DNA from: Clostridium pasteurianum
GTDB taxonomy: Bacteria; Bacillota; Clostridia; Clostridiales; Clostridiaceae
Length of the DNA stretch: 64,000 nucleotides
NCBI RefSeq assembly: GCF_001705235.1
Contig: NZ_MCGV01000001.1
Location: 186,001 to 250,000 of the forward strand
Direction: 5' to 3'
The notes below the pieces were generated by a model. The model was not told the origin of the DNA, searched no databases, and was given only the letters and a program-made list of their open reading frames with translations. Below are positions 1 to 64,000 of this stretch, in pieces. A program made the position numbers and the translations under genes. How positions within the stretch are numbered: position 1 is the stretch's first letter; each line of letters opens with the position of its first letter.

Positions 1-351
1 TACATCTATACATTCACCACTTAATATTTTAATTCTATCATCTAGTCCAAATTTCTTTATGTTTTTAGATGCTATTTCTATCATATCTTCATTTCTATCT
101 ACCGTAATAATTTTTGCCTTTGAATTTAATGCCATTAAAATAGCTGAATAACCTATAGCTGTTCCAAGCTCCAATATTTTTAAAGGCTTTTTTACATTTA
201 CCATAAATTCGAGAAATTTTGCCGTTTCCTTATGAACTATGGGAACATTATTATCTTCTGCATAGTTTTCTAATTCCCTTAACATACCTTCATGATCTGG
301 AATTAAGTCTCTAATATAATCTTTTATATAGTCATGCATTATTTTGCCCAT
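1..351 (-). CDS. trmR: O-methyltransferase, TrmR/YrrM family (3' end beyond window)
   Basis: This is the N-terminal 117 residues of a class I SAM-dependent methyltransferase; the rest runs off the left edge. Translation from the ATG at 351, behind GGAGGAAGATTT, gives MGKIMHDYIKDYI, then the SAM-binding motif I ILELGTAIGYS and the acidic motif ITVDRNEDM. This matches the O-methyltransferase family 3 that includes B. subtilis TrmR, which methylates 5-hydroxyuridine at the tRNA wobble position. It starts 15 bases after mltG, the same order as B. subtilis yrrL-yrrM, which supports TrmR over other family members. The substrate is inferred from synteny; the fold is clear. Confidence 0.8.
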   Translation of the reverse strand, partial: MGKIMHDYIKDYIRDLIPDHEGMLRELENYAEDNNVPIVHKETAKFLEFMVNVKKPLKILELGTAIGYSAILMALNSKAKIITVDRNEDMIEIASKNIKKFGLDDRIKILSGECIDV

Positions 352-366
352 AAATCTTCCTCCAAA

Positions 367-1395
367 TTAAAATCCCTGAGTTTTTTTCTTAGCTTTTAAA
401 AACTCATTATAATTGCTTGTAAATGTATGTGTTCCATTATTATTGGAAACAAAATAAATATAATTTGTTTTTGATGGATTCAAAGCAGCTTCAATAGATG
501 CCTTACCTGGTGAGCATATAGGTCCAACTGGCATACCATTAATCAAATAAGTATTATACTTTGAATTAACTTTTAAGTCTTCATTAGATAATTTATCCTT
601 ATGATAACCAAGTGAATACTCCACTGTAGCACATGACTGAAGTTTCATATTTATTTTAAGTCTATTAAAAAATACTGAAGCAATTATAGGTCTTTCGCTA
701 TTTACTTTTGCTTCCCTTTCAATAATAGAAGCCATAGTTATAGTTTCGTCAACATTTTGTGTGCTTTTACCAGTTTCTTTTTCTGCTTTCTTAAAAACTT
801 CATTAAATTTTTTAATCATCACATCTATTAATTCTTTTCCGCTCGAACCTTTTTTAAATGCATATGTATCAGGAAAAAGATATCCCTCTAAATTATATTT
901 TCTATCTTTGTCGCTTTTTATGTAACCTGGCGCTTTATAATCCTCACACGCTTTTATAAAATTCTTCTTACTTATTAAACCTTTTTTATCAAGCAAATTA
1001 GCTATTTGTTCTATATCATATCCTTCAGGTATGGTAACTTTTACATAAGAACTATCAAAATTTCCATATCGTATATCATTAAGAAACTCTCTTGAAGATT
1101 CCCCTTTTTTTATTGAATAAAGTCCCGGCTTTATATCACCGGGAACTTTTTTATATTTAATGTATAATTTTAAAACAAACTTACTTTTAATCAAATTCTG
1201 ACTTTTTAACTTACTTACTACAGAATAAAGATTATCTCCATTATTTATTTGAAAACTAACATTATCTTTAACTTTAAAAGGGTGATTCATAGAGTAATTA
1301 AAATAAACGCCTGCTGAAAAAATTAATATTAGAACTAAAAACAAAAGTATATAAAATTTCTTCTTTAAAACAGTTTTTAAATTCATATTACTCAT
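367..1395 (-). CDS. mltG: Endolytic murein transglycosylase MltG (YceG-like)
   Basis: MltG cleaves nascent peptidoglycan strands at the outer face of the membrane and is thought to set glycan-strand length. The 342-residue protein has a basic start, one membrane segment at about residues 14-32 and a LysM-like region near 45-95. The YceG catalytic part carries LEGYLFPDTY (169-178), the catalytic Glu in ASIIERE (E226) and the late GMPVGPICSPG motif. Length and order are normal for the family. It lies 14 bases after typA and 15 bases before trmR, so it is probably in the same transcript. Confidence 0.92.
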   Translation of the reverse strand: MSNMNLKTVLKKKFYILLFLVLILIFSAGVYFNYSMNHPFKVKDNVSFQINNGDNLYSVVSKLKSQNLIKSKFVLKLYIKYKKVPGDIKPGLYSIKKGESSREFLNDIRYGNFDSSYVKVTIPEGYDIEQIANLLDKKGLISKKNFIKACEDYKAPGYIKSDKDRKYNLEGYLFPDTYAFKKGSSGKELIDVMIKKFNEVFKKAEKETGKSTQNVDETITMASIIEREAKVNSERPIIASVFFNRLKINMKLQSCATVEYSLGYHKDKLSNEDLKVNSKYNTYLINGMPVGPICSPGKASIEAALNPSKTNYIYFVSNNNGTHTFTSNYNEFLKAKKKTQGF

Positions 1396-1409
1396 TCCTC
1401 TTAAGCTAA

Positions 1410-3230
1410 TTATCTAGATCTTTTTTTCTTACGTAAATTAGTGTCTAATATGCTCTTTCTCATTCTTATGCTCTTTGGAGTAACTTCAACAAGTTCATCT
1501 GAAGCAATAAATTCAAGACACTTTTCAAGTGACATTTCAGGTATTGGTACTAACTTTAAAGCATCATCCGCACCTGAAGATCGCGTATTTGTAAGATGCT
1601 TTTTCTTACAAACATTGACTTCTATGTCCTCGGCTCTTGAGCACTCTCCAACTATCATTCCTTCATAAACATCTACTCCAGCACCAACAAATAGTCTTCC
1701 TCTTTCTTGAGCACTATATAATCCATAAACAACTGAAACTCCTGGTTCAAATACAACTATTGATCCTCTAGATCTTTCAGGAATATCACCTTTATATGGC
1801 TCATAATCTGTAAGAACTGAGTTCATTATTCCATTTCCCTTTGTGTCTGTCATAAGCTCACTTCTAAAGCCTATAAGACCCCTTGAAGGTATTTTAAATA
1901 TCAATCTTGTATAACCATTTATTGCTGAAGTCATGTTTACAAGTTCAGCCTTTCTAGGTCCAAGCTTTTCCATTACTACACCCATAAATTCTTCAGGTAC
2001 ATCAATTGTAAGTTCTTCAATTGGTTCCATTTTTTTGCCGTCTTCTTCTTTAAATATTACACTTGGCTTTGATACCTGGAATTCATAGCCTTCTCTTCTC
2101 ATTGTTTCAATTAAAATTGATAAATGAAGTTCTCCTCTTCCGCTTACCTTAAATCTATCTGGAGAATCAGTTTCTTCTACTCTTAAACTTACATTTGTCT
2201 CTAATTCTTTTTGGAGTCTATCCTTTAAATGTCTTGATGTTACATAATCTCCTTCTCTTCCTGCAAAAGGAGAATCATTTACCATAAAGTACATACTTAA
2301 TGTAGGCTCATCAATATCAACAAATGGGAGTGCTTCTGGTCTAGATGAATCTGCAATTGTCTCTCCTATGTTTACGTCTGGTATTCCTGAAACAACAGCT
2401 ATATCTCCAAATTCAACTTTATCAGCATCAACTCTTTTAAGACCTTCATAAGTAAATAGGCTTGAGATTTTTACATTTTCTTTAGCTCCATCACGCCTTA
2501 TTAAAACTGCCTGCTGATTCTTCTTTATAGTACCTCTTTCAACTCTTCCTATTGCTATTCTTCCAACATATTCATTGGAATCTATTGTTGAAACAAGCAT
2601 TTGAAATGGCTCATCAATATAACCTACAGGTGGTTTTACATATTTAATAATTGTTTTAAATAATGGTTCCATAGAATCACTTTCATCATCAATATCAAGT
2701 TTTGCAATACCTGCTTTAGCAGAAGCATAAACTATAGGAAAATCAAGCTGATCTTCATCTGCTCCTAATTCTATAAACAAGTCTAAAACTTCATCTACTA
2801 CTTCCATAGGTCTTGCATTAGGCTTATCTATCTTATTTATTACAACTATTGGTTTAAGTTTAAGTTCCAAAGCTTTTTTTAGTACGAATTTAGTTTGAGG
2901 CATAGGTCCCTCAAAAGCATCTACTAAAAGAAGTACGCTGTCTACCATTTTAAGTACACGTTCAACTTCTCCACCAAAATCCGCATGTCCCGGAGTATCT
3001 ACAATATTTATTTTAACTCCTTCATGCATAACAGAAGTATTTTTTGAAAGAATAGTTATTCCTCTTTCTTTCTCTAAATCATTGGAATCCATAACTCTTT
3101 CTTGAACTTTCTCATTTGCTCTAAAAACGTGACTTTGTCTAAGTAAGGCATCTACAAGAGTAGTCTTACCATGATCGACATGGGCTATTATAGCAACGTT
3201 TCTTATGTCATTTCTAGTAATTTTTTCCAT
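1410..3230 (-). CDS. typA: Ribosome-associated GTPase TypA/BipA
   Basis: TypA (BipA) is a translational GTPase that acts on ribosome assembly and stress adaptation. The 606-residue protein starts [17 protein letters not shown], followed by AHVDHGKTT (G1), DTPGHADF (G3), NKID (G4), the EF-G-like domains and the TypA C-terminus. An upstream in-frame ATG would add 25 residues, but GGAGGAAAAGAA sits just before the ATG at 3230 and the family begins there. A hairpin at 3281-3309 lies in its leader. The gene is followed 14 bases later by mltG. Confidence 0.95.
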
Positions 3231-3280
3231 TTCTTTTCCTCCGTACATTTCTATCGTATGATTATATAAAATCATAAATA

Positions 3281-3309
3281 AAAATTGGATACCTAAAGCA
3301 CCCAATTTT
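3281..3309 (-). terminator. Hairpin in the typA leader
   Basis: On the minus strand AAAATTGG and CCAATTTT form an 8-bp stem with a 13-nt loop, followed by TATTTATGATTTT. It lies about 50 bases upstream of the typA start. It could be a weak terminator ending rnj read-through, or an attenuator in the typA leader. The tail is only moderately T-rich. Confidence 0.4.
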
Positions 3310-3551
3310 CTAGTAACAATTAATATTTTAATATTAAGTATTTAAAAAGTCAACTTACTTAAATACAAGTAAACAATTTCATAGAAAAATATTTTTACAT
3401 TTATCAAATTGCATCGTGCGCTGAGTCTTATGCAATTTAGTTACATTCCTTATAAAAGTGATTAAGTAACATTACAAATTCAAATTCATAATAAGCTAAT
3501 ACTGATTACTATGAATTTGAATTTTGTAAAAGTCTCACATAACTTTATACA
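3310..3551. other. Intergenic region between rnj and typA
   Basis: Together with the typA leader this is a gap of about 320 bases without a gene. It holds the typA-leader hairpin (3281-3309) and a 15-bp inverted repeat (3476-3524). The rest is A+T-rich; I see no reading frame with a ribosome binding site and no clear promoter. Confidence 0.5.
3476..3524 (-). terminator. Long hairpin downstream of rnj
   Basis: AAATTCAAATTCATA (3476-3490) and its exact complement at 3510-3524 form a perfect 15-bp stem with a 19-nt loop, 28 bases after the rnj stop. There is no good T-run on either side, so it may stabilise the mRNA 3' end rather than terminate. Confidence 0.45.
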
Positions 3552-5219
3552 TTATACTTCCATAATTATAGGAAGTATCATAGGCTTTCTTTTTGTTCTT
3601 TCATAAAGGAATATTCTTAATACATCCTTTATATTAGATTTTATTGTTGACCATTCTGTAATATGTTTTTCCTCACATTCATTCAAAGCTGTCTTTACAA
3701 TTTCTTTTGACTCTTCCATTAAATCTTCTGATTCTCTTACATATACAAAACCTCTTGAAATAATATCAGGTCCAGCAATTACAGTACCACTTACTTTTTC
3801 TATAGTAACAACTACAGTCACTATTCCATCTTGTGATAGGTGCTTTCTGTCTCTCAAAACTATATTACCAACATCACCTACTCCAAGTCCATCTACAAAT
3901 ACTTTACCAGCAACTACAGTATCAGTCTTTCTTATACTGCTTCTTGTTACCTCTATAACATCTCCAATCTCTGGGATCAAGACATTAGACTTAGACATTC
4001 CAAGACTAGTTGCAAGCTCTGCATGTTGTTTTAAATGCCTGTATTCACCATGAACTGGGATAAAGAATCTAGGTTTTATAAGTGTATGCATTAATTTAAG
4101 TTCTTCCTGACATGCATGCCCTGAAACATGAACATCTGCTAGAGCTGCATAAATAACATCTGCGCCTTTCTTAAATAATTGATTAATAACTCTTGAAACC
4201 AATTTTTCATTTCCAGGAATTGGATTAGCTGATATTACTACCATATCCCCTTCCTGTATTTTTACTTTTTTGTGTTCTTGAGCTGCCATTCTTGTAAGTG
4301 CAGACATCGGTTCGCCCTGACTTCCTGTTGTAATTATAACTATTTTATCGTCTGGGTACCTATTTATGGCATCTATGCCTATTAAAACACCTTCATTAGC
4401 TTTAATATATCCAAGTTCTATAGCAACTGCAACTATATTTTCCATACTTCTGCCAGAAACAGCAACTTTTCTGTTATAGTATTCTGCTGACTCAATTATC
4501 TGCTGTATTCTGTGAATATTAGATGCAAAAGTTGCAACTATAATCCTTCCTTTAGCCTTTGAAAATAAATTATTAAAAGTTTCTCCTACTGTGCTTTCCG
4601 ACATCGTGTAGCCTTTTCTTTCTACATTAGTACTATCGCACATCATAGCAAGAACGCCCCTTTTACCTAATTCTGCGAACCTTGCAAAATCTGCAACGCA
4701 CCCATCTATTGGTGTATAATCCACCTTAAAATCTCCTGTGTGAAAGATAACGCCCATAGGTGTATGTATTGCTATTGCTACAGAATCGGCAATACTGTGA
4801 CTTTGTCTGATAAACTCAATAGACATACTATTTAGTTTAATAATGTCTCTAGGTTTTACTACTTTTAAATCGACCTTGCTCAAAAGGTTATGCTCTTTAA
4901 GCTTTGTTTCAACTATACCAATGGTAAGTTTAGTACCATAAACAGGAACATTTAACTCTTTTAAAACATAAGGCAAGGCACCAATATGATCTTCATGTCC
5001 ATGAGTCAAAAATATTCCTTTAACCTTCTCCCTATTTTTTAATAAGTAGGTTATATCAGGTATTACTATATCTATACCGAACATTTCTTCATCGGGGAAA
5101 CTAAGACCGCAATCTATAACAGCTATTTCATCTCTATATTCAATAACTGTAAGATTTTTTCCTATCTCATTCACTCCACCTAAAGGTATTATCTTAATTT
5201 TATCCTTTTCTCTACGCAT
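3552..5219 (-). CDS. rnj: Ribonuclease J
   Basis: RNase J is a metallo-beta-lactamase/beta-CASP ribonuclease with 5'-3' exo- and endonuclease activity in mRNA decay and rRNA processing. The 555-residue protein has the zinc motif HGHEDH at 73-78, the HTGDF and CDSTN motifs, the beta-CASP region and the late VHVSGHA and PVHGEYRH motifs. GGAGGGTAGATA precedes the ATG. It follows fur by 49 bases. Only one RNase J gene is in the window, so J1 versus J2 cannot be assigned. Confidence 0.93.
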   Translation of the reverse strand: MRREKDKIKIIPLGGVNEIGKNLTVIEYRDEIAVIDCGLSFPDEEMFGIDIVIPDITYLLKNREKVKGIFLTHGHEDHIGALPYVLKELNVPVYGTKLTIGIVETKLKEHNLLSKVDLKVVKPRDIIKLNSMSIEFIRQSHSIADSVAIAIHTPMGVIFHTGDFKVDYTPIDGCVADFARFAELGKRGVLAMMCDSTNVERKGYTMSESTVGETFNNLFSKAKGRIIVATFASNIHRIQQIIESAEYYNRKVAVSGRSMENIVAVAIELGYIKANEGVLIGIDAINRYPDDKIVIITTGSQGEPMSALTRMAAQEHKKVKIQEGDMVVISANPIPGNEKLVSRVINQLFKKGADVIYAALADVHVSGHACQEELKLMHTLIKPRFFIPVHGEYRHLKQHAELATSLGMSKSNVLIPEIGDVIEVTRSSIRKTDTVVAGKVFVDGLGVGDVGNIVLRDRKHLSQDGIVTVVVTIEKVSGTVIAGPDIISRGFVYVRESEDLMEESKEIVKTALNECEEKHITEWSTIKSNIKDVLRIFLYERTKRKPMILPIIMEV

Positions 5220-5268
5220 TATCTACCCTCCTTTTTTATTTAGTTTATATTTAAACTATAAATATTAT

Positions 5269-5724
5269 TTATAGTTTTTTTCTACATTCACTGCATATTC
5301 CATAAAATTTAACGCTGTGATTTTTTATAAGGAAATCATACTTATCCTGTATACTTTGCTCCAAATCATCAAGTAAATCTCCCTGTACTTCTGTTACCTT
5401 TCCACAAACAGTGCAAATCAAATGGTGGTGCTGATGATGCTCATTTTCGTGTACCAATTCATATCTACTAAGACCATCATTTAAATCTAATTTACTTATT
5501 ACTCCAAGTTCATCTAAAATTTGGACTGTCCTATAAACCGTAGCTAACCCTATTTCTGGGCATTCAATTTTGACACAATCATATAGCTCTTCAACAGTAA
5601 GATGTTTTCCTTCATTGCTTATAATGCTATCCAAAACAGCTCTCCTCTGTGGAGTAAGCTTATATCCCTTATCTTTAAGATTGTTTTTCAACTTTTCTAT
5701 TTCTAAAGGAGATAATTTTGCCAT
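5269..5724 (-). CDS. fur: Fur-family metalloregulator
   Basis: This is a 151-residue Fur-superfamily repressor. An N-terminal winged helix (TPQRRAVLDSI, then GLATVYRTVQIL at 59-70) is followed by a His-rich metal site HENEHHQHHH (92-101) and a structural zinc site, C104xxC107 with C144xxC147. The family senses Fe2+, Zn2+ or peroxide, and sequence alone does not separate Fur, Zur and PerR here. It sits between a DUF1292 gene and rnj in an apparently co-directional cluster. The plain fur name is the cautious choice. Confidence 0.85.
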   Translation of the reverse strand: MAKLSPLEIEKLKNNLKDKGYKLTPQRRAVLDSIISNEGKHLTVEELYDCVKIECPEIGLATVYRTVQILDELGVISKLDLNDGLSRYELVHENEHHQHHHLICTVCGKVTEVQGDLLDDLEQSIQDKYDFLIKNHSVKFYGICSECRKKL

Positions 5725-5762
5725 CTTACATACCTCCCATCCACTATTTTATCGTATATATT

Positions 5763-6026
5763 TTAATTTAAATCATCTTGTGAAAACAAAGTTTCGTAAG
5801 CTTCACTTACTATATTAAATTCATTATCATCCTCAACTGTCATTAATACATCATTACCATTTGAGTCTTTATCTATTTTAAGAATTATCGCTTCTGAATC
5901 CTTAGAATCTTCAGGAACAACAATTACATATTCTTTGTCCTCTACATCCATCTTAGTTACTACCTGAAACTCTCTTTCTATACCTTCTTCATCCTTAAGT
6001 GTTATTTTGTCAACATAATTATCCAT
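5763..6026 (-). CDS. DUF1292 family protein (YrzB-like)
   Basis: This is an acidic 87-residue protein: MDNYVDKITLKDEEG, then VVTKMDVEDKEYVIVVPE and VEDDNEFNIVSEAYE. It matches the small DUF1292 family, which in Firmicutes usually follows ireB and ruvX as it does here. AGGTTTAATTTC precedes the ATG. The function is not established. Position suggests co-expression with ruvX 48 bases upstream and fur 38 bases downstream. Confidence 0.8.
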   Translation of the reverse strand: MDNYVDKITLKDEEGIEREFQVVTKMDVEDKEYVIVVPEDSKDSEAIILKIDKDSNGNDVLMTVEDDNEFNIVSEAYETLFSQDDLN

Positions 6027-6074
6027 GAAATTAAACCTCCAGTATATTCTAGTATATTTTAAAATGCATTTTAC

Positions 6075-6485
6075 TTAAGCAAGGCTGTCAAGATAGCCTT
6101 GAAGTATGTATGTGGCTGCCATTTTATCTACTATTTTTTTTCTCTTTTTCCTTGAAAGATCAGCCTCAAGCATCGCTTTATTGGCTGCTACAGTAGTTAA
6201 TCTTTCATCCCACATTTTAATTGGCACATTTATATTTTCCTTTATAACATCACAAAATTTAAGTACTTTTTCGCTTTGAAATCCAATTGTACCATTCATA
6301 TTTTTGGGAAGTCCACATACAATAGTATCGACTTCATACTTTTCACACAATTCTTTCAACTGTTTTATATCTTCTTCTTCATTTTTTCTTCTTATAGTAG
6401 TTATACCTTGAGCTGTATATCCAAGTGGATCACTAAGTGCAATTCCTATTGTCTTATTACCTACATCGATACCAAGTATTCGCAT
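6075..6485 (-). CDS. ruvX: Putative pre-16S rRNA nuclease / Holliday junction resolvase-like RuvX (YqgF)
   Basis: This is a 136-residue RNase H-fold nuclease of the YqgF/RuvX family, implicated in maturing the 16S rRNA 5' end. It starts [20 protein letters not shown] with the first acidic residue in GIDVG, then [10 protein letters not shown], and the [10 protein letters not shown] and [13 protein letters not shown] motifs. I chose the ATG at 6485 because GGAG lies 8 bases upstream and the family begins MRILG; the upstream ATG adds five atypical residues. The order alaS-ireB-ruvX-DUF1292 is conserved in Firmicutes. Confidence 0.9.
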
Positions 6486-6603
6486 AAAAATCTCCTTCAA
6501 TAAAATATACTAAAAATTTTTCAAACATAATTAATAATCAATCAAGCCTATATAGGAAACGCCTCTTCAAATAATTAAACACATTATAATGGATTTATAT
6601 AAA

Positions 6604-6630
6604 ATAAAAATGCCCCTAAGAGCACCTTTA
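6604..6630 (-). terminator. Intrinsic terminator overlapping the ireB stop
   Basis: On the minus strand AAGGTGCTC-TTAG-GGGCATTTT forms a 9-bp stem with G-T pairs, followed by TTATTTTATAT. It begins at the ireB stop codon, so alaS-ireB transcripts may partly end here before ruvX. Confidence 0.6.
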
Positions 6631-6888
6631 TTTTATTCTAAGATATGATTTTAATACCTCTTCAAGTATCTCATCTCTCTCTAGCTTTCTTACTAAAGCA
6701 CGTGCACCGTTATAATTGGTTATGTAAGTTGGATCTCCTGATATCAAATACCCAACTAATTGATTGATAGGATTATATCCCTTCTCTTTTAAGGCATTAT
6801 AAACCTCGCTTAATATTTCCTTTGTTAGATCTTTCTTATTTTTTAATACATCAAACTCAATTGTATTATCGTTATTTTCACTCCCCAA
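6628..6888 (-). CDS. ireB: IreB family regulatory phosphoprotein (DUF965)
   Basis: This is an 86-residue protein matching IreB/Yrz[39 protein letters not shown] and the late [19 protein letters not shown]. In Enterococcus IreB is phosphorylated by the PASTA kinase IreK and affects cephalosporin resistance; a role here is inferred. The start is a TTG at 6888 behind AGGGGTGAG, giving [13 protein letters not shown] like its relatives. An upstream ATG adds 14 residues without family similarity. It lies 82 bases after alaS. Confidence 0.85.
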
Positions 6889-6970
6889 TTTACACTCACC
6901 CCTTTTTGGTTTATCAAAAGACTTATACAAGTATATTATATATTATAAAGCATATTATAGTAATTGTATA

Positions 6971-9616
6971 CTACTTTACTAATTTTTCCATAATTTTTTG
7001 TACTTCATTTAATGCTACTTGTAACTTTTCTCCATCTTTTCCACCGGCTTGAGCCATATCTGGTCTTCCTCCGCCGTTTCCGCCACAAATTGAAGCTACT
7101 TCTTTTATTATTTTACCACAATGAACTCCTTTTGATACTGCATCTTTAGAAGCCATTGCTACAAATTGTACTTTTTTGTCATCCTTACTTGCCAGTAAAA
7201 CTAGCCCTTCACCAATTTTACTTCTTATTTTATCACATAATTCTCTGAGTGTATTTCCACCTATACCTTTTACTTCACATGAAACATACTTAACTCCATT
7301 AACTTCTTTTACTGAATTTATTATGTTATCCTCGAATCCTGAAGCTAATTTTTCTTTAAGATTATTTATTTCCTTATCCTTTTCTTTTAATTCATTATAA
7401 TACTGATTTATTTTATTTAATATATCTTTTTTAGAACATTTAAGTTCACTCTCTAAATTTTTTATCAGAGAATCATTTTCTTCAGTATATTTTAAAGCTG
7501 CTGTTCCGGTTAAAGCTTCTATTCTCCTTATGCCTGCTGCTACACCTGTTTCAGAAACTATTTTAAATAATCCTATTTCACCAGAATTAGAAACATGAGT
7601 ACCACCGCATAATTCTTTGCTGAAGTCTCCAACACATACAACTCTTACCTTATCACCATATTTTTCATCAAAAAGTGCCATGGCACCAGTCTTCTTAGCA
7701 TCTTCTATAGACATAACATCTGTCTTTACATCAATAGCATTCATTATCTCTTTATTTACCAATTTTTCTACTTTTAGAATTTCATCATCAGTAAGAGCAG
7801 TAAAGTGAGTAAAATCAAATCGCAATCTTTCAGTATCTACATATGATCCTGACTGATTTATATGGCTGCCAACAACCTCTTTTAGTGCTGCTTGAAGCAT
7901 ATGCGTAGCTGTATGGTTTTTACATATATCTTTTCTATATTGAGAATTTACTTCAAGGGTAACATTTTCATCCTTATTTAAAGAACCTTTTGTCACTTTA
8001 ACTATATGCAAAGTTTTTCCTGCGATATTCTTTTGACAATCTATAACTTCAGCTTCACCATTTTTGCCAATTATAAAGCCTTTATCTCCAATTTGTCCTC
8101 CCATTTCTGCATAAAAAGGTGTCTCTTCTGTAATAACAATTCCACTATCGCCTTTATTGAGAGTTGAAACAATTTTATCATCTTTTACTAAAACTTCAAC
8201 TTTTGAATTTGCATTTGTTAAATTATATCCTACAAATTCAGTTGTAACATAATCTGGCAGCTTATCTACAGATTTTATTTCTTTTCCCATATAGTTTGAT
8301 TCTTCTCTTGCATCTCTTGCTCTATTCTTTTGTTTTTCCATTTCCTCATGGAAACCATTCATATCTATCTCAATACCTTTTTCTTCCAAAATCTCTTGGG
8401 TAATTTCCACTGGGAAACCATAAGTATCATATAATCTAAAAGCATTTTCGCCAGATAAAATCTTCTTATTTTCGCCAGATAACTCATCTATATAATTCTT
8501 CAATATTTCCATGCCGCTGTCAAGTGTCTCATCAAATCTTTTTTCTTCTATTTCTATTACATTCTTTATATAATCTTGCTTTTCCTCTAATTCTTTATAC
8601 GCATTCTTTGAATTTTTTATAACAACATCGCATAGATCGCATAAAAAAGTTTTATTTATGCCTAAAGTCTTGCCATGTCTTGCTGCTCTTCTAAGAAGCC
8701 TTCTGAGAACATATCCTCTTCCTTCGTTTGAAGGTAATATTCCATCACTTATCATAAAAGTTACACTTCTTACATGATCGGTTATTACTCTAATTGAAAC
8801 ATCTTTCTTATGGTCTTCACCATATTTTACGCTGCAAATTTTACATACTTCATCAAGAACTTCTCTTATAGTATCAATTTCAAATATACTATCTGTATCC
8901 TGCATTATAGTTGCTATTCTCTCGAGTCCCATTCCTGTATCAATATTAGGATTTTTAAGCTTGTTATAATTACCTTCTTCATCTCTATCAAATTGTGTAA
9001 ACACTAAATTCCAAAATTCAATTACATCATCATTATCCTGTGCTTCTATGAATTTTTCTTTACTTGTAAAGAGTTCAGGATTTTCTCTTCTATCAAAATG
9101 CATTTCAGAACATGGTCCACATGGTCCAGAACCATGCTCCCAGAAGTTGTCTTCCTTACCAAATCTAAATATTCTCTCTGGCGCAACCCCTGCTTTTTCA
9201 GTCCAAATTTTAAAAGCTTCATCATCATCAAGGTAAATCGTTATGTACACTCTATCCTTAGGGAATTTCAAAACCTCAGTAACAAACTCCCATGCCCATG
9301 GTATTACTTCCTTTTTAAAATAATCTCCAAAAGAAAAATTACCAAGCATCTCAAAAAAAGTACCATGTCTAGCTGTTTTCCCTACGTTCTCTATATCCCC
9401 TGTTCTTATGCATTTCTGACATGTTGTTACTCTTGTCCTTGGTGGAGTTTGAAGTCCTGTAAAGTAAGGCTTTAATGGTGCCATCCCAGCATTTATAAGT
9501 AAAAGGCTCTTATCATTTTTCGGAACTAATGAAAAGCTTGGAAGCCTTAAATGTCCTTTTCCTTCAAAAAACTTTAAATATGCTTCTCTAATATCGTTTA
9601 ATCCCATGTATTCCAT
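6971..9616 (-). CDS. alaS: Alanine--tRNA ligase
   Basis: Class II alanyl-tRNA synthetase of 881 codons including stop, the usual full length. The catalytic core contains [18 protein letters not shown] and [18 protein letters not shown]. The editing domain has the zinc ligands HTATH and CGGTH, and the C-terminal C-Ala domain ends in [15 protein letters not shown]. The ATG at 9616 follows GGAGGAGAATAATT. A longer frame to 9682 would start inside the T-box terminator stem and is rejected. Expression is controlled by the T-box leader at 9655-9862. Confidence 0.97.
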
Positions 9617-9654
9617 AATTATTCTCCTCCAAACTAATTTGCTATGTAAATATA

Positions 9655-9862
9655 CAAAAAAGCTTTCATCCCCTATACACACATAAGGGACGAAAGCTGT
9701 AATTTCCGCGGTACCACCCTAATTACACTACAAAAGTGTCTCTCATCAAAAAGTTCAAAGATAGCTTCAAATCAATACATAAGAAGTTTTCACCAAACAC
9801 TTCTTCTCTAAATATGCAAATTAATTTTACTCATTCTTATCATCACTTTAATATAAACCAAT
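9655..9862 (-). promoter_or_regulatory. T-box leader of alaS with terminator/antiterminator
   Basis: The minus strand carries the T-box sequence GGGTGGTACCGCGG (9706-9719), which pairs with the NCCA end of uncharged tRNA. It is followed by a terminator at 9655-9697: AGCTTTCGTCCCT pairs with AGGGGATGAAAGCT, then a T-run. A likely specifier is GCT (Ala) in TTTGAAGCTATC, upstream in a Stem I-like region. The family model is that uncharged tRNA-Ala stabilises the antiterminator and switches on alaS. The specifier is inferred; the T-box and terminator are directly visible. Confidence 0.92.
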
Positions 9863-9868
9863 ATTTAT

Positions 9869-9897
9869 ATTATAAATAATATTTATATCCATGTCAA
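9869..9897 (-). promoter_or_regulatory. Sigma-A promoter of the alaS T-box leader
   Basis: TTGACA (9892-9897) and TATAAT (9869-9874) are separated by 17 bases on the minus strand, an exact consensus. Transcription would start near 9862, just before the T-box leader. Confidence 0.88.
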
Positions 9898-9907
9898 TAT
9901 ATCTTTA

Positions 9908-10942
9908 CTAAAAAAGGTAATAGTTTAAGTCCTCATAAATTACTTTTATGATAACTCCAACTGGAATTGCAAGTATCATTCCCCAAAAGCCAGCTATCTT
10001 TTCTCCTGCTATTAGAAGCAAAATAACTATTAGAGGATGTATATTAACAGAATCGCCTGTCATCTTAGGCGATATTATATTTCCTTCAATTATTTGAATA
10101 ACATAAAGAAATACTGTAGTATATATTCCAGTTTTTGTTGATTTTAAGAAAGCAATAATTACAGCAGGTACTGCACCAAAAATAGGTCCAAAATATGGTA
10201 TTATATTAAATAACCCATTTACTATTGATAATATTATTGGATAATCCACTTTAAATATTATAAGTATAATGAATGTAAGTACTCCAATCAATGTACACAA
10301 AATTATTTGAGTAACATTATACCTGCTTAATACATTATCTACATCACTCATTATTTTTTTTATAAGTCTTCTGTAATTTAAAGGAAATACAATTAATATT
10401 TTATTTTTTATATTATCCCCATCAGCTAAAAAATAGTATGATATTATTGGTATTATTGCTATATCAACTATATTTTTGCCTATATTAACAATAAAATTAA
10501 GTGTTTTAGAAATTATCAGATGAAGTTCATTATTAAATTTAGAATATATAGTAATTATTAAAGTATCCCCTGCTGCTCCTCTTAAAGCTGGTTTTAATTT
10601 CTTATTTAAAAAATCCATGCAGTATTGTATCTCATTTTTTGTCATATCAATGTTAAGGGTTTCCTTAAATATTGATGGCACTAAAAAGAACAAAAAAGCA
10701 ATACATAAAAACGTTATTCCTGCTAAAAGTACAGCTGCTGATTTTCTGCTACCTATACCTATGCTCATAAGGTACATATGAAATGGTTTGAGAGTATATG
10801 CTAGTAAAAATGCTATTAAAATTATGTACAAAATTTCACTTAATATTGCTACTTTTTTAAATAAAAAATATAGCAGTATACATATAAAAACAAATATTAA
10901 AAATGAAGCAATATATTTATGTACTTTCTTCATTTTCATCAT
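9908..10942 (-). CDS. AI-2E family transporter (YrrI-like membrane protein)
   Basis: This is a 344-residue polytopic membrane protein of the AI-2E/PerM family. It has an N-terminal hairpin of two hydrophobic segments, a central less hydrophobic stretch (about 95-140), and a C-terminal bundle with the conserved NIIPYFGPIFGAVPAVIIA and a late PLIVILLLIAGEKIAGFWGM. Family members export small molecules or ions; the substrate cannot be read. Its start overlaps the PRC-barrel gene by 26 bases, suggesting translational coupling. B. subtilis also has a family member (YrrI) just upstream of alaS. Confidence 0.82.
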   Translation of the reverse strand: MMKMKKVHKYIASFLIFVFICILLYFLFKKVAILSEILYIILIAFLLAYTLKPFHMYLMSIGIGSRKSAAVLLAGITFLCIAFLFFLVPSIFKETLNIDMTKNEIQYCMDFLNKKLKPALRGAAGDTLIITIYSKFNNELHLIISKTLNFIVNIGKNIVDIAIIPIISYYFLADGDNIKNKILIVFPLNYRRLIKKIMSDVDNVLSRYNVTQIILCTLIGVLTFIILIIFKVDYPIILSIVNGLFNIIPYFGPIFGAVPAVIIAFLKSTKTGIYTTVFLYVIQIIEGNIISPKMTGDSVNIHPLIVILLLIAGEKIAGFWGMILAIPVGVIIKVIYEDLNYYLF

Positions 10943-11429
10943 CTTTCGAATTTATGAAGTGAAACATTCTCACAAAATTAAGATTTTTACTGTTTGAAAA
11001 GCAGAATAAGTTTTCTCTGCCAAGCATATAATCACCTTCAAGTATGACTTTTTTGCCAGAAATCAAATTTGCAAATAGCCCTCTTGATACAATAATTCCT
11101 TTAATTTTAAAACTTTTTTCATCAAAAAGTATTTCTTCAACCATTCCAAGTATTGTACCATCATAGTTTATTACATCCATATTTTTTATATTTTTAAATT
11201 CTATGAAATTCCCCTCATACGGCTTATAATTTACAATCATTTTAGAGTGGAAACTAATGATATTTTCTGTTCCAATATAACAATTTTTATTTATAAATTT
11301 GCCCTTATTTATTTTAAATCCTATAACAAATCCAGAACTGAAATTCAAAATAATATCATCAACTACTCCTACTTTATTTCCTTCAGTAGAATAAACATCT
11401 TTTAATATAAATTCTTTACTTCTCACCAT
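10917..11429 (-). CDS. PRC-barrel domain protein
   Basis: This is a 170-residue soluble protein with two PRC-barrel-like repeats: KDVYSTEGNKVGVVDDIILN near residue 10, and MDVINYDGTILGMVEEILFD near residue 90 with KGIIVSRGLF after it. PRC-barrels occur in photosynthetic reaction centre H subunits and RNA-processing proteins; here no role is assignable. I prefer the ATG at 11429 because GGTGAT lies 5 bases upstream; another ATG lies 12 bases earlier. It overlaps and precedes the AI-2E gene, as YrrD lies near YrrI in B. subtilis. Confidence 0.72.
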   Translation of the reverse strand: MVRSKEFILKDVYSTEGNKVGVVDDIILNFSSGFVIGFKINKGKFINKNCYIGTENIISFHSKMIVNYKPYEGNFIEFKNIKNMDVINYDGTILGMVEEILFDEKSFKIKGIIVSRGLFANLISGKKVILEGDYMLGRENLFCFSNSKNLNFVRMFHFINSKDDENEEST

Positions 11430-11490
11430 ATATATCACCATAATTTTAGTATGATATATTTTTTTTATAATATACTCAAAATATAATAAA

Positions 11491-11523
11491 AATGCCCGTA
11501 CAATTTAATAAATGTACGGGCAT
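11491..11523 (-). terminator. Intrinsic terminator after the Rrf2 regulator
   Basis: AATGCCCGTACA pairs with TGTACGGGCATT around a short A+T loop, followed on the minus strand by TTTTTATTA. It isolates the Rrf2-type gene (ends 11593) from the PRC-barrel gene. Confidence 0.85.
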
Positions 11524-11592
11524 TCTTATTATATTTATCACATACATTAAAGCTAATGTCGTCAATAAAAGCAGCTATAAATCGCAAAAATA

Positions 11593-12030
11593 TTATGCTT
11601 TAATTATTTTCTTATCACGTTTAATAGAATTATAATCATCTACCATATCTTGAAGAGTTATAGTTTTAGTTACATGGTCTATACTCTCTTTTATTTTTAC
11701 CCAAAGAAGCCTCGTAGCACAATAATCGCTATTATCACAAGTATCATTTTCTATACAATCTGAAATTTCTATAGGTCCCTCAAGGACATCAAAAATATTA
11801 GATATATATATATCTTTAGGAGCTTTAGACAAAACATATCCTCCTTGTGATCCTCTTATGCTCTTAATCAAACTAGCTTTTCTAAGTGGAACAAATAATT
11901 GTTCTAAATATGCTTCTGATATTCTTTGTCGCTCAGATATACTCTTTATTGAAACTGGCTCTTCACCATAATGAATTGCCAAATCTACCATTGCTTTAAC
12001 CCCATATCGACCTTTAGTAGATAATTTCAT
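11593..12030 (-). CDS. iscR: Rrf2-family regulator, IscR type (Fe-S ligand cysteines present)
   Basis: This is a 145-residue Rrf2 winged-helix regulator starting MKLSTKGRYGVKAMVDLA, with the recognition region ISEAYLEQLFVPLRKA and SIRGSQGGYVLSKA. Cysteines fall at residues 92, 98 and 104 (CX5CX5C), the numbering and spacing of the [2Fe-2S] ligands in E. coli IscR. This favours an Fe-S-sensing regulator over a CymR-type cysteine-metabolism repressor. No isc or suf genes are adjacent; the next gene upstream is gltD. An inverted repeat over its own promoter suggests autoregulation. Confidence 0.85.
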   Translation of the reverse strand: MKLSTKGRYGVKAMVDLAIHYGEEPVSIKSISERQRISEAYLEQLFVPLRKASLIKSIRGSQGGYVLSKAPKDIYISNIFDVLEGPIEISDCIENDTCDNSDYCATRLLWVKIKESIDHVTKTITLQDMVDDYNSIKRDKKIIKA

Positions 12031-12055
12031 TAACTCACTTCCTTAATTCCGACAA

Positions 12056-12106
12056 TAATACTCTACTTTGTATTACTATAATATCAAATGCCTTGAGACT
12101 TGTCAA
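12056..12106 (-). promoter_or_regulatory. Promoter and putative operator of the iscR-like gene
   Basis: On the minus strand TTGACA (12101-12106) and TATTAT (12078-12083) are spaced by 17 bases. Immediately downstream, TAATAC-N8-GTATTA (12056-12075) is a 6-bp inverted repeat covering the likely transcription start. Autorepression is inferred from position. Confidence 0.65.
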
Positions 12107-12121
12107 TTGAGCAAAGCAATC

Positions 12122-12160
12122 TAAGGAAAATTAAAAATTAAGAAAGAAGAATTAAGAATG
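12122..12160. repeat. Short dispersed repeat (AATTAAGAA type)
   Basis: The segment carries AAAATTAAAAATTAAGAAAG followed by AAGAATTAAGAATG. Its complement recurs at 31315-31352 and 60991-61055, where it forms arms of small palindromes. This copy is a half element. Confidence 0.55.
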
Positions 12161-12199
12161 TTTATAAACTGCAAGTCTTAAATATATAAATGAATTAAT

Positions 12200-12238
12200 A
12201 AAAAGCGATGACTTCTCAATATCAGCCACCGCTTTTTA
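12200..12238 (-). terminator. Intrinsic terminator after gltD
   Basis: On the minus strand AAAAGCGGTGGCT pairs with AGTCATCGCTTTTT around an A+T loop and ends in a T-run, starting about 20 bases after the gltD stop. The A-run on the other side could let it work in both directions. Confidence 0.82.
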
Positions 12239-12257
12239 TTAACATTTATTTTTTATG

Positions 12258-13697
12258 TTAGCCTCTAAGTGAAGTCTCACCCATAAGGTATTCATCTATT
12301 GATTTTGCAGCCTGTCTGCCGCTGTGTATAGCTCTTACTACAAGAGATTGACCACTTTTCATATCTCCTGCTGCAAACACATTTTTATGACTTGTCATGA
12401 AATTATCATCAGTTTTAACATTCCCTCTAGCATCTAATTCTAACTTTAAGTCATCAATAATACCACTGTGCTCAGGGTGCAAAAATCCCATAGCTATAAG
12501 AATTAAATCTACTTTTTGATCAAACTCTGAGCCTTTAACTTCGTTCATTGACATTCTACCATCTTTACCTTTTTCCCATTTAACTTTTACACCTTTAAGA
12601 TTTTCGAGTTTTCCATTTTTGCCTTCTAATTTCTTAGTAGACACACAGAATAGTCTTTCGCAGCCTTCTTCATGCGAAGTAGTAGTCTTATATAGTCTAG
12701 GGAATAAAGGCCAAGGCATAGAGTCATCTCTCTTAGTCGGAAGCTTAGGCATTATCTCATACTGATATACTTTCTTAGCTCCCTGCCTTATTGCAGTACC
12801 AATACAGTCAGAACCAGTATCTCCACCGCCTACAACTACGACAACTTTGTCCTTTGCAGTTATTTCTTCTCCCCCTATTTTAACACCTGCATTTCTCATA
12901 TTTTGCTGTTTTAAATAATCTACAGCAAAATGCACACCACTTAATCCTTCTCTTCCTTCAACATTTAGATCCCTAGGTATAGTGGAACCTCCTGTAAGAA
13001 GCACTACATCAAAATCTTTTAATATTTCATCTGTAGGTACGTCAAATCCAGCATTAGTAGACGTCATAAATTTTATTCCTGATTTTTCCATGATATCAAC
13101 TCTTCTGTCAACTACATGTTTTTCAAGTTTAAAGTCTGGAATACCATATCTTAAAAGTCCACCTACTTTATCTGCTCTCTCAAACACAACAACACTGTGC
13201 CCTACTGAATTAAGTTCTGCAGCTGCAGCAAGTCCAGACGGTCCAGAGCCTATTACAGCAATTCTTTTGCCTGTTCTAACTTTAGGTACTTGTGGTTTTA
13301 CCCATCCATTTTTATATGCTTCTTCAATAATTGCATATTCAATTTCATTTATTGAAACCGCATCAAAATTATCTCCTAAAGTACATGAACCTTCACATAA
13401 AGCAGGGCAAATACGTCCTGTGAATTCAGGGAAATTGCTTGTTAAAGATATTCTTTCATAAGCTTTTTTCCACTCACCCTTATAAACCATATCGTTAAAA
13501 TCAGGCATTAAATTTCCAAGAGGACATCCCCAGGAGCAAAATGGTGTTCCGCATTCCATACATCTTGCTCCTTGATTCCTAAGTTCTTCCTTTGACATTC
13601 TTATATAAACTTCTTTATAATCTTTCACTCTTTCCTTTATTGCACGATGTGATGAATTTTGTCTCTTAAATTCCTTGAATCCAGTTACCTTTCCCAT
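12258..13697 (-). CDS. gltD: Glutamate synthase small subunit
   Basis: This 479-residue flavoprotein is the beta subunit of NADPH-dependent glutamate synthase; it passes electrons to GltB for glutamate formation from glutamine and 2-oxoglutarate. N-terminal cysteines CMECGTPFCSWGCP bind Fe-S clusters, followed by CPALCEGSC, the FAD motif GSGPSGLAAAAEL near residue 150 and a second dinucleotide site VVVGGGDTGSDC. The C-terminal AAGDMKSGQSLVVRAI motif is typical. It starts 12 bases after gltB, so the two form one operon. Confidence 0.94.
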   Translation of the reverse strand: MGKVTGFKEFKRQNSSHRAIKERVKDYKEVYIRMSKEELRNQGARCMECGTPFCSWGCPLGNLMPDFNDMVYKGEWKKAYERISLTSNFPEFTGRICPALCEGSCTLGDNFDAVSINEIEYAIIEEAYKNGWVKPQVPKVRTGKRIAVIGSGPSGLAAAAELNSVGHSVVVFERADKVGGLLRYGIPDFKLEKHVVDRRVDIMEKSGIKFMTSTNAGFDVPTDEILKDFDVVLLTGGSTIPRDLNVEGREGLSGVHFAVDYLKQQNMRNAGVKIGGEEITAKDKVVVVVGGGDTGSDCIGTAIRQGAKKVYQYEIMPKLPTKRDDSMPWPLFPRLYKTTTSHEEGCERLFCVSTKKLEGKNGKLENLKGVKVKWEKGKDGRMSMNEVKGSEFDQKVDLILIAMGFLHPEHSGIIDDLKLELDARGNVKTDDNFMTSHKNVFAAGDMKSGQSLVVRAIHSGRQAAKSIDEYLMGETSLRG

Positions 13698-13709
13698 TTT
13701 TGAGCCCCC

Positions 13710-16700
13710 TTACATATTAACAGCAGCAGCTTTTTTCTTTGATTGTTCAAGTATTAATTTATATGCTGTTGGAATAACCTTTTTAAATTTAGCTTTATAT
13801 TCGTCCCAATTTTCTAGTATTTTCTTTGCTTTAACACTGTCTGTATATTCATAATGTTCCTTTATAAGATCATATAGAACTTTTTCATCAGCATCATCAT
13901 AATCGGTTGTAATTTCCACCATTTCAGTATTGCATTTATCTTCAAAATCATTATTCTCATCAAGTACAAATGCCATACCACCACTCATTCCAGCGCCAAA
14001 GTTTCTTCCAGTCTTTCCAAGTACAACAGCAATTCCACCAGTCATATATTCACAGCAGTGATCTCCTGTACCTTCTGCTACTGCATATGCACCACTGTTT
14101 CTTACTGCAAAACGCTCTCCAACCATTCCATTAACAAACAATTTACCGCTTGTTGCCCCATATAGAATAGTATTTCCAGCAATAACATTTTCATCTTGTT
14201 TAAAGGTTGCCCTTTTAGGTGTTTTAATTGCTATTTTAGCACCTGACAAGCTCTTTCCTACATAATCATTAGCTTCACCTTCAAGAATAAGAGTCATACC
14301 CTTCATTCCAAATGCACCAAAGCTCTGACCAGCCGAACCAATAAAATTAAATCTTATAGTATCATCTGGAAGTCCATTTTCTCCATATGCTTTTGCAACT
14401 TTTCCGCTGAGCATAGCTCCAACTGATCTATCTACATTTTTAATTTCAAAATTTCCAACTACAGGTTTTCCAGAATTTATAGCATCCTTTGCTATTTGAA
14501 TCAGTTTATAATCCATAATTTTATCTAAGCCATGATTTTGAGCTATTGTACAGTATGGTTTTATTCTCTTTGGCATATCAGGCTTATATAATATCTTTGA
14601 AAGATTAATTCCCTTTGCTTTCCAGTGGGTTACAGCATCTTTTGCTTCTATTTTATCAACTCTTCCAACCATTTCATTTATTGTTCTAAAGCCAAGCTGT
14701 GCCATATATTCTCTAACTTCCTGAGCAATAAAAGTAAGGAAGTTTATAACATATTCAGGTTTCCCTTTAAATTTCTTTCTAAGATCTTCATCTTGAGTTG
14801 CTATTCCCATTTCACATGTATTAAGATGACAGTTTCTAAGCATGCAACAGCCTAATGATACAAGTATAGTAGAAGCAAATACGAACTCTTCTGCTCCTAA
14901 AAGTGCAGCTACTACAACATCCTTACCTGTTTTTAACTGTCCATCTGTTTGAAGAACAACTCTGCTTCTTAAATTGTTTAAAAGAAGTACCTGCTGAGTT
15001 TCTGATAATCCAAGCTCCCATGGAATTCCAGCATGCTTTACTGAAGATAATGGTGCCGCACCTGTACCTCCATCGTGACCACTTATTAGTATCGAATCTG
15101 CATGAGCTTTAGCAACACCTGCTGCTACAGTTCCTACTCCAACTTCAGAAACAAGCTTTACGCTTATTCTTGCTGATGGGTTTACACATTTAAGATCAAA
15201 TATAAGCTGTGCTAAATCCTCAATAGAATATATATCATGGTGAGGTGGTGGTGAAATAAGGTCTATTCCTGGTGTTGAATGTCTTACTCTGGCTATGTTT
15301 ACATCAACTTTTCTTCCTGGAAGCTGTCCACCTTCTCCTGGTTTTGCACCCTGTGCCATTTTAATTTGAAGTTCATCAGCATTTACAAGATATTCTGTGG
15401 TTACTCCAAATCTAGCAGAGGCTATCTGCTTTATAGCACTTCTTCTTAAATCGCCATTAGCATCTGTCTTATATCTCTCATTGTCTTCTCCGCCTTCTCC
15501 GCAGTTACTCTTACCGCCAATTCTATTCATTGCTATTGCAATAGTTTCATGAGCTTCTTTACTGATTGAACCAAATGACATAGCTCCTGAACAGAATCTT
15601 TTTAGTATTTCACTTACAGGTTCTACTTCATCTATTGATATTGGATTTAAGTTTTTAAATTTAAACAATCCTCTTATTGTGCAAAGATTTTTATCCTGAT
15701 TATCTATTAATTTAGTATAATCCTTAAACATTTTGTAATTGCCAGTTCTAGCAGCAACTTGAAGTCTATATATTGAATCTGGGTTGAATAAATGGAACTC
15801 TCCATTCTTTCTCCAAGCATATTGACCTCCTACGCTTAATACAGATACTGGCTTTCTTATTTTATTAAACGCATTTTCGTACCTATTTAGAACTTCTCTA
15901 GCAACTACATCTATTCCTATACCTTCTATTCTAGATGGAGTACCTTCAAAATATTTATTTACTAACTCACTGCTAAGACCTATTGCTTCAAATATCTCAG
16001 CACCATGGTAACTTCTAAGAGTAGATATACCCATCTTAGACAATATCTTTAATATACCATGATTTATAGCATTAATATAATTACTTATTGCCTTAGTTGC
16101 GTCCTCTATTACTATATCCTTTTCTCTTACCAATTGTCTTATAGATTCAAATGCAATATAAGGATTTACTGCAGTAGCACCATATCCAAGTAAAAGTGCA
16201 AAATGCATAGTTTCTCTTGCTTCTCCTGTTTCCACAATAATAGATACTTTTGTACGTGTTTTCTCTTTTATCAAATGGTGATGAACAGCAGATAATGCAA
16301 GTAAACTTGGTATTGCAGCTTCATAAGAATCTATATGTTTATCACTTAATACAATTATATTAAATCCTTCTTTTATCCTCTTTGAAGCTCTCTCACAAAT
16401 TTTTTCTAGTGCCTCTTTAAATCCATCAATTCCTGTATCATATTTAAATGTAATAGGAATAGTTGTAGTTTTAAAATCCTTATTTCTAAGATTCTTTATT
16501 TTTTGCATATTGAGATCTGTTAAAATTGGCGAATCTATTTCTATAAAAGGAACATCCTCTGCATCCTTATTTAATATATTTCCCTGAGAACCTATATAAT
16601 TAATAAGTGATGTAACCATTTCTTCTCGTATAGGATCTATAGGAGGATTAGTTACCTGTGCAAATAACTGTTTAAAATATTCAAATAAAAGCTGAGATTT

Positions 16701-18233
16701 ATTTGATAAAACAGCAAGAGGAGTATCATTTCCCATGGAACCCAAAGGTTCCTTTCCATTTGTAGCCATAGGTCCAAGTATGATTCTCAAATCTTCAAGG
16801 GTATATCCAAAAGCCTGTTGCTTTTCCTTTAAAATATCATCATTTACTACCTTTTCTCCTACAGAAGCTTCAAAATCATCTAAAGTAAATTTATTTCTGT
16901 TAACTATTTCCTCATAATCTTTACTGCAACAAATACTCTTTTTTACTTCTTCATCATCTATTATTCTTCCCTCTTTTGTATCTATGAGGAACATTTTTCC
17001 TGGCTGAAGTTTCCCTTTATAAGCTATTTCTTCAGGCTCAAATTTAAGCACTCCAGCTTCAGAAGCTAAAACAGCTATATTATTCTTAGTTATTAAATAT
17101 CTTGCCGGTCTAAGTCCGTTTCTATCCAGTACAGCTCCTACCTGTATACCATTAGTGAAAGCAACTGCAGCAGGGCCATCCCAAGGCTCTATTAAAGTTC
17201 CCTGATATTCATAAAATGCTCTCTTCCACTTTTCCATTTTATCATTATTTTCCCATGCTTCTGGGATAAGCATCATAAGTGCCTGTGCCGGCTGTCTACC
17301 ATCAGCAACTAAAAGTTCAAACACATTATCAAGAGAAGTAGAATCACTCCCCTTAGGATTTATAACAGGAAATAGATCAGAAATTTTCCTGCCAAATACA
17401 TCAGATTTTAATACCCCTTCACGGGCATTCATCCAGTTTCTATTACCTCTTATGGTATTTATTTCACCATTATGTGCTAAAAATCTAAATGGTTGAGCTA
17501 AATCCCATGTAGGAAAAGTATTTGTACTATATCTTTGATGTACTAATGCAATTGCACTTTTAAAGTTTATATCATTTAAATCCATATAAAAACTCTTTAT
17601 TTGATCTGCAAGCAATAATCCTTTATATACTATTGTTCTACTTGAAAGACTGCATATATAGAAGTATTCTGAGCCTCTTTCAAGAAGTCTTTTAACTTCA
17701 CTTTCAGCTCTTTTTCTAATTACATAAAGCTTTCTTTCAAAATCAATTTGATTGTCGCAGTTACTTCCTACAAATATTTGTTTAATAACAGGCTCACTGC
17801 CCTTAGCCGTTTCTCCAATAGATCTATTATCTCTAGGAACAACCCTCCAGCCGAGAACCTTCTGCCCCTGTTCTTCTACGGCTCTCTCTAGAATACCTTC
17901 ACATTGATAAGATAATGCTGTTTCCTTTGGTAAAAAAACCATTCCAACTGCATACTTACCGCTCTTTGGAAGTTCTATCCCTAAATTTTCACAGTTGATT
18001 CTAAAAAATTCATCTGGTATTTGAAGCATTATTCCAGCTCCGTCTCCAGTTTTAGTATCAGCGCCAACAGCACCTCTGTGGGTTAAATTAACTAAAATTT
18101 CTATACCTTTTTTAACTATGTCATGACTTTTTTCGCCCTTTATACTGGCAATAAAGCCTATTCCACAATTGTCCTTTTCAAAAGCTGGATCATACAATCC
18201 CTGCTTTCCAGGATATCCAACGTTTCTTGTCAT
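13710..18233 (-). CDS. gltB: Glutamate synthase large subunit
   Basis: This is the alpha subunit of glutamate synthase, about 1507 residues. It has an N-terminal class II amidotransferase, a central domain, an FMN/synthase domain and a C-terminal beta-helix. From the ATG at 18233 (behind GGGGGCTTAAGT) the protein has a 22-residue propeptide and then the expected nucleophile in DNCGIGF (Cys23). The 3Fe-4S ligands are in CCMLRNCHLNTCEMG. Extending to 18299 adds 22 atypical residues without a ribosome site. gltD follows after 12 bases. Confidence 0.95.
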   Translation of the reverse strand: MTRNVGYPGKQGLYDPAFEKDNCGIGFIASIKGEKSHDIVKKGIEILVNLTHRGAVGADTKTGDGAGIMLQIPDEFFRINCENLGIELPKSGKYAVGMVFLPKETALSYQCEGILERAVEEQGQKVLGWRVVPRDNRSIGETAKGSEPVIKQIFVGSNCDNQIDFERKLYVIRKRAESEVKRLLERGSEYFYICSLSSRTIVYKGLLLADQIKSFYMDLNDINFKSAIALVHQRYSTNTFPTWDLAQPFRFLAHNGEINTIRGNRNWMNAREGVLKSDVFGRKISDLFPVINPKGSDSTSLDNVFELLVADGRQPAQALMMLIPEAWENNDKMEKWKRAFYEYQGTLIEPWDGPAAVAFTNGIQVGAVLDRNGLRPARYLITKNNIAVLASEAGVLKFEPEEIAYKGKLQPGKMFLIDTKEGRIIDDEEVKKSICCSKDYEEIVNRNKFTLDDFEASVGEKVVNDDILKEKQQAFGYTLEDLRIILGPMATNGKEPLGSMGNDTPLAVLSNKSQLLFEYFKQLFAQVTNPPIDPIREEMVTSLINYIGSQGNILNKDAEDVPFIEIDSPILTDLNMQKIKNLRNKDFKTTTIPITFKYDTGIDGFKEALEKICERASKRIKEGFNIIVLSDKHIDSYEAAIPSLLALSAVHHHLIKEKTRTKVSIIVETGEARETMHFALLLGYGATAVNPYIAFESIRQLVREKDIVIEDATKAISNYINAINHGILKILSKMGISTLRSYHGAEIFEAIGLSSELVNKYFEGTPSRIEGIGIDVVAREVLNRYENAFNKIRKPVSVLSVGGQYAWRKNGEFHLFNPDSIYRLQVAARTGNYKMFKDYTKLIDNQDKNLCTIRGLFKFKNLNPISIDEVEPVSEILKRFCSGAMSFGSISKEAHETIAIAMNRIGGKSNCGEGGEDNERYKTDANGDLRRSAIKQIASARFGVTTEYLVNADELQIKMAQGAKPGEGGQLPGRKVDVNIARVRHSTPGIDLISPPPHHDIYSIEDLAQLIFDLKCVNPSARISVKLVSEVGVGTVAAGVAKAHADSILISGHDGGTGAAPLSSVKHAGIPWELGLSETQQVLLLNNLRSRVVLQTDGQLKTGKDVVVAALLGAEEFVFASTILVSLGCCMLRNCHLNTCEMGIATQDEDLRKKFKGKPEYVINFLTFIAQEVREYMAQLGFRTINEMVGRVDKIEAKDAVTHWKAKGINLSKILYKPDMPKRIKPYCTIAQNHGLDKIMDYKLIQIAKDAINSGKPVVGNFEIKNVDRSVGAMLSGKVAKAYGENGLPDDTIRFNFIGSAGQSFGAFGMKGMTLILEGEANDYVGKSLSGAKIAIKTPKRATFKQDENVIAGNTILYGATSGKLFVNGMVGERFAVRNSGAYAVAEGTGDHCCEYMTGGIAVVLGKTGRNFGAGMSGGMAFVLDENNDFEDKCNTEMVEITTDYDDADEKVLYDLIKEHYEYTDSVKAKKILENWDEYKAKFKKVIPTAYKLILEQSKKKAAAVNM

Positions 18234-18346
18234 ACTTAAGCCCCCAATTCCATCATTATTAATAACCTTATATTGCAAAATCCCATAAATACTCAACAAA
18301 TTACAATATAAATTATATAATTTTTAAAAAAATACTATTATTAATT

Positions 18347-18374
18347 ATTATAATGGTAAAATGAAATTTTTCAA
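18347..18374 (-). promoter_or_regulatory. Sigma-A-like promoter of gltB-gltD
   Basis: TTGAAA (18369-18374) and TATAAT (18347-18352) are 16 bases apart on the minus strand, about 115 bases upstream of the gltB start. I see no riboswitch in the leader. Confidence 0.65.
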
Positions 18375-18390
18375 TAGGGCACTTGCACTT

Positions 18391-20754
18391 TTAACAATCT
18401 GCCCAAAATTCACGCAGTTTTTTTTCAATTTCGGAATTTTTGTTATCATATATAGGATTTTCCCACTCTCTAGGGAAAAGCTTTCTGTAATTATAGTTTG
18501 CAAATCTTTTATCTAAAAGCATTATTGTTCCTTTATCCTCCTCTGAACGTATAACTCTTCCAGAAGCTTGAAGTACTTTATTCATTCCTGGATACATATA
18601 TGAATATTCATATCCCAAATTATTCTTATTATCAAAATATTCTCTTATCATATCTCTTTCTATACAAATTTTAGGAAGTCCAACGCCTATTATTGCAGCA
18701 CCTATTAACTTTTCTCCTTTTAAGTCAATTCCCTCTGAAAATATACCTCCAAGTACACAAAAAGCTGCCATTCCATTTTCATTATTATCTTTAAATTTGG
18801 ATAAAAACTCATCCTTTTCAATTTCATTCATACTAGTTTTTTGTACAATAGTTTCATAATTACAAACTTCATTAAATCTATCATAAACTTCATTCATATA
18901 TTTATATGATGGAAAAAACACCATGTAATTTCCCTTTTTGATTTCAACAAAAGACTTTATGTACTGTACTACAGCATCATAGTTTTTCTCCCTATCAACA
19001 TATTTAGTAGAAACATTATTTACTACAATTAAACATTTATTTTTTTCTGGAAATGGAGAATCAAAGCTAGCATTATAATCATCATCTTCAGCACCCAGTA
19101 TTTCCTTAAAATAACTCATGGGGCTTAAAGTAGCAGAAAAAAATATAGTACTTATTCCCTTTTTAACTGATTCTTTAATAAATTTAGAAGGATCAAGACA
19201 AAATAATTTTATTTTAAAATCTTTACCATCCTTTTCACCATAGAATACAAAGTTTTCTGAGTACATTTCATAAATTTTCATAAACTTAAAGGCATCTAAA
19301 TAAAACTCCAGCATTTCTTTGTAAACTTCGTGTTCTCTATTTTCAAGAATCCATTTTTCACATTTAGTTAAAAACTTAAATATAATCTTTCCTATTTCAT
19401 CATGCGCTTCTTCTTTATCAATTACATAGCCATTATCTTCACTTAACTTTTTCATTTTTATAAAAAAAGAATTTATACTGTTGAGACTGCTATATAGTAT
19501 ACTTTTCTTGCTTATATTTTTTTTGAGATACATAATCTTACTTTTGTAAAGTTCAGCCGAATACATATCCCTTGCTCTATCAGGAAGATTATGTGCCTCA
19601 TCAACTAAAAATACATAATCGCCTTTTCCCTCAGAAAAAAATCCTTTTAAATATACAGAAGGATCAAATAAATAATTATAATCACATATTATGCAGTCAC
19701 ACCATAAAGTCAAATCAAGAGACAATTCGAAAGGACAAACTTTGTACTTTTGGGCATACGTTTCTATGATTTCTTTAGTATAGCTCTCTTCATTATCAAG
19801 CAATTCATTAATAGCATCATTTACCCTATCATAATGTCCTTTAGCATAAGTACATTCCTCAGGATTACAGTTTACTTCATCATTAAAGCATATCTTTTCT
19901 TTTGAAGTTAAAATTATAGTTTTTAACCTAAATCCTTTTTTTCTCATAATATTAACAGCTGAATTTGCTGCTATAGCTGTAGTCCCCTTAGCAGTAAGAT
20001 AAAATATTTTTTCGCAAAGCTCCTCGCCTAAAGCTTTTACAGCAGGAAAAAGTGTTGAAATTGTTTTTCCTATGCCAGTAGGTGCTTTTACAAATAATTT
20101 TTTCTTTTGCTGTATGGTTTTATATACGTAAACTGCAAGCTTTCTTTGACCTTTTCTATATTTTTCAAAGGGAAATCCTGAATTTTTTATTGAAGTGTTT
20201 CTCATACTTTTCCACTTTACATCTAGCTCTGCCCAATATGCATATTTTTCAAGGTACCCCAGGAACTCTTTTTCAAGTTCTTCTATGGAAACCACCTTAG
20301 TTAAAACTTTAATTTCTTCATTTTCAATATTAAAATATGTAAGACTTATGGCTAATTCTTCAAGTCCATTTTGCTTTGCATAAATATATCCATAACATGT
20401 AACCTGAGCCCAGTGTACTATATTATAATCTTCATTTATATCTTCAAGATTTCTTGATGTTGTTTTTATTTCATTTATAGTAACCTTTGAATTATCTATA
20501 AAAATCTCATCTGCTCTTCCATCTATTATAAAATTAATATTTTTGTACTCAATTTCATACTTCAAAAAAACTTCTGAGTTATAAGTATTCTTCTCCTTGC
20601 CATGAAATAACTTTTTATTCTTCTTTTGAATTTTCAAATGAGCCCTGGTACCTTCTGCCGCCCTGCTTGTTCCTGAAAATCTATTATCTAAATCACCACA
20701 TCTTAAGATAAATTCAACCAGATTACGTACAGATATTTTAACCTTATCTTCCAT
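18391..20754 (-). CDS. DinG/XPD-like helicase fused to an N-terminal PD-(D/E)XK nuclease
   Basis: This 787-residue protein begins with a RecB/Cas4-type nuclease region: GTRAH (35-39), DGRAD (78-82), NEIKT (94-98) and QVTCYGY from 117. It continues as an XPD/DinG-family helicase: Walker A APTGIGKT (224-231), four cysteines suited to a 4Fe-4S cluster (C289, C296, C301, C340), DEAH at 385-388, and a late GRVIRSEEDKG motif VI. The ATG at 20754 overlaps the rarA stop as TAATG, so translation is coupled. A role in DNA repair or resolving structured DNA is inferred; the partner and substrate are unknown. Confidence 0.85.
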   Translation of the reverse strand: MEDKVKISVRNLVEFILRCGDLDNRFSGTSRAAEGTRAHLKIQKKNKKLFHGKEKNTYNSEVFLKYEIEYKNINFIIDGRADEIFIDNSKVTINEIKTTSRNLEDINEDYNIVHWAQVTCYGYIYAKQNGLEELAISLTYFNIENEEIKVLTKVVSIEELEKEFLGYLEKYAYWAELDVKWKSMRNTSIKNSGFPFEKYRKGQRKLAVYVYKTIQQKKKLFVKAPTGIGKTISTLFPAVKALGEELCEKIFYLTAKGTTAIAANSAVNIMRKKGFRLKTIILTSKEKICFNDEVNCNPEECTYAKGHYDRVNDAINELLDNEESYTKEIIETYAQKYKVCPFELSLDLTLWCDCIICDYNYLFDPSVYLKGFFSEGKGDYVFLVDEAHNLPDRARDMYSAELYKSKIMYLKKNISKKSILYSSLNSINSFFIKMKKLSEDNGYVIDKEEAHDEIGKIIFKFLTKCEKWILENREHEVYKEMLEFYLDAFKFMKIYEMYSENFVFYGEKDGKDFKIKLFCLDPSKFIKESVKKGISTIFFSATLSPMSYFKEILGAEDDDYNASFDSPFPEKNKCLIVVNNVSTKYVDREKNYDAVVQYIKSFVEIKKGNYMVFFPSYKYMNEVYDRFNEVCNYETIVQKTSMNEIEKDEFLSKFKDNNENGMAAFCVLGGIFSEGIDLKGEKLIGAAIIGVGLPKICIERDMIREYFDNKNNLGYEYSYMYPGMNKVLQASGRVIRSEEDKGTIMLLDKRFANYNYRKLFPREWENPIYDNKNSEIEKKLREFWADC

Positions 20755-22034
20755 TAGTTCTTTATCCTCTCCCAGTATTCTCTGCATTTATCTTCAAACT
20801 TATTTTTACTATATTCATAATATTTTCTGTCTCTAATATTTAAAGGGAGATATTCTTGCTTAACATAATTATTCTTATAGTCATGAGGATATTTATAATT
20901 CTGCATTCTTCCTAATTTTTTAGCTCCTTCATAATGACCATCTTTTAAATAATCAGGAATAGCCCCTACATTCATACTATCAAGATCACCTAAAGCTTTG
21001 TCAATTGCCGTAATTGCAGAATTTGATTTTGGCGCTGTTGCCAAGAGTATAACAGCTTCTGCAAGTGGAATCCTAGCTTCTGGAAGTCCCAATTCCAAAG
21101 CTGAATCTGTACATGCCTTAACTATTGAAATTGCCTGTGGATATGCAAGGCCTATATCCTCTGATGCTATAACAATGAGCCTCCTGCATATTGATTTGAT
21201 ATCTCCACCTTTTATGAGCATTGCCAGATAAAATATGGAAGCATCGGCATCACTCCCTCTTATTGACTTTTGAAAAGCACTTAAGATATCATAATGGTTA
21301 TCTCCATCCTTATCAAAATTTAATACATTTTTTTGAGTGCACTCTTTTATAGTATCTAAATCAATAACAACATTTCCGTCCTCATCTTTATTAGTAGAAT
21401 AAATAGCTATCTCAACTGAATTTAAGGTTTTTCTAACATCTCCTCCGCTGACATTCACTACATATTCTTTCGCCTCACGGGAAAATTTTATTTTCGTTCC
21501 TGAGAGCTCCTCCTCTACCATTGCAATAGCCCTATCAACTGCTTTCATTAATTCCGTATTTTCTAAAGGTTTAAATTCAAATATAGTGGAACGGCTAAGT
21601 ATTGCATTATAAATATAAAAGTATGGATTTTCCGTGGTACTTGCAATTAAAGTTATACTTCCATCTTCCATAAATTCTAAAAGAGATTGCTGCTGCTTTT
21701 TATTAAAGTTTTGAATCTCATCTAAATAAAGAAGAACACCTTTTGACGCCATAAGTGTACCCGTAGTATCTGTAACCATCCTTATATCTTTTACAGATGC
21801 TGTAGTGGCATTAAGTTTATAAAAGGTTTTATTTGTTTTTTTAGCTATTATGTTTGCCACTGTAGTTTTACCCGTACCCGGCGGACCATAAAAAATCATG
21901 TTTGGTATTAATCCACTTTTTAAAATTCTGCTTAATATTTTTCCATCACCAATTATATGCTTTTGTCCAAAAACCTCTCCAAAATTTTTCGGCCTAATTC
22001 TATCTGCTAGTGGTTTCACAATTCTCCTCCTCAT
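20754..22034 (-). CDS. rarA: Replication-associated recombination protein A (MgsA/RarA)
   Basis: This 426-residue AAA+ ATPase is of the RarA/MgsA/WRNIP1 family, acting at stalled replication forks. It starts MRRRIVKPLADRIRPKNFGE and has Walker A GPPGTGKTT (50-58), Walker B LYLDEIQ and sensor STTENPYF. The C-terminal tetramerisation part includes KSIRGSDADASIFYLAMLI and DYLKDGHYEGAKKLG. Its ATG overlaps the response-regulator stop by 4 bases (ATGA) and its stop overlaps the helicase ATG, so it is in the middle of a coupled operon. Confidence 0.93.
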   Translation of the reverse strand: MRRRIVKPLADRIRPKNFGEVFGQKHIIGDGKILSRILKSGLIPNMIFYGPPGTGKTTVANIIAKKTNKTFYKLNATTASVKDIRMVTDTTGTLMASKGVLLYLDEIQNFNKKQQQSLLEFMEDGSITLIASTTENPYFYIYNAILSRSTIFEFKPLENTELMKAVDRAIAMVEEELSGTKIKFSREAKEYVVNVSGGDVRKTLNSVEIAIYSTNKDEDGNVVIDLDTIKECTQKNVLNFDKDGDNHYDILSAFQKSIRGSDADASIFYLAMLIKGGDIKSICRRLIVIASEDIGLAYPQAISIVKACTDSALELGLPEARIPLAEAVILLATAPKSNSAITAIDKALGDLDSMNVGAIPDYLKDGHYEGAKKLGRMQNYKYPHDYKNNYVKQEYLPLNIRDRKYYEYSKNKFEDKCREYWERIKN

Positions 22035-22807
22035 ATATTTATAATTTCTTTTAGTTTCTTAACGTTTCCACGGCTTACTGGTATTTCTGATTTTTCGGGG
22101 TCCTTCATAACCAGTTTATACGTACCATTGAACCATGAATAAATTTCTAAAATCTTATTTATATTTACAACGTAACTTCTATGTGCTCTAAAGAATCCAG
22201 TTTTTTCTTCTATCTCACTTAAATTATTGCTAGTAACATATATTTTATCATACAATTTAATATATGTTTTTTCAGATTCAATATAGCAAAAATATATGTC
22301 TTCCGCATCTACAAGTATAATTTTACCATTATTTTCACATGGAATTTTGTTTATAATATTAACCACTTTTGCATTCTTTAATTCTTTTATTAACTCAGAT
22401 ATTCGACTTTCTACTGATATGTTATTCTCTCTACTTATATCAATATATTTTTTAAGTCTTTGTACAGTCTTATCTATCCTCTTATCATCAAATGGTTTTA
22501 ATATGTAATCAAGTGCCATAATTTCAAAAGCATCTACAGCATACTTATCATATGCAGTAACAAATATAACCGCAATTTTACTGTTCACATCTTTTATTTT
22601 TTTAGCTAAGTTTATTCCATTGCAAGTTGGAATATTTATATCAAGAAAAACTGCTTCAGGTTTTAAACATTTTATAATATCAATTCCATCATTACTATTT
22701 TCAGCAGTACCAACTATTTCAATTTCATTATACTTTTCTAATATGAACTTGAGTTCATCCATAGCAGGAAGCTCATCTTCAATTAGAATGCATTTTATAC
22801 TATTCAT
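22031..22807 (-). CDS. LytTR-family response regulator (LytR/BtsR type)
   Basis: This 258-residue protein has an N-terminal receiver domain with the phospho-acceptor D56 in FLDINIP, an acidic pair in IEDELPAMDE and a conserved Lys in DYILKPF. A C-terminal LytTR DNA-binding domain follows (about 155-255) with FCYIESEKTYIKLY, GFFRAHRSYVVNI and SRGNVKKLKE. It pairs with the sensor kinase gene, which overlaps it by 8 bases. Likely target: the divergent cstA promoter. That target is inferred from arrangement. Confidence 0.88.
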   Translation of the reverse strand: MNSIKCILIEDELPAMDELKFILEKYNEIEIVGTAENSNDGIDIIKCLKPEAVFLDINIPTCNGINLAKKIKDVNSKIAVIFVTAYDKYAVDAFEIMALDYILKPFDDKRIDKTVQRLKKYIDISRENNISVESRISELIKELKNAKVVNIINKIPCENNGKIILVDAEDIYFCYIESEKTYIKLYDKIYVTSNNLSEIEEKTGFFRAHRSYVVNINKILEIYSWFNGTYKLVMKDPEKSEIPVSRGNVKKLKEIINI

Positions 22808-24443
22808 AAGTCTTTACTCTCCAAATCGGTATTTTAAAAGAAACCAATGTTCCTTTATTTTTAGAACTTTTTATATTTAATCCCGTATCCCTGTTGTATA
22901 TCAGTTTTAATCTTTCATTAACATTATTAAGCCCTGTTCCCGTCAAATTTTTAATTACTTCCTCATATCTCCTTTTGTCCATTCCTATTCCATTATCCCT
23001 AATTAAAAATTCTAATTCATTATCTTTTTTATATATATTAATGTAGATATTCCCACCTGCTGCCTTTTTCAGTATACCATGTTTTATAGAATTTTCTACT
23101 ATTGGCTGCACAATAAATGATGGCACTTTATCATGTAAAACATCATTTGATACATCAAAAATCACATTAATTCTCTCACCAAATCTAGCTTTTTCTATAT
23201 ATAAATAAGATTTTAACATATCAATCTCCTCTTCTAATTCTACAAATTCATCTTTACTTAAAGTCTGTCTGAAATAATTTGATAGAGAAATGATAAGCTG
23301 CCTCGCTTTCACAGGATTTGTTCTGCAAAATGAAGATATAGTATTTAAAGTATTAAACAAAAAATGAGGTTGAACTTGTGCCCTTAATACTTTAAGTTCT
23401 GACAAATCAGCTAAATGTGCCTTTTGATTGAGTTTAAAAAGTTCAATCTGAACTGATAATAATCCGCTTAATTCATTACAGAATTCAAGGAAGTACTTAT
23501 TAAGTTTATATGATGGACTAAAAATCATGCCTATAGCACCATCTATACTGTCTTCCACAGATATAGGACAAATTATAAATAAGTATGTTTTTCCTATATC
23601 TTCTAAATCATATTGAGCTACCTTTGGATTATCATAAAAATCATCTATCATTTTCCTTAAATATCCCCAATCAAAGCTTTCTCCAAAATAGGAAAACACA
23701 TCATTTTTATATGATAGAGCAACGCCTTTAACATTATCAGTTTTACAAATTGCCTTACATATTTTAAGTGCTGTGTCATTAGTAAGCCCTCTTTTAGTAA
23801 TATATTTTATAGTACTTTTAGCTATATTTAAAGCTCTCTGGGCTTGTACAGCACTTAATCTATTATAATCATATTTAGAATTTTTAAGTATATAAATAAA
23901 TATAGCCGTTCCTATTGAATTTATCATTATCATTGGAAGAGCAATCACTTTTTCAAGCTCCAATGCAGCTATCCTAGGTTTAGCAATACATAAAATAATT
24001 ATTACTTGTATAACTTCTGCCAGAATGCTTGAAACAAAAGCATCTCTAATATTAAATTCTTCATTTTTAAATATTTTCTTAACTATACCTCCGAGAAATC
24101 CACTTATAACAGTAGCTATACAGCATGCTAAAGCCGTAAATCCACCAATAGTATATCTGTGAACACCTGCTATAATTCCAACTATAACTCCAACAAGAGG
24201 CCCTCCTACGTACCCAGCGGTTATAGCCCCTATAGATCTTGTATTTGCTATAGCATTATATTCAACCTTTACACCCATATAAGTCCCTAAAATTGCAAGC
24301 ATACTAAAAAATATTACCATAGTAAGCTTATCTTTTATAGATTGATTTTTATTTATAAAATTTCCAAAAATACTGCACTGACTGTAAATATAAGCTGCAA
24401 GTGCTATAACTGCCATATTTTCTATTAAGTGAGCATATATCAT
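22800..24443 (-). CDS. LytS/BtsS-type sensor histidine kinase
   Basis: This 547-residue membrane kinase has an N-terminal 5TM-LYT sensor (residues 1-190) with NTRSIGAITAGYVGGPLVG and GVIVGIIAGVHRYTIGG. A GAF-like region (about 205-330) follows, then a His-kinase domain with H360 in QVQPHFLFNTLN and the ATP-binding GIGMDKRR, GTGLNNVNERL and NKGTLVSF. In relatives such as E. coli BtsS and B. subtilis LytS this sensor type responds to extracellular pyruvate. Here that is inferred from family and from the adjacent CstA-type transporter. Confidence 0.88.
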   Translation of the reverse strand: MIYAHLIENMAVIALAAYIYSQCSIFGNFINKNQSIKDKLTMVIFFSMLAILGTYMGVKVEYNAIANTRSIGAITAGYVGGPLVGVIVGIIAGVHRYTIGGFTALACCIATVISGFLGGIVKKIFKNEEFNIRDAFVSSILAEVIQVIIILCIAKPRIAALELEKVIALPMIMINSIGTAIFIYILKNSKYDYNRLSAVQAQRALNIAKSTIKYITKRGLTNDTALKICKAICKTDNVKGVALSYKNDVFSYFGESFDWGYLRKMIDDFYDNPKVAQYDLEDIGKTYLFIICPISVEDSIDGAIGMIFSPSYKLNKYFLEFCNELSGLLSVQIELFKLNQKAHLADLSELKVLRAQVQPHFLFNTLNTISSFCRTNPVKARQLIISLSNYFRQTLSKDEFVELEEEIDMLKSYLYIEKARFGERINVIFDVSNDVLHDKVPSFIVQPIVENSIKHGILKKAAGGNIYINIYKKDNELEFLIRDNGIGMDKRRYEEVIKNLTGTGLNNVNERLKLIYNRDTGLNIKSSKNKGTLVSFKIPIWRVKTYE

Positions 24444-24551
24444 TCAATAACATCTCCCCATATTTTCCCTTACTTTTTATATTATTTCAATTATGTATGT
24501 CAATCAAGGTTTATTTTGTGCTTTTTAGAAGGTATTTTTGTACATTCAGAA

Positions 24552-24591
24552 ATTTCAACTTTTATTTCAATAAGTCAGATTGTACTATAAC
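24552..24591 (+). promoter_or_regulatory. cstA promoter with ATTTCAA direct repeats
   Basis: Two copies of ATTTCAA begin 12 bases apart (24552-24558 and 24564-24570), followed by TGTACTATAAC with a -10-like TATAAC at 24586-24591. The -35 region is poor. Repeats spaced about one helical turn apart next to a weak -35 suit an activator such as the LytTR regulator encoded divergently. Low certainty. Confidence 0.35.
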
Positions 24592-24624
24592 AGTATATAT
24601 TAATATTTATAGGGGGGATTTTTT

Positions 24625-26406
24625 ATGAATTCTATAGTACTTGTAATTGTAGCAGCTATGGTACTTATTATAGGTTATAGGCTTTATGGAGCCTTTATTG
24701 CTGCTAAGGTTTTAGTACTTGATGAAACAAGAACAGTTCCATCTGTAGTTCATAATGATGGTCATGATTACGTACCTACAAATAAATGGGTACTTTTAGG
24801 TCATCATTTTGCAGCTATTGCCGGTGCGGGTCCACTCATAGGTCCTGTACTAGCCGCACAATTTGGATATCTTCCAGGAACACTTTGGATTTTATTAGGA
24901 GGTGTACTTGCCGGAGGGGTCCACGACATGATACTTTTATTCGCTTCTGTAAGACACGATGGTCAATCTATAGCTGAAATTGCCAGGGATACTCTTGGTG
25001 AAAAAATGGGTTTTATAACTTCAATTTCTGTAATATTTATTTTAATAATAACTATGGCAGGTTTAGGATTACCTATTGTAAATTCACTTTTTAACAGCCC
25101 ATGGGGTACCTTTACTGTTGGGTTTACAATACCAGTTGCCTTTTTAGTAGGAATATATCTAAAATTCATACGACCAGGCAAAATTGCTGAAGGTACTGTA
25201 ATTGGAATGGTTCTAATTTTACTTGGGGTTTATCTAGGGCCATCAATTCAGCACACTTTTTTAGGAAATTTACTTACCTTTAATGCAAAGCAGCTATCAT
25301 TAATACTTGCAATATACGGATTCCTTGCAGCCGCTCTTCCAGTATGGTTATTACTTTTACCTAGAGACTACCTAAGTACATACATGAAGTTAGGAGTTAT
25401 CGGAGCACTTGTTATTGGAATAATATTTGTAAGACCAACTCTACAAATGCCCGCTGTAACAAAATTCGTAGCTGGCGGCGGTCCTGTTATTAACGGAAAA
25501 GTATTTCCATTTTTGTTTATAACAATAGCCTGTGGAGCACTCTCAGGTTTCCATGCATTAATAAGTACAGGTACTACTCCTAAACTTATTAATAATGAAA
25601 AAGATATACTACCTATAGGTTATGGTTCAATGCTTATTGAATCTTTTATAGCTCTTATGGCTCTTATAGCGGCAACAGTTCTTCCTACTTCAGACTATTT
25701 TGCTATAAATTCGGCTCCTGCAGTATTTGCAAAACTTCACATGATTCCAAAAGAACTTCCTATGCTTTCACAATTAGTAGGTGAAAAGTTAGCAGGAAGA
25801 ACAGGTGGTTCCGTATCTCTTGCTGTTGGAATGTCTTATGTATTTTATAAGATTCCACATTTAAAAGCTCTTATGTCTTACTGGTATCATTTCTGTATAA
25901 TGTTTGAAGCTTTATTTATACTTACAACTATAGATTCTGGTACTAGAATAGGACGATATTTGCTTCAAGATTTATTTGGGAAAGTATGCAAACCTCTTGC
26001 TAATAAAAACTCTTGGTTTAACATAATCTTCTTCAGTGGACTAATGTCCTTCACCTGGGGATATTTATTGTACACAGGTAATATATCAACTATTTGGCCT
26101 TTATTTGGTACAGCAAACCAAATGCTTGCAACTATAGCCTTTGCAGTGGGAACATCGGTTCTTCTTAAGATGGGCAAACAAAAATATATACCTATTACCA
26201 TATTACCAATGATATTTGTTGGTGCAAATACCATTTGGGCCGCAATTGCAAACATAATAAGCTATATACCACAGCATAAAATACTTCTGTCTGTATTATC
26301 CTTCATACTTATAGTTATGATTGTTGTCATACTTACAGAAAGTATACGAATATGGGTAAAAGAATATAAACCTAAATCAAATGCTAAGAATATTGCAAAG
26401 TACTAG
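24625..26406 (+). CDS. cstA: CstA-family transporter (carbon starvation protein A / BtsT-like)
   Basis: This 593-residue polytopic membrane protein matches the CstA family: HDYVPTNKWVLLGHHFAAIAGAGPLIGPVLAAQ near residue 50 (quoted motif HHFAAIAGAGPLIGP), GGVHDMILLFASVRHDG, SGFHALISTGTTPK and LFGTANQMLA. E. coli CstA and BtsT take up pyruvate and/or peptides. GGGGGGATTTTTT precedes the ATG. It is divergent from lytS-lytR, the arrangement expected of a sensor-regulated uptake gene. The last codons GCA AAG TAC TAG coincide with the end of a palindromic repeat. Confidence 0.93.
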   Translation: MNSIVLVIVAAMVLIIGYRLYGAFIAAKVLVLDETRTVPSVVHNDGHDYVPTNKWVLLGHHFAAIAGAGPLIGPVLAAQFGYLPGTLWILLGGVLAGGVHDMILLFASVRHDGQSIAEIARDTLGEKMGFITSISVIFILIITMAGLGLPIVNSLFNSPWGTFTVGFTIPVAFLVGIYLKFIRPGKIAEGTVIGMVLILLGVYLGPSIQHTFLGNLLTFNAKQLSLILAIYGFLAAALPVWLLLLPRDYLSTYMKLGVIGALVIGIIFVRPTLQMPAVTKFVAGGGPVINGKVFPFLFITIACGALSGFHALISTGTTPKLINNEKDILPIGYGSMLIESFIALMALIAATVLPTSDYFAINSAPAVFAKLHMIPKELPMLSQLVGEKLAGRTGGSVSLAVGMSYVFYKIPHLKALMSYWYHFCIMFEALFILTTIDSGTRIGRYLLQDLFGKVCKPLANKNSWFNIIFFSGLMSFTWGYLLYTGNISTIWPLFGTANQMLATIAFAVGTSVLLKMGKQKYIPITILPMIFVGANTIWAAIANIISYIPQHKILLSVLSFILIVMIVVILTESIRIWVKEYKPKSNAKNIAKY

Positions 26407-26790
26407 TATTTTGAAACATTAAATAAAGTTCATAAGATTTATCATAACTGAGGTTTGGGTCGTAAACCCATTATCCTTCTTTATAAAATACAGGCTATCT
26501 TAATATTTACGATTAGCGAATTTAAGTTATTAATTTAAAGACTCGTCTAGACTGTTTATAATATGGAGATTGCCCGTTTGAAGTCAAGAAGGATAATGGG
26601 CTTCGCCCAAACCTCTCATATGATACTGCTCAGACAAATTAAAATTTCTAAGTCTTTTTATAATCTGAAGCAAGTCTTATTAAATTTTATTTAAATCGTT
26701 TCCAAAATACTATTACTTCGCTTAGAATAAAAACAAGGTAAATTTTTCTCCACTTCCCTGCGAAAAATAGTATATTAATTTATCTGAAAA
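26395..26790 (+). repeat. Composite palindromic repeat A (3' of cstA)
   Basis: The outer palindrome runs 26395-26721: GCAAAGTACTAGTATTTTG at the cstA end is complementary to CAAAATACTATTACTTCGC at the far end. The near arm reads AAACATTAAATAAA and the distal arm TTTATTTAAATCGTTT. The near end supplies the last three cstA codons and its stop. A tail resembling that of repeat C (AAGGTAAATTTTTCTCC, then CTGCGAAAAATAGTATATTAA) follows. Inside sits a second palindrome (26436-26626). Confidence 0.8.
26436..26626. repeat. Inner palindrome, GGTTTGGGTC family
   Basis: TATCATAACTGAGGTTTGGG at the left is complementary to CCCAAACCTCTCATATGATA at the right, and ACCCATTATCCTTCTT matches AAGAAGGATAATGGGC within. 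It interrupts the outer repeat A: sequence after it resumes the repeat-C-like arm. Related copies occur at 30735-30915, 31109-31263 and 57060-57335. Confidence 0.7.
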
Positions 26791-26807
26791 TCAAATAATA
26801 TAGATAT

Positions 26808-26848
26808 AAAAATAAGCGACTATCCTAACGAATGGTCGTTTATTTTTT
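26808..26848 (-). terminator. Intrinsic terminator after the clpP-like gene
   Basis: On the minus strand AATAAACGACCAT pairs imperfectly with ATAGTCGCTTATT and is followed by TTTTTA. It lies just after the stop of the ClpP-like gene and may also stop cstA transcripts from the other side. Confidence 0.65.
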
Positions 26849-26861
26849 CATACACTTAATA

Positions 26862-27467
26862 TTATTCTAAATCTTCATACTTAGAAATAATTTTGTTTAC
26901 AATTCCATACTCTACTGCTTCATTTGCATTCATCCAATAATTTCTATCTATATTGTTTTGTACTTCTTCCAGCGGTTTTCCTGTAGCATCGCTAATTATT
27001 CTCGCTATCCTATCTTTAATTCTTAATATTTCTCTAGCTTCAATGGCAACATCAGTAGTTTGTCCTTGAACTCCACCTGAAGGTTGATGAATCATATACC
27101 TCGTATTCGGTAAAGAGTACCTATTTTCTTTTTCTGCTGCAAGATAAATAGTAATACCAGCGCTAGCTACCCATCCTGTGCCAATCATAATAACCTTAGG
27201 CTTTACAAATTTTATCATATCATGAATTGTATCACCAGATTCAACATGCCCACCTTGACTATTTAAGAAAATTTTGATAGGTTCATCACTAATTCCTTGT
27301 AAAATCAATAGCTGTGTACTTACTTTGGCTGCTAATTCTTGATTAATTTCTCCTGATATAATAATAGTTCTGGATTCAAGCATTTTTTCTAGATATATAT
27401 CAGGTTTATTCTTATCTGCTTCTTTACTTTCTCCCTTATCTGACATCACACTATTAATATTCTCCAT
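26862..27467 (-). CDS. ClpP-like serine protease paralogue
   Basis: This 201-residue protein has the ClpP fold with an intact triad: S102 in WVASAG, H127 in YMIHQPSG and D174 in NNIDRNYWM. The oligomerisation helix region (VAIEAREILRIKDRI) is present. It differs from housekeeping ClpP: the usual GQAASMG serine motif reads GTGWVASAGI, and about 20 charged residues precede the core. The ATG at 27467 follows GGAGGCTTTATT. No Clp ATPase gene is adjacent, so its partner and substrates are unknown. Confidence 0.85.
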   Translation of the reverse strand: MENINSVMSDKGESKEADKNKPDIYLEKMLESRTIIISGEINQELAAKVSTQLLILQGISDEPIKIFLNSQGGHVESGDTIHDMIKFVKPKVIMIGTGWVASAGITIYLAAEKENRYSLPNTRYMIHQPSGGVQGQTTDVAIEAREILRIKDRIARIISDATGKPLEEVQNNIDRNYWMNANEAVEYGIVNKIISKYEDLE

Positions 27468-27613
27468 AATAAAGCCTCCTATTCTATGTAACAAATTCAC
27501 ACTAATGGTGTTAAATTGCTCGTGGCTATTTTACTACAAATGGGATCGCTTGTCTATATCCATAAAATCCAGTAATTGCTTTTTAAAATTTCTTTATGTT
27601 CATTCTACTAAAC

Positions 27614-27661
27614 AGGAGGTGCTATATTAGCAATTTTTAAATTGCTAATATAGCACCTCCT
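27614..27661. repeat. Perfect 23-bp inverted repeat, 2-nt loop
   Basis: AGGAGGTGCTATATTAGCAA continuing to 27636 is exactly complementary to 27639-27661, leaving a 2-nt centre. It lies between the tetR stop and the clpP-like gene. It may act as a terminator or, because it is perfect DNA symmetry, an operator. No T-run follows on the minus strand; on the plus strand TTCTTCTTCT follows. Confidence 0.7.
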
Positions 27662-27706
27662 TCTTCTTCTGTTGAATTATGCCAAATTTTATGGCTCTTA
27701 CAATTT

Positions 27707-28297
27707 CTACTGAAACATCAATTTTAATTCATCAAAAACTTTTGTAGAATCTTCCTTTTCATCTTCATCATCCATCAATACCTGCATAGATGTTCCATAC
27801 AAAGTACCTAGTAGTATCCTTGAAAGTGTCTTTGGTGAATAATTTTGAAATTTTCCTTTTGCCATAAGACCATTTATTATATGTTTTTCTATGACATTTG
27901 ACATACTATTATAGAAATTATTTTCCAGCTTTTTCAGTGGTTTTGACCACATAGACATACTTGTTAAATCATAAAGAAGTTTAAATAATTGAGGATTATA
28001 TTTGAGCATCTCCTTAAAATATTTTATAAGATACTCCACTTTTTCTTTTTCGCCTTTGCCCTTTTTTAGCAGTTCATCAACCTCACCAACATACTTTTCT
28101 GTTAGTTCTTTAATAACTTCCTTAAATAAGCCTTCCTTATTCTTATAATAGTAATTTAATTGACTTAATACCACACCTGCTTCTCCTGCAATATCTCTTA
28201 AAGATACATTAGCATATCCTTTTGATGATATACACTTAAAAGCAGCACTAATTATTCTTCTAGATTGACTTGTAACATTTTTGCCGCTGTCAATCAT
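27707..28297 (-). CDS. TetR/AcrR-family transcriptional regulator
   Basis: This 196-residue regulator has an N-terminal helix-turn-helix: SRRIISAAFKCISSKGYANV then SLRDIAGEAGVVLSQLNYYYKNKEGLF. The variable C-terminal ligand-binding part includes NPQLFKLLYDLTSMSMW and is of unknown specificity. I chose the ATG at 28297 behind GAGGTGTGTAATA; a GTG 15 bases earlier is also in frame. The HD-domain gene ends 22 bases upstream, so it may be in one transcript with that gene and the CmpB-like gene. Confidence 0.86.
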   Translation of the reverse strand: MIDSGKNVTSQSRRIISAAFKCISSKGYANVSLRDIAGEAGVVLSQLNYYYKNKEGLFKEVIKELTEKYVGEVDELLKKGKGEKEKVEYLIKYFKEMLKYNPQLFKLLYDLTSMSMWSKPLKKLENNFYNSMSNVIEKHIINGLMAKGKFQNYSPKTLSRILLGTLYGTSMQVLMDDEDEKEDSTKVFDELKLMFQ

Positions 28298-28319
28298 TAT
28301 TACACACCTCACTTAATAT

Positions 28320-28844
28320 TCAGGGCACTGAAATCTTTCTTATAAAATCACACATTTTATTTTCATTACCAAGTTTCATAATCTCTAAAATAGCACAATA
28401 TTTATCCATAAGCATAACCACATAGCTCTCCTTGTATTTAGGCATTTTTAAAGTTAATGGCCACATATGCTTCACTATAATATCCTTTTCCTTACAATTT
28501 AAATTAAAAAATTTATTAGCATTTCTAAGAGCTGTATAAGGATGGGTAAATCCGTGAAGACCATCTTTAGATTTCGTAGTATGCCAATCGTACAAAAAGA
28601 AGTCATGCAGGAGGGCTCCTCTTGCTGCAGAACGATAATCGAACCCCAAATGCTTGCATATTAAATAGCTCATATATGAAACATAAATACAGTGATCAAG
28701 GCAACTAACATTGCTGTGTTGTATAAAATTCTCCATTGAAAGCACTATTTTTTTATTTAATAAATCATAGGTGCACTCTTTATATTCTCTATAAAGGCTC
28801 CTGGAACTTATTTTTGATTTCAAATTTAATTTTATCAAACCCAT
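28320..28844 (-). CDS. HD-domain phosphohydrolase-like protein
   Basis: This 174-residue protein carries an HD-type metal site: H51 in DHCIYVS, H80-D81 in ALLHDFFLYDW, and further histidines at 97 and 101 (HGFTHPY). HD proteins hydrolyse phosphate esters of nucleotides or signalling molecules; the substrate here is unknown. AGGAGAATTATAAATA precedes the ATG. Its start lies inside the end of the CmpB-like gene (56-base overlap), suggesting coupling. Confidence 0.75.
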   Translation of the reverse strand: MGLIKLNLKSKISSRSLYREYKECTYDLLNKKIVLSMENFIQHSNVSCLDHCIYVSYMSYLICKHLGFDYRSAARGALLHDFFLYDWHTTKSKDGLHGFTHPYTALRNANKFFNLNCKEKDIIVKHMWPLTLKMPKYKESYVVMLMDKYCAILEIMKLGNENKMCDFIRKISVP

Positions 28845-29526
28845 TATTTATAATTCTCCTTATATCACGGTTTACAGCACTTGCATTTGAAACCCATAAA
28901 TATGGGAATGCAAAAAAAATCCTCTTATAATTTAATAATTTTTCTCTGCACTTACTAGCTGAAAGATTAGAATAATTTACAATAATATCTCTTAATTCTA
29001 GTGCATCTATTATAGACTTTATAGTATCAATCATGAGATAAATAAGTAAAATCTCTGCTCCTCGCTCTTTGCTAGTTGCAGACATATTAAAAATAATTCT
29101 AGCAATCATGGGATGAATACTTTGAACCAATACAAAAGCAAGTACTCCCCATAAAAGCGAATATTTAATACATATATATCCATGAATATTCCCTGAAAAG
29201 TCACTGTAGTCCCACCACTTACTATTAAATATCTTTTCCAAAATAAATCCTGTTATATACTCTAGTGTTGTAACTAAAATAACTGAGGTCATAACACATA
29301 CTATTAACGCTGCAATAGAATTTGTGAAATATGATCTTACAAGAGTTGAACACTGCACAGTTAAAACAGCTCCAAATCCATAAATTGGGCAAAAAAATCC
29401 TGTTAAAAATCCCCTGTTTACTATTTGTTTGCTGGTTATGCTTGCAAAAGCTGTCTCAAGCATCCAGCCTAAAAAAGAATAAAGCCCAAAAAATAAAATA
29501 TATTCTGAATAAGTCCACATATTCAT
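28789..29526 (-). CDS. Putative ABC transporter permease, CmpB-type membrane protein
   Basis: This 245-residue membrane protein has at least five hydrophobic segments. It starts with YILFFGLYSFLGWMLETAFA and NRGFLTGFFCPIYGFGAVL, the signature of the CmpB/ABC type IV permease-like family (PF06541). The KWWDYSDF motif and RGAEILLIYLMIDTI are also present. It has no ATPase partner nearby, and the family's transport role is not well tested. It is followed by an overlapping HD-domain gene. Confidence 0.72.
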   Translation of the reverse strand: MNMWTYSEYILFFGLYSFLGWMLETAFASITSKQIVNRGFLTGFFCPIYGFGAVLTVQCSTLVRSYFTNSIAALIVCVMTSVILVTTLEYITGFILEKIFNSKWWDYSDFSGNIHGYICIKYSLLWGVLAFVLVQSIHPMIARIIFNMSATSKERGAEILLIYLMIDTIKSIIDALELRDIIVNYSNLSASKCREKLLNYKRIFFAFPYLWVSNASAVNRDIRRIINNGFDKIKFEIKNKFQEPL

Positions 29527-29608
29527 ACTCTCCTCCTTTACTTATTTTCCACAATTCGGACGTATGACTTAGAAAAATTTTACCATATACTTCATTTATG
29601 AGTCAATA

Positions 29609-30400
29609 TTAAAAATTATTCTTAACAAAATTGTAATAAAGATCTTCTTTTCTATCCTGCTTAAATTTAAACTCATTTCTACACATTTTAACAATGTTTA
29701 TATCCAAATCACATATGAGTAATTTTTCGTTATCTTTTTCAGTAACAACTACTTTACCATATGGGTCTACTACCATTGAATCTCCTGAATAGTATAATCC
29801 ATTTCCTATACCCACTCTATTTACTGCTGCAATATAACATTGAGTTTCTATAGCCCTAGCTTTTAAAAGTGTAATCCAATGCCCTCTCCTACTTTCAGGC
29901 CAGTTAGCAATTATAATTATAATATCTGCTTTTTTACCTGCTAACTGAAAAATTTCTGGAAATCTTAAATCATAGCATATAAAAGTAGCACAGTTAAAAT
30001 TATCAATGTTGCAGTATTTAAGCGCATTTCCGGAAACATAATATTTGTCTTCTTCTCCATAAGAAAATGGATGTATTTTACTATATCTTAATATTTCGCC
30101 GTTAACCGGTGAACATATTGATAAATTATTTATTCCTTTACCATTTTTCAATTTTTCTATAAAACCGAAAGCACAATGAACATTAAATTCTAAAGACTTC
30201 TTTTTAAACCATTCAACTGTTTCCAATTTATCTTCACCTATTTTGCTTACATTCATAGAAAATCCTGTAAGAGTCATTTCTGGAAATGCAATAAGGTCAA
30301 CTCCATTTTTACTTGCTTTTTTTATAAATTTAGTACAGATTTTCTTTGTCATTTCTTTATTTTCCCATGCCACATCAATTTGCGCTAATGCTATTCTCAC
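29609..30400 (-). CDS. Carbon-nitrogen hydrolase (nitrilase superfamily amidase)
   Basis: This protein of about 263 residues has the nitrilase triad: E41 in LIAFPEMTLTGF, K108 in SKIHPF and C142 in FICYDLRFPE. The substrate is probably a small omega-amide or N-carbamoyl compound (YafV/Nit2-like), but this is not readable. I prefer the GTG at 30400, giving MRIALAQIDVAWENK, because the ATG at 30412 has the AAAGG sequence immediately against it. It is divergent from cspA. Confidence 0.82.
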   Translation of the reverse strand: MRIALAQIDVAWENKEMTKKICTKFIKKASKNGVDLIAFPEMTLTGFSMNVSKIGEDKLETVEWFKKKSLEFNVHCAFGFIEKLKNGKGINNLSICSPVNGEILRYSKIHPFSYGEEDKYYVSGNALKYCNIDNFNCATFICYDLRFPEIFQLAGKKADIIIIIANWPESRRGHWITLLKARAIETQCYIAAVNRVGIGNGLYYSGDSMVVDPYGKVVVTEKDNEKLLICDLDINIVKMCRNEFKFKQDRKEDLYYNFVKNNF

Positions 30401-30489
30401 GTCAAACCACATCCTTTTAAAATTATTTTACATTAAATATAAAAATATGGGAACACTAAAATATAATTTATTTTAATGGAGGCAAAAAA

Positions 30490-30693
30490 ATGAATATAGG
30501 AACAGTAAAATGGTTTGATCCAGAAAAAGGATATGGTTTTATTTCTTCAGAAGGCAGTGATGATGTATTTGTACACTATTCTGCAATAAAAGAAGAGGGA
30601 CCCAGAAAATCTTTAGATCAAGGTCAACAGGTAAAATACGATATAGTAAAAGGTCCAAAAGGTCCCGAAGCTTCAAATGTTCAAAAAATGTGA
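30490..30693 (+). CDS. Cold-shock protein, CspA family
   Basis: This 67-residue protein is a single cold-shock domain with RNP1 KGYGFI and RNP2 VFVHY, an RNA/ssDNA chaperone. It starts [17 protein letters not shown] behind GGAGGCAAAAAA. The stop codon TGA is the start of a palindromic repeat, so the 3' UTR would be a very long hairpin. Confidence 0.95.
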
Positions 30694-31002
30694 AGGAACA
30701 GTTATGAAGGAACATTAAAAGAATTCTATGAATCTTATCATAACTGAGGTTTGGGTCAAAGACCCATTATCCTTATTAACCAAATATAAGCTATCTTGAA
30801 ATTTACGACTAACAGTCTCGATTTAAAGGCTCATCTAAATCTTTTCTAATATAAAAGTTGCTCATATTAAGTAAATAAGGATAATGGGCAAAGCCCAAAC
30901 TTCGTGTATGATAAGATTTATTAGAATTTTTTTAAATTGTTCCTTCATAACTGTTACTTCACTTAGAGGGTAAAGCATGGAAAAAATTCCTCCGTGCCTA
31001 AG
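30688..31002 (+). repeat. Composite palindromic repeat B1 (3' of cspA) with tail
   Basis: The outer palindrome runs from about 30688 to 30964: TGTGAAGGAACAGTTATGAA at the cspA end is complementary to the TTCATAACTGTTACTTCACT end, with AACATTAAAAGAATT near and AATTTTTTTAAATTGTT distal. It includes the cspA stop. The middle (30735-30915) is a GGTTTGGGTC-type palindrome, with ACCCATTATCCTTATT matched by AATAAGGATAATGGGC. The tail reads GTAAAGCATGGAAAAAATTC then CTCCGTGCC, conserved in copies D and E. Confidence 0.8.
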
Positions 31003-31102
31003 GAATTTTATAGAAATTATCATAACTAGGGTTAGGATCTCATTTTGTTACCGGCAATATATAATATATTATTATAAATATATATTATATCTAGTAAAGA
31101 AG
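31003..31102. repeat. AT-rich module shared with 56974-57065
   Basis: This block contains ATCATAACTAGGGTTAGGAT, then TTACCGGCAATATATAATAT and TTATAAATATATATTATATC. The region after hydF has the same order: ATCATAACTGGGGC, TTGCCGGTAATATTTA and TTATAAATATATATTGTATC. In both places it follows the tail of a stop-codon palindrome. Confidence 0.7.
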
Positions 31103-31108
31103 AATAAT

Positions 31109-31263
31109 AACCATATACGGGGTTTGGGTCAAGGGTCCTTTATCCTTATTAACCAAATATAGGCACTTTTTAAATTAACTGTGGTTTGTATAAAACCCTC
31201 ATATAATTTAAAAAGTGCCTGTTTAAAATAGAGAAGGACAATGTGCTTCGTCCAACCCTTGTG
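31109..31263. repeat. Palindrome B2, GGTTTGGGTC family
   Basis: The outer arms ATACGGGGTTTGGGTC and CGTCCAACCCTTGTGT, with TTTATCCTT and AAGGACAAT inside, enclose an inner stem AGGCACTTTTTAAATTA / TAATTTAAAAAGTGCCT. A short frame through 30977-31162 lies in this repeat DNA and looks non-coding. Confidence 0.65.
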
Positions 31264-31280
31264 TTTTTTCTAAAATGTAG

Positions 31281-31352
31281 ATTTTCCAAAGCAAAGCGGG
31301 GGGGAAAATCATCCTGCATTCTTAATTCTTCTTTCTTAATTCTTAATTTTCT
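31281..31352. repeat. Short repeat with hairpin upstream of glgP
   Basis: GATTTTCC and GGAAAATC form a hairpin around AAGCAAAGCGGGGG, followed by CATTCTTAATTCTTCTTTCT and TTAATTCTTAATTTTC. The same parts occur at 60981-61058 as AAGCAAAGCGGCGGAAAATC flanked by both arms. Confidence 0.65.
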
Positions 31353-31380
31353 TTTATTAGATTGACAGGTCTTTGTCCTA

Positions 31381-31409
31381 TTGACTATATTTACTTTAAG
31401 TTGTAATAT
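31381..31409 (+). promoter_or_regulatory. Probable glgP promoter
   Basis: TTGACT (31381-31386) and TAATAT (31404-31409) are 17 bases apart, about 80 bases before the glgP start. Confidence 0.55.
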
Positions 31410-31443
31410 ATAACCAAGAATTTATTTACTTAATCGTATAAGT

Positions 31444-31469
31444 TGTCTACTTAAACATTTAAGTAGACA
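31444..31469 (+). promoter_or_regulatory. Perfect 12-bp palindrome in the glgP leader
   Basis: TGTCTACTTAAA-CA-TTTAAGTAGACA is a perfect inverted repeat of 26 bases between the likely promoter and the ribosome site AAGGAGG. Perfect dyad symmetry with a 2-nt centre suits a dimeric repressor; an RNA hairpin is also possible. Confidence 0.6.
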
Positions 31470-31490
31470 TAAATTTAAGGAGGCACTTTT

Positions 31491-33926
31491 ATGTTTGTTG
31501 ATAAGAAAACTTTTAAAAATGACTTTAAAAAGAAGCTTATGACAATGTATGCCGAAGATGTAAACACATCGTCAAAACATCATCAATACTTTGCATTAGG
31601 TGGACTCATCAAAGAATATGCATCTCAAAGATGGATGAATACAAATAATCAATATTCACGTGAAGCACGAAAACAAGTTTATTACTTTTCAATGGAATTT
31701 CTAATAGGTAGATTACTTATAAGCAACATTATAAATTTAGGTATATATGACGTTTGCAGGGAAGGTCTTCAAGAATTAAATATAAACCTTGAAGATCTGG
31801 AAGGTCTCGAAAATGATGCTGGTCTTGGAAACGGAGGACTTGGAAGACTTGCTGCATGTTTCCTTGATTCCATGGCATCTCTTGGTATTCCCGGCCACGG
31901 CTGCGGTATAAGATATGATTATGGTTTATTTGAACAAAAAATAATCAATGGCTATCAAGTTGAAGTACCAGATAACTGGCTAAGATATGGAAACGTTTGG
32001 GAAGTACGTAGAGAAGATAAAGCTATCATAGTAAAATTTGGCGGTAAAGTAGAGCCTGTTATGAAAAACGGCAGACTTTGTTTTGAGCATAAAGACTATG
32101 AACCTGTTTTAGCTGTACCTTACGATACACCTATCATAGGATATAAAAACAACACTGTAAATACCATGAGGTTATGGAGTGCAGAAACTATAGATAAGGA
32201 CTTCGACCTTGATTCTTTCAGTAAAGGTGAATATTCAAAAGCTGTAGAACATAGATATTCTGTAGAATCTATTTCACAGGTCCTATATCCTGATGATACA
32301 CGTGTAGAGGGCAAAATTTTAAGATTAAAGCAGCAGTACTTTTTTGTATGTGCAGGTCTTAAAAGTATAATTAGAAGTTACAAGAAAACCGGACGACCTA
32401 TGTCATCAATAGACAAGTATGTTCAAGTTCATATAAATGACACACATCCTTCTGTTGCTATAGCAGAATTCATGAGAATACTTATGGATGAAGAATTTTT
32501 ATCCTGGGATGATGCAGCTAGAATAACAACAAACGTAATGGCATATACAAATCACACTATTTTAGCTGAAGCCCTTGAAAAATGGCCTATAGATTTGTTT
32601 AAGAAACTTCTTCCAAGAATTTTCATGATCATAAGCGAAATAAACGAAAGATTCTGTAGAAAGGTATATGCAAAATATCAGGATCTTGAAAAAGTTCACA
32701 AAATGGCTATAGTGTCAGATGGATATATAAATATGGCTTATCTCGCTATAGTTGGAAGTCATTCAGTAAATGGTGTTGCAAAACTTCATACGGAAATATT
32801 AAAACATAGAGAGCTTGCTAATTTCTATGAATTTTTCCCTGAAAAGTTTAATAATAAAACAAATGGAATAACTCATAGAAGATGGCTAATAAAATCTAAT
32901 CCTGAACTTACTGCTTTAATCAATGATACTATAGGTACTAAGTGGATAAGAAATCCAAAAAGACTTATAGATCTTCTTCCTTATGCTAAAGATGAGAATT
33001 TCAAGTATAAGCTTCACAAAATAAAGCAGCATAATAAAATAAAATTTGCTCAAGCTGTAAAGGAAAAATACGATATAGATGTAGATCCAAATTCTATATT
33101 TGATGTACAGGTTAAAAGGCTCCATGCCTATAAAAGACAGGTTTTAAATGTATTTAATATACTGAATTTATATTATAGATTAAAGGATAATCCAAATTTA
33201 GATATAGTTCCGAGAACCTTCTTTTTTGGAGCTAAAGCTGCTCCTGGTTATTATCTTGCAAAATGTACAATAAAGTTAATAAATACAGTAGCTGACACGG
33301 TAAATAGTGATGCCTCCGTCAACAAAAAAATGAAAGTACTATTTCTAGAAAATTATTCAGTCTCACTTGCAGAAAAAATAATACCATGTGCTGATGTAAG
33401 TGAGCAAATCTCTACTACTACAAAAGAAGCTTCTGGAACCGGAAATATGAAGCTTATGATGAACGGTGCAATAACTGTAGCTACCCTCGATGGTGCAAAT
33501 GTTGAAATTCATGATAAGGTTGGAGACGACAACATAATAATATTCGGAATGAAAAAAGATGAAGTAATGAATTATGAAAAGAATAAAAATTATAGAGCTA
33601 TCGATTTTTACAATAATGATCCAAGGTTAAAAAGAATAATAGATAGTTTAGTAGATGGTTCTTTAGGAGTTTCACGCTCTGAATTTGCTGATATTTATAA
33701 ATATCTTTTAGCTAACAACGATGAATTTTTCGTACTAAAAGATTTTGATGACTATGTAAAAGCTGAAGATAAAGTAGATGCCTTGTATAGAGATCAGAAT
33801 AAATGGCTTGAGATGTCTACTATAAATATTGCACATTCAGGAGACTTCTCAAGTGACAATACTATAAAAAATTACGCCGAAGATATTTGGCATGTTAATC
33901 CTGTAAATATAAAATTAAAAGAATAA
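31491..33926 (+). CDS. glgP: Glycogen/alpha-glucan phosphorylase
   Basis: This 811-residue PLP enzyme releases glucose-1-phosphate from glycogen-type glucans. It has the family motifs LGNGGLGRLAACFLDS, VQVHINDTHPS, AKAAPGYY and the PLP-lysine signature EASGTGNMKLMMNGA followed by TLDGANVEI. Length is standard. AAGGAGGCACTTTT precedes the ATG. No other glycogen gene is in the window. The perfect palindrome in its leader suggests specific regulation. Confidence 0.95.
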   Translation: MFVDKKTFKNDFKKKLMTMYAEDVNTSSKHHQYFALGGLIKEYASQRWMNTNNQYSREARKQVYYFSMEFLIGRLLISNIINLGIYDVCREGLQELNINLEDLEGLENDAGLGNGGLGRLAACFLDSMASLGIPGHGCGIRYDYGLFEQKIINGYQVEVPDNWLRYGNVWEVRREDKAIIVKFGGKVEPVMKNGRLCFEHKDYEPVLAVPYDTPIIGYKNNTVNTMRLWSAETIDKDFDLDSFSKGEYSKAVEHRYSVESISQVLYPDDTRVEGKILRLKQQYFFVCAGLKSIIRSYKKTGRPMSSIDKYVQVHINDTHPSVAIAEFMRILMDEEFLSWDDAARITTNVMAYTNHTILAEALEKWPIDLFKKLLPRIFMIISEINERFCRKVYAKYQDLEKVHKMAIVSDGYINMAYLAIVGSHSVNGVAKLHTEILKHRELANFYEFFPEKFNNKTNGITHRRWLIKSNPELTALINDTIGTKWIRNPKRLIDLLPYAKDENFKYKLHKIKQHNKIKFAQAVKEKYDIDVDPNSIFDVQVKRLHAYKRQVLNVFNILNLYYRLKDNPNLDIVPRTFFFGAKAAPGYYLAKCTIKLINTVADTVNSDASVNKKMKVLFLENYSVSLAEKIIPCADVSEQISTTTKEASGTGNMKLMMNGAITVATLDGANVEIHDKVGDDNIIIFGMKKDEVMNYEKNKNYRAIDFYNNDPRLKRIIDSLVDGSLGVSRSEFADIYKYLLANNDEFFVLKDFDDYVKAEDKVDALYRDQNKWLEMSTINIAHSGDFSSDNTIKNYAEDIWHVNPVNIKLKE

Positions 33927-34011
33927 ACTTTAGCTCTATTTTAAAATTTTTACACAAACTCATATAAATTAATTATGACCTCAAATATTTCTATAAAATT
34001 AATATATAGTA

Positions 34012-34050
34012 AGTCCAGAATTGCTACTCTTTTGTAGTAAACTCTGGACT
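34012..34050. terminator. Hairpin between glgP and the sspH-like gene
   Basis: AGTCCAGA and TCTGGACT, with an inner CTAC/GTAG pairing, form a stable hairpin between the converging glgP and sspH-like genes. On the plus strand TTCTCTATTTTC follows, on the minus strand TACTATATATT; it could end either. Confidence 0.65.
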
Positions 34051-34079
34051 TCTCTATTTTCAAGTTCCCAAATAAACGA

Positions 34080-34256
34080 TTATTCCTTTAAATCCTTAAT
34101 ATTCACAATAAAATGCTCATTTGTCCTTATGGATTTAACCTGTATTTCTCCATCCTTATCTGTACTTATTGGTTCAAGCCATACAGGATCATTTTTATAA
34201 TTCACATTAATAACACCCTTAGATGAAAGTATTTCTTTTACCCGTTTTTTATCCAC
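34080..34256 (-). CDS. sspH: Small acid-soluble spore protein, H type
   Basis: This 58-residue frame starts at GTG 34256 behind GGGAGGAGATAAGA. It reads MDKKRVKEILSSKGVINVNY, then NDPVWLEPISTDKDGEIQV and ends HFIVNIKDLKE. This matches the SspH family pattern (KRAxEILxS, V.Y...PVWI, V.DLxE) of small spore proteins made in the forespore. It is short and has a non-ATG start, so it is easily missed. It lies about 110 bases downstream of butyrate kinase, separated by a terminator. A forespore promoter was not identified. Confidence 0.85.
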   Translation of the reverse strand: MDKKRVKEILSSKGVINVNYKNDPVWLEPISTDKDGEIQVKSIRTNEHFIVNIKDLKE

Positions 34257-34366
34257 TCTTATCTCCTCCCATATAGTAGTTCTTCCATTTTTCTTAGGAA
34301 TTTATACATACCCTATACAGCATCACCCTCTAATGTTCTTCCATCATAATCACTTTTGCATAAAGC

Positions 34367-34401
34367 AATAAGCTGCATAGGATTTCCCTTTGCAGCTTAT
34401 A
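34367..34401 (-). terminator. Intrinsic terminator after butyrate kinase
   Basis: On the minus strand ATAAGCTGCA and TGCAGCTTAT form a perfect 10-bp stem around a 13-nt loop, followed by TGCTTTATG, just after the butyrate kinase stop. Confidence 0.8.
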
Positions 34402-34405
34402 AATT

Positions 34406-35476
34406 TTACTTATATTCTTTTAAATCTTCCGTACCTTCTAAAACTCTTAAAACTCCCTGAGCAAGTGCAAGCATTTCATCTTCGCCTGGATATACAACTA
34501 TAGGTGCTATGAAAGAAACTTTCTTATATAAATAATCAGTCATAGTCTTACTATAGGCTATACCTCCTGTTAGTATTATAGCATCTACTTTGCCATCAAG
34601 AACTGCTGCCATTGCTCCTATATCCTTTGATACTTGATATGCCATTGCATCGTAAAGCTTTTTAGCTTCCTCATCACCTTTTAATGCTGCATTTTCTACT
34701 TCCATAGCGTTATTAGTTCCATGATAAGCTACAAAGCCACCTTGTCCTGTTATTTTATTCAATATTTCACTTTCAGTATATTTTCCGCTAAAACACATTT
34801 TAACTAAATCACCTGATGGTACATGTCCACTCCTCTCTGGAGAAAAAGCACCTTCGCCGTCAAGTGCATTGTTAACGTCAATTATTTTACCATATTTATG
34901 TCCTCCTACGGATATACCTCCACCCATGTGAGCAACTATAAGATTTAATTCTTCATATTTAGCTTTATTTTCTTTTGAATATCTTTTTGCAACTGCCTTT
35001 TGGTTTAGAGCATGAAATATGCTTTTTCTAGGAAGCTCTGGCATTCCAGAATATCTTGCAATGTCGTCCATTTCATCTACAACAACAGGGTCTACTATAT
35101 AAGCTTCAATATTTAGTTTTTCTGCAATTTTATTTGCAATTATTCCTCCAAGATTAGAAGCATGCTCACCTTGTACCCCTATTTTTAGGTCTTCAAGCAT
35201 TTTCTTATTAACCTTATATGTTCCTCCTTCTATAGGCTTTAAAAGTCCACCTCTACCAACTACAACATCAATTTCATTGATATCAATATTTTTTTCTTCC
35301 AAAATTTTCACTATAACATTTTTTCTAAACTCGAATTGTTCATATATATTTTTATGCTTTTGAAGTTCATTTGAAGAATGCCTTAATGTTTCTGTCATAA
35401 CTTCCTTCTCATTTTCATATACTGCAATTTTAGTTGAAGTTGAACCTGGATTAATAATTAACAGTTTAAAATTCAT
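34406..35476 (-). CDS. buk: Butyrate kinase
   Basis: This 356-residue acetate/butyrate kinase-family enzyme converts butyryl phosphate plus ADP to butyrate plus ATP. It starts [20 protein letters not shown] (phosphate-1 motif), and has [35 protein letters not shown] and the late ILTGGIAYS. Length fits butyrate kinase rather than acetate kinase. No phosphotransbutyrylase gene is adjacent, unlike a classical ptb-buk operon, so this may be a second isozyme (C. acetobutylicum has Buk2 as a lone gene). That identity is from memory. Confidence 0.93.
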
Positions 35477-35628
35477 AGCAAAATCCTCCGTGTATTTCTC
35501 TTAATTACATTCAATTTATTATACTATGAGGATTATAATAATTTCTATAAGTATTTATTTCCAAGGTACATTGCTAATAAGAAGTGTTTTTATATTATGA
35601 TTAGAATATTTTCATTGGATGCAAATAA

Positions 35629-35668
35629 AGATGATTTTCCATAGCAGAGCTGCAAAAAATCATCTTTA
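35629..35668 (-). terminator. Hairpin after the SseB-like gene
   Basis: AAAGATGATTTT and AAAATCATCTTT pair around AGCAGAGCTGC on the minus strand, just downstream of the gene ending at 35682. It resembles the GGAAAATCATC parts of the short dispersed repeat. Confidence 0.65.
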
Positions 35669-35681
35669 CTGTTTTATATTT

Positions 35682-36359
35682 TTAATTATTGCTGCAAATT
35701 TTTGAATTATTAAACCACGAAAAATAAGATTCCTTTATAACCATCATCTCAGGGCAATTTGGTAAATAAACCAAATATTTAATACCGTATTTAACTATAA
35801 GTCCTATAATATCTTTTAAGTCTAAAAATTTAACATTAGTTTCTTCTTTAAATCTAAATGCTTCTTCCTTTTCCCTAAATATTGGTACTGTCTTAATTCC
35901 GTCCATAATTTCATATGTCAATGAATTATCATCTGTACAAGGGCACCATGCCCCACCTTTATCCTGAAAATCAATAAGTAAATATTCCCTAAAAAGAAGC
36001 TGCATAAGCTTTTTATTTAATATAAGCTGTGATTTTTCATTAATATTTATAATTATACCATCTATGTTTTTTAGCGCTAATGCCTTTTTCAAGATATTTA
36101 CAGAAGATACTTGGTATATTTTATCACAGGTTGCCTTGCCACTGTAAAAATTCTTAACAGATTTAGTATCTGTAAAAATTAAAGCATATCTGCTTCCGTC
36201 CTCTAATTCAATTATCTTTTGTATCTCATCAAAACTTTTTTCACTACTTGGAACATAATAGAACATTGCCTTCTGAGCTAATGCAGGTAACACATAATCT
36301 GCTGATCTGTTATTATTACTACATTCCTCCAAAAACAATCTTACATCTTCCTGAGCCAT
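35682..36359 (-). CDS. SseB-like protein of unknown function
   Basis: This 225-residue soluble protein has no signal peptide or membrane segment. The first part, with YVLPALAQKAMFYYVPS and DGSRYALIFTDTKSVKNF, resembles the SseB N-terminal domain; the second part (YLLIDFQDKGGAWCPCTDD onward) is not recognised. SseB-like proteins have varied, mostly unknown roles. It is divergent from the cellulose operon, whose riboswitch leader begins about 370 bases away. I would not name it. Confidence 0.6.
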   Translation of the reverse strand: MAQEDVRLFLEECSNNNRSADYVLPALAQKAMFYYVPSSEKSFDEIQKIIELEDGSRYALIFTDTKSVKNFYSGKATCDKIYQVSSVNILKKALALKNIDGIIININEKSQLILNKKLMQLLFREYLLIDFQDKGGAWCPCTDDNSLTYEIMDGIKTVPIFREKEEAFRFKEETNVKFLDLKDIIGLIVKYGIKYLVYLPNCPEMMVIKESYFSWFNNSKICSNN

Positions 36360-36727
36360 CGTTTTATCACCTCCATAATTAATAGCATTTTTTTAAATTT
36401 CATTTTTAATATAGTTAAACTTCATATTATACTTACTATATCGGAGGTTTAAAGAAAATTTTTATAGTTTTTTTAAAAAAATTTTTATTTTAATAATAAT
36501 TGTCGTTAAAGTTAAAGCCAATATTTCTATACCTCATTACCCTTTTAAATAAAATTATATTAAATTTATTTAAAAATATTGTAATTCTAGCGAAAACATG
36601 ATATGTTTAAAATACTCGAAACGTGCAGAATAATATGTATTAAGGTAACTTAGCTATTTATATTTAATAAATTTTATAGGTATACTAAAAGCATGCTCCC
36701 TTAAATAGCAATTTACTAATTGAACCT
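36360..36727. other. Intergenic region upstream of the cellulose riboswitch
   Basis: About 370 A+T-rich bases separate the SseB-like gene from the aptamer. TATACT at 36681-36686 is a plausible -10 for the riboswitch transcript, with a weak -35. I see no gene. Confidence 0.45.
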
Positions 36728-36811
36728 ATATAGTATGAAGAAACTATGATGGATTTTCTGAAATTGGGCACTTGGAAAATTCTGAGTTAATAGTGCAACC
36801 GACCAACTATT
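36728..36811 (+). promoter_or_regulatory. c-di-GMP-II riboswitch aptamer upstream of bcsA
   Basis: The stretch GAAGAAACTATGATGG...AAATTGGGCACTTGG...GAGTTAATAGTGCAACCGACC reproduces the conserved core of class II cyclic di-GMP riboswitches: (A)GAAAC-ATGATG, AAATTGGGCACTTG and TAGTGCAACCGACC. GGCACT and AGTGC can form the pseudoknot-region pairing known for the class. P1 is ATAGT (36730-36734) with ACTAT (36806-36810). It is directly followed by an intrinsic terminator and the bcsA gene, so its target is the cellulose operon. Confidence 0.93.
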
Positions 36812-36851
36812 GATATTTTTTAAAATATTTATCTATAGTTGGCCTTTTTTT
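36803..36851 (+). terminator. Riboswitch-controlled terminator before bcsA
   Basis: CCAACTATTGATA (36803-36815) pairs with TATCTATAGTTGG (36830-36842), followed by CCTTTTTTT. Its 5' half uses ACCAACTAT, which includes the 3' strand of aptamer P1. Aptamer and terminator should be mutually exclusive, predicting that c-di-GMP turns transcription ON. That direction is an inference. Confidence 0.85.
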
Positions 36852-36892
36852 ATAATATTAGAAAATAAAACTTACTTAGGTGGCGATATTCA

Positions 36893-39166
36893 ATGAAATT
36901 AAAGAAAATAAGAAATCATTTTTTAATAATTAGTAGTACACTGATGACTATTATTTATTTAATTTGGAGAATATTTTTTACTATTCCCATTGGAGATAAT
37001 ATAGTATCTATTTTTTCTGCGTTAGCATTATTAATTGTAGAAATTTTAGGAATGTTCGAAGCGGCAGTACACTATTACCAAATGTCAGAAATATCGTATC
37101 CATCAAAACCTAAAGTCAACGAAAATCTATTTCCTGATATAGACATTTTTATTGCTACATATAATGAGCCAAAAAAGTTACTTTATAAAACTATAAACGG
37201 CTGTATAAATATGGACTATCCCGATAAAACTAAAGTTCACATTTATTTATGTGACGATGGTAATCGACCCGAATTTAAGAATTTAGCACACTCTATGAAA
37301 ATAAATTACTTAACCCGTAGTGATAGAAAAGGTTCAAAAGCAGGAAATTTAAATAATGCTCTTGCACACTCAACTTCACCTTTAATTGTAACTTTTGATG
37401 CAGATATGATTCCAATGCATGATTTTTTAACTGCTTCTGTACCCTATTTTCTTACATCTGAAAAAGTTGGTTTTGTTCAAACTCCACAAAGCTTTTATAA
37501 TCCTGATTTATTTCAATATTATCTTTATTCAGAGGGAAGAATTCCAAATGAGCAGGATTATTTTTACAGAGACGTTCAAATTTCTAGAAACAAAAGCAAT
37601 TCAGTTATATATGGCGGCACAAATACTGTTATTTCACGTAAAGCTTTAGAGGACGCAGGCGGATTTTACACCAAAGCTATAACTGAAGATTTTGCAACTG
37701 GTTTAATAATACAAAGCAAGGGTTATAAGTGCTATGCCATTAACGAAATCCATGCTTCAGGTCTTGCCCCTGAGGACTTACCAAGTTTAATTAAGCAGCG
37801 TGAGAGATGGTCAAGAGGCTGCATTCAGACTGGTAGAAAATTAAATATATTATTTAGAAAAGGTCTAACTATAGGTCAAAAACTAAGCTATATTTCTGCA
37901 ATTTCTTACTGGTATTCAGGTATAAAAAGATTGATTTATATTATGTCCCCTATTCTTTTCTCAGTTTTTGGAGTAATTGTTGTAAAGTGTACTCTTACTC
38001 AAGTGCTTATTTTTTGGCTCCCAATGTATTTACTAAGCAACGCGGCATTAAAAAAATTATCCAACAATATAAGAACTACAAAATGGACGAATATATATGA
38101 AACTATTTTATTTCCATCACTTATTATTCCTGTTTTACTCGAAACCTTAGGTATATCACAGGTTAAATTTGCTGTAACACGAAAAGATGGAGTTCATGAT
38201 GATAAAAATTATCGATTAAAAAGATCAGTCCCTCATATATTTTTTGCCGTACTTTCCTTAATAGGCATAATAAACTGTACTAAAATGATTTTTGATTCAG
38301 GGTCACCTACATACATAGTTGTTTTATTTTGGCTTGTAGTTAATTTTTATAATTTATTAATGTCTATATTTTTTATGCTTGGAAGAAAATCCTTCCGTAC
38401 ATCCGAAAGATTTTTAGCAAAAGAGAAATGTATAATTTCTTATTATGAAAATCAAATTAGTTCTACAACTATAGATATATCTGAAGGAGGACTAGCTGTT
38501 ATTTTAAATTTTCCTGAATTTATACCTTATGATATTGATGTAAAACTCTCTATACATACTGAAATATACAATTGTGAATTTAAAGCTGTAGTTGTACATG
38601 TTCAAAATACAGGTAGGAGTTGGAAATATGCATTTAAAATAACAACTCTAGACGAAAGAAATCATAAAAAGCTGCTTCAAATTATTTATGATAGGGTACA
38701 CTCCCTACCTAAAAGTTTGGATAAAAGTAATAGCATATTTGATGATATTAGAGTTAATGTACTTGATAGGAATAAAAAGCCGTTTCAATTTAACAGGAAA
38801 CTTCCGCGCATTGAATTAAATACAGAATTATTATCAGATGAATCCGGAGAAGTAACCATGACGTCTTTTAATTATGAATATATTGTTTTAAAAGAAATTT
38901 GTTCCAAAAGGTTAAGTTCAAGATTAACGCTGCATATTAGCTACAATAAACGCATTAACTGTATTTTTGAAAAGAATATTAATTATAAACGAAAAGAAAA
39001 ATTCCATTCTTATCTTTACAGAATTGAAGATTATAAAGCTTTACAGAAAGATGAAGAATTCAGGCAAATATTAAATCAATGGATTATTAATAACAAAGAA
39101 GTTCAATATCAAGCACTTAATAAAAATAGAAATGACGACTATCTTAATGAAATGGATTATTTATGA
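36893..39166 (+). CDS. bcsA: Cellulose synthase catalytic subunit with C-terminal PilZ domain
   Basis: This 757-residue membrane GT2 polymerises UDP-glucose into beta-1,4-glucan and exports it. Membrane helices flank a GT domain with DDG (121-123), DAD (169-171), TED (264-266) and QRERW (302-306). The gating loop FAVTRKDG (426-433) matches the FxVTxK that c-di-GMP unlocks. The PilZ domain from about 498 has RTSERF and DISEGG (528-533), the binding arginines and D-x-S-xx-G. The C-terminal 120 residues are not recognised. The ATG follows TTAGGTGGCGATATTCA, a weaker ribosome site. Confidence 0.94.
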   Translation: MKLKKIRNHFLIISSTLMTIIYLIWRIFFTIPIGDNIVSIFSALALLIVEILGMFEAAVHYYQMSEISYPSKPKVNENLFPDIDIFIATYNEPKKLLYKTINGCINMDYPDKTKVHIYLCDDGNRPEFKNLAHSMKINYLTRSDRKGSKAGNLNNALAHSTSPLIVTFDADMIPMHDFLTASVPYFLTSEKVGFVQTPQSFYNPDLFQYYLYSEGRIPNEQDYFYRDVQISRNKSNSVIYGGTNTVISRKALEDAGGFYTKAITEDFATGLIIQSKGYKCYAINEIHASGLAPEDLPSLIKQRERWSRGCIQTGRKLNILFRKGLTIGQKLSYISAISYWYSGIKRLIYIMSPILFSVFGVIVVKCTLTQVLIFWLPMYLLSNAALKKLSNNIRTTKWTNIYETILFPSLIIPVLLETLGISQVKFAVTRKDGVHDDKNYRLKRSVPHIFFAVLSLIGIINCTKMIFDSGSPTYIVVLFWLVVNFYNLLMSIFFMLGRKSFRTSERFLAKEKCIISYYENQISSTTIDISEGGLAVILNFPEFIPYDIDVKLSIHTEIYNCEFKAVVVHVQNTGRSWKYAFKITTLDERNHKKLLQIIYDRVHSLPKSLDKSNSIFDDIRVNVLDRNKKPFQFNRKLPRIELNTELLSDESGEVTMTSFNYEYIVLKEICSKRLSSRLTLHISYNKRINCIFEKNINYKRKEKFHSYLYRIEDYKALQKDEEFRQILNQWIINNKEVQYQALNKNRNDDYLNEMDYL

Positions 39167-39181
39167 TTTAGGAGGATTAAC

Positions 39182-40363
39182 ATGACATTTATTAAAAAAA
39201 TACTACTGCTTTTTTTTATAATAATCTTAATTTTGCCTTATCATTTTATAGCTAAAGCAGATGCTACCTCAGGTATACTTATATCTGATAATATGCGTCA
39301 AATGTCAAACGGATCAACTGTCCAATATAATACAAATTCAATAAACGGAAATTATAATTTAACTGCTAAAATTACTTCTAAAGGATTAAAAAAAGGATAT
39401 TATTCAACTATCTTTTATAATGCTTTAAACAATAATATGTTTAATTATGGAATAGTCTCTTTTGACATACATAATAACTCTAATAGCCAATTAAATATCA
39501 ATTTTATGATCAATAAGCAAGATGGTACAAGTTTATCTATAGCAAATGACAGTTATGTACTTCTTAAAGAAAGTAGCAGTGCTTTAATAAAAAAATTATC
39601 TCCATCCAATGGAAGTATCGTAATTTCAAAAGGGTTTAATGGAACTGTTCTTATTCCACTAAACGCTTTAAAACAAAATCAAATTCAAAATACTAATCAG
39701 AATACTACATCTATGATTGCAAGCTTACCTTCTTGGTGGGGAATACTTATAACTTCAAAGGAGAATGAAAAAAAAGATTTTACTTTAAGCAATTTTAATC
39801 TAATAAACGCCGACAATAAAATACAGGAAATCGAAAATTTGAATGTAAACTTTAATGGTGACACAAGAGTTCAAATACCAGTTGTAGGTGAATCTATTGC
39901 TAAATATAGTGCCAATATTCATGATTCAAATGGAAATATAGTAAACCAAAAGATAACATATAAAATAGACACACCAAAGAAAGGAATTTCAATTGACAGC
40001 AATGGAATGCTTAAAATCAAACAAAATGTATCACCACAACCAATAAGAATAGATGCAGTGATAGACAATAATTTAGCATTTGAATCCAAAGAAATTCAAC
40101 TATATAAATCATGGACATTAGATGCAAAAGAATTGGACGGTACAAGCAAAAGTATCCCTCAAACCTACGAAGTAAAAAAAATATTAGGCAGTACATATAA
40201 ATTTTTGATGTCCGATTATGTAATGAATATTATAAGAATTTCTGCTGTTATATCATTACTGCTATTTATAAAATTATATTTATATTGGAAAAAAATTAAT
40301 TACAAAGAAAAAAAGTTTAATAGAAAAGAATATATTATTAGACGAAATAGAAAAAAATATTGA
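39182..40363 (+). CDS. Membrane-anchored secreted protein, candidate BcsB/CcsB-like partner
   Basis: This 393-residue protein has a signal peptide (hydrophobic residues about 5-25), a long extracytoplasmic Ser/Asn-rich beta-type region and one C-terminal membrane segment near residues 345-362. A very basic tail follows (KKINYKEKKFNRKEYIIRR). This topology matches what BcsB supplies to BcsA in Gram-negatives, but I see no BcsB sequence signature. Clostridial cellulose operons described in C. difficile (ccs genes) include a CcsB of this kind. It lies 15 bases after bcsA. The partner role is inferred. Confidence 0.65.
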   Translation: MTFIKKILLLFFIIILILPYHFIAKADATSGILISDNMRQMSNGSTVQYNTNSINGNYNLTAKITSKGLKKGYYSTIFYNALNNNMFNYGIVSFDIHNNSNSQLNINFMINKQDGTSLSIANDSYVLLKESSSALIKKLSPSNGSIVISKGFNGTVLIPLNALKQNQIQNTNQNTTSMIASLPSWWGILITSKENEKKDFTLSNFNLINADNKIQEIENLNVNFNGDTRVQIPVVGESIAKYSANIHDSNGNIVNQKITYKIDTPKKGISIDSNGMLKIKQNVSPQPIRIDAVIDNNLAFESKEIQLYKSWTLDAKELDGTSKSIPQTYEVKKILGSTYKFLMSDYVMNIIRISAVISLLLFIKLYLYWKKINYKEKKFNRKEYIIRRNRKKY

Positions 40364-40396
40364 TAAATTATTTAATATATAAAGGGTGAATTAATA

Positions 40397-41803
40397 ATGC
40401 TATTTTCAAGTATAGTTTTCATACTGTATTTCTTGCCAATAACCTTGGTATTATACTATTTAACATCATTTTCTAAAAAGCTTCAAAATATTATACTTTT
40501 AGTACTCAGTTTAATTTTTTATGCCTGGGGACAATCTTCATATGTACTAATTATGGTATTTTCTATTTTATTTAATTACATATTAGGCTTATTAATTGAA
40601 AAATACAAAGCAAAATTCTTTTTAATATTTGGATGCTTGTGTAACCTTGGAATACTCTTTGTATTTAAATATTTAGGATTTTTCATAAGAAATATAAACA
40701 GTTTACAATCCTTTAAAATACCAGTCCCTACCCTATCTCTGCCTGTTGGTATTTCTTTTTTTACATTTAAAGCTGTATCGTACCTTGTAGATGTTTATAA
40801 AGAAAAATCAAAAGCAGCTAAGAATCCTATTTATGTTGGGCTCTACATATCATTTTTCCCTGAGCTCTTAGCTGGACCTATTTCTAAATACAACAATATA
40901 GTAGATCAAATAAAAAGTAGAAAAATCACATGGCAAAAATTTTCCGTAGGTTCATGTAGATTTATTACAGGTCTTAGTAAAAAAGTTCTTATATCAAATA
41001 GTATGGCTGTTATAGTCGATAGAATTATTTCTCTCAATGGTAATTTAAACATACCGGCAACACTTGCATGGCTTGGATCCATTGCGTATACTCTTCAAAT
41101 ATATTTTGATTTTTCTGGATACTCTGATATGGCAATAGGACTAGGATTAATGCTAGGATTCAAATTTGAGGAAAACTTTAATTATCCATATATATCAAAA
41201 TCCATATCAGAATTCTGGCGCAGATGGCACATTACTTTAAGTACATGGTTTAAAGACTATGTTTATTTCCCCCTTGGAGGTTCTAGAGTTAAAAATAAAG
41301 ATAAATTAATACGTAACCTGCTTATTGTATGGGTACTCACTGGAGTGTGGCACGGTGCAGAATGGACATTTGTAATCTGGGGATTTTTGAATTTTGTCTT
41401 CATTGCTTTAGAAAAGTTATTATCTTTTGACAAATTGGATATAAAACCTATATATAAACATCTTTATGCACTTTTCATTATAAATTTAGGTTGGGTTATT
41501 TTTAGAGCAAAGGATTTAGAAGCAGCTGGTAAATATATTGCATGCATGTTTGGCCTTAAAAACAATGGTTTCTGGAGCCCATACACATTTATGTTTATAA
41601 AAGAAAATATTGTTTTCTTTATAGCTGGAATCATATTATCAACTCCAATAGCAAGAAAAACTAACACATATATAGTATATAAAGCAAAGCATGCTGCTCT
41701 TTTAGAAGTTTTGTATCCAATTTCTATATTAGGACTTTTTTTAATATCCTTATCCTATATAGTAAAAGGTTCTTATAATCCATTTATTTATTTTAAATTT
41801 TAA
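40397..41803 (+). CDS. MBOAT O-acyltransferase, AlgI-like
   Basis: This 468-residue polytopic membrane protein is of the MBOAT family, which moves acyl groups across the membrane to extracellular polysaccharides (AlgI on alginate, WssH on cellulose, DltB on teichoic acid). It has SISEFWRRWHITLSTWFKDY (His278), FPLGGSRV and the catalytic VLTGVWHGAEW (His319). The ribosome site AAAGGGTG precedes the ATG. It is followed 18 bases later by a DHHW protein, the usual transfer partner. Acetylation of the product is inferred. Confidence 0.9.
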   Translation: MLFSSIVFILYFLPITLVLYYLTSFSKKLQNIILLVLSLIFYAWGQSSYVLIMVFSILFNYILGLLIEKYKAKFFLIFGCLCNLGILFVFKYLGFFIRNINSLQSFKIPVPTLSLPVGISFFTFKAVSYLVDVYKEKSKAAKNPIYVGLYISFFPELLAGPISKYNNIVDQIKSRKITWQKFSVGSCRFITGLSKKVLISNSMAVIVDRIISLNGNLNIPATLAWLGSIAYTLQIYFDFSGYSDMAIGLGLMLGFKFEENFNYPYISKSISEFWRRWHITLSTWFKDYVYFPLGGSRVKNKDKLIRNLLIVWVLTGVWHGAEWTFVIWGFLNFVFIALEKLLSFDKLDIKPIYKHLYALFIINLGWVIFRAKDLEAAGKYIACMFGLKNNGFWSPYTFMFIKENIVFFIAGIILSTPIARKTNTYIVYKAKHAALLEVLYPISILGLFLISLSYIVKGSYNPFIYFKF

Positions 41804-41821
41804 GGAAAAGAGGAAATATGA

Positions 41822-43024
41822 ATGGACAGACTATTTTTCAAAAAATTTATAACATCCATACTATTTGTCATTTTACTTTTTGTACTTTCCTTTAATAATT
41901 TTGCGAAAAATTATACATCTTTATTAAATGCATTTAAAAATACAAAATTTAACAGTATATCTATAAATAGCGCTACAAGCTCCTTAGAAAATACATTAAA
42001 TGATAGCACCTATGGTAAATATACCTTTATAGAATTATATGGATATATTCAAAAATTAATGTGCAAAAATGAAGAATCAAATTTCGAAGTTGTAAAGGAT
42101 GAAAACGGATTTTTGCATTACACCTATTTTGCAAGTCAGCCTAATGCTGTTTATCCACTTGTAAAAAGAATGCAAGCTTTGAAAAGCAACCTAAAAGACA
42201 AAAACACTAAACTAATTTACATGATGCCGCCAGATAAATACATAAGAGGTTATTCAAAATTCCCATATGGAATTCCATACAGTTATTCAAATGAAACGGC
42301 AGATGCATTTCTAAATTTACTGAAAAAGAATAATATTAATACAATAGATCTGCGTAAAAATTTGAGCAAAAGCGATATTCCAAACGATCAGCTATTTTTT
42401 AAGACCGATCATCACTGGACAATTCAAACAGCTTTTTATGAATTTGGAGAGCTTGTGAAAACTTTAAATGAAAGATACGATTTGAATATCGATAAAGATG
42501 GCTTTTATACGAATAAAAATAATTATAATTTTATAACTTACAAAAATTCCTATGTTGGATCAATGGGACGAAAAACTGGAATTACATATTCTGGGGTAGA
42601 TGATTTTACTTTAATTTACCCTAAGTTTGATACAAATTATAACTTCTACTGTAAAACAGGAAGTCAGATATTTAATTTTAATGGTAGATTTGAAGATACT
42701 CTACTTACAATATCACCTTTTAGAACTAACAAAGGTACTTATGATTTAGAAGCTGATAAATATTCTTCATACCTTTTTGGCAATAGAGGAATTGTCCATG
42801 TGACAAACAAAAATAATCCCAATGGTCCAAAGGTTTTATTTGTAAAAGACTCAGTTACTGTACCACTTGCAGCATTTTTATCTACTGTTTGCTCTGATGT
42901 TTACCTTGTTGATCCTAGATATTATACTGGCAGCATTCCAGCTTATATAAATAGTGTAAAGACTGACTTTGTGTTTGTATCATTTTACCCTCAAGATTTA
43001 ACAATGGATTTCTTTAAATTTTAA
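41822..43024 (+). CDS. DHHW family protein (AlgJ/AlgX-like SGNH acetyltransferase candidate)
   Basis: This 400-residue protein has a single N-terminal membrane anchor (about 8-27) and an extracytoplasmic SGNH-like domain. The name motif is exact: KTDHHWT (194-200), and a nucleophile candidate is S344 in VKDSVTVP, with YPKFD and PDKY supporting the fold. In alginate and cellulose acetylation the DHHW/SGNH protein receives the acetyl group from the MBOAT protein. Its pairing with the preceding gene supports this; the substrate is inferred as cellulose. Confidence 0.82.
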   Translation: MDRLFFKKFITSILFVILLFVLSFNNFAKNYTSLLNAFKNTKFNSISINSATSSLENTLNDSTYGKYTFIELYGYIQKLMCKNEESNFEVVKDENGFLHYTYFASQPNAVYPLVKRMQALKSNLKDKNTKLIYMMPPDKYIRGYSKFPYGIPYSYSNETADAFLNLLKKNNINTIDLRKNLSKSDIPNDQLFFKTDHHWTIQTAFYEFGELVKTLNERYDLNIDKDGFYTNKNNYNFITYKNSYVGSMGRKTGITYSGVDDFTLIYPKFDTNYNFYCKTGSQIFNFNGRFEDTLLTISPFRTNKGTYDLEADKYSSYLFGNRGIVHVTNKNNPNGPKVLFVKDSVTVPLAAFLSTVCSDVYLVDPRYYTGSIPAYINSVKTDFVFVSFYPQDLTMDFFKF

Positions 43025-43058
43025 GAAATAATGAATTACATTTATGGAGGTTTTAATA

Positions 43059-44117
43059 ATGAAACTTGGTAGGTTCAAAATTTTCCCTTTAGTTATATTA
43101 ACTATTATTTCTCTAACGAGCTGCGTGAATACACATAAAAAAATCCAGAACAAAAGAACCTACGGAAGTGATTATTATAATTACTGGAAAAAGAAATATG
43201 TTGTAAGCGTAAATTCCAGCATGAGTAAAGTAGTTAATCCTGAAAATAATAAAATTACTGTCAGTGAAGGAATGGGCTATGGTCTCCTATTTAGTGCTGC
43301 TTATGATGATAAAAACCAATTTGATAAGCTTTGGAATTATACTAAGCACTACCTCGATAATAATGGTTTAATGAACTGGAAAATAAACTCTAATGGAAAT
43401 ATTTCAGGTTATGGATCAGCTTCAGATGCAGATGAAGATATAGCATATGCTCTTTTACTTGCAGCAGAAAAATGGCCTAATGCTAGCTACAATAAGGAAG
43501 CGGTAAAAATGATTAACGCAATAAAAAGCACAGAAATTTCAAAAGATTATATACTTTTACCTGGTGACAGTTGGGGAAACAATCCCCCTTTTAATCCCTC
43601 CTACGTTTCTCCATACTACTATTATAAATTTGCCGCACTTTCAAGCTCTGAAAAAAATTATTGGGAAAAAGTGCTGAATGTAAATGTTAACCTTCTAAAT
43701 CAAAATATAGACAAAGAAACAGGACTTTTACCTGATTGGATTAATAAAGATGGCACTATAAAAGCTGAAAATAATAAATTTGGATATGATGCAGTAAGAG
43801 TTCCTTTAAGGCTTATTGAATTTTATAATGAAACGCATAATTCTACAGCAAAGGATATATTAGAGAGAGAAAATGACTTTCTTTCAAAAATTGGTTCTAA
43901 TAAGCTAGTCTCCGGATACAGCACAGATGGTAAACCATTAGCAAACTACATAAACTCCGTATATTTATCTTCTTTTTCAGCAGCAAGCCTTATTAATAAA
44001 GATTCTAACTTCAGCAAAGAAATGATAACTAAACTCAAGAATTCTAAAGATGAAAGCTATTACGGATGCTCTTTAAAGATGTGGGTGTTTCTTATTTTAG
44101 ATAATAAACTAAATTAA
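43059..44117 (+). CDS. Glycoside hydrolase family 8 lipoprotein (BcsZ-like endoglucanase)
   Basis: This 352-residue GH8 enzyme cleaves beta-1,4-glucan. From the ATG at 43059 (behind GGAGG, 8 bases) it has a lipoprotein signal with LTSC (Cys22). The GH8 core has the catalytic acid E70 in TVSEGMGYGLLF and aspartates in YGSASDADEDIAYAL (D123, D125), then PGDSWG. In Gram-negative operons BcsZ trims nascent cellulose and helps export; here it would sit on the outer face of the membrane. It is the last gene of the operon, followed by repeat D. Confidence 0.9.
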   Translation: MKLGRFKIFPLVILTIISLTSCVNTHKKIQNKRTYGSDYYNYWKKKYVVSVNSSMSKVVNPENNKITVSEGMGYGLLFSAAYDDKNQFDKLWNYTKHYLDNNGLMNWKINSNGNISGYGSASDADEDIAYALLLAAEKWPNASYNKEAVKMINAIKSTEISKDYILLPGDSWGNNPPFNPSYVSPYYYYKFAALSSSEKNYWEKVLNVNVNLLNQNIDKETGLLPDWINKDGTIKAENNKFGYDAVRVPLRLIEFYNETHNSTAKDILERENDFLSKIGSNKLVSGYSTDGKPLANYINSVYLSSFSAASLINKDSNFSKEMITKLKNSKDESYYGCSLKMWVFLILDNKLN

Positions 44118-44189
44118 GTCTCATAATAAAATATACTACTATTCTAAGGATTAATAATATATAGTTTATAAACAAAACACATCTACTAT

Positions 44190-44431
44190 ACACCTAAAAT
44201 TCCGTAGATACGGAGGAATTTTTCCCTTGTTTTACTTCAAAAGTGAACTAACAGTGCTTTTGGAACAATTTAAAAAAATTCTAATAAATCTTGTTAAAAA
44301 ATCATAAAATCCTTAGAATTTTGAATTTGTCTGAACGCTAGTGAGTTATTCAAAACTCTTAGGATTTTATGATTTTTTAACATTAGATTTATAGAACTTT
44401 TTTAATGTTCCAAAGCACTGTTAGTTCACTT
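44190..44431 (-). repeat. Palindromic repeat D (3' of purL) with tail
   Basis: A 191-nt hairpin (44241-44431): AAGTGAACTAACAGTGCTTT occurs at both ends as complements, and the arms stay complementary for about 80 bases through TTAAAAAATCATAAAATCC. The loop is near CTGAACGCTAGTGAG. The purL side has GGAACATTAAAAAAG, the distal side GGAACAATTTAAA. It starts at the last base of the purL stop codon. Distal tail (44200-44240, minus strand): AAACAAGGGAAAAATTCCTC then CGTATCTACGGAATTTT. Confidence 0.85.
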
Positions 44432-47400
44432 TATTTAAAGTATCCTACTCCACTTTCAAATATCTTCTGATCTTGATTTCCAACTATATTTTTATAAGTA
44501 TTAGTTGAGAATCTTTCTGAATGACCCATCTTTCCAAATATTCTTCCATCAGCACTTGTTATACCCTCTATACATAACACAGAACCATTAGGGTTAACAG
44601 CTGTATCATAACTTGAATTACCATTTAAGTCTACGTATCTAGTTGCTATTTGGTCATTCTTTATAAGCTGCTCTACCATCTCTTTACTTGCTGCAAATCT
44701 TCCTTCACCATGAGAAATTGGAATACTGTGTATATCCCCTACTTTTACATTCGAAAACCATGGTGACTTATTTGAAACTATCTTAGTATACGCAATTTGA
44801 GATACATGTCTTCCTATGTTGTTATAAGTTAAAGTAGGACATTTATCGTCTATTTCTCTTATTTCACCAAAAGGTACAAGACCTAACTTTATAAGTGCCT
44901 GGAAGCCGTTACATATACCAAGCATAAGTCCATCTCTATTTTTCAATAAATTCATTACAGCTTCCCTAATCTTTTCATTTCTAAATACTGCTGCTATGAA
45001 TTTTCCTGAACCATCTGGCTCATCTCCTGCACTGAAGCCTCCTGGTATCATTATTATCTGTGAATCATTAATCTGTTTTACCATTTCATCTATAGATTCT
45101 GCAATATAATTTGCCTTCATATTTTTAAATACCACTGTATTAACTTCTGCTCCTGCTTTCTCAAAAGCTCTTGTAGAATCATATTCACAGTTCGTTCCAG
45201 GAAATACTGGTATAAATACTCTTGGCTTAGCGATTTTATTTAATGAAGTATGACGAACTGGAGCCTGAGTTTTAATTTCATTATATAAACCTAAATCTAA
45301 TTTATAAGTAGCTTCCGCCTTAGTAGGGAATATCTTCTCTAAAGGTTCCGTATAAGCTTTATATGCTTCTTCAAGTGATATTGAAGTTTCTTTTAATTCT
45401 ATAGTTTCATCAGATATTGTCTTTCCAAGTACTTCATATTTTACACCTTGAAGTAACTCATTAGCTTCTAATCCTTCTGGAATTTCTAATACTATTGATC
45501 CATAATCAGGACTAAATAAGTCTGCTTTAGCTTCAAATTTAAATCCTATTTTATTTCCAAAGCACATTTTACTTATAGCTGCACATAATCCACCATGTCT
45601 AACACTTTGAGCACTTAATACCTTTTTAGCCTTAATTAACTTTTCTACAATATCAAAGTTTTTCTTAAGTTCATCAAATAGAGGAATTTCATTTTCGTCT
45701 CTTTGGCATTTAACTAACACTACACTGCTGCCCATCTTCTTAAATTCAGGGGATATTACGTTATTTACATTAACTACATCCACCGCAAAAGATACAAGAG
45801 TTGGAGGAACATTTAAATCCATAAAAGTACCGGACATACTATCTTTTCCACCTATAGCTGGTGTTCCAAAGACTTCCTGAGCTTTAAGAGCTCCAAGAAG
45901 AGCTGCAAATGGTTTACCCCATCTTTCAGGATCCTTGTTTAACCTCTCAAAGTATTCCTGAAAAGAAAGTCTTGTTTTTCTGTAATCTCCACCCATACAT
46001 ACTAATTTTGTTAATGACTCAATAACCGCATACATTGCTCCATGGAAAGGACTCCAGTCTCCTATTTTGGGATTGTATCCATAAGTCATTACTGTACCTG
46101 TTGTAGTATCACCTTTAAGAATTGGAAGCTTTGCTGCCATTCCTTCAGCTGGAGTTATTTGATATTTACCTCCAAAAGGCATTAAAACACTTCCTGCACC
46201 AATAGTACTATCAAATCTCTCTGAAAGACCTTTCTGGCTGCATACATTTATATCCTTTAATGTATTTAAAAATTCTTCTTTAACATCTTTAATTTCATTT
46301 TCAGTTTTAAAATAATCTTCATTTTCTTCTGGAGCCTTTACAAAAACATCTACATTCTGTCTTACTCCATTTGTATCTAAAAATGCTCTTGAAATATTTA
46401 CAATTGCATTTCCCTTCCAGAATAATTTAAGTCTTTTAGTATCAGTTACTTTCGCAGCTACAACCGCTTCCAAATTTTCTGCATTTGCATATTTTATAAA
46501 CTTTTCTGCATTTTCTTTTGTAACTACAACTGCCATTCTTTCCTGAGATTCAGAAATTGCAAGCTCTGTTCCATCAAGACCATCATACTTCTTAGGAACT
46601 ACATCAAGATTTATGTCAAGTCCGTCTGTAAGTTCTCCTATAGCAACAGAAACTCCACCTGCTCCAAAATCATTACATCTTTTTATCATAGTACTAACTA
46701 CTTTATTTCTAAATAATCTTTGAAGCTTTCTCTCCGTTGGCGCATTACCCTTTTGAACTTCAGCACCGCAGTTTTGAAGTGAATTCACATCATGTTCCTT
46801 TGAAGAACCTGTAGCACCACCGCAGCCATCTCTTCCTGTTCTGCCACCCAATAAAATAACTACATCAGATGGTTTTGGTTCTTCTCTTACAACATTTTCT
46901 CTAGGTGCTGCACCAACTACAGCTCCAACTTCCATCCTCTTAGCTATAAAGCCTTCATCATAACATTCTGAAACCTGTCCTGTTGCAAGTCCTATTTGAT
47001 TTCCATAAGAACTATAACCATGTGCTGCACCTAAGGTTATTTTTTTCTGTGGAAGTCTTCCCTTCGTAGTATCTTCTATACTAACTCTTGGATCTCCACT
47101 TCCTGTAACTCTCATTGCTTGATATACATATGATCTACCAGATAAAGGATCTCTTATAGCTCCCCCAAGGCATGTTGCAGCTCCTCCAAAAGGTTCTATT
47201 TCTGTAGGATGATTATGAGTTTCATTTTTAAACATTACAAGCCATTTTTCTGTTTTTCCGTTAATGTCCGCATCTACTACTATGCTGCATGCATTTATTT
47301 CTTCAGATTCATCAAGATCTTTAAGCATTCCTTTTTTCTTTAATTTCTTCATTCCTATAACTGCAATGTCCATAAGACAAACTTCTTTTTTTCTATCTCC

Positions 47401-48198
47401 ATAAACATACTTTCTTGCATCAACATAATTTTCATATGCTTTCTTTAAAACATCTGTATACTTTCCATCTTCAAATTTTATATCATTGAGTCTTGTCTGG
47501 AAAGTTGTATGTCTACAATGATCTGACCAATAAGTATCTATAACCTTTATTTCTGTAATTGTAGGATTTCTTTTTTCTTCATTCTTAAAATATTCCTGGC
47601 AAAACTTTAAATCTTCCATACTCATTGCCAGTCCCTCTTTATTAAGGAACTTTTCAAGTGAACCCTCGTTCATAATTGTAAAATTCTCTATAGTTTCAAC
47701 TTCATATGGAAGATCATATTTAACTTCTAATGTTTCTGGTTTATCAAGTGAAGCTTCCCTTGAATCCACTGGATTTATAACATATTTTTTAATCTTTTCA
47801 AAATCTTCTGTACTTATATTTCCCTTTAAAATAATCACTTTTGCAGAAGCAATTAAAACATCTTCATTACCTGTAAGTATCTGCATGCACTGAGCTGCGG
47901 AATCTGCTCTTTGGTCATACTGTCCTGGCAAATATTCTACAGCAAAAACTTTTTCTTCATTTAAAATCTCAATTTTCTCATCATATACATCATCAACAGT
48001 TTTTTCTGAAAATACAATTTTCTTAGCATCTTCATATTCATTATCATCTATTCCTGAAACATCATATCTATTAACTATCGATAAGTCTTCTAAAGCCTTT
48101 ATTCCGAGATTTTCTGTCAAATCCTTGAAAAGTGCTTTTGCTTCAACATTAAAACCCGCTTTTTTCTTTACGAATATACGCCTTACTTTTGTATTCAT
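44431..48198 (-). CDS. purL: Phosphoribosylformylglycinamidine synthase, single-chain
   Basis: This 1255-residue enzyme makes FGAM from FGAR, glutamine and ATP in purine synthesis. It is the large one-chain form: an N-terminal PurS-like part, two AIRS-type ATP halves (MFKNETHNHPTEIEPFGG; AIGGKDSMSGTF) and a C-terminal class I glutaminase with MIPGGFSAGDE, LGICNGFQALIKLG and ISHGEGRF. I chose the ATG at 48198 because AAGGAG lies 7 bases before it, while the ATG 6 bases earlier is too close. Other pur genes are absent nearby. The 3' end runs into repeat D. Confidence 0.95.
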   Translation of the reverse strand: MNTKVRRIFVKKKAGFNVEAKALFKDLTENLGIKALEDLSIVNRYDVSGIDDNEYEDAKKIVFSEKTVDDVYDEKIEILNEEKVFAVEYLPGQYDQRADSAAQCMQILTGNEDVLIASAKVIILKGNISTEDFEKIKKYVINPVDSREASLDKPETLEVKYDLPYEVETIENFTIMNEGSLEKFLNKEGLAMSMEDLKFCQEYFKNEEKRNPTITEIKVIDTYWSDHCRHTTFQTRLNDIKFEDGKYTDVLKKAYENYVDARKYVYGDRKKEVCLMDIAVIGMKKLKKKGMLKDLDESEEINACSIVVDADINGKTEKWLVMFKNETHNHPTEIEPFGGAATCLGGAIRDPLSGRSYVYQAMRVTGSGDPRVSIEDTTKGRLPQKKITLGAAHGYSSYGNQIGLATGQVSECYDEGFIAKRMEVGAVVGAAPRENVVREEPKPSDVVILLGGRTGRDGCGGATGSSKEHDVNSLQNCGAEVQKGNAPTERKLQRLFRNKVVSTMIKRCNDFGAGGVSVAIGELTDGLDINLDVVPKKYDGLDGTELAISESQERMAVVVTKENAEKFIKYANAENLEAVVAAKVTDTKRLKLFWKGNAIVNISRAFLDTNGVRQNVDVFVKAPEENEDYFKTENEIKDVKEEFLNTLKDINVCSQKGLSERFDSTIGAGSVLMPFGGKYQITPAEGMAAKLPILKGDTTTGTVMTYGYNPKIGDWSPFHGAMYAVIESLTKLVCMGGDYRKTRLSFQEYFERLNKDPERWGKPFAALLGALKAQEVFGTPAIGGKDSMSGTFMDLNVPPTLVSFAVDVVNVNNVISPEFKKMGSSVVLVKCQRDENEIPLFDELKKNFDIVEKLIKAKKVLSAQSVRHGGLCAAISKMCFGNKIGFKFEAKADLFSPDYGSIVLEIPEGLEANELLQGVKYEVLGKTISDETIELKETSISLEEAYKAYTEPLEKIFPTKAEATYKLDLGLYNEIKTQAPVRHTSLNKIAKPRVFIPVFPGTNCEYDSTRAFEKAGAEVNTVVFKNMKANYIAESIDEMVKQINDSQIIMIPGGFSAGDEPDGSGKFIAAVFRNEKIREAVMNLLKNRDGLMLGICNGFQALIKLGLVPFGEIREIDDKCPTLTYNNIGRHVSQIAYTKIVSNKSPWFSNVKVGDIHSIPISHGEGRFAASKEMVEQLIKNDQIATRYVDLNGNSSYDTAVNPNGSVLCIEGITSADGRIFGKMGHSERFSTNTYKNIVGNQDQKIFESGVGYFK

Positions 48199-48394
48199 AA
48201 TCATTCTCCTTAACTGTTTTTACGAACATTATTTGCATTTATAATAAAATCATTCGTTATTCCCAAAATTATTATAATACATTTTGGCATAAAATTAAAG
48301 TGGAAATCACATAGATTAAATTATTAAATCACTATTTAGGCAAGTAAACTTTCAATAATTCTACGAAGCTTGCAAAATTTAAATAACTGATTTA
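48199..48394 (-). other. Leader region of purL
   Basis: This stretch lies between the purL start and the tail of repeat C. It has a -10-like TATAAT near 48272 on the minus strand and ACGAAT / ATGTTCGT half-sites (about 48225-48260), which loosely recall PurR-box halves. I see no purine riboswitch core. Confidence 0.35.
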
Positions 48395-48644
48395 GTTTAA
48401 TATATTATTTTTCGCAGAAAAGCGGAGAAAAATTCACCTTGCTTTTATTTTAAGCGAAGTAATAGTATTTTGGCAACGATTTAAATAAAAGTCAATAAGA
48501 CTTGCTTCAAATTATGAAAAGACTTAGAAATTTTAATTTGTATGAGCTTTTTTTCAGCGAGTTATTAAAATTTATTAGTATTTTTATAATTTGAAGCTTA
48601 GTCTTATGATTTTTATTTAATGTTTCAAAATACTATTACTTCGC
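48390..48644 (-). repeat. Palindromic repeat C (3' of the M16 peptidase gene) with tail
   Basis: A 191-nt hairpin (48454-48644) with GCGAAGTAATAGTATTTTG at both ends as complements. The peptidase side reads GCGAAGTAATAG, where GCG AAG TAA are the last two codons and the stop. The arms continue as AAACATTAAATAAA (near) and AACGATTTAAATAAA (distal). Distal tail, minus strand: GCAAGGTGAATTTTTCTCCG then CTGCGAAAAATAATATATTA, nearly as in repeat A. Confidence 0.85.
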
Positions 48645-51566
48645 AAATATATCGATTATATTAGTAAACGTTTCTTCACTTTCTTTTATCTTTTCTTCAC
48701 TTCCAAATACACATATACAATTTTCTTGAGCGCATTTGTTTAAAATGTCGTAAGCTTCTCTTATGTCTTTTACTGTTGAATTTAATATACCTTCACGTTC
48801 TTTTTGTATATAATCGTCACTCACTCCTGTTAGATACTGAGTAACTGCCTTTTCGCACTTTGAGTAATTACTTAAAGGCATATCTATACCACTTATAGTT
48901 CCAAGTATATATTTATCCATTTCTCTTCTACTAACATTAAAATTTTTCACAAAATCTGCAAAAGAATCATATGCATTTATAGTTTCAATTAGATTAGGAT
49001 CTCTGTAAGATGTAAAAATAAAGTTACCATTTCTTGATAATGACATAGATGCTCCATAAGCTCCTCCCTTTACCCTTACACTGTTCCAAAGGTAATCATA
49101 ATTTGCTATAGTTCTTAAAACAAGAAGAGATCCTCTATGCTTAAAATTAAATTTTCTAAAATTAAAGCCCTTTGCAACATATTGAACCTCTGATGGCACT
49201 ATAAAAGCCTCATTTAATTTTTTCAGTTCAAACCTATATTCCTTTATATCAAATTTATCATCTTTTAATTTAGCCTTAAATTCAATAAAAAGCTTTTTAA
49301 AATCTTCATAATCTTTCTCTTCCGCGGAATAAGCTATAATCAAATTTTGTTTATTAAATATATAATTTGAAACTTCTTTTAAATTTAATGCAATTTCATC
49401 TTTTTTATCTTCAAAATTATCGCTTAAATCTGAAATAAATCTATAAAACTGGGCACCTGCTATATCATCAAGATATTTATATGAATTTGACAAATAAGAG
49501 CCTAGTCTTATAGAAGCCGCCCTATTTCCAGCACTTATTATTACCATCTGGAGCCTAGATTTAATTTCATCAATTATTTGTCTAAGTCTTTTGGTATCAT
49601 TATAAATACTATAATTAATTATTTCTTCTACAATTTCAAATATTTTAGGAAGCTTTTGTTTTAAGCTTCTAGCTCTCACTACAAATTTAGTGGAATAATC
49701 ATCGAACTTTTCAATCTTACTATACAAATCAAGAGAAAAATCTAATCCACCTAAATTTTCTATAGCTTCATTAGATAAATCTTTAAAATCATATTTTTCT
49801 GTATTAACTTTGCCAATTACCGATGATAAAAGTGAAGCATACGGTATCATATTCTGAGGCAGTGTTTTAGCTTCAAAATACATGCTGACATATTGAATAC
49901 CCCTAGTATTTGAAGGACACCAGATTATTTTCGTGCTACCTTCATCTATAATTTTACTTTTTATCACCTCTGATTTTTTATTCACATCTTCTATAGAAAT
50001 AAGAGGAATTGATTCAAGAGCTTCTTCTGTATCTGGAGTACTTTGCCTTAGTTCTAACCTTTTATTTAAATTTATAATTTTAAGAAGCTCCGCATCTGAA
50101 AGACCATTTTTAAAATTCAAAAGTTTAAGTCTCATCTCTTTGTTTTTCTCTTCTTCAAGATTTTTCTTAGGTTTTGCGGTTATTAATACACTATAGTTAT
50201 TATCTAAAATATATTTTTCTATAAGCTTTTCAAAATAATTTCCTTCTGCATATTTTCTTATTTTTTTAATAATCTCATTAAATCTAAGTTTGAAAAATGG
50301 ATCTCCACCATAAAGCATACTTTCCAATACTTTTTCATTATAAACAAGTCCTGCTGGATAAGAATCAAAATTGCTCTCTCTAAGAGAAAATTCCTTTGCA
50401 TTTATAACTGCATTAATAAGTTTTTTATCTATTCCACCTTTTACAAGTTTTTTAAGCGTAGAAAAAACAATATCTTTAAATTTGTCCTTTTCACTTAAAT
50501 TAGAATCCTTGAGTATTATACTGAAGGTAGGTTTTAGTATTGAATCATCATAAACTCCAAAAACATCCTTACCTATATTCGCATCCGCAATTGCTCTCTT
50601 AAGTGGTGATGAAGATGTCTCAAGTAAAATGTCCTCTAAAAGATCAAGGGCAGTACAAAGCTCCTCATCTAAAATATTTCCTGCTGCAAAGCTCATACCA
50701 AAATACGTTTTGTCATTTTCACTTTCTCCTGCTGAAATTGAATATTCTATATCAGTTTCCTGCATTCTATCGAAGTTTTGATTAATTTGTATTTCATTAT
50801 GAAAATCTTTTTTATTAAAGTCTTTTAAATAATTATCATCAAGAAATTCTAACACTTCCCCGATATCAATGTCACCGTATACATATATTATGCTATTTGA
50901 TGGATGATAGTATTTTCTATGAAAATCTAAAGCATCTTTATAAGATAAATTAACTATATCATCAGCCTTTCCACCTGAATCAAATCCATAAATACTTCCC
51001 TTAAAAAGCACTTCATCCATAGTCTCAGATAGCATTGAAATAGGTGATGAATATACTCCCTTCATTTCGTTGTAAACCACACCATTATATTTTATTTCAT
51101 CCTCTGGGCTATTTATATCATAATGCCAGCCCTCCTGCATTATAATTTCGGGTGTATTATATATATCCGGATAAAAAACCGCATCTAAATATACATCCAT
51201 AAGGTTCATGAAATCCTTTTTATTTCTACTTGCAACAGGATACATAGTTTTATCTGGATAAGTTGCAGCATTTAAATACGTATTAAGAGAACCTTTAAGT
51301 ATTTCTATAAAAGGCTCTTTAACTTTAAATTTCCTTGAACCGCATAAAACAGAATGCTCTAATATATGAGTAACTCCAGTATTATCTTTGGGCGGAGTCT
51401 TAAACGTTATAGAAAACACCTTATTATCATCATCATTTTTTAAATTCACAAGTACTGCGCCACTCTTTATATGCTTAAAAACTCTTCCTTCTGAATTTAT
51501 TTCATCTATTTCAGTTGTACTTTCAAGTTTAAATCCACTGTAAATATCATTGGTTTTAAATTTCAT
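48636..51566 (-). CDS. M16C-family zinc metallopeptidase (presequence protease-like)
   Basis: This 976-residue peptidase is of the pitrilysin/insulinase superfamily, closest in length to the M16C (PreP/falcilysin-like) group. The inverted zinc motif HILEH is at 67-71 (H67, E70, H71) in GVTHILEHSVLCGS, with the distal ligand Glu in VVYNEMKGVYSSP. The four-domain clamshell length is complete. It has no signal peptide, so it probably degrades peptides in the cytoplasm. Its last two codons and stop lie inside repeat C. Confidence 0.9.
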   Translation of the reverse strand: MKFKTNDIYSGFKLESTTEIDEINSEGRVFKHIKSGAVLVNLKNDDDNKVFSITFKTPPKDNTGVTHILEHSVLCGSRKFKVKEPFIEILKGSLNTYLNAATYPDKTMYPVASRNKKDFMNLMDVYLDAVFYPDIYNTPEIIMQEGWHYDINSPEDEIKYNGVVYNEMKGVYSSPISMLSETMDEVLFKGSIYGFDSGGKADDIVNLSYKDALDFHRKYYHPSNSIIYVYGDIDIGEVLEFLDDNYLKDFNKKDFHNEIQINQNFDRMQETDIEYSISAGESENDKTYFGMSFAAGNILDEELCTALDLLEDILLETSSSPLKRAIADANIGKDVFGVYDDSILKPTFSIILKDSNLSEKDKFKDIVFSTLKKLVKGGIDKKLINAVINAKEFSLRESNFDSYPAGLVYNEKVLESMLYGGDPFFKLRFNEIIKKIRKYAEGNYFEKLIEKYILDNNYSVLITAKPKKNLEEEKNKEMRLKLLNFKNGLSDAELLKIINLNKRLELRQSTPDTEEALESIPLISIEDVNKKSEVIKSKIIDEGSTKIIWCPSNTRGIQYVSMYFEAKTLPQNMIPYASLLSSVIGKVNTEKYDFKDLSNEAIENLGGLDFSLDLYSKIEKFDDYSTKFVVRARSLKQKLPKIFEIVEEIINYSIYNDTKRLRQIIDEIKSRLQMVIISAGNRAASIRLGSYLSNSYKYLDDIAGAQFYRFISDLSDNFEDKKDEIALNLKEVSNYIFNKQNLIIAYSAEEKDYEDFKKLFIEFKAKLKDDKFDIKEYRFELKKLNEAFIVPSEVQYVAKGFNFRKFNFKHRGSLLVLRTIANYDYLWNSVRVKGGAYGASMSLSRNGNFIFTSYRDPNLIETINAYDSFADFVKNFNVSRREMDKYILGTISGIDMPLSNYSKCEKAVTQYLTGVSDDYIQKEREGILNSTVKDIREAYDILNKCAQENCICVFGSEEKIKESEETFTNIIDIFAK

Positions 51567-51631
51567 TCAATTTCCTCCTGCATTCATATTTGTGTACTCC
51601 CATTATAATATTTACATTTTGTCCAATCAAG

Positions 51632-52333
51632 CTATTTAATATTACATTTTCTGCTTCTCACAATTAAACTCACTATTTGCTTTAAATACTGAAGCTGGAT
51701 AGCAATTGTAAGCTTTGAACTTCCAAGACTTCTACTTTTAAAAGAATATGGTATTTCAACAAAGTTTTTATAATTTCCCATAACAAGTATTTCTATTAAT
51801 ATTTTCCATCCTATAGGTCTTAAGTCCCTATTTTCTATTACATATCTCCTCACCATAAAAAGACCTCCGGTTGGATCTGACACTTTTCTAAGTTTTTTTA
51901 AAAATAGCTTTCCAATATATCTTGCAGTAAAAGAAACTAGTTTTCTAAATATATTTAATCCTCCATCACTGCCGCCTTTTATGAATCTACTTGGAACTAC
52001 TATATCTGCACCATTATTTATTTCATCTAACATATTTTTAAGTACTTCAGGTGGATGCTGTAAATCACCATCCATAACAGAAATTATATCTCCACGTGCA
52101 ACTTTAAAGCCGTAAATTACAGCAGAAGAAAGTCCCCTTTTATTTTCTCTATGCTTTAATATCACATTCTTATACTTTAAAGTTAAATCCTTTATTATAT
52201 TTGTAGTTTCATCATTACTATCATCAACAAATATAATTTCATGTTCACTACTACCAAGTGCTTTTTCTATTCTTAAAACTAGCTCGGACACATTGTCCTT
52301 TTCATTATATACAGGGATAACTATAGATAACAT
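51632..52333 (-). CDS. Family 2 glycosyltransferase (dolichol-phosphate mannose synthase-like)
   Basis: This 233-residue GT2 has the nucleotide-binding start LSIVIPVYNEKDNV, the DxD-type region FVDDSNDETT and VMDGDLQHPPE, and PTGGLFMVRR. No clear membrane segments are seen, so it resembles the soluble DPM1 type that transfers sugar to polyprenyl phosphate. GGAGGATATT precedes the ATG. It stands alone, 65 bases after the M16 gene. The sugar and acceptor are not assignable. Confidence 0.85.
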   Translation of the reverse strand: MLSIVIPVYNEKDNVSELVLRIEKALGSSEHEIIFVDDSNDETTNIIKDLTLKYKNVILKHRENKRGLSSAVIYGFKVARGDIISVMDGDLQHPPEVLKNMLDEINNGADIVVPSRFIKGGSDGGLNIFRKLVSFTARYIGKLFLKKLRKVSDPTGGLFMVRRYVIENRDLRPIGWKILIEILVMGNYKNFVEIPYSFKSRSLGSSKLTIAIQLQYLKQIVSLIVRSRKCNIK

Positions 52334-52608
52334 ACATAATATCCTCCTCTTTAAAACTTATTTCAATATCATGTTTGTTTCTCTTCCCTTTACCCATTTT
52401 TAAACCACTATTTTCTACTTTACGCATTATACTTTGTAATTGCTGATTTTTTAATTTATGGTTTTTATTTGATATTTTATATAATTATGTATAAAATCAT
52501 TGTATTCAAATTGTAAGACTTTGTAAACACTTATTGCTTATATTATTGAAATTTATTACATATTATACAAATTAATTCAATAGATTTATTTTTTATATAT
52601 CACAAAAA
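52334..52608. other. Intergenic region between GT2 and the ABC binding protein
   Basis: A very A+T-rich gap. It should hold the glycosyltransferase promoter; I see no coding frame with a ribosome site and no structured RNA beyond the terminator at 52609-52653. Confidence 0.45.
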
Positions 52609-52653
52609 AATCTTAAAAGGATACACTTCAAATAAAGCATATCCTTTTAAGAT
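52609..52653 (-). terminator. Intrinsic terminator after the ABC binding protein
   Basis: On the minus strand CTTAAAAGGATATGCTTT pairs imperfectly with AAGTGTATCCTTTTAAG and is followed by ATTTTTTTG. It starts about 20 bases after the stop. Confidence 0.85.
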
Positions 52654-52672
52654 AATATAAAAGCATAATTTT

Positions 52673-53473
52673 TTATTCACTATAAATATTATATCCAAAC
52701 CACTTTTGCGAAAGCTTAGATAAAGTACCATCTTTTTTTAGTTTGTTAAATGCCTTTTGAAAAGCATCCCTGAGTGCTTTATCATTTTTTCTAAAAGCAG
52801 CACCTATAGGCTCTTTTGTCAATGTTGTTTTTAACTTTTTGTACTTTCCCTTTTCTTTAGAACTATAATAATCACCAACCATAGGATCAGTTACAATAGC
52901 TGCAATTCTATCATTTTTAAGATCCAAAAACGCATCAGGTGTTGAACTATACTTTTTTACTTCTTTTATTCCAGAAATTTTAGTCAATACATCTTGTCCA
53001 GTACTTCCAGCCTCACATCCAATTATTTTTCCTGGAAAGTCTTTTTCATTTTTTACTGAAGTATTATTGCTTTTCACATAAACTGCATTTCCACCATAAA
53101 CTATAGGATCTGAAAACAGCATTTTTTTCTTTCTTTCATCTGTAATGCTTACAGTTGACATTATAACATCATACTTTTTTGCATTAAGTGCCAGAAATAT
53201 TCCATCCCACGCATTTGAAACAAATTTAATTTTAACACCCATTTTTTCGCCTATTTCATTTGCAAGATCCACTTCAAAACCAATCCTTTTATCATTTTCA
53301 TCCCTAAACTCCATTGGTGGATAATCATCATGCATTCCAACTGCAAGGACTCCTGCCTTCTTTACTTTATTTAGGGAATCATCAGAAGCGTTAGAACTTT
53401 TTTGACCACATCCTGCTAATACAGCTACACACATACATAAGACTGCTGTCATTGTAATTAATTTTTTAAGCAT
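52673..53473 (-). CDS. Amino-acid ABC transporter substrate-binding lipoprotein (family 3)
   Basis: This 266-residue lipoprotein has LAGC with Cys22. It is followed by the solute-binding family 3 fold: VKKAGVLAVGMHDDYPPMEF, GFEVDLANEIGEKMGVK, WDGIFLALNAKKYDVIMS and TDERKKKMLFSDP. The binding residue region includes GCEAGSTGQDV. Ligand is probably a polar amino acid, but cannot be fixed. No permease or ATPase gene is adjacent, so it is an orphan binding protein. GAGGTGATATTTA precedes the ATG. Confidence 0.9.
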   Translation of the reverse strand: MLKKLITMTAVLCMCVAVLAGCGQKSSNASDDSLNKVKKAGVLAVGMHDDYPPMEFRDENDKRIGFEVDLANEIGEKMGVKIKFVSNAWDGIFLALNAKKYDVIMSTVSITDERKKKMLFSDPIVYGGNAVYVKSNNTSVKNEKDFPGKIIGCEAGSTGQDVLTKISGIKEVKKYSSTPDAFLDLKNDRIAAIVTDPMVGDYYSSKEKGKYKKLKTTLTKEPIGAAFRKNDKALRDAFQKAFNKLKKDGTLSKLSQKWFGYNIYSE

Positions 53474-53630
53474 TAAATATCACCTCTATTTCCATTTTAT
53501 TTCATAATTATTATATTGTCAAAAAATATATCGTATTACAATCAATTCCTTATATATGTCTCTGCTGTGTTGAGCAATTGGTAATTTCAATTTTTCTTCA
53601 GCTTACGTTTTAATACAGTGCTGAAACGTA

Positions 53631-53683
53631 TAAAACGTATTAATTAGTGAGTACTATTCATATTCACCAATTAATACGTTTTA
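53631..53683. terminator. Strong hairpin between small membrane protein and ABC binding protein genes
   Basis: TAAAACGTATTAATT and AATTAATACGTTTTA form perfect 15-bp arms with an added GTGA/TCAC pairing inside. It lies downstream of the small membrane protein gene. There is no classic T-run, so it may protect the mRNA 3' end. Confidence 0.6.
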
Positions 53684-53741
53684 TAAAAATCATTTAGGCT
53701 AACATATAATTTAAGTCACTATTAAACAAATATTTCGTTTG

Positions 53742-53957
53742 CTATTTTCCCAATGCTTTGTTTAATATATTTTTTTTGTATTTTCTAAGTTTATCTAAAT
53801 TATGATTTTGAGCATATATTCCTACAAATATTAGAGTAAGTCCTAATCCTACACAAAATCCTTGAATAAAACTTGGTAGCAAATTAAAACAATTTGAAAT
53901 TATCCCAATTCCATTAAATATTAATCCGAATTTAATATAATTATTAAATTTTTTCAT
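53742..53957 (-). CDS. Small membrane protein of unknown function
   Basis: This 71-residue protein has a basic start (MKKFNNYIKF), two hydrophobic segments (about 11-25 and 33-47) and a positively charged tail KLRKYKKNILNKALGK. The ATG at 53957 follows GGGAGTATAT; an earlier GTG-start frame adds five residues. It is not recognised. The two-helix hairpin with a basic tail is common in small membrane proteins. Confidence 0.6.
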   Translation of the reverse strand: MKKFNNYIKFGLIFNGIGIISNCFNLLPSFIQGFCVGLGLTLIFVGIYAQNHNLDKLRKYKKNILNKALGK

Positions 53958-54109
53958 ATATACTCCCTTCACTTAATTATAGTTAATATATAAAATGATT
54001 ATAACATTGATTTCCACATAGTGTATATAACCTTTCTTTAAATTAAACATTAAAGTTGTTTATCCTAACTAAGTTTGTTAAAATGTGTAGGAAGAAAGGA
54101 GTGTTAAAT

Positions 54110-55513
54110 TTGCCTTCTGATTTTAGAACAGAAAAAGATTTAATTGGTGAAAAAGAAATACCTAATGATGCTTATTATGGTATAAATTCTGATAGAGCTT
54201 TAGCAAATTTTAATGTTAATAATAAAAAAGTAAACCTAAATTTAATATACTCCATGGTTATTGTAAAAAAAGCTGCTGCCATGGCTCATAAAAAAGTAAA
54301 AGAAATGGATGAAAAAAAAGCCACTGCAATAATAAAAGCATGTGATGAAATATTAGATAAAAAGTTTGACAGTGAATTCATAACTGGATACCTTCAAGGC
54401 GGTGCTGGAACTTCTACTAATATGAATGTAAATGAAGTCATTGCAAATAGAGCAATTGAAATTTTAGGAGGATCTAAGGGAGATTACTCAATTATTCATC
54501 CAGTTCAGGATATTAACATGTCCCAATCTACAAATGACGTATATCCAACAGCTCTTAGAATTGCAGCTATAAAACTTTTGCGTCCTCTTGCAGATGCTCT
54601 TGCAAAACTTCAAGAAGCACTTCAAATTAAAGAAAATGACTTCTCTGATATACTTATGCTTGGAAGGACAGAACTAATGGATGCTCTACCAATGATGGCA
54701 GGACAGAGCTTTGGAGCATATGCTAAAGCCATAGCTAGAGATAGATGGAGAATTTATAAAGTTGAAGAAAGATTGCGCGAAATAAACATCGGCGGAACAG
54801 CAATAGGTACAGGCATAAATGCTTCAGATGAATATATTTTTGCTGTTACAGATATACTTCAAGATATAACCGGACTGGGGCTTGCAAGAACCGACTATCC
54901 TATGGATACTACTCAAAATATGGATGTGTTTGTTGAGGTATCCGGTCTTTTAAAAGCATGTGCTGTTAATCTAATTAAGATTTCCAATGATATTAGGCTT
55001 TTAAGCAGTGGTCCTAGAGGAGGCTTTTCTGAAATTGTTCTTGAAGAACTTCAGGCAGGTTCTTCAATTATGCCTGGAAAAGTAAATCCAGTTATATGTG
55101 AAATGATTGCACAAATTTCAATGAGAGTTATGGCAAATGATACTGCTATTTCTCTAGCTGCATCATTTGGTCAGCTTCAACTAAATGCCTTCTCTCCTCT
55201 TATAGCTGAAAGCATTTTAGAATCTCTTGAAATATTAACTAAAGGAATTGTGATTTTTAAAGAAAAATGCATAGATTCCTTAAAAATTAATTCTAAAAAA
55301 TGTTTGGAACATCTTAATTGTTCCACTGCTTTAGCTACAGCCTTAGTTAATCATATAGGTTATGATAAAGCTTCATATATAGCCAAAAAAGCTTTAAAAG
55401 AAAATAAAAGCATACGAACTTTAATTATTGAAGAAAAACTTTTAACCGAAGAAGAGGTAGATAAAATACTTAATCCATATGAAATTACAAAACCTGGCAT
55501 ACCAGGATTATAG
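54110..55513 (+). CDS. aspA: Aspartate ammonia-lyase
   Basis: This 467-residue enzyme interconverts aspartate with fumarate and ammonia. It begins at TTG 54110 (LPSDFRTEKDLIGEKEI), with GGAG 8 bases upstream; this gives the usual length, while an ATG at 54056 adds 18 residues without family similarity. It has QGGAGTSTNMNVNEV, QSTNDVYPTALR and the lyase signature GSSIMPGKVNP. The stop is 14 bases from the hydF ATG, so the pair is probably one transcript. It supports fumarate and ammonia metabolism. Confidence 0.94.
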   Translation: MPSDFRTEKDLIGEKEIPNDAYYGINSDRALANFNVNNKKVNLNLIYSMVIVKKAAAMAHKKVKEMDEKKATAIIKACDEILDKKFDSEFITGYLQGGAGTSTNMNVNEVIANRAIEILGGSKGDYSIIHPVQDINMSQSTNDVYPTALRIAAIKLLRPLADALAKLQEALQIKENDFSDILMLGRTELMDALPMMAGQSFGAYAKAIARDRWRIYKVEERLREINIGGTAIGTGINASDEYIFAVTDILQDITGLGLARTDYPMDTTQNMDVFVEVSGLLKACAVNLIKISNDIRLLSSGPRGGFSEIVLEELQAGSSIMPGKVNPVICEMIAQISMRVMANDTAISLAASFGQLQLNAFSPLIAESILESLEILTKGIVIFKEKCIDSLKINSKKCLEHLNCSTALATALVNHIGYDKASYIAKKALKENKSIRTLIIEEKLLTEEEVDKILNPYEITKPGIPGL

Positions 55514-55527
55514 ATGAGGTGATATTA

Positions 55528-56757
55528 ATGAACGAACTTAATTCAACTCCAAAAGGTGAAAGACTCACTATTGCACTCTTTGGTAAAACTAACGTAGGAA
55601 AATCAAGTATAATAAATGCCCTTACAGCTCAAGAAATTGCTCTTGTTTCGAGTGTAAAAGGTACAACAACAGATCCTGTTTATAAAGCTATGGAACTGCT
55701 TCCAATAGGTCCTGTTATGTTTATAGATACCGCAGGTCTTGATGATGTAACCTCCTTAGGAAATTTGAGAAAAAAGAAAACTCTTGAAGTTCTATCCAAA
55801 ACGGACATTGCAATTTTAGTTATGGATATTGAAACAGGGGTAACGGATTATGATAAAGAAATTTGTTCTGCATTATTAGAAAAGAAGATACCTATAATCG
55901 GCGTTTTAAATAAGGTTGATAAAAAGAATTTTGATATAGAATATTATAAATCACAATTTAATATGCCTCTAATTCCTATCTCTGCATTAACTAAAGCAGG
56001 AATAAATAATTTAAAAGACGAAATAATACGATTAGCACCTGAAAGCGAAGATAAATTCAAAATTGTAGGAGATTTAATTTCTCCAGGCGATATAGCTATC
56101 TTAGTTACCCCAATAGACAAAGCTGCACCAAAGGGCAGATTAATACTTCCTCAGCAGCAAACTATTAGAGATATTTTAGAAAGTGACGCCATTGCAGTTG
56201 TAACCAAAGAATTTGAACTGAGAGAAACTTTAAACAGTCTAGGTAAAAAGCCAAAAATAGTAATAACAGATTCCCAGGTATTTTTAAAGGTCGCAGCTGA
56301 CACCCCAAAGGATATTTTAATGACATCCTTCTCAATATTAATGGCAAGATATAAAGGTGATTTAACTGAACTTGTACGTGGTGCAAAGGCAATTGAGAAT
56401 TTAAAAGATGGTGATAAAGTCTTAATATCAGAAGCTTGCACACACCATCGTCAATCAGATGATATAGGAAAAGTAAAAATACCAAGGTGGCTGAGACAAA
56501 AGACAGGAAAAAAATTAGACTTCCATTTTTCAAGTGGTTTTTCCTTTCCTGAAAATATAGAAGAATATTCTCTTATAGTGCACTGTGCAGGCTGTATGCT
56601 CAATAGGCGTGCAATGCTTCACAGGATAAATAGTGCCGTAGAAAAAAGCATCCCCATTGTAAATTATGGAGTTCTCATTGCTTACGTTCAGGGAATTCTT
56701 CCAAGAGCATTAAAACCATTTCCTGCTGCTAATAAGCTATTTAACAAAGCAAATTAA
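55528..56757 (+). CDS. hydF: [FeFe] hydrogenase H-cluster maturation GTPase HydF
   Basis: HydF is the scaffold that assembles the diiron part of the hydrogenase H-cluster with HydE and HydG. The 409-residue protein has a GTPase domain (FGKTNVGKSS P-loop, FIDTAGLDD, NKVD), a dimerisation middle and a C-terminal Fe-S site with THHRQ and HCAGC. The ATG at 55528 follows GAGGTGATATTA; a GTG 9 bases earlier is too close to that site. HydE and HydG are not in the window. Its last codons GCA AAT TAA lie in repeat E. Confidence 0.95.
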   Translation: MNELNSTPKGERLTIALFGKTNVGKSSIINALTAQEIALVSSVKGTTTDPVYKAMELLPIGPVMFIDTAGLDDVTSLGNLRKKKTLEVLSKTDIAILVMDIETGVTDYDKEICSALLEKKIPIIGVLNKVDKKNFDIEYYKSQFNMPLIPISALTKAGINNLKDEIIRLAPESEDKFKIVGDLISPGDIAILVTPIDKAAPKGRLILPQQQTIRDILESDAIAVVTKEFELRETLNSLGKKPKIVITDSQVFLKVAADTPKDILMTSFSILMARYKGDLTELVRGAKAIENLKDGDKVLISEACTHHRQSDDIGKVKIPRWLRQKTGKKLDFHFSSGFSFPENIEEYSLIVHCAGCMLNRRAMLHRINSAVEKSIPIVNYGVLIAYVQGILPRALKPFPAANKLFNKAN

Positions 56758-56973
56758 CAATGCTTTGGAACATTAAAAAAAGCTCATAAATCTAAGATAA
56801 AAAAATTATAAAATACTAAGAGTTTTGAATAACTCACTACGTTCAAACAAATTCAAAACTCTAAGTATTTTATAATTTTTTTACCAAGATTTATGAGCTT
56901 TTTTTAAATCGTTCTTTCAGCATTGTTAATTCGCTTAGAAGGTACAGCAAGGAAAAAATTCCTCCGTACCTCC
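56749..56973 (+). repeat. Palindromic repeat E1 (3' of hydF) with tail
   Basis: A 186-nt hairpin (56749-56934): GCAAATTAACAATGC is complementary to GCATTGTTAATTCGC, and the arms continue through AGCTCATAAATCT and AAAATTATAAAATACT-AAGAGTTTTGAAT. GCA AAT TAA are the last hydF codons and stop. Near side GGAACATTAAAAAAA, distal side TTTTTTTAAATCGTTC. The tail (56935-56973) reads GTACAGCAAGGAAAAAATTC then CTCCGTACC. Confidence 0.85.
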
Positions 56974-57065
56974 GGAATTTTATCATAACTGGGGCTGTGA
57001 TCACATTTTATTGCCGGTAATATTTATTTATTATAAATATATATTGTATCGGGTAAATAAAGAAA
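56974..57065. repeat. AT-rich module shared with 31003-31102
   Basis: Contains ATCATAACTGGGGCTG, TTATTGCCGGTAATATTTA and TTATAAATATATATTGTATC in the same order as the block downstream of cspA. Confidence 0.7.
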
Positions 57066-57340
57066 TTATAAGACTTAAGTCGAAGACCCATTATACTTTT
57101 TTATAAAATATAAGCTATCTTAAAATTTACGACTAACAGCTTCAATTTAAAGGCTTATCTAAATCTTTATAATATAGAGATTGCCCATATTAAATAAAGA
57201 AGGGTAACGATCATATACATGGTTTGGGTTAAAGACCCATTATCCTTCTTAATTATCAATAGGCATTTTCTATATTATTACTAGCAACTTCATATTAACA
57301 TTTTCTAAATTGCCCAAACCTCGTGTATGATAACTTATAT
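57066..57340. repeat. Palindromes E2, GGTTTGGGTC family (tandem, partly degenerate)
   Basis: Two related units: one around 57080-57210 with AAGACCCATTATACTTTT, the shared core AGCTATCTTAAAATTTACGA and AAGAAGGGTAACG; a second at 57218-57335 with ATGGTTTGGGTTAAAGACCC and GCCCAAACCTCGTGTATGAT. The core resembles those at 26495 and 30790. Confidence 0.65.
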
Positions 57341-57347
57341 TTTGTTT

Positions 57348-58739
57348 TTATTTGCTTTCATTTAACTTGCTTCTCTTAAAGCCATATAAAGCGTAAACTA
57401 TTAGACCTAATATAAACCATATTATAAACCTCAATTTAGCCGCAGTTTGAAGTTGAAATATTAATACTATACAAAATACAATGGATATTAATGGTGTAAT
57501 TGGAACCAAAGGACACTTAAATGCTCTTTTTAAATCAGGCCTTTTATACCTTAATACTATAACTGCAATTGATACCATTATAAACGCTGCCAGTGTTCCT
57601 ATGTTTGTAAGTTGTGTAACCTCTTCTATTGGCAAAAATCCTGAAATAATAGCAGTTGCAATTCCAACCAAAAATATGCTCTTTACAGGAGTTTTATATT
57701 TAGGATGAATAGTGGATAAACATTTAGGTAAAAGACCGTCTCTTGATATTGCAAATAATATTCTTGTAACACCAAACATCATAACCAAAAGCACAGAAGT
57801 TATTCCACAGATAGCCCCTACTGAAACAAGAGCTGATCCCCAATTTATTCCTATCTTTTGAAGCGCAAAAGCTATAGGTGCAGATACATTCTTATATTTA
57901 TAATATGGAAGCATTCCTGTTAAAACAAATGAAACAGCTATATATAATACTGTACATATTAAAAGTGATAAAACAATTCCTATAGGCAAATCTTTTTGAG
58001 GATTTTTAACCTCTTCTGCAGTAGTAGAAACTGCATCAAAACCTATGTAAGAAAAGAACACAAACGCTGCTCCCGAAAATACTCCTTTAACACCATAAGG
58101 CATAAAAGGATGCCAGTTAACAGGCTTTACGTGCCTTGCCCCTAAGAAAATAAAGAAAAATATTACAGCTAATTTTATAATAACTATGACATTGTTAAAT
58201 CTTGCACTATTTCTAACACCCAAAAATAATACACCTGTCATAAACATTAAAATTATAATAGCAGGTAAGTTTACAATTCCACCTTGTGAAGGAGAATTTA
58301 TTAATTTATATGGAAGCTTTATGCCTATATTTTGTAAAAGACTTGAAGCATATCCAGACCAACCTATTGCGACTGTTCCTATATCAACAATATATTCAAG
58401 CAGCAAATCCCATCCAATAATCCATGCCCATATTTCTCCAAGCGCCGCATAGCTATACGTATATGCACTACCAGCTACAGGAATAGTTGATGCAAATTCA
58501 GCATAACATAATGCAGCAAATCCACATGCAATACCAGAAATTATAAAAGATAAAACAAGTGCTGGTCCTGAATATTCCGAAGCAGCAACACCAGTAGTAA
58601 CAAAAATTCCCGTTCCAACTATAGCCCCTATACCAAGCATAGTAAGCTCGAATGGGCCAAGAACTTTTTGGAGTGCTTCCTTTCCCTTTGTTTCATCAAT
58701 TAAATTTTCTATGGATTTTGTTTTAAAAATTTTATTCAT
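57348..58739 (-). CDS. APC-family amino acid permease
   Basis: This 463-residue transporter has about 12 membrane helices. GPFELTMLGIGAIVGTGIFVTTG at the N-terminus and SGIACGFAALCYAEFASTIP are typical of the cationic amino-acid/YfnA-type APC group (motifs MLGIGAIVGTGIFV and LCYAEFASTIPVAGSAYTY). The ATG at 58739 follows AGGGGGAATGTCA, and MNKIFKTKSIENLI suits the family; an upstream ATG adds 14 residues. The substrate is not assignable. It is divergent from the CvfB-like gene. Confidence 0.9.
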   Translation of the reverse strand: MNKIFKTKSIENLIDETKGKEALQKVLGPFELTMLGIGAIVGTGIFVTTGVAASEYSGPALVLSFIISGIACGFAALCYAEFASTIPVAGSAYTYSYAALGEIWAWIIGWDLLLEYIVDIGTVAIGWSGYASSLLQNIGIKLPYKLINSPSQGGIVNLPAIIILMFMTGVLFLGVRNSARFNNVIVIIKLAVIFFFIFLGARHVKPVNWHPFMPYGVKGVFSGAAFVFFSYIGFDAVSTTAEEVKNPQKDLPIGIVLSLLICTVLYIAVSFVLTGMLPYYKYKNVSAPIAFALQKIGINWGSALVSVGAICGITSVLLVMMFGVTRILFAISRDGLLPKCLSTIHPKYKTPVKSIFLVGIATAIISGFLPIEEVTQLTNIGTLAAFIMVSIAVIVLRYKRPDLKRAFKCPLVPITPLISIVFCIVLIFQLQTAAKLRFIIWFILGLIVYALYGFKRSKLNESK

Positions 58740-58936
58740 TGACATTCCCCCTAAAATAGCATTATTTAAATCATTTGCCATTATTTGATGTACGAAGATT
58801 ATTATATCATTTTTTTTAAAATTTTTAAAATATTTATCGAATTTTATATATTAGTCGTAAAATGTGTTAAAATAGTATAGCATCAATTTTTATTTGAAAT
58901 AAATATTATATTTTAATATATAAGGAGGAACATAAA

Positions 58937-59791
58937 TTGATTAGAATTGGAGAATATAACGAACTAAAAGTTGCAAGAAAATGTGATTTTGGTCTCTTTC
59001 TTGATGCTGAAACCGGCAGTACAAAAGACGATATACTACTTCCCATTAAAGACACTTCTGATATAGATGATTTAGAAGTTGGTAATAGTATAAATGTATT
59101 TATATATAGAGATTCAAAAGACAGACTTATAGCTACAACAAAACATCCTTACGCTGTAGTAGGTGAAATAGCTTATTTAAAAGTAGTATCAAATACAAGA
59201 ATAGGTGCTTTTTTAGACTTTGGTCTTGAAAGGGATTTATTTGTTCCAATAAAAGAACAAGGATACTTAATTGAACCTGATAAAAAATATTTATTTTATG
59301 TATATGTCGATAAAACAAATAGACTTGCTGCTACCACATATATAGATAAATTTCTTCAGGTACCAGATGCAGAGGAAGATTTGTCAAAAAAAGAATTTTC
59401 AGGAACAGTATATGGATTTCAAACCAATGGAAGCGTAATGATTGCATTGGAAAACAAATATAGAGGTGTAATATTAAATAAAGAATGCTTTATAAAAGTT
59501 TCTCAAGGTGATACTCTTACTAATTTAAGATTTGAAAAACAATTTGAAGACGGTATAATTTGTGTAACGCCTAGAAAATATCCTAAGGATGAAAGAATTG
59601 AACTAGAACATAAAATATACGAATATTTAAAGGACAATAATGGCTTCATGCCTTATAATGATAAAAGCTCACCTGAAGACATAAAAAGAGTATTTAAGGA
59701 AAGTAAAAATTATTTTAAAAATGCCTTAGGTGGATTAATGAAAAAAGGATTAATTTCACAAGATAAATCAGGTACTAAACTTATAAAATAA
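58937..59791 (+). CDS. cvfB: CvfB-like S1-domain RNA-binding protein
   Basis: This 284-residue protein matches CvfB/YitL: tandem S1-like OB domains (MIRIGEYNELKVARKCDFGLFLDA; GEIAYLKVVSNTRIGAFLDFGLERDLFVPIKEQ; a third near 150-205) and a C-terminal winged helix (DNNGFMPYNDKSSPEDIKRVF then ALGGLMKKGLI). In Staphylococcus it binds RNA and affects virulence gene expression; here it is a likely RNA-binding regulator. The start is TTG behind GGAGGAACATAAA. Confidence 0.85.
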   Translation: MIRIGEYNELKVARKCDFGLFLDAETGSTKDDILLPIKDTSDIDDLEVGNSINVFIYRDSKDRLIATTKHPYAVVGEIAYLKVVSNTRIGAFLDFGLERDLFVPIKEQGYLIEPDKKYLFYVYVDKTNRLAATTYIDKFLQVPDAEEDLSKKEFSGTVYGFQTNGSVMIALENKYRGVILNKECFIKVSQGDTLTNLRFEKQFEDGIICVTPRKYPKDERIELEHKIYEYLKDNNGFMPYNDKSSPEDIKRVFKESKNYFKNALGGLMKKGLISQDKSGTKLIK

Positions 59792-59792
59792 A

Positions 59793-59842
59793 AAAAGCCG
59801 CTATTTCAAATAATTAAGTTTATTTTGAAATAGCGGCTTTTT
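59793..59842. terminator. Bidirectional intrinsic terminator
   Basis: AAAAAGCCGCTATTTCAAA and TTTGAAATAGCGGCTTTTT form a perfect 19-bp stem. Flanking A- and T-runs suit both the plus-strand cvfB-like gene and the minus-strand mini-flagellin gene. Confidence 0.9.
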
Positions 59843-59848
59843 AATATG

Positions 59849-60064
59849 TTATGCTCCTATAATACTCAAGGATTCTTTATCTATATTTGATACTTGAGAA
59901 AATATTGCTGACGTAGCATTTTGAAGTATTGAAATTCTGGTTTGCTCCATTTGTCCACTTACCATATCAGTATCATTCAAATTTGATTCTGTAGCATTAA
60001 AATTATAGGACATATTCGATAAAATAGAACCTATTTGTTCTAAGTTATTTTTTTGTATCTCCAT
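59849..60064 (-). CDS. Flagellin C-terminal-domain mini-protein
   Basis: This 71-residue frame resembles the last ~70 residues of flagellin: NNLEQIGSILSNMSYNFNA, then ESNLNDTDMVSGQMEQTR, ILQNATSAIFSQVSN and a terminal SLSIIG, matching the SRIRDxDMAxEM-ILxQA-AMLAQAN-VLxLL pattern. The N-terminal D0/D1 helix and any hypervariable domain are absent. The region upstream to 60300 does not encode a flagellin N-terminus. The ribosome site is weak (TTTGGTAAAAA). It may be a short secreted flagellin-like protein or a remnant. Confidence 0.6.
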   Translation of the reverse strand: MEIQKNNLEQIGSILSNMSYNFNATESNLNDTDMVSGQMEQTRISILQNATSAIFSQVSNIDKESLSIIGA

Positions 60065-60369
60065 TTTTTACCAAATACAAATTTAATTTAAAATTCACAT
60101 CGGAATCATCCATTACTTTTATTTTCATATCAGCATTTGTAAAACACTAGAATGACCTATTACCACAACAAAATTCATCTTTCATTAACTAACAATACAA
60201 TTATATTTTATTCATCGTAATATGAAGTAAAAACTTAAACTTTAATCCTTATTATATTTAGATTTCTAAATTCTACTATTAAATTAAAACTTAATGTATC
60301 GTTTTTGCAGCATACTTAATAAAATATAGTGTAAAACCTTATAACAATATTTACAAAGGAGATAAGAAA
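60065..60369. other. Intergenic region between mini-flagellin and ferritin-like genes
   Basis: A divergent gap of about 300 bases. It holds the ribosome site AAAGGAGATAAGAAA of the ferritin-like gene at its right end. I see no coding frame and no flagellin 5' part, nor a convincing promoter. Confidence 0.45.
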
Positions 60370-60975
60370 ATGGATTACTCATACAATTATAATATTCAAA
60401 GAAAAACTTCAAATAATGAAAACTCCAGTAAAAAAATTTGCTGTGAATCACAAATGCCGTTTCCACCAATAGAGGTATCAAGATGTAATGTAAATTATGC
60501 TAATCTTTTGTACAACGCATATGCAGCCAGTGGTGGAAGTGAACTTCAAGCAATAACTCAATATATCTATCATCATGAAACAATTTTTAATAAAGAAGTA
60601 TCTGAAACTCTTTTATGTATAGCCATAGTTGAAATGAAACATTTAGATGCTCTTGCTGGCTTAATAGTTAAATTAGGCGCAAAACCTGCCTTTTTTAACA
60701 GCAACAGAAGCTGGTTTTCAACTGGTGAATTGGTATATGGCGATAATGTGTATAAAGAAGAATGTCCTCCTTCGTCAAAGGACAATCTGTGTATAAAACT
60801 GAAAGCCGATATTGCAGGTGAAAAAGCTGCTATAAGAGGCTACAAAGATATAATGTCAGAAATATATGATCCAAAGGTAAATGCAGTAATTGAAAAAATT
60901 ATATCAGATGAAAAAGTTCATGTTAAAATATTAAAAGGATTTTTAGAAAAATACTGCGGTAATGACAGACATTAA
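60370..60975 (+). CDS. Ferritin-like domain protein
   Basis: This 201-residue protein is a four-helix ferritin-like bundle with two E/ExxH-type motifs: E58 in GSELQAITQYIYHHE, E88 and H91 in IVEMKHLD, a third Glu in AGEKAAIRGYKD and a final DEKVHVKIL. It resembles rubrerythrin/manganese-catalase-type diiron or dimanganese proteins, without a visible rubredoxin Cys4 site. The N-terminal 40 residues are polar and include CC (24-25). AAAGGAGATAAGAAA precedes the ATG. The function (peroxide, oxygen or metal handling) is uncertain. Confidence 0.75.
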   Translation: MDYSYNYNIQRKTSNNENSSKKICCESQMPFPPIEVSRCNVNYANLLYNAYAASGGSELQAITQYIYHHETIFNKEVSETLLCIAIVEMKHLDALAGLIVKLGAKPAFFNSNRSWFSTGELVYGDNVYKEECPPSSKDNLCIKLKADIAGEKAAIRGYKDIMSEIYDPKVNAVIEKIISDEKVHVKILKGFLEKYCGNDRH

Positions 60976-60980
60976 TTCAT

Positions 60981-61058
60981 AGTAAAGAAATTAAGAATTA
61001 AGAATGAAGCAAAGCGGCGGAAAATCATCTTTCATTCTTAATTCTTCTTTCTTTATTT
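60981..61058. repeat. Short palindromic repeat (AATTAAGAATTAAGAATG family)
   Basis: AAAGAAATTAAGAATTAAGA then ATGAAG pairs with CTTTCATTCTTAATTCTTCT and TTCTTT around AAGCGGCGGAAAATCAT. It lies between convergent genes and could terminate both. Copies or half copies are at 12122 and 31281. Confidence 0.75.
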
Positions 61059-61066
61059 TTCTAACG

Positions 61067-62260
61067 TTATTTCACATGAATAAGGAAAAATCTTATACCC
61101 TTATCGCCCCAACCTAAGTCCCATGGTACATGATATCTATCTGTAGTATGAGAATTAACTAAAGGATATCCTTTAGAATCAAAAGATGTAATTACAGCAA
61201 AATGATCTATATTTCCCCTTCCCTTTTCATAACAAACAATATCGCCAAAATCCACTTTTGATATAGGTGCATCGGCTTCACCTTTAGATGGAGTAATTAA
61301 TTCTTTAAAATTACCTACCTTTATAACCCTAGCTTTACCGCTGTATATCAAATAATTTTTTAAAGCATCAGCATTTGTCCATGCTCTACTTCCAGAAGCC
61401 ATTCCGTATTTTTGAATATGACAATGCCAGGTTCCATCCTGTTGCAATCCTCCAGCTCCCTTATCTCCTAAAATTTGAGAAGCAAAATTCGTACAATCTC
61501 CTCCAGCTCCATTGAAATCCATATACTTAGAGTTATACTTAAAGTTATTTCCGCTTCCCCAAGCAGCACCACAATATTTGTCTGCATAAGCTATTGCCTT
61601 TATCCTGTCGTATTCTCTTCTGTAATTTATTACTTTATTTAATTTTCTAGCAGCAAGCAAATCTTTTAAACTAAGAACTTTAGTAATTAGTGAATTTAAA
61701 GTACTTTGGTCATCCGCTTCACAAGACTGCAAAGCATCTTCAAAACAATCTGTATACCAATCATTGCATATTAGCCATCTTCCACCCTTTGGAATTACAC
61801 TTGTTACATGTCTAATTCCAACTCCAAATGAATTTAGTGCTGCATTAGGATCATCTTTATATACATAATCAAATTTATAGGATTCTTCTAATGCAAGCCT
61901 TGTAATTTTACCTCGTGGCATTACCTTTTTTATTCTTACAGATGATTTTATATTTTTAAACTTAATACCACGCTCATTAGACCAGCTTTTCAAATACTTC
62001 ACTCGCTTAATTTCATGTTCTAAAGCATATCTACCTGTTCTTTGAGAAGTATCAAATTGATCCTTTAGCGGATCAGTTTCTCCAGATACAAGACATGAAG
62101 AACGAATATTATAAATCCTTTCAACTTCTGATTTTAATATTTCACTATTAACATCTGTATTTTGATGTGCAGCCAAAACTGTAAATGAAGGAAATTCTAA
62201 TAATATTATTACTACAAAAATAACAATCTTAGCCTTATTCTTTTTAGAAATCACTATCAA
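61067..62260 (-). CDS. Secreted amidase-like protein (Amidase_6 domain)
   Basis: This protein of about 397 residues has an N-terminal signal (KKNKAKIVIFVVIILLEF). A region of variable sequence follows, then a C-terminal papain-like domain of the putative amidase type (PF12671). The catalytic Cys is in GGDCTNFASQ and the His in NIDHFAVITS. AIAYADKYCG and the tryptophan-containing SRAWTNADALKNYL fit that family. I prefer TTG at 62260, with GGGGAG 5 bases upstream; a GTG at 62254 is also possible, and the ATG at 62314 lacks a site. Its cell-wall or peptide substrate is unknown. Confidence 0.78.
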   Translation of the reverse strand: MIVISKKNKAKIVIFVVIILLEFPSFTVLAAHQNTDVNSEILKSEVERIYNIRSSCLVSGETDPLKDQFDTSQRTGRYALEHEIKRVKYLKSWSNERGIKFKNIKSSVRIKKVMPRGKITRLALEESYKFDYVYKDDPNAALNSFGVGIRHVTSVIPKGGRWLICNDWYTDCFEDALQSCEADDQSTLNSLITKVLSLKDLLAARKLNKVINYRREYDRIKAIAYADKYCGAAWGSGNNFKYNSKYMDFNGAGGDCTNFASQILGDKGAGGLQQDGTWHCHIQKYGMASGSRAWTNADALKNYLIYSGKARVIKVGNFKELITPSKGEADAPISKVDFGDIVCYEKGRGNIDHFAVITSFDSKGYPLVNSHTTDRYHVPWDLGWGDKGIRFFLIHVK

Positions 62261-62409
62261 ATTAACTCCCCTCTTTATATAACTCTTATATAATAGTATT
62301 CCATTAAAAAGCATTTTCTATAAACACTTTGTTATAAAAGAGAGAAGTAAATTTTGTTATTTTATAAAATTATATGATAGACATTGCATAAAGCACATCT
62401 ATTTTTATT

Positions 62410-62706
62410 TCATATTAATTTATAAGCATCTTCTATTTTAGCAAAAGGAATCAGCACATTATTTTGATCAGCTGGTACAAATAAATCCAAACCATTTTGA
62501 CCACCATCTGGTAGGAAATACTTTCTATTGTATTTTTTAATTACCCATCCCTTTGTACCAGATGGAATAAAGCCAAAGCTTCCATTTTCAAAAGATTGAA
62601 AAGATGGCAAATACCCTTTATTAAACATAGTTTGAGCTACATTAATAATTGAGCATTGTTTTATTATTTCAACCCTAAAAAGTTTTTCTTCTTTTAAAAA
62701 ATTCAT
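62410..62706 (-). CDS. Unknown 98-residue protein
   Basis: A soluble 98-residue protein with no signal or membrane segment: MNFLKEEKLFRVEIIKQCSI, then FGFIPSGTKGWVIKKYNRKYF and LDLFVPADQNNVLIPFAKIED. The GAGGTGTTTTT site precedes the ATG. It is not recognised. It stands between the secreted amidase and Sua5, with about 100 bases on each side. Confidence 0.6.
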   Translation of the reverse strand: MNFLKEEKLFRVEIIKQCSIINVAQTMFNKGYLPSFQSFENGSFGFIPSGTKGWVIKKYNRKYFLPDGGQNGLDLFVPADQNNVLIPFAKIEDAYKLI

Positions 62707-62807
62707 AAAAACACCTCAATCTTTTAAATACATAAATCCAATTTTTTCACTCTCTTATTAACTATCTCAATCATAGGAATTTATTTAAATAGCAGTAATT
62801 TTAAATT

Positions 62808-63842
62808 TTATATATGAATAATGTCTCCTGCACTTGCTTTTTCTAATCTATTAATTATAGAATTTCCTAAACCGCTGTCTTTAGGTGCTTGTACATAAAT
62901 ATGACTTACATTCAATTTATCACATTCCCTAAGTAGATTAAATATCTTTTGTGCAGCTGTATTTAAGATTTTAAAACTTCCTAAACTATATACATAATCG
63001 CAACTATCAAAATCTCTTAAAAATTCATCAAAGCAAATTACAGCATTATCCTCATTTATATTTTCTTTAATCCATTTAGATGTTTTAATATAATCTCCTT
63101 CAACCAGTGTCACTGGTGCATCCGGAGCATAGTGCCTATATTTCATTCCTGGAGCTTTTGGAATTTCGTTTCCTTTAACACTTAATAAATTCTTTTTATA
63201 TATAAGCTTTGGAATTACTCTACGTATGTCATCTAGGCTAACTGCTCCTGGTCTTAAGAGTACTGGTTCTGGTGTAGACATATCTATAATTGTAGATTCC
63301 AGTCCAATTGAACATGGACCTCCGTCTAAAATGCATGGAATTTTTCCATTCAGATCATTATAACAATGCCCAGCACTTGTAGTTGATGGTTTGCCTGATA
63401 AATTTGCAGATGGAGCTACGAGTAAAGTCCCACTTTCTTTTATTATAGCTCTAGCTATTTCACTTTTAGGGAATCTAACTCCTACAGTTTTCATCCCTGC
63501 ACTAACTGTATCTGAAACACATTCCTTTTTATTAAAAATCAAAGTTACTGATCCAGGCCAAAAAGCATCAAATACTTTCTCTGCTGCCTTGGGAATATCT
63601 TTACATATATCATAAACTTGCTCTAATTTATATATGTGTATCAATAAAGGGTTGTCTTGTGGCCTACCTTTAACTTGAAATATTTTTTTTACAGCACATT
63701 CATTAAAAGCATCTGCTGCCAATCCATAAACAGTTTCCGTTGGAATTGCAACAACTTCACCTTTCTTTAGATATTCTGCACCCTTTACAATGTTTTGATA
63801 ACTATAATTTAAATTTTTAACGTCTAATACTTCTGTTTCCAC
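62808..63842 (-). CDS. sua5: Threonylcarbamoyl-AMP synthase, Sua5/YwlC type
   Basis: This 344-residue enzyme makes threonylcarbamoyl-AMP from threonine, bicarbonate and ATP for tRNA t6A37. The YrdC domain has KGEVVAIPTETVYGLAADAF, KGRPQDNPLLIH and RFPKSEIARAI, with SANLSGKPSTTSA and GLESTIIDMS. A C-terminal Sua5 extension follows GMKYRHYAPDAPV, distinguishing it from the shorter TsaC form. AGGTAAAAACTGTG precedes the ATG. The partial gene upstream ends 47 bases away. Confidence 0.93.
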   Translation of the reverse strand: METEVLDVKNLNYSYQNIVKGAEYLKKGEVVAIPTETVYGLAADAFNECAVKKIFQVKGRPQDNPLLIHIYKLEQVYDICKDIPKAAEKVFDAFWPGSVTLIFNKKECVSDTVSAGMKTVGVRFPKSEIARAIIKESGTLLVAPSANLSGKPSTTSAGHCYNDLNGKIPCILDGGPCSIGLESTIIDMSTPEPVLLRPGAVSLDDIRRVIPKLIYKKNLLSVKGNEIPKAPGMKYRHYAPDAPVTLVEGDYIKTSKWIKENINEDNAVICFDEFLRDFDSCDYVYSLGSFKILNTAAQKIFNLLRECDKLNVSHIYVQAPKDSGLGNSIINRLEKASAGDIIHI

Positions 63843-63889
63843 AGTTTTTACCTCCCTTTATTGTCTAACATTATATTTATATAAGTAGC

Positions 63890-64000
63890 CTACTTTCTTA
63901 TCAGTATTAAATGATGGAAGAAAGCAGCTTCCTTAAATTCATCTCTATCACAGACACTCTGTTCTACTTTAAGCATTTGTTTTTGCCATTTTTCATCCTT
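63890..64000 (-). CDS. C-terminus of an unidentified gene (5' end beyond window)
   Basis: The minus strand is open from the window edge to TAG at 63890-63892: KDEKWQKQMLKVEQSVCDRD, then EFKEAAFFHHLILIRK. Only 36 residues are visible. It is a polar C-terminus without a recognisable motif. It could be in one transcript with sua5. Confidence 0.45.
   Translation of the reverse strand, partial: KDEKWQKQMLKVEQSVCDRDEFKEAAFFHHLILIRK

Follow-up and report, generated by a model that had tools for sequence, protein, structure and literature searches.

The five-gene ccs operon found in the window, that is, the whole stretch of 64,000 nucleotides of Clostridium pasteurianum DNA analyzed here, is very probably preceded by a genuine class II c-di-GMP riboswitch that acts as a transcriptional ON switch. 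Both the riboswitch class and the ON logic are known; it is the target that is new, not the mechanism. In the open-licence literature, we found no description of cellulose or cellulosome genes under the control of a class II switch. The arrangement links a clostridial exopolysaccharide synthase, itself equipped with a domain of the c-di-GMP-binding type, directly to a c-di-GMP riboswitch, and thereby predicts a biofilm-matrix switch in Clostridium.

The aptamer and its terminator

The original prediction had placed a c-di-GMP-II riboswitch at this locus and proposed a covariance-model search as a check. Such a search with cmscan aligned the family RF01786 over its full length to positions 36730–36810 of the forward strand, with a score of 66.5 bits (E 1.1e-12) that exceeds the gathering score of 53.5 bits, which confirms the class assignment; the same aptamer was recovered by a c-di-GMP-II search of the whole genome. 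The only gathering-level Rfam matches in the window are this element and one T-box. The features of the leader region are as follows.

36657–36686, forward strand: candidate promoter TTTATA-18-TATACT (consensus scan only, 9/12 matches)
36730–36810, forward strand: c-di-GMP-II riboswitch aptamer (RF01786, model positions 1–84 of 84)
36730–36734, forward strand: P1 5' strand AUAGU, paired with 36806–36810 (cmscan alignment)
36768–36771, forward strand: pseudoknot strand GCAC, complementary to GTGC at 36793–36796 (sequence and known class II architecture)
36806–36810, forward strand: P1 3' strand ACUAU, common to the terminator 5' arm (cmscan alignment and folding)
36803–36851, forward strand: intrinsic terminator, with the stem 36803–36810/36835–36842 and 36812–36815/36830–36833 and the T tract 36845–36851

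The candidate promoter lies in an AT-rich region in which promoter-like matches exceed the shuffled mean only slightly. Within the aptamer, GAAAC occupies 36740–36744, ATTGGGCACTTG is located around 36763–36774 and TAGTGCAACCGACC at 36791–36804; the RF01786 core, namely the pseudoknot GCAC/GUGC together with CAACCGNC, is present, the latter in the form of CAACCGACC at 36796–36804. One detail of the core as originally described needs a small correction: GAAAC is in place, and the bases 3' of it are TATGATGG.

The P1 helix is weak. It comprises five outer, mostly A-U pairs (AUAGU/ACUAU), and an asymmetric internal loop lies between these and the core; five inner positions are unpaired or non-standard, such that the inner part is reduced to the closing G-C pair 36740–36803; in folding, the P1 pairs contribute only about 1 kcal/mol over the core.

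A pattern scan reported no terminator at this locus because loops longer than 8 nt are beyond its limit; direct folding found the one that had been predicted right behind the aptamer. The hairpin combines an 8-bp stem, CCAACTAT/ATAGTTGG, and a 4-bp stem, GATA/TATC, with a 1x1 T-T mismatch between them; it encloses a long loop and is followed by CC and then seven T (folding energy −12.0 to −12.5 kcal/mol). The P1 3' strand (ACTAT, 36806–36810) was found entirely within the terminator 5' arm (36803–36810), as had been claimed, and the same arm takes up the closing C36803. Because 36806–36810 and C36803 are used by both structures, P1 and the terminator are mutually exclusive. When the pseudoknot and the ligand are ignored, the computed free energy is +2.0 kcal/mol for the P1-closed form versus −15.0 kcal/mol for the terminator with P2/P3, so that the ligand-free RNA should terminate.

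The overlap between P1 and the terminator makes ON logic the most straightforward interpretation of this element. In the absence of the ligand, the terminator 5' arm would capture the nascent P1 3' strand and transcription would halt near 36851. Upon binding of c-di-GMP, which is predicted from the sequence of the aptamer, P1 would be kept closed and the terminator 5' arm blocked, allowing RNA polymerase to read through into ccsA-ccsB-ccsH-ccsI-GH8; the ligand would have to hold P1 closed in the brief interval that precedes the synthesis of the terminator 3' arm. Two features count against this model, namely the two C between the terminator stem and the T tract, and a ligand-free hairpin, 36786–36794/36806–36814, which in folds of truncated transcripts transiently competes for the terminator arm. 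Furthermore, ligand control might be weak because P1 is short, AT-rich and interrupted by an internal loop, and the terminator begins just outside the conserved core.

The operon behind the probable switch

The operon begins 42 nt past the terminator and consists of five genes on one strand (36893–44117), with spacings of 15 to 33 nt; co-transcription from ccsA through the GH8 gene appears likely.

36878–36883, forward strand: ccsA ribosome binding site AGGTGG, 9 nt before the ATG (sequence)
36893–39166, forward strand: ccsA, a bcsA-like processive GT2 with a C-terminal PilZ domain (Pfam GT2 and PilZ)
39182–40363, forward strand: ccsB-like protein (tblastn match adjoining ccsA in most ccs loci, 23–50% identity)
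40397–41803, forward strand: MBOAT O-acyltransferase, ccsH-like (PF03062, E 2.7e-33)
41822–43024, forward strand: SGNH/DHHW O-acetyltransferase-like protein, ccsI-like (PF16822 and PF14286)
43044–44117, forward strand: glycoside hydrolase family 8, BcsZ-like (PF01270, E 1.6e-48)

The window CcsA is 51% identical to that of C. difficile and matches the NCBIfam CelA model with an E-value of 1e-126, yet falls under the cut-off of that model. Its RxxxR, DxSxxG and QxxRW motifs read RTSER, DISEGG and QRERW, respectively, and the PilZ signature motifs are intact both in this protein and in the eight relatives checked. Pfam and NCBIfam searches with the ccsB-like protein (39182–40363) returned no match. 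The GT2 with PilZ and, downstream of it, the ccsB-like, MBOAT (ccsH) and DHHW/SGNH (ccsI) genes follow the same order as in the ccsZABHI operon (Scott et al. 2020, PMC7710045). However, the published C. difficile operon includes the GH5 enzyme CcsZ, whereas the window operon has a 3' GH8 in its place and a riboswitch in front; the ccsABHI set is there, but the hydrolase differs, so that the operon falls short of the full ccsZABHI. The word "riboswitch" does not occur in the text of PMC7710045. A GH8 (BcsZ-like) gene is also present in the ccs operons of C. hydrogenum (L004, 19019–20083) and C. intestinale (L005, approximately 15062–16090), and in C. hydrogenum the ccsB-ccsH-ccsI block is duplicated (L004, 11289–18995).

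The original prediction of a cellulose synthase operon stands insofar as a five-gene ccs operon follows the riboswitch, the term "cellulose" being presumptive because the homologous synthase RiGT2 of Romboutsia ilealis makes (1,3;1,4)-beta-D-glucan (PMC10374906). RiGT2 likewise is a clostridial GT2 with a C-terminal PilZ domain, and in the tree of PMC10374906 C. difficile CcsA falls into a related clade. The product of the window operon may be either cellulose or a mixed-linkage beta-glucan. The PilZ domain of CcsA is predicted to respond to the same c-di-GMP, so that a single second messenger would exert double control over one enzyme, setting its amount through the riboswitch and its activity through PilZ.

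Class II elements in relatives and the direction of switching

Close relatives of ccsA were identified in 28 genomes of the family, and 28 upstream regions from 27 genomes, the window's included, were examined; for the loci near contig ends (L012 and L030), the upstream region was only partly assessable. Among these 28 regions, class II elements are limited to the window, C. hydrogenum (77.5 bits), C. puniceum (78.2 bits) and a sub-threshold copy in C. acidisoli, which was the only one to emerge when the regions upstream of ccsA in the other family members were screened for weak class II copies. Class II elements are also located upstream of ccsA in Tepidibacter mesophilus (55.3 bits) and in Sporolactobacillus laevolacticus (56.8 bits, about 0.4 kb upstream of the ccsA match). 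At the ccsA genes of C. hydrogenum, C. puniceum, T. mesophilus and S. laevolacticus, each element has its own terminator that overlaps the P1 3' strand. Most ccsA homologues have no class II switch.

In the C. acidisoli remnant (33.3 bits; L066, 224–307, reverse strand), the conserved GGGCAC has become AGACAT and the T tract is interrupted, the core and the clean T tract having been lost together; the simplest reading is that this copy is a decaying switch. On the CcsA tree, the presence of the switch requires at least four changes, which are forced by well-supported branches and may be gains or losses, the tree alone being unable to separate the two. We tentatively propose, at slightly below an even chance, that ccs operons in distant Bacillota have acquired c-di-GMP-II ON switches on several independent occasions, which would create a two-layer gate through which one signal governs transcription as well as PilZ-dependent activity of the same synthase, and that decay is caught in progress in C. 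acidisoli. This patchy, recurrent pairing of class II switches with ccs operons adds to the interest of the system.

The overlap between P1 and the terminator is a general design. The terminator 5' arm starts at the P1 3' strand (from −9 to +3 nt) in 24 of 28 class II elements sampled from the window genome and ccsA-carrying genomes, a sample that includes the ccs-linked cases, compared with 7 of 280 shuffles of the downstream sequence. Among the four exceptions, L001 and L055 look like versions that sequester the Shine-Dalgarno sequence, in L050 a terminator seems to have been overlooked by the filter, and L046 is the decayed C. acidisoli copy. The C. ganghwense element (L055, approximately 1570–1640, reverse strand) appears to sequester its Shine-Dalgarno sequence through CCTTTCTTTAA/TTAAAGAAAGGAG, with no use of a terminator.

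The C. difficile class II switches have been described as transcriptional ON switches (PMC11477304), and qRT-PCR showed that c-di-GMP controls all four of them positively, with an explanation through splicing or translation being favoured in that work (PMC3649979). Taken together with the 24 of 28 elements that share the architecture, these reports make ON logic the expectation for the class and lend support to the direction that had been predicted for the window element. The ON-type RF01786 elements described in C. difficile, for example Cdi2_4 in front of the type IV pilus operon (CD3513), have the same core and pseudoknot, the same expected ON direction and a surface or biofilm target. Their targets are pili, adhesin-like proteins and CmrRST rather than ccs (PMC11477304), whereas the window element precedes a ccs glucan synthase operon.

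The alternative that survives best, although we consider it unlikely, is that the aptamer is a true c-di-GMP-II representative in which switching has become weak or has been lost, P1 being decayed and the terminator ligand-independent, which would leave the operon mostly at a low constitutive level. Five isolated AU-rich pairs that gain about 1 kcal/mol over the core are compatible with such a loss, and the C. acidisoli copy demonstrates that elements of this kind do decay at the ccsA locus. However, the window element retains an intact core and pseudoknot (66.5 bits), its P1 3' strand has remained complementary to both the P1 5' strand and the terminator 3' arm, and the close relative C. hydrogenum maintains a strong aptamer-terminator pair (77.5 bits). 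Less probable still is an OFF switch, in which c-di-GMP would raise termination and repress the operon. The class I c-di-GMP riboswitches of C. difficile are OFF switches (PMC11477304), and the ligand-free hairpin 36786–36794/36806–36814 could serve as an antiterminator; this hairpin cannot yield an OFF switch, however, because ligand-bound P1 sits on the same terminator arm (36806–36810), which makes the full terminator impossible in the bound form, and the competing design expected of ON switches is widespread in the class. The OFF model was rejected on the ground that P1 and the terminator share nucleotides. Chance resemblance, with no riboswitch at all, has a negligible probability: AT-rich sequence yields many spurious stems, but the full-model E-value is 1.1e-12 and copies occur in the same position before ccsA in other species.

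Other RNA elements and c-di-GMP in the genome

The genome that contains this ON switch candidate encodes 11 GGDEF domains and carries three class II c-di-GMP riboswitches over threshold. No class I c-di-GMP riboswitch over threshold was detected in it, and, judging by coordinates, none adjoins ccsA in the other genomes among the matches listed. The second class II element (L002, 1501–1583, reverse strand) has an ON-type terminator with the same overlap with P1 and is located about 0.7 kb before a gene for a GH9-type cellulase (L096, 1440–4124, reverse strand) with CBM4_9 and CelD_N domains and C-terminal repeats that, by sequence, appear dockerin-like; the leader between the two contains no long open frame. 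The third element (L001, 1501–1913) has no terminator and shows CCAATAA/TTATTGG adjoining GGAGGAG, which is likely a Shine-Dalgarno-sequestering stem and resembles a translational ON design. It is followed by a frame of 99 aa that ends just past a run of seven C, where a frameshift or a phase-variable tract is possible. The T-box leader in the window (RF00230, 108.9 bits; 9683–9852, reverse strand) is located directly upstream of a 903-aa gene that, from its position and size, presumably encodes an aminoacyl-tRNA synthetase.

Follow-up and report, generated by a model that had tools for sequence, protein, structure and literature searches.

Cellulose formation in E. coli is subject to a two-tier control by c-di-GMP, one tier acting on expression via CsgD/DgcC and the other acting on the enzyme via the PilZ domain of BcsA. 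The BcsA enzymes of Cereibacter and E. coli combine a GT2 core, an FxVTxK gating loop and a PilZ domain carrying the motifs RxxxR and [D/N]xSxxG. In C. difficile and other clostridia, the ccsZABHI operon encodes CcsA, a GT2 enzyme with a PilZ domain, together with the adjacent CcsB, CcsH (MBOAT) and CcsI (DHHW) (PMC7710045). For this system, CcsZ was reported to show specificity for cellulosic materials and Scott et al. modelled CcsB on CBM11, a mixed-linkage glucan binder, while the word riboswitch is absent from the main text of the report (PMC7710045). A further Gram-positive GT2-PilZ enzyme is RiGT2/Cgs of Romboutsia ilealis, which has 637 residues, carries the motifs RTSER and NLSEKG and belongs to a different clade according to its own paper (PMC10374906). 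c-di-GMP was reported neither to stimulate synthesis by RiGT2 nor to bind to the PilZ domain of this enzyme by ITC or SPR, although deletion of the domain abolished activity; the authors pointed out that binding could have been masked by glycosylation in yeast or by the absence of the GT domain, and they reported mixed-linkage glucan signals for RiGT2 in yeast and for the EPS of the four tested species (PMC10374906). As to the RNA, a class II c-di-GMP aptamer is known from C. difficile pilA1, for which c-di-GMP is required for full transcription (PMC8470499), and which controls pili and not a PilZ-bearing polymer synthase.

Here, we analysed a stretch of 64,000 nucleotides from Clostridium pasteurianum (contig NZ_MCGV01000001.1, positions 186,001 to 250,000; in the following the window), for which a preliminary description had proposed that one cellulose synthase is controlled twice by c-di-GMP, i.e. 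by a riboswitch at the level of operon transcription and by a PilZ domain at the level of enzyme activity. The locus differs from ccsZABHI by a terminal GH8 gene instead of the GH5 gene ccsZ and by a c-di-GMP-II leader, C. difficile having neither, while the CcsA proteins of the C. difficile loci are ~51% identical over residues 25-757, tail included. As in E. coli, one messenger would serve both expression and enzyme activity, but the expression tier, which in E. coli relies on a transcription factor together with a dedicated cyclase, would here be the operon's own leader RNA.

A five-gene Ccs operon with a terminal GH8 endoglucanase

The region covered by the preliminary description, 36728-39166, comprises the aptamer and ccsA only, whereas the operon extends to 44117 and consists of five genes, i.e. 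ccsA, a ccsB-like gene, the MBOAT gene ccsH, the DHHW/AlgX gene ccsI and a GH8 gene (Table 1). The operon belongs to the Ccs system in that CcsA combines GT2 and PilZ domains and falls among CcsA proteins in the tree, with ccsB, ccsH and ccsI being adjacent; a GH5 endoglucanase CcsZ is replaced by GH8. The ccsB-like protein shows no Pfam family above cut-off and is not BcsB by Pfam or NCBIfam, and searches with both collections revealed no orthologues of BcsB, BcsC or BcsZ in the operon. The GH8 protein is closest in structure to C. thermocellum CelA (1cem, E 1.1e-47) followed at a distance by BcsZ (3qxf, E 1.4e-12); we rejected its assignment as a BcsZ orthologue, as it is nearer to CelA and scores 94.5 bits against 299 bits required for the BcsZ equivalog.

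Relatives were collected by a GTDB genome scan with a 12-row alignment, 80 of the 241 loci found being kept. Across these 80 named loci a GH5 CcsZ-like gene is present at several positions or lacking, and in several other ccs loci of the survey neither GH5 nor GH8 was seen. GH8 at the operon end is found also in C. hydrogenum and in the genome G163, the survey having shown none in C. hydrogenum because the gene extends beyond the 18-kb locus. It seems that an enzyme family used by Gram-negative operons has been recruited independently here.

Table 1. Features of the ccs locus, numbered by window position
Feature	Position	Strand	Evidence
c-di-GMP-II riboswitch aptamer	36730..36810	+	Rfam RF01786, 66.5 bits
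Terminator hairpin	36803..36842	+	dG -11.4 kcal/mol; 8 nt of 5' arm inside aptamer (P1 3' strand)
U tract after terminator hairpin	36845-36851	+	seven T
ccsA, beta-glucan synthase (GT2) with transmembrane helices, a gating loop and PilZ domains at the C-terminus (second one predicted)	36893..39166	+	757 aa ORF
GT2 catalytic domain (aa 81-309), CDDG, DAD, TED, QRERW	37133..37819	+	PF13641
Gating loop signature FAVTRK (aa 426-431)	38168..38185	+	F, T, K in 55/55 rows, V in 54/55
PilZ domain 1 (aa 502-599), RTSER + DISEGG	38396..38689	+	PF07238
Predicted second, unannotated PilZ-like domain (aa 635-748), RKLPR + FNYEY	38795..39136	+	six-strand model; VIA Z up to 9.0
ccsB-like, hydrophobic N-terminus and hydrophobic stretch near C-terminus	39182..40363	+	place and similarity as in relatives
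ccsH, MBOAT O-acyltransferase	40397..41803	+	PF03062, 116.1 bits
ccsI, AlgX/DHHW acetyltransferase-like	41822..43024	+	PF16822, 48.7 bits; PF14286, 26.9 bits
GH8 endoglucanase replacing GH5 CcsZ; lipoprotein-like signal (LTSC) from sequence	43044..44117	+	PF01270, 165.9 bits

The leader RNA combines a c-di-GMP-II aptamer with an overlapping terminator

The riboswitch that the preliminary description had placed ahead of the synthase gene is confirmed by the covariance model RF01786, the score of 66.5 bits exceeding the gathering threshold of 53.5 bits (E 1.1e-12 for the 64-kb window), and with our own covariance model R1, which has the window in its training set, the aptamer reaches 91.9 bits. 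It is one of two gathering-level Rfam matches in the window, the other being a T-box at 9683-9852 on the minus strand. The 5' arm of the terminator hairpin shares eight nucleotides with the 3' strand of P1, so that aptamer P1 and terminator are mutually exclusive and a ligand holding P1 should block termination. Of 300 places chosen at random in the window, four had a comparable hairpin, i.e. one with dG <= -10 kcal/mol and a U tract. From this computed layout, the leader should act as a transcriptional ON switch, its direction and the effect of the ligand being read from the arrangement. In the region we observed 11 sigma-70-like promoter matches compared to 5.4 expected.

Two classes of c-di-GMP aptamers recur upstream of ccsA

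An aptamer lies directly before ccsA in 6 of the 80 named loci. Four of these are of class II, i.e. in Clostridium hydrogenum (L038), C. puniceum (L039), Tepidibacter mesophilus (L054; 55.3 bits) and Sporolactobacillus laevolacticus (L057; 56.8 bits), and two are of class I, i.e. in Lachnotalea glycerini (L059; 66.5 bits) and Ca. Galacturonibacter soehngenii (L064; 72.1 bits). The genome-wide searches covered 79 of the 80 genomes for either class, L061 being covered at locus level only for class II and lying outside the class I genome search, and they scored part of the first-look candidates only, so that weak aptamers may be missed. Adjacency of the class I aptamers was first assigned by visual comparison of contig numbers and coordinates and then confirmed with Rfam on both loci. 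In five loci (L052, L081, L082, L105, L107) the contig ends less than 1 kb upstream of ccsA. Of 48 class II matches in 79 genomes, four are located within 600 nt upstream of ccsA on the same strand, compared to ~0.003 expected for 48 matches placed at random in genomes of ~4 Mb.

All seven aptamer-bearing ccsA leaders, the window's included, and one decayed leader have the 5' arm of the terminator inside the aptamer, with overlaps of 6 to 16 nt in the six other leaders and of 12 nt in the decayed one; the Lachnotalea hairpin (dG -7.9) is weaker than the threshold of -10 used for the random places. Control of operon transcription by the aptamer, as originally proposed, is well supported by the aptamer, by the overlapping terminator and by the same layout in six other genomes. 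The decayed aptamer is located at the same position in the close relative G146 (L120; 33.3 bits), showing that aptamer loss happens. A locus-level search with R1 across all 80 loci, the window and three more stretches yielded no new class II aptamer except for this decayed one. As the training set of R1 comprised the window and four of the loci recovered, those matches arise by construction; outside this set R1 matched L120 (42.7 bits) and, at chance level, L052 (17.4 bits).

With the class I and class II searches, no aptamer was found at 74 of the 80 named ccsA loci. None was found before ccsA in the C. difficile loci L065, L066, L068 and L079 or in the Paenibacillus loci L044-L051 and L060, nor at the loci of the close relatives G160 (L010) and C. 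chromiireducens (L009/L040). The idea that every ccs operon carries a leader aptamer was rejected, class II being present in 4/80 and class I in 2/80 named loci. Absence from most ccsA loci and decay in G146 show the RNA layer being dispensable. The aptamer state changes at least six times on the protein tree if the decayed leader is scored as absent, and we interpret the distribution as gain on several occasions, accompanied by some loss. The recurrent placement of two unrelated riboswitch classes before one enzyme family adds to what is known; at the level of titles and opening abstracts, the open-licence literature contained no report of a riboswitch before ccsA.

The genome encodes 11 GGDEF domains and 4 PilZ domains, CcsA's included, and contains 3 class II aptamers, the class I search returning none; the means to make and to read c-di-GMP therefore exist. 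Another class II aptamer of the same genome is located 707 nt upstream of a GH9-dockerin cellulase gene. This is a weak case, as by our reading of the sequence a promoter-like TTGACA...TATTAT adjoins the gene and the aptamer may therefore not control the cellulase.

CcsA conserves the catalytic, gating and PilZ motifs of BcsA

CcsA was compared in an alignment (A2) of the window protein with 54 of the 80 loci, near-duplicates and fragments being left out. The catalytic residues D122 (CDDG), D169/D171 (DAD), T264-E265-D266 (TED) and Q302-R303-R305-W306 (QRERW) are invariant in the 55 rows. The gating loop and PilZ motifs named in the preliminary description are all present, i.e. F426-AVTR-K431, R502-TSE-R506 and D528-ISEG-G533. 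F426, T429 and K431 as well as R502, R506, S530 and G533 are conserved in 55/55 rows, while residue 528 is Asp in 48 and Asn in seven. Residues 502-599 are a PilZ domain by the Pfam profile PF07238 (49.7 bits, cut-off 22.5), by RxxxR and by [D/N]xSxxG. E294, which we take to be the counterpart of the autoinhibitory Glu371 of Cereibacter BcsA (counted back from QxxRW), occupies a position at which only nine of the 55 rows have Glu.

The AlphaFold2 model of CcsA (mean pLDDT 89.8, pTM 0.85) resembles c-di-GMP-bound BcsA (4p00; E 5.6e-43, TM 0.73/0.76) and also E. coli BcsA, the BcsA proteins of E. coli and Cereibacter being the nearest solved structures. CcsA shares with these the GT2 core, the FxVTxK gating loop, both PilZ motifs and the overall fold. 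In contrast, it scores 423.4 bits with the BcsA/CelA equivalog model TIGR03030, far under the cut-off of 699.1 bits. In the protein tree it forms a group with C. hydrogenum and G146 (support 100) inside the 78 CcsA-type rows. The name BcsA, in the strict sense, has therefore to give way to CcsA. The tree is a quick search with long branches flagged and was built without six fragments (L052, L082, L109, L114, L115, L117).

With RiGT2 the window CcsA shares RTSER, FxVTxK and QRxRW, but RiGT2 lacks a tail and, judged by proxies, belongs to a separate clade, whereas the window CcsA has 757 residues and a tail; it thus falls outside the RiGT2/Cgs group of about 630 residues, tailless and RiGT2-like by clade. 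Nine RiGT2-like proxies, mostly about 630 residues long, split from the 78 CcsA-type rows at support 100; RiGT2 itself is outside the tree, and the proxies were chosen by length and similarity, L125 being longer and L124 a fragment. As RiGT2 carries RTSER and was reported to be unresponsive to c-di-GMP, motif conservation alone cannot establish a control at the enzyme level. For CcsA, a control by c-di-GMP via PilZ domain 1 is plausible, the basis being the fully conserved RxxxR, [D/N]xSxxG and gating loop together with the poorly conserved E294 at the Glu371 position.

The tail of CcsA is predicted to form a second PilZ fold

Beyond PilZ domain 1 (window residue 601), all 55 rows have a tail of roughly 130-180 residues. 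In 46 of these tails (alignment A3), Pfam at a threshold of 0.1 detected PilZ in 0/46 and no family in more than one tail. Modelled alone, the tail is predicted to consist of six strands plus one long helix (pLDDT 85.8), as in a six-stranded PilZ barrel. VIA-align places it closest to PA0012 (Z 9.0), YcgR (8.7), MotI (8.4) and E. coli BcsA (8.3), PilZ proteins ranking from Z 9.0 to 6.8 and unrelated folds from 6.3, whereby Z below 8 may reflect a common arrangement only according to the tool's own note. Among the 29 top-ranking VIA rows, 28 can be assigned to PilZ proteins, the remaining one (4q63) being uncharacterised; the best Foldseek match, MotI/DgrA, reaches E 3.6e-3 only.

R635 and R639 are Arg in 54/55 rows each, forming an RxxxR motif, and residue 660 is Asn or Asp in 55/55, while Ser and Gly of the second motif are absent (FNYEY-type). 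The VIA row ranges start with model residue 33 against residue 695 of E. coli BcsA and with model residue 32 against residue 112 of YcgR. If the first residues are aligned ungapped, R34/R38 of the tail model (R635/R639) would fall on the RxxxR arginines, the VIA table listing ranges and not residue pairs. That PilZ domain 1 and the tail represent a duplication still recognisable by sequence was rejected (hhalign probability 1%, P 0.05). An acidic, largely conserved C-terminal end (EFDEMxYL-like) closes most of these CcsA proteins. On the basis of predicted structure and motif placement, we predict a second PilZ fold for the tail, in which RxxxR is near-invariant and [D/N]xSxxG is lacking; it would follow PilZ domain 1 throughout the CcsA rows examined. 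This cryptic domain adds to what is known: a text search of Scott et al. (PMC7710045) for the term yielded no mention of a second PilZ domain, and the open-licence literature, at the level of titles and opening abstracts, contained no report of one in CcsA.

Discussion

Our data suggest, with a probability of about 0.6, a clostridial Ccs operon the output of which c-di-GMP controls at two steps at least. Binding of c-di-GMP would stabilise P1 and make its 3' strand unavailable for the terminator, resulting in RNA polymerase continuing into ccsABHI-GH8. CcsA would stay idle until c-di-GMP at PilZ domain 1 frees the gating loop in a BcsA-like manner. The second PilZ fold may serve as a structural or partner-docking module beside the sensor; binding of c-di-GMP by it is possible but not favoured, since its second motif is gone. 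CcsH/I would O-acetylate the polymer, probably cellulose, and GH8 would trim or release it. Two readings of one signal would form a feed-forward AND gate with slow build and fast stop, the latter because existing enzyme would go idle once c-di-GMP drops.

Of the two layers originally proposed for one synthase, the evidence for the RNA layer is strong, while the protein layer is plausible on its motifs, with RiGT2 as a precedent against it. It is rather unlikely, but deserves serious weight, that c-di-GMP is read by the RNA only, with structural PilZ domains and a one-stage control at transcription: a structural role was proposed as one possibility for RiGT2, the PilZ domain of which was needed for activity, with neither binding by ITC or SPR nor activation being seen (PMC10374906), and the position of the Glu371 tether is poorly kept in CcsA. 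Against this speak the full conservation of the ligand motif residues of PilZ domain 1 and of the gating loop across 55 divergent rows, and the position of RiGT2 in another clade, nine RiGT2-like rows splitting from the 78 CcsA-type rows at support 100. That the aptamer is a functionless relic is very improbable in view of its intact core (66.5 bits) and the complete U tract of the terminator, even though G146, a near relative, has a decayed aptamer (33.3 bits) at this position. The multi-step reading may, more speculatively and with doubtful prospects, be extended to a messenger read three times, by the leader RNA, PilZ domain 1 and a second PilZ domain still contacting c-di-GMP via RxxxR, with different affinities; as c-di-GMP rises, transcription, enzyme opening and a third step, e.g. 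docking of CcsB or of the acetylase, would follow in order, with Bacillota having repeatedly placed either c-di-GMP riboswitch class before this enzyme.

As to the enzyme and its product, the top PDB and fold matches and the retained GT2 and PilZ motifs would agree with an ordinary BcsA making ordinary bacterial cellulose under a two-layer control by a riboswitch and a single PilZ sensor. We consider this improbable given the CelA score far under the NCBIfam cut-off, the ccsB-like protein not being BcsB by Pfam or NCBIfam, the predicted second PilZ fold in the tail, the acetylation genes and the kinship with CcsA. We infer the product to be cellulose or a mixed-linkage glucan, probably acetylated. 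A (1,3;1,4)-beta-glucan instead of cellulose is suggested by the glucan signals from RiGT2 in yeast and from the EPS of four species (PMC10374906) and by CcsB having been modelled on CBM11 (PMC7710045), but we regard it as somewhat unlikely, as RiGT2-like proteins, mostly of about 630 residues and tailless, form a separate clade and C. difficile CcsZ was reported to be specific for cellulosic materials (PMC7710045).

As a summary, the ccs operon of the window would provide a compact and testable example in which a single messenger acts on the transcript of a gene as well as on its product. Natural variants of the operon, in which the aptamer is of class II or class I, decayed or missing, represent a ready comparison set. 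The predicted, hitherto unannotated second PilZ domain concerns the whole family of clostridial cellulose synthases, including that of C. difficile, and any switching model of these synthases would have to include it.

c-di-GMP-II aptamers in the own genome and in relatives

We identified a class II aptamer lying 707 nt upstream of the gene for a secreted GH9-CBM-dockerin cellulase in the genome of the window (stretch L118), and the counterpart of this cellulase gene in the relative G160 (locus L132) likewise has a class II aptamer, about 620 nt upstream. Control of the cellulase by the L118 aptamer is uncertain, because in the own genome a promoter-like site adjoins the gene. Downstream of the top-scoring class II aptamer of the own genome lie an uncharacterised 99-aa open frame and, beyond it, a convergent gene (stretch L119). 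The decayed aptamer preceding ccsA in the relative G146 retains the terminator-like hairpin, whose U tract is weakened. The window also contains a T-box leader.

Positions of leader RNAs and associated genes
Feature	Position	Strand	Score (bits)
Decayed c-di-GMP-II aptamer before ccsA, G146	L006 3854-3937	-	33.3
c-di-GMP-II aptamer	L118 7331-7413 (C1:1592830-1592912)	-	
GH9-CBM-dockerin cellulase gene	L118 3943-6624	-	
Strongest class II aptamer, own genome	C1:2474984-2475067		
99-aa open frame	L119 1098-1394	+	
T-box leader	window 9683-9852	-	108.9

CcsA and ccs operon layouts

In most relatives the C-terminal part of CcsA (window 38696-39163) closes with an acidic, EFDEMxYL-like motif. The C. 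hydrogenum operon (L133 604-11683) carries ccsB, the MBOAT gene (H) and the DHHW/AlgX gene (I) twice, the extra copy preceding GH8, resulting in the order A-B-H-I-B-H-I-GH8. An alternative layout, H-I-(~280 aa)-A-GH5, is found in L067, L071, L072, L073, L085 and other loci; ccsB is not recognisable in these loci, and the ~280-aa gene may be its substitute.

Follow-up and report, generated by a model that had tools for sequence, protein, structure and literature searches.

Gene content of the ccs locus

Five co-directional open reading frames occupy positions 36893-44117 on the + strand of the window, the 64,000-nucleotide stretch analyzed here (positions 186001-250000 of a 4.49 Mb contig), with intergenic gaps of 15, 33, 18 and 19 nt in gene order. 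Sequence and structure comparisons, combined with searches of the whole 4.68 Mb Clostridium-group genome, identified the following genes and upstream elements:

36730..36810, + strand: c-di-GMP-II riboswitch aptamer (RF01786; Rfam)
36803..36849, + strand: intrinsic terminator (fold and alignment)
36893..39166, + strand: ccsA, BcsA-type GT2 synthase with PilZ domain, 757 aa (Pfam, motifs, AlphaFold model, tree)
39182..40363, + strand: ccsB, anchored protein, 393 aa (AlphaFold model, profile match to 8smq)
40397..41803, + strand: ccsH, MBOAT acyltransferase, 468 aa (Pfam, motif)
41822..43024, + strand: ccsI, SGNH O-acetyltransferase (PatB1/AlgX-like), 400 aa (Pfam, PatB1 match)
43044..44117, + strand: GH8 endoglucanase lipoprotein, putatively in the hydrolase role of CcsZ, 357 aa (Pfam, CelA match, lipobox)

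The order BcsA-PilZ protein, anchored protein, MBOAT protein, DHHW protein and GH8 lipoprotein had been proposed in a sequence-only reading of the window, and Pfam agrees with it. The ccsA product matches GT2 (1.1e-23) and PilZ (5e-13), CcsH matches MBOAT (2.7e-33), CcsI matches ALGX (1.1e-12) and DHHW (3.5e-6), and the last protein matches GH8 (1.6e-48), while the 393-aa protein has no Pfam match. NCBIfam hits, all below their cut-offs, relate CcsA to cellulose synthase CelA, the MBOAT protein to DltB and the GH8 protein to BcsZ. The genome encodes one MBOAT and one GH8 protein, both within this operon, and at least seven strong GH5 matches lie elsewhere. BcsB (PF03170) and BcsC (PF05420) had been predicted to be absent and indeed gave zero matches across the genome, with an E. 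coli positive control detected.

The suspected kinship with the C. difficile ccs operon extends to all four core genes. Each of A, B, H and I has a homologue in C. difficile ccsZABHI (Scott et al. 2020, PMC7710045), and the gene order is shared; identities are about 51, 24, 59 and 52%, respectively. In both species CcsA carries a PilZ domain, CcsB is CBM11-like and has a single membrane helix at either terminus, and the endoglucanase is membrane-anchored. The two operons differ in that the hydrolase is a GH8 protein encoded at the 3′ end here and a GH5 protein encoded at the 5′ end in C. difficile. A CcsA orthologue, a CcsB gene next to ccsA, and adjacent ccsH and ccsI genes are all present, whereas a GH5 CcsZ is not; the locus is therefore filed as a ccsABHI variant and not as a canonical ccsZABHI operon. 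The same operon type is listed for C. acetobutylicum CA_C1561-CA_C1565 (Dannheim et al. 2017, PMC5377389), which, compared by published description, differs in having its hydrolase (CA_C1563) between B and H by locus number.

The protein in the BcsB position

The 393-aa protein had initially been described as unrecognised. A profile of its family, compared with PDB sequences, gave a single strong match, 8smq (1.9e-41), followed by CBM11 (1.6e-4). 8smq is the solved N-domain of "hypothetical protein CD630_25440" of C. difficile, and the protein that adjoins CcsA in C. difficile matches it at 5.5e-90. That locus was assigned to C. difficile from its neighbouring CcsZ, which matches 6uje at 3.3e-183, and named C. 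difficile records have the same gene order. Relatives of the 393-aa protein likewise adjoin CcsA relatives in other genomes. The protein is therefore CcsB, which was named in 2020, when a CBM11-like fold and a membrane helix at either terminus were predicted for it (PMC7710045), and the idea that it is new was rejected. A search of the literature for the C. difficile ccs locus tags found nothing beyond that 2020 paper.

Structure prediction of the protein alone, suggested as a check on the original reading, gave a confident CBM11-like model (mean pLDDT 87.5; alignment of 51 relatives). A signal peptide (2-20) is followed by a CBM11-like jelly roll (39-209), an Ig/Rib-like beta-sandwich (220-310), amphipathic short helices (328-342) and a transmembrane helix within 345-392, where the first half of a long helix forms the membrane anchor. 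In VIA-align comparisons 8smq ranked first (Z 14.6, rmsd 2.4, 139 residues) and CBM11 6r31 second (Z 12.6, 149 residues), and the second domain resembled Rib/Ig-like folds. BcsB is absent among the structural matches listed, a result that speaks for the jelly-roll domain alone, since that domain fills the list. We infer that CcsB is the counterpart of BcsB in role, a non-homologous stand-in.

The synthase and its C-terminal domain

CcsA contains the motifs DAD (169-171), TED (264-266), QRERW (302-306) and FAVTRK (426-431), with RTSER (502-506) and DISEGG (528-533) in the PilZ domain. VIA alignment of its AlphaFold model (pLDDT 85.8) with BcsA structures covered residues 1 to about 625 and gave Z values of 31.8 to 35.6. 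The locus shares with Gram-negative Bcs systems the BcsA fold (E. coli BcsA, Z 35.6 over residues 1-623), the PilZ domain and a hydrolase of the GH8 family to which BcsZ belongs; it differs from them in lacking BcsB and BcsC and in having a GH8 protein closer to CelA than to BcsZ.

A second comparison was with RiGT2 of Romboutsia ilealis, a homologous GT2 and PilZ synthase that also comes from a Gram-positive anaerobe (PMC10374906). It was taken as a 637-aa sequence (L134) whose length and six motif positions (DAD 186, TED 278, QRDRW 316, FNVTLK 439, RTSER 517 and NLSEKG 545) agree with the published description. In a tree of 89 sequences, the window protein lies beside those of C. hydrogenum and C. 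acidisoli, inside a large group that includes C. difficile CcsA, and outside the clade of RiGT2 and its kin, from which it is separated by a branch with an SH-aLRT value of 100. The identity of window CcsA to RiGT2 is about 35%, and that to C. difficile CcsA about 51-52%. The tree rules out assignment of CcsA to the RiGT2 clade of mixed-linkage glucan synthases, a result that concerns clade membership and leaves linkage itself aside. The placement of window CcsA with the C. difficile protein and away from RiGT2 favors a Ccs-type product.

CcsA extends about 135 residues past PilZ. This C-terminal domain (residues about 625-757), a new feature of the system, is common to CcsA proteins and missing from RiGT2. 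Its predicted fold combines a small beta-barrel with a long helix, and the arginines R635 and R639, in an RxxxR arrangement, are near-invariant. The best Pfam match was DUF7944 (E=0.01, in one member only), and PDB sequences gave no match. A second PilZ domain was considered, since the predicted strand order and the RxxxR motif are similar to those of PilZ, but profile comparison with the PilZ domains of the same proteins returned only the overlapping linker, or nothing above shuffled controls.

A c-di-GMP-II riboswitch precedes ccsA

The aptamer upstream of the operon, which the original reading did not include, scored 66.5 bits against a gathering score of 53.5 and aligned to the full model (1-84), with its 3′ end 82 nt ahead of the ccsA start. 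A terminator stem (CCAACTAT/ATAGTTGG) is followed by the T run CCTTTTTTT; ACTAT (36806-36810), the 3′ strand of aptamer P1, overlaps with the 5′ arm of this stem. P1 and the terminator would be mutually exclusive, so that ligand should favor transcription, and the riboswitch is predicted to be an ON switch. In C. hydrogenum, C. puniceum and Tepidibacter mesophilus, ccsA is preceded by the same layout of aptamer and terminator. Judged by eye on these and the window sequence, four in all, C. puniceum and Tepidibacter keep the stem through compensating paired changes, and a T run follows each. Lachnotalea glycerini has a c-di-GMP-I aptamer at the equivalent place, whereas Rfam detects no riboswitch at the C. 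difficile ccs locus examined (L072). A c-di-GMP-II riboswitch and terminator at the head of a ccs operon is a second new feature. The presence of both a riboswitch and a PilZ domain suggests that c-di-GMP probably controls operon transcription as well as synthase activity, so that in some species the ccs system would be tied to this messenger at two levels.

In this region, matches to promoter consensus sequences were no more frequent than in shuffled sequences. Two further c-di-GMP-II riboswitches lie in the same genome outside the window (C1:1592830-1592912 and C1:2474984-2475067), and a T-box leader (RF00230, 108.9 bits) is present in the window at 9683-9852 on the - strand.

A GH8 hydrolase in place of GH5

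The last gene encodes, as had been claimed, a GH8 lipoprotein of a kind not found in described ccs operons. Its lipobox is LTSC (residues 24-27), and the GH8 motifs are SEG (74-76, with Glu75), DADED (128-132) and YDAVR (248-252, with Asp249). It matches C. thermocellum CelA (1cem) at 1.1e-47, with the acid Glu and the YDAxR Asp aligned, and BcsZ (3qxf) at just 1.4e-12. The E-to-Q mutant structure 1kwf pins the catalytic Glu, and the protein retains the catalytic Glu/Asp of CelA-type GH8 enzymes. These features suggest that the BcsZ-like arrangement arose by parallel recruitment and not by descent from a Bcs operon.

Operon order was compared across 80 named loci or genomes with close CcsA relatives. 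B adjoins A in 51 of the 80, the order A-B-H-I being kept in nearly all of these, while 26 of the 80 are of a CotH type. At B-type loci, a GH5 gene may precede A, separate B from H or lie downstream, and none was detected in 22 of the 51. Among 28 CcsA-bearing Clostridiaceae genomes searched, GH8 was found at the ccs operon in three alone, namely the present genome, C. hydrogenum and C. intestinale, always after ccsI. Replacement of the GH5 of described ccs operons by a CelA-like GH8 in these three genomes is the third new feature. The C. hydrogenum and C. intestinale proteins are 66% and 52% identical to the copy described here, respectively.

The three GH8 hosts form a supported CcsA group with C. 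acidisoli (99), which has no adjacent GH8 gene, making one gain and one loss the simplest history. In a genome of the same genus (G003), a GH5 remnant with stops lies between ccsB and ccsH (L016 10607-11194; E 4.4e-49 to a C. akagii GH5), and this lineage has probably lost the GH5 gene there.

The putative acetylation gene pair

An acetylation-type MBOAT/DHHW pair had been noted in the operon, and motif comparisons fit this assignment. CcsH carries WHG at 318-320 (His319), and its nearest solved structure by sequence is DltB (4.6e-20). CcsI carries DHH (196-198) and KDS (342-344) and its alignment with B. cereus PatB1 (5v8d, 3.3e-9) spans most of the protein and takes in both FKTDHHW and KDS. 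The arrangement resembles Pseudomonas fluorescens Wss, in which an MBOAT protein and an SGNH acetyltransferase are linked with a cellulose synthase and a hydrolase; there the comparable SGNH protein WssI has in vitro acetylation activity on cello-oligomers (PMC10302187). It differs in having H and I only, with no further acetylation genes, and an SGNH protein nearer to Gram-positive PatB1.

H and I accompany CcsA in Clostridium, Paenibacillus, Clostridioides, Roseburia and others, in two architectures, and this constant company makes the glucan the likely acceptor. The secreted glucose polymer of C. difficile has been measured to be acetylated, and an acetylated polysaccharide has been reported in C. 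acetobutylicum (PMC5377389). Judged from gene sequences and context, the pair most likely O-acetylates the polymer made by the operon.

Alternative explanations

Two alternatives would detach individual genes from the system. The MBOAT/SGNH pair might acylate another envelope polymer, a secondary cell wall polysaccharide or teichoic acid, with its place in the operon reflecting co-regulation only. The nearest solved relatives, PatB1 (of PatA1/PatB1, acting on secondary cell wall polysaccharide) and DltB (teichoic acid), would fit this, as would the fact that no other MBOAT protein is encoded in the genome. The association of H and I with CcsA across the genera listed above and others, and in two architectures, together with the acetyl groups on the C. 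difficile polymer, makes this explanation very improbable. The GH8 protein might similarly be a digestive cellulase that lies downstream by chance, as its closeness to cellulosomal CelA rather than BcsZ and the missing neighbour in C. acidisoli could suggest. Its gene, however, begins 19 nt 3′ of ccsI on the same strand and occupies the identical position in C. hydrogenum and C. intestinale, and no other GH8 of similar score was found in the 28 CcsA-bearing genomes. All three copies are predicted to be membrane-anchored, and the operon is without its usual GH5. A chance neighbour is thus improbable, and we treat the hydrolase as part of the system.

A third alternative concerns the polymer. 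CBM11, which is known for mixed-linkage glucan, is the nearest binding-module match of CcsB in both fold and sequence, and the product might be an O-acetylated mixed-linkage (1,3;1,4)-beta-glucan, not cellulose, bound by this CBM11-like domain. RiGT2, a Gram-positive PilZ synthase related to CcsA, produces mixed-linkage glucan (PMC10374906). C. difficile CcsZ shows five-fold higher activity on mixed-linkage beta-glucan than on CMC, and one relative has a beta-1,3-glucanase-type GH16 in its operon. On the other hand, RiGT2 belongs to a separate clade, lacks the C-terminal domain and, according to its authors, is not accompanied in an operon by a BcsB-like partner (PMC10374906). CcsZ has no significant activity on lichenin, a CBM fold does not fix specificity, and the GH8 protein here is nearest to an endo-1,4-glucanase. 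On balance we regard a mixed-linkage product as unlikely. An extended version, in which CcsB took over from BcsB by convergence as a CBM11-like chain receiver and each lineage matches its hydrolase (GH5, GH8 or GH16) to the linkage pattern of such a glucan, is more doubtful still.

Proposed mechanism

Taken together, the comparisons describe a real, functional-looking variant of a described system, with modest novelty. We consider it fairly likely that ccsABHI with GH8 is a variant clostridial cellulose synthase operon that works as follows. At high c-di-GMP the aptamer would close, the terminator would be blocked and the operon would be transcribed. Judging from its motifs, the PilZ domain of CcsA would bind c-di-GMP and open the gate as in BcsA, and CcsA would convert UDP-glucose to beta-glucan threaded through its own channel. 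CcsB, held by its single C-terminal membrane helix with the CBM11-like domain outside, would receive the emerging chain; CcsH would move acetyl groups across the membrane and CcsI would set them on the chain. The membrane-anchored GH8 protein would trim or release chains, the role that GH5 CcsZ has in C. difficile and BcsZ has in Gram-negative bacteria. BcsC would be unneeded because there is no outer membrane.

By inference, an acetylated glucan is a well-supported product, helped by the acetylated glucose polymer measured in C. difficile (PMC5377389), and the polymer is probably destined for the biofilm matrix. We found no published linkage analysis tied to ccs genes for any ccs product; a beta-1,4-linked backbone is likely, and the original interpretation of the operon as making acetylated cellulose is plausible.

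These findings widen the described ccs system from a GH5-bearing operon to a four-gene core, ABHI, that tolerates unrelated hydrolase families or none. CcsB emerges as a testable stand-in for BcsB, and a harmless Clostridium carrying a GH8-type ccs operon would offer a convenient host for settling which polymer ccs operons make.

Related loci

Other arrangements were seen in the survey. In C. hydrogenum (L043 10289-17995), B-H-I is tandemly duplicated to give A-B-H-I-B-H-I-GH8. At L020 (2376-9966), the hydrolase position of a ccsABHI operon is taken by a laminarinase-like protein with GH16 and CBM4_9. The order CotH-H-I-A-GH5, without CcsB, occurs at L034, L035, L074, L078 and about 20 further loci in Lachnospiraceae and some other Bacillota, where the CotH kinase-like protein may replace CcsB or may modify something.
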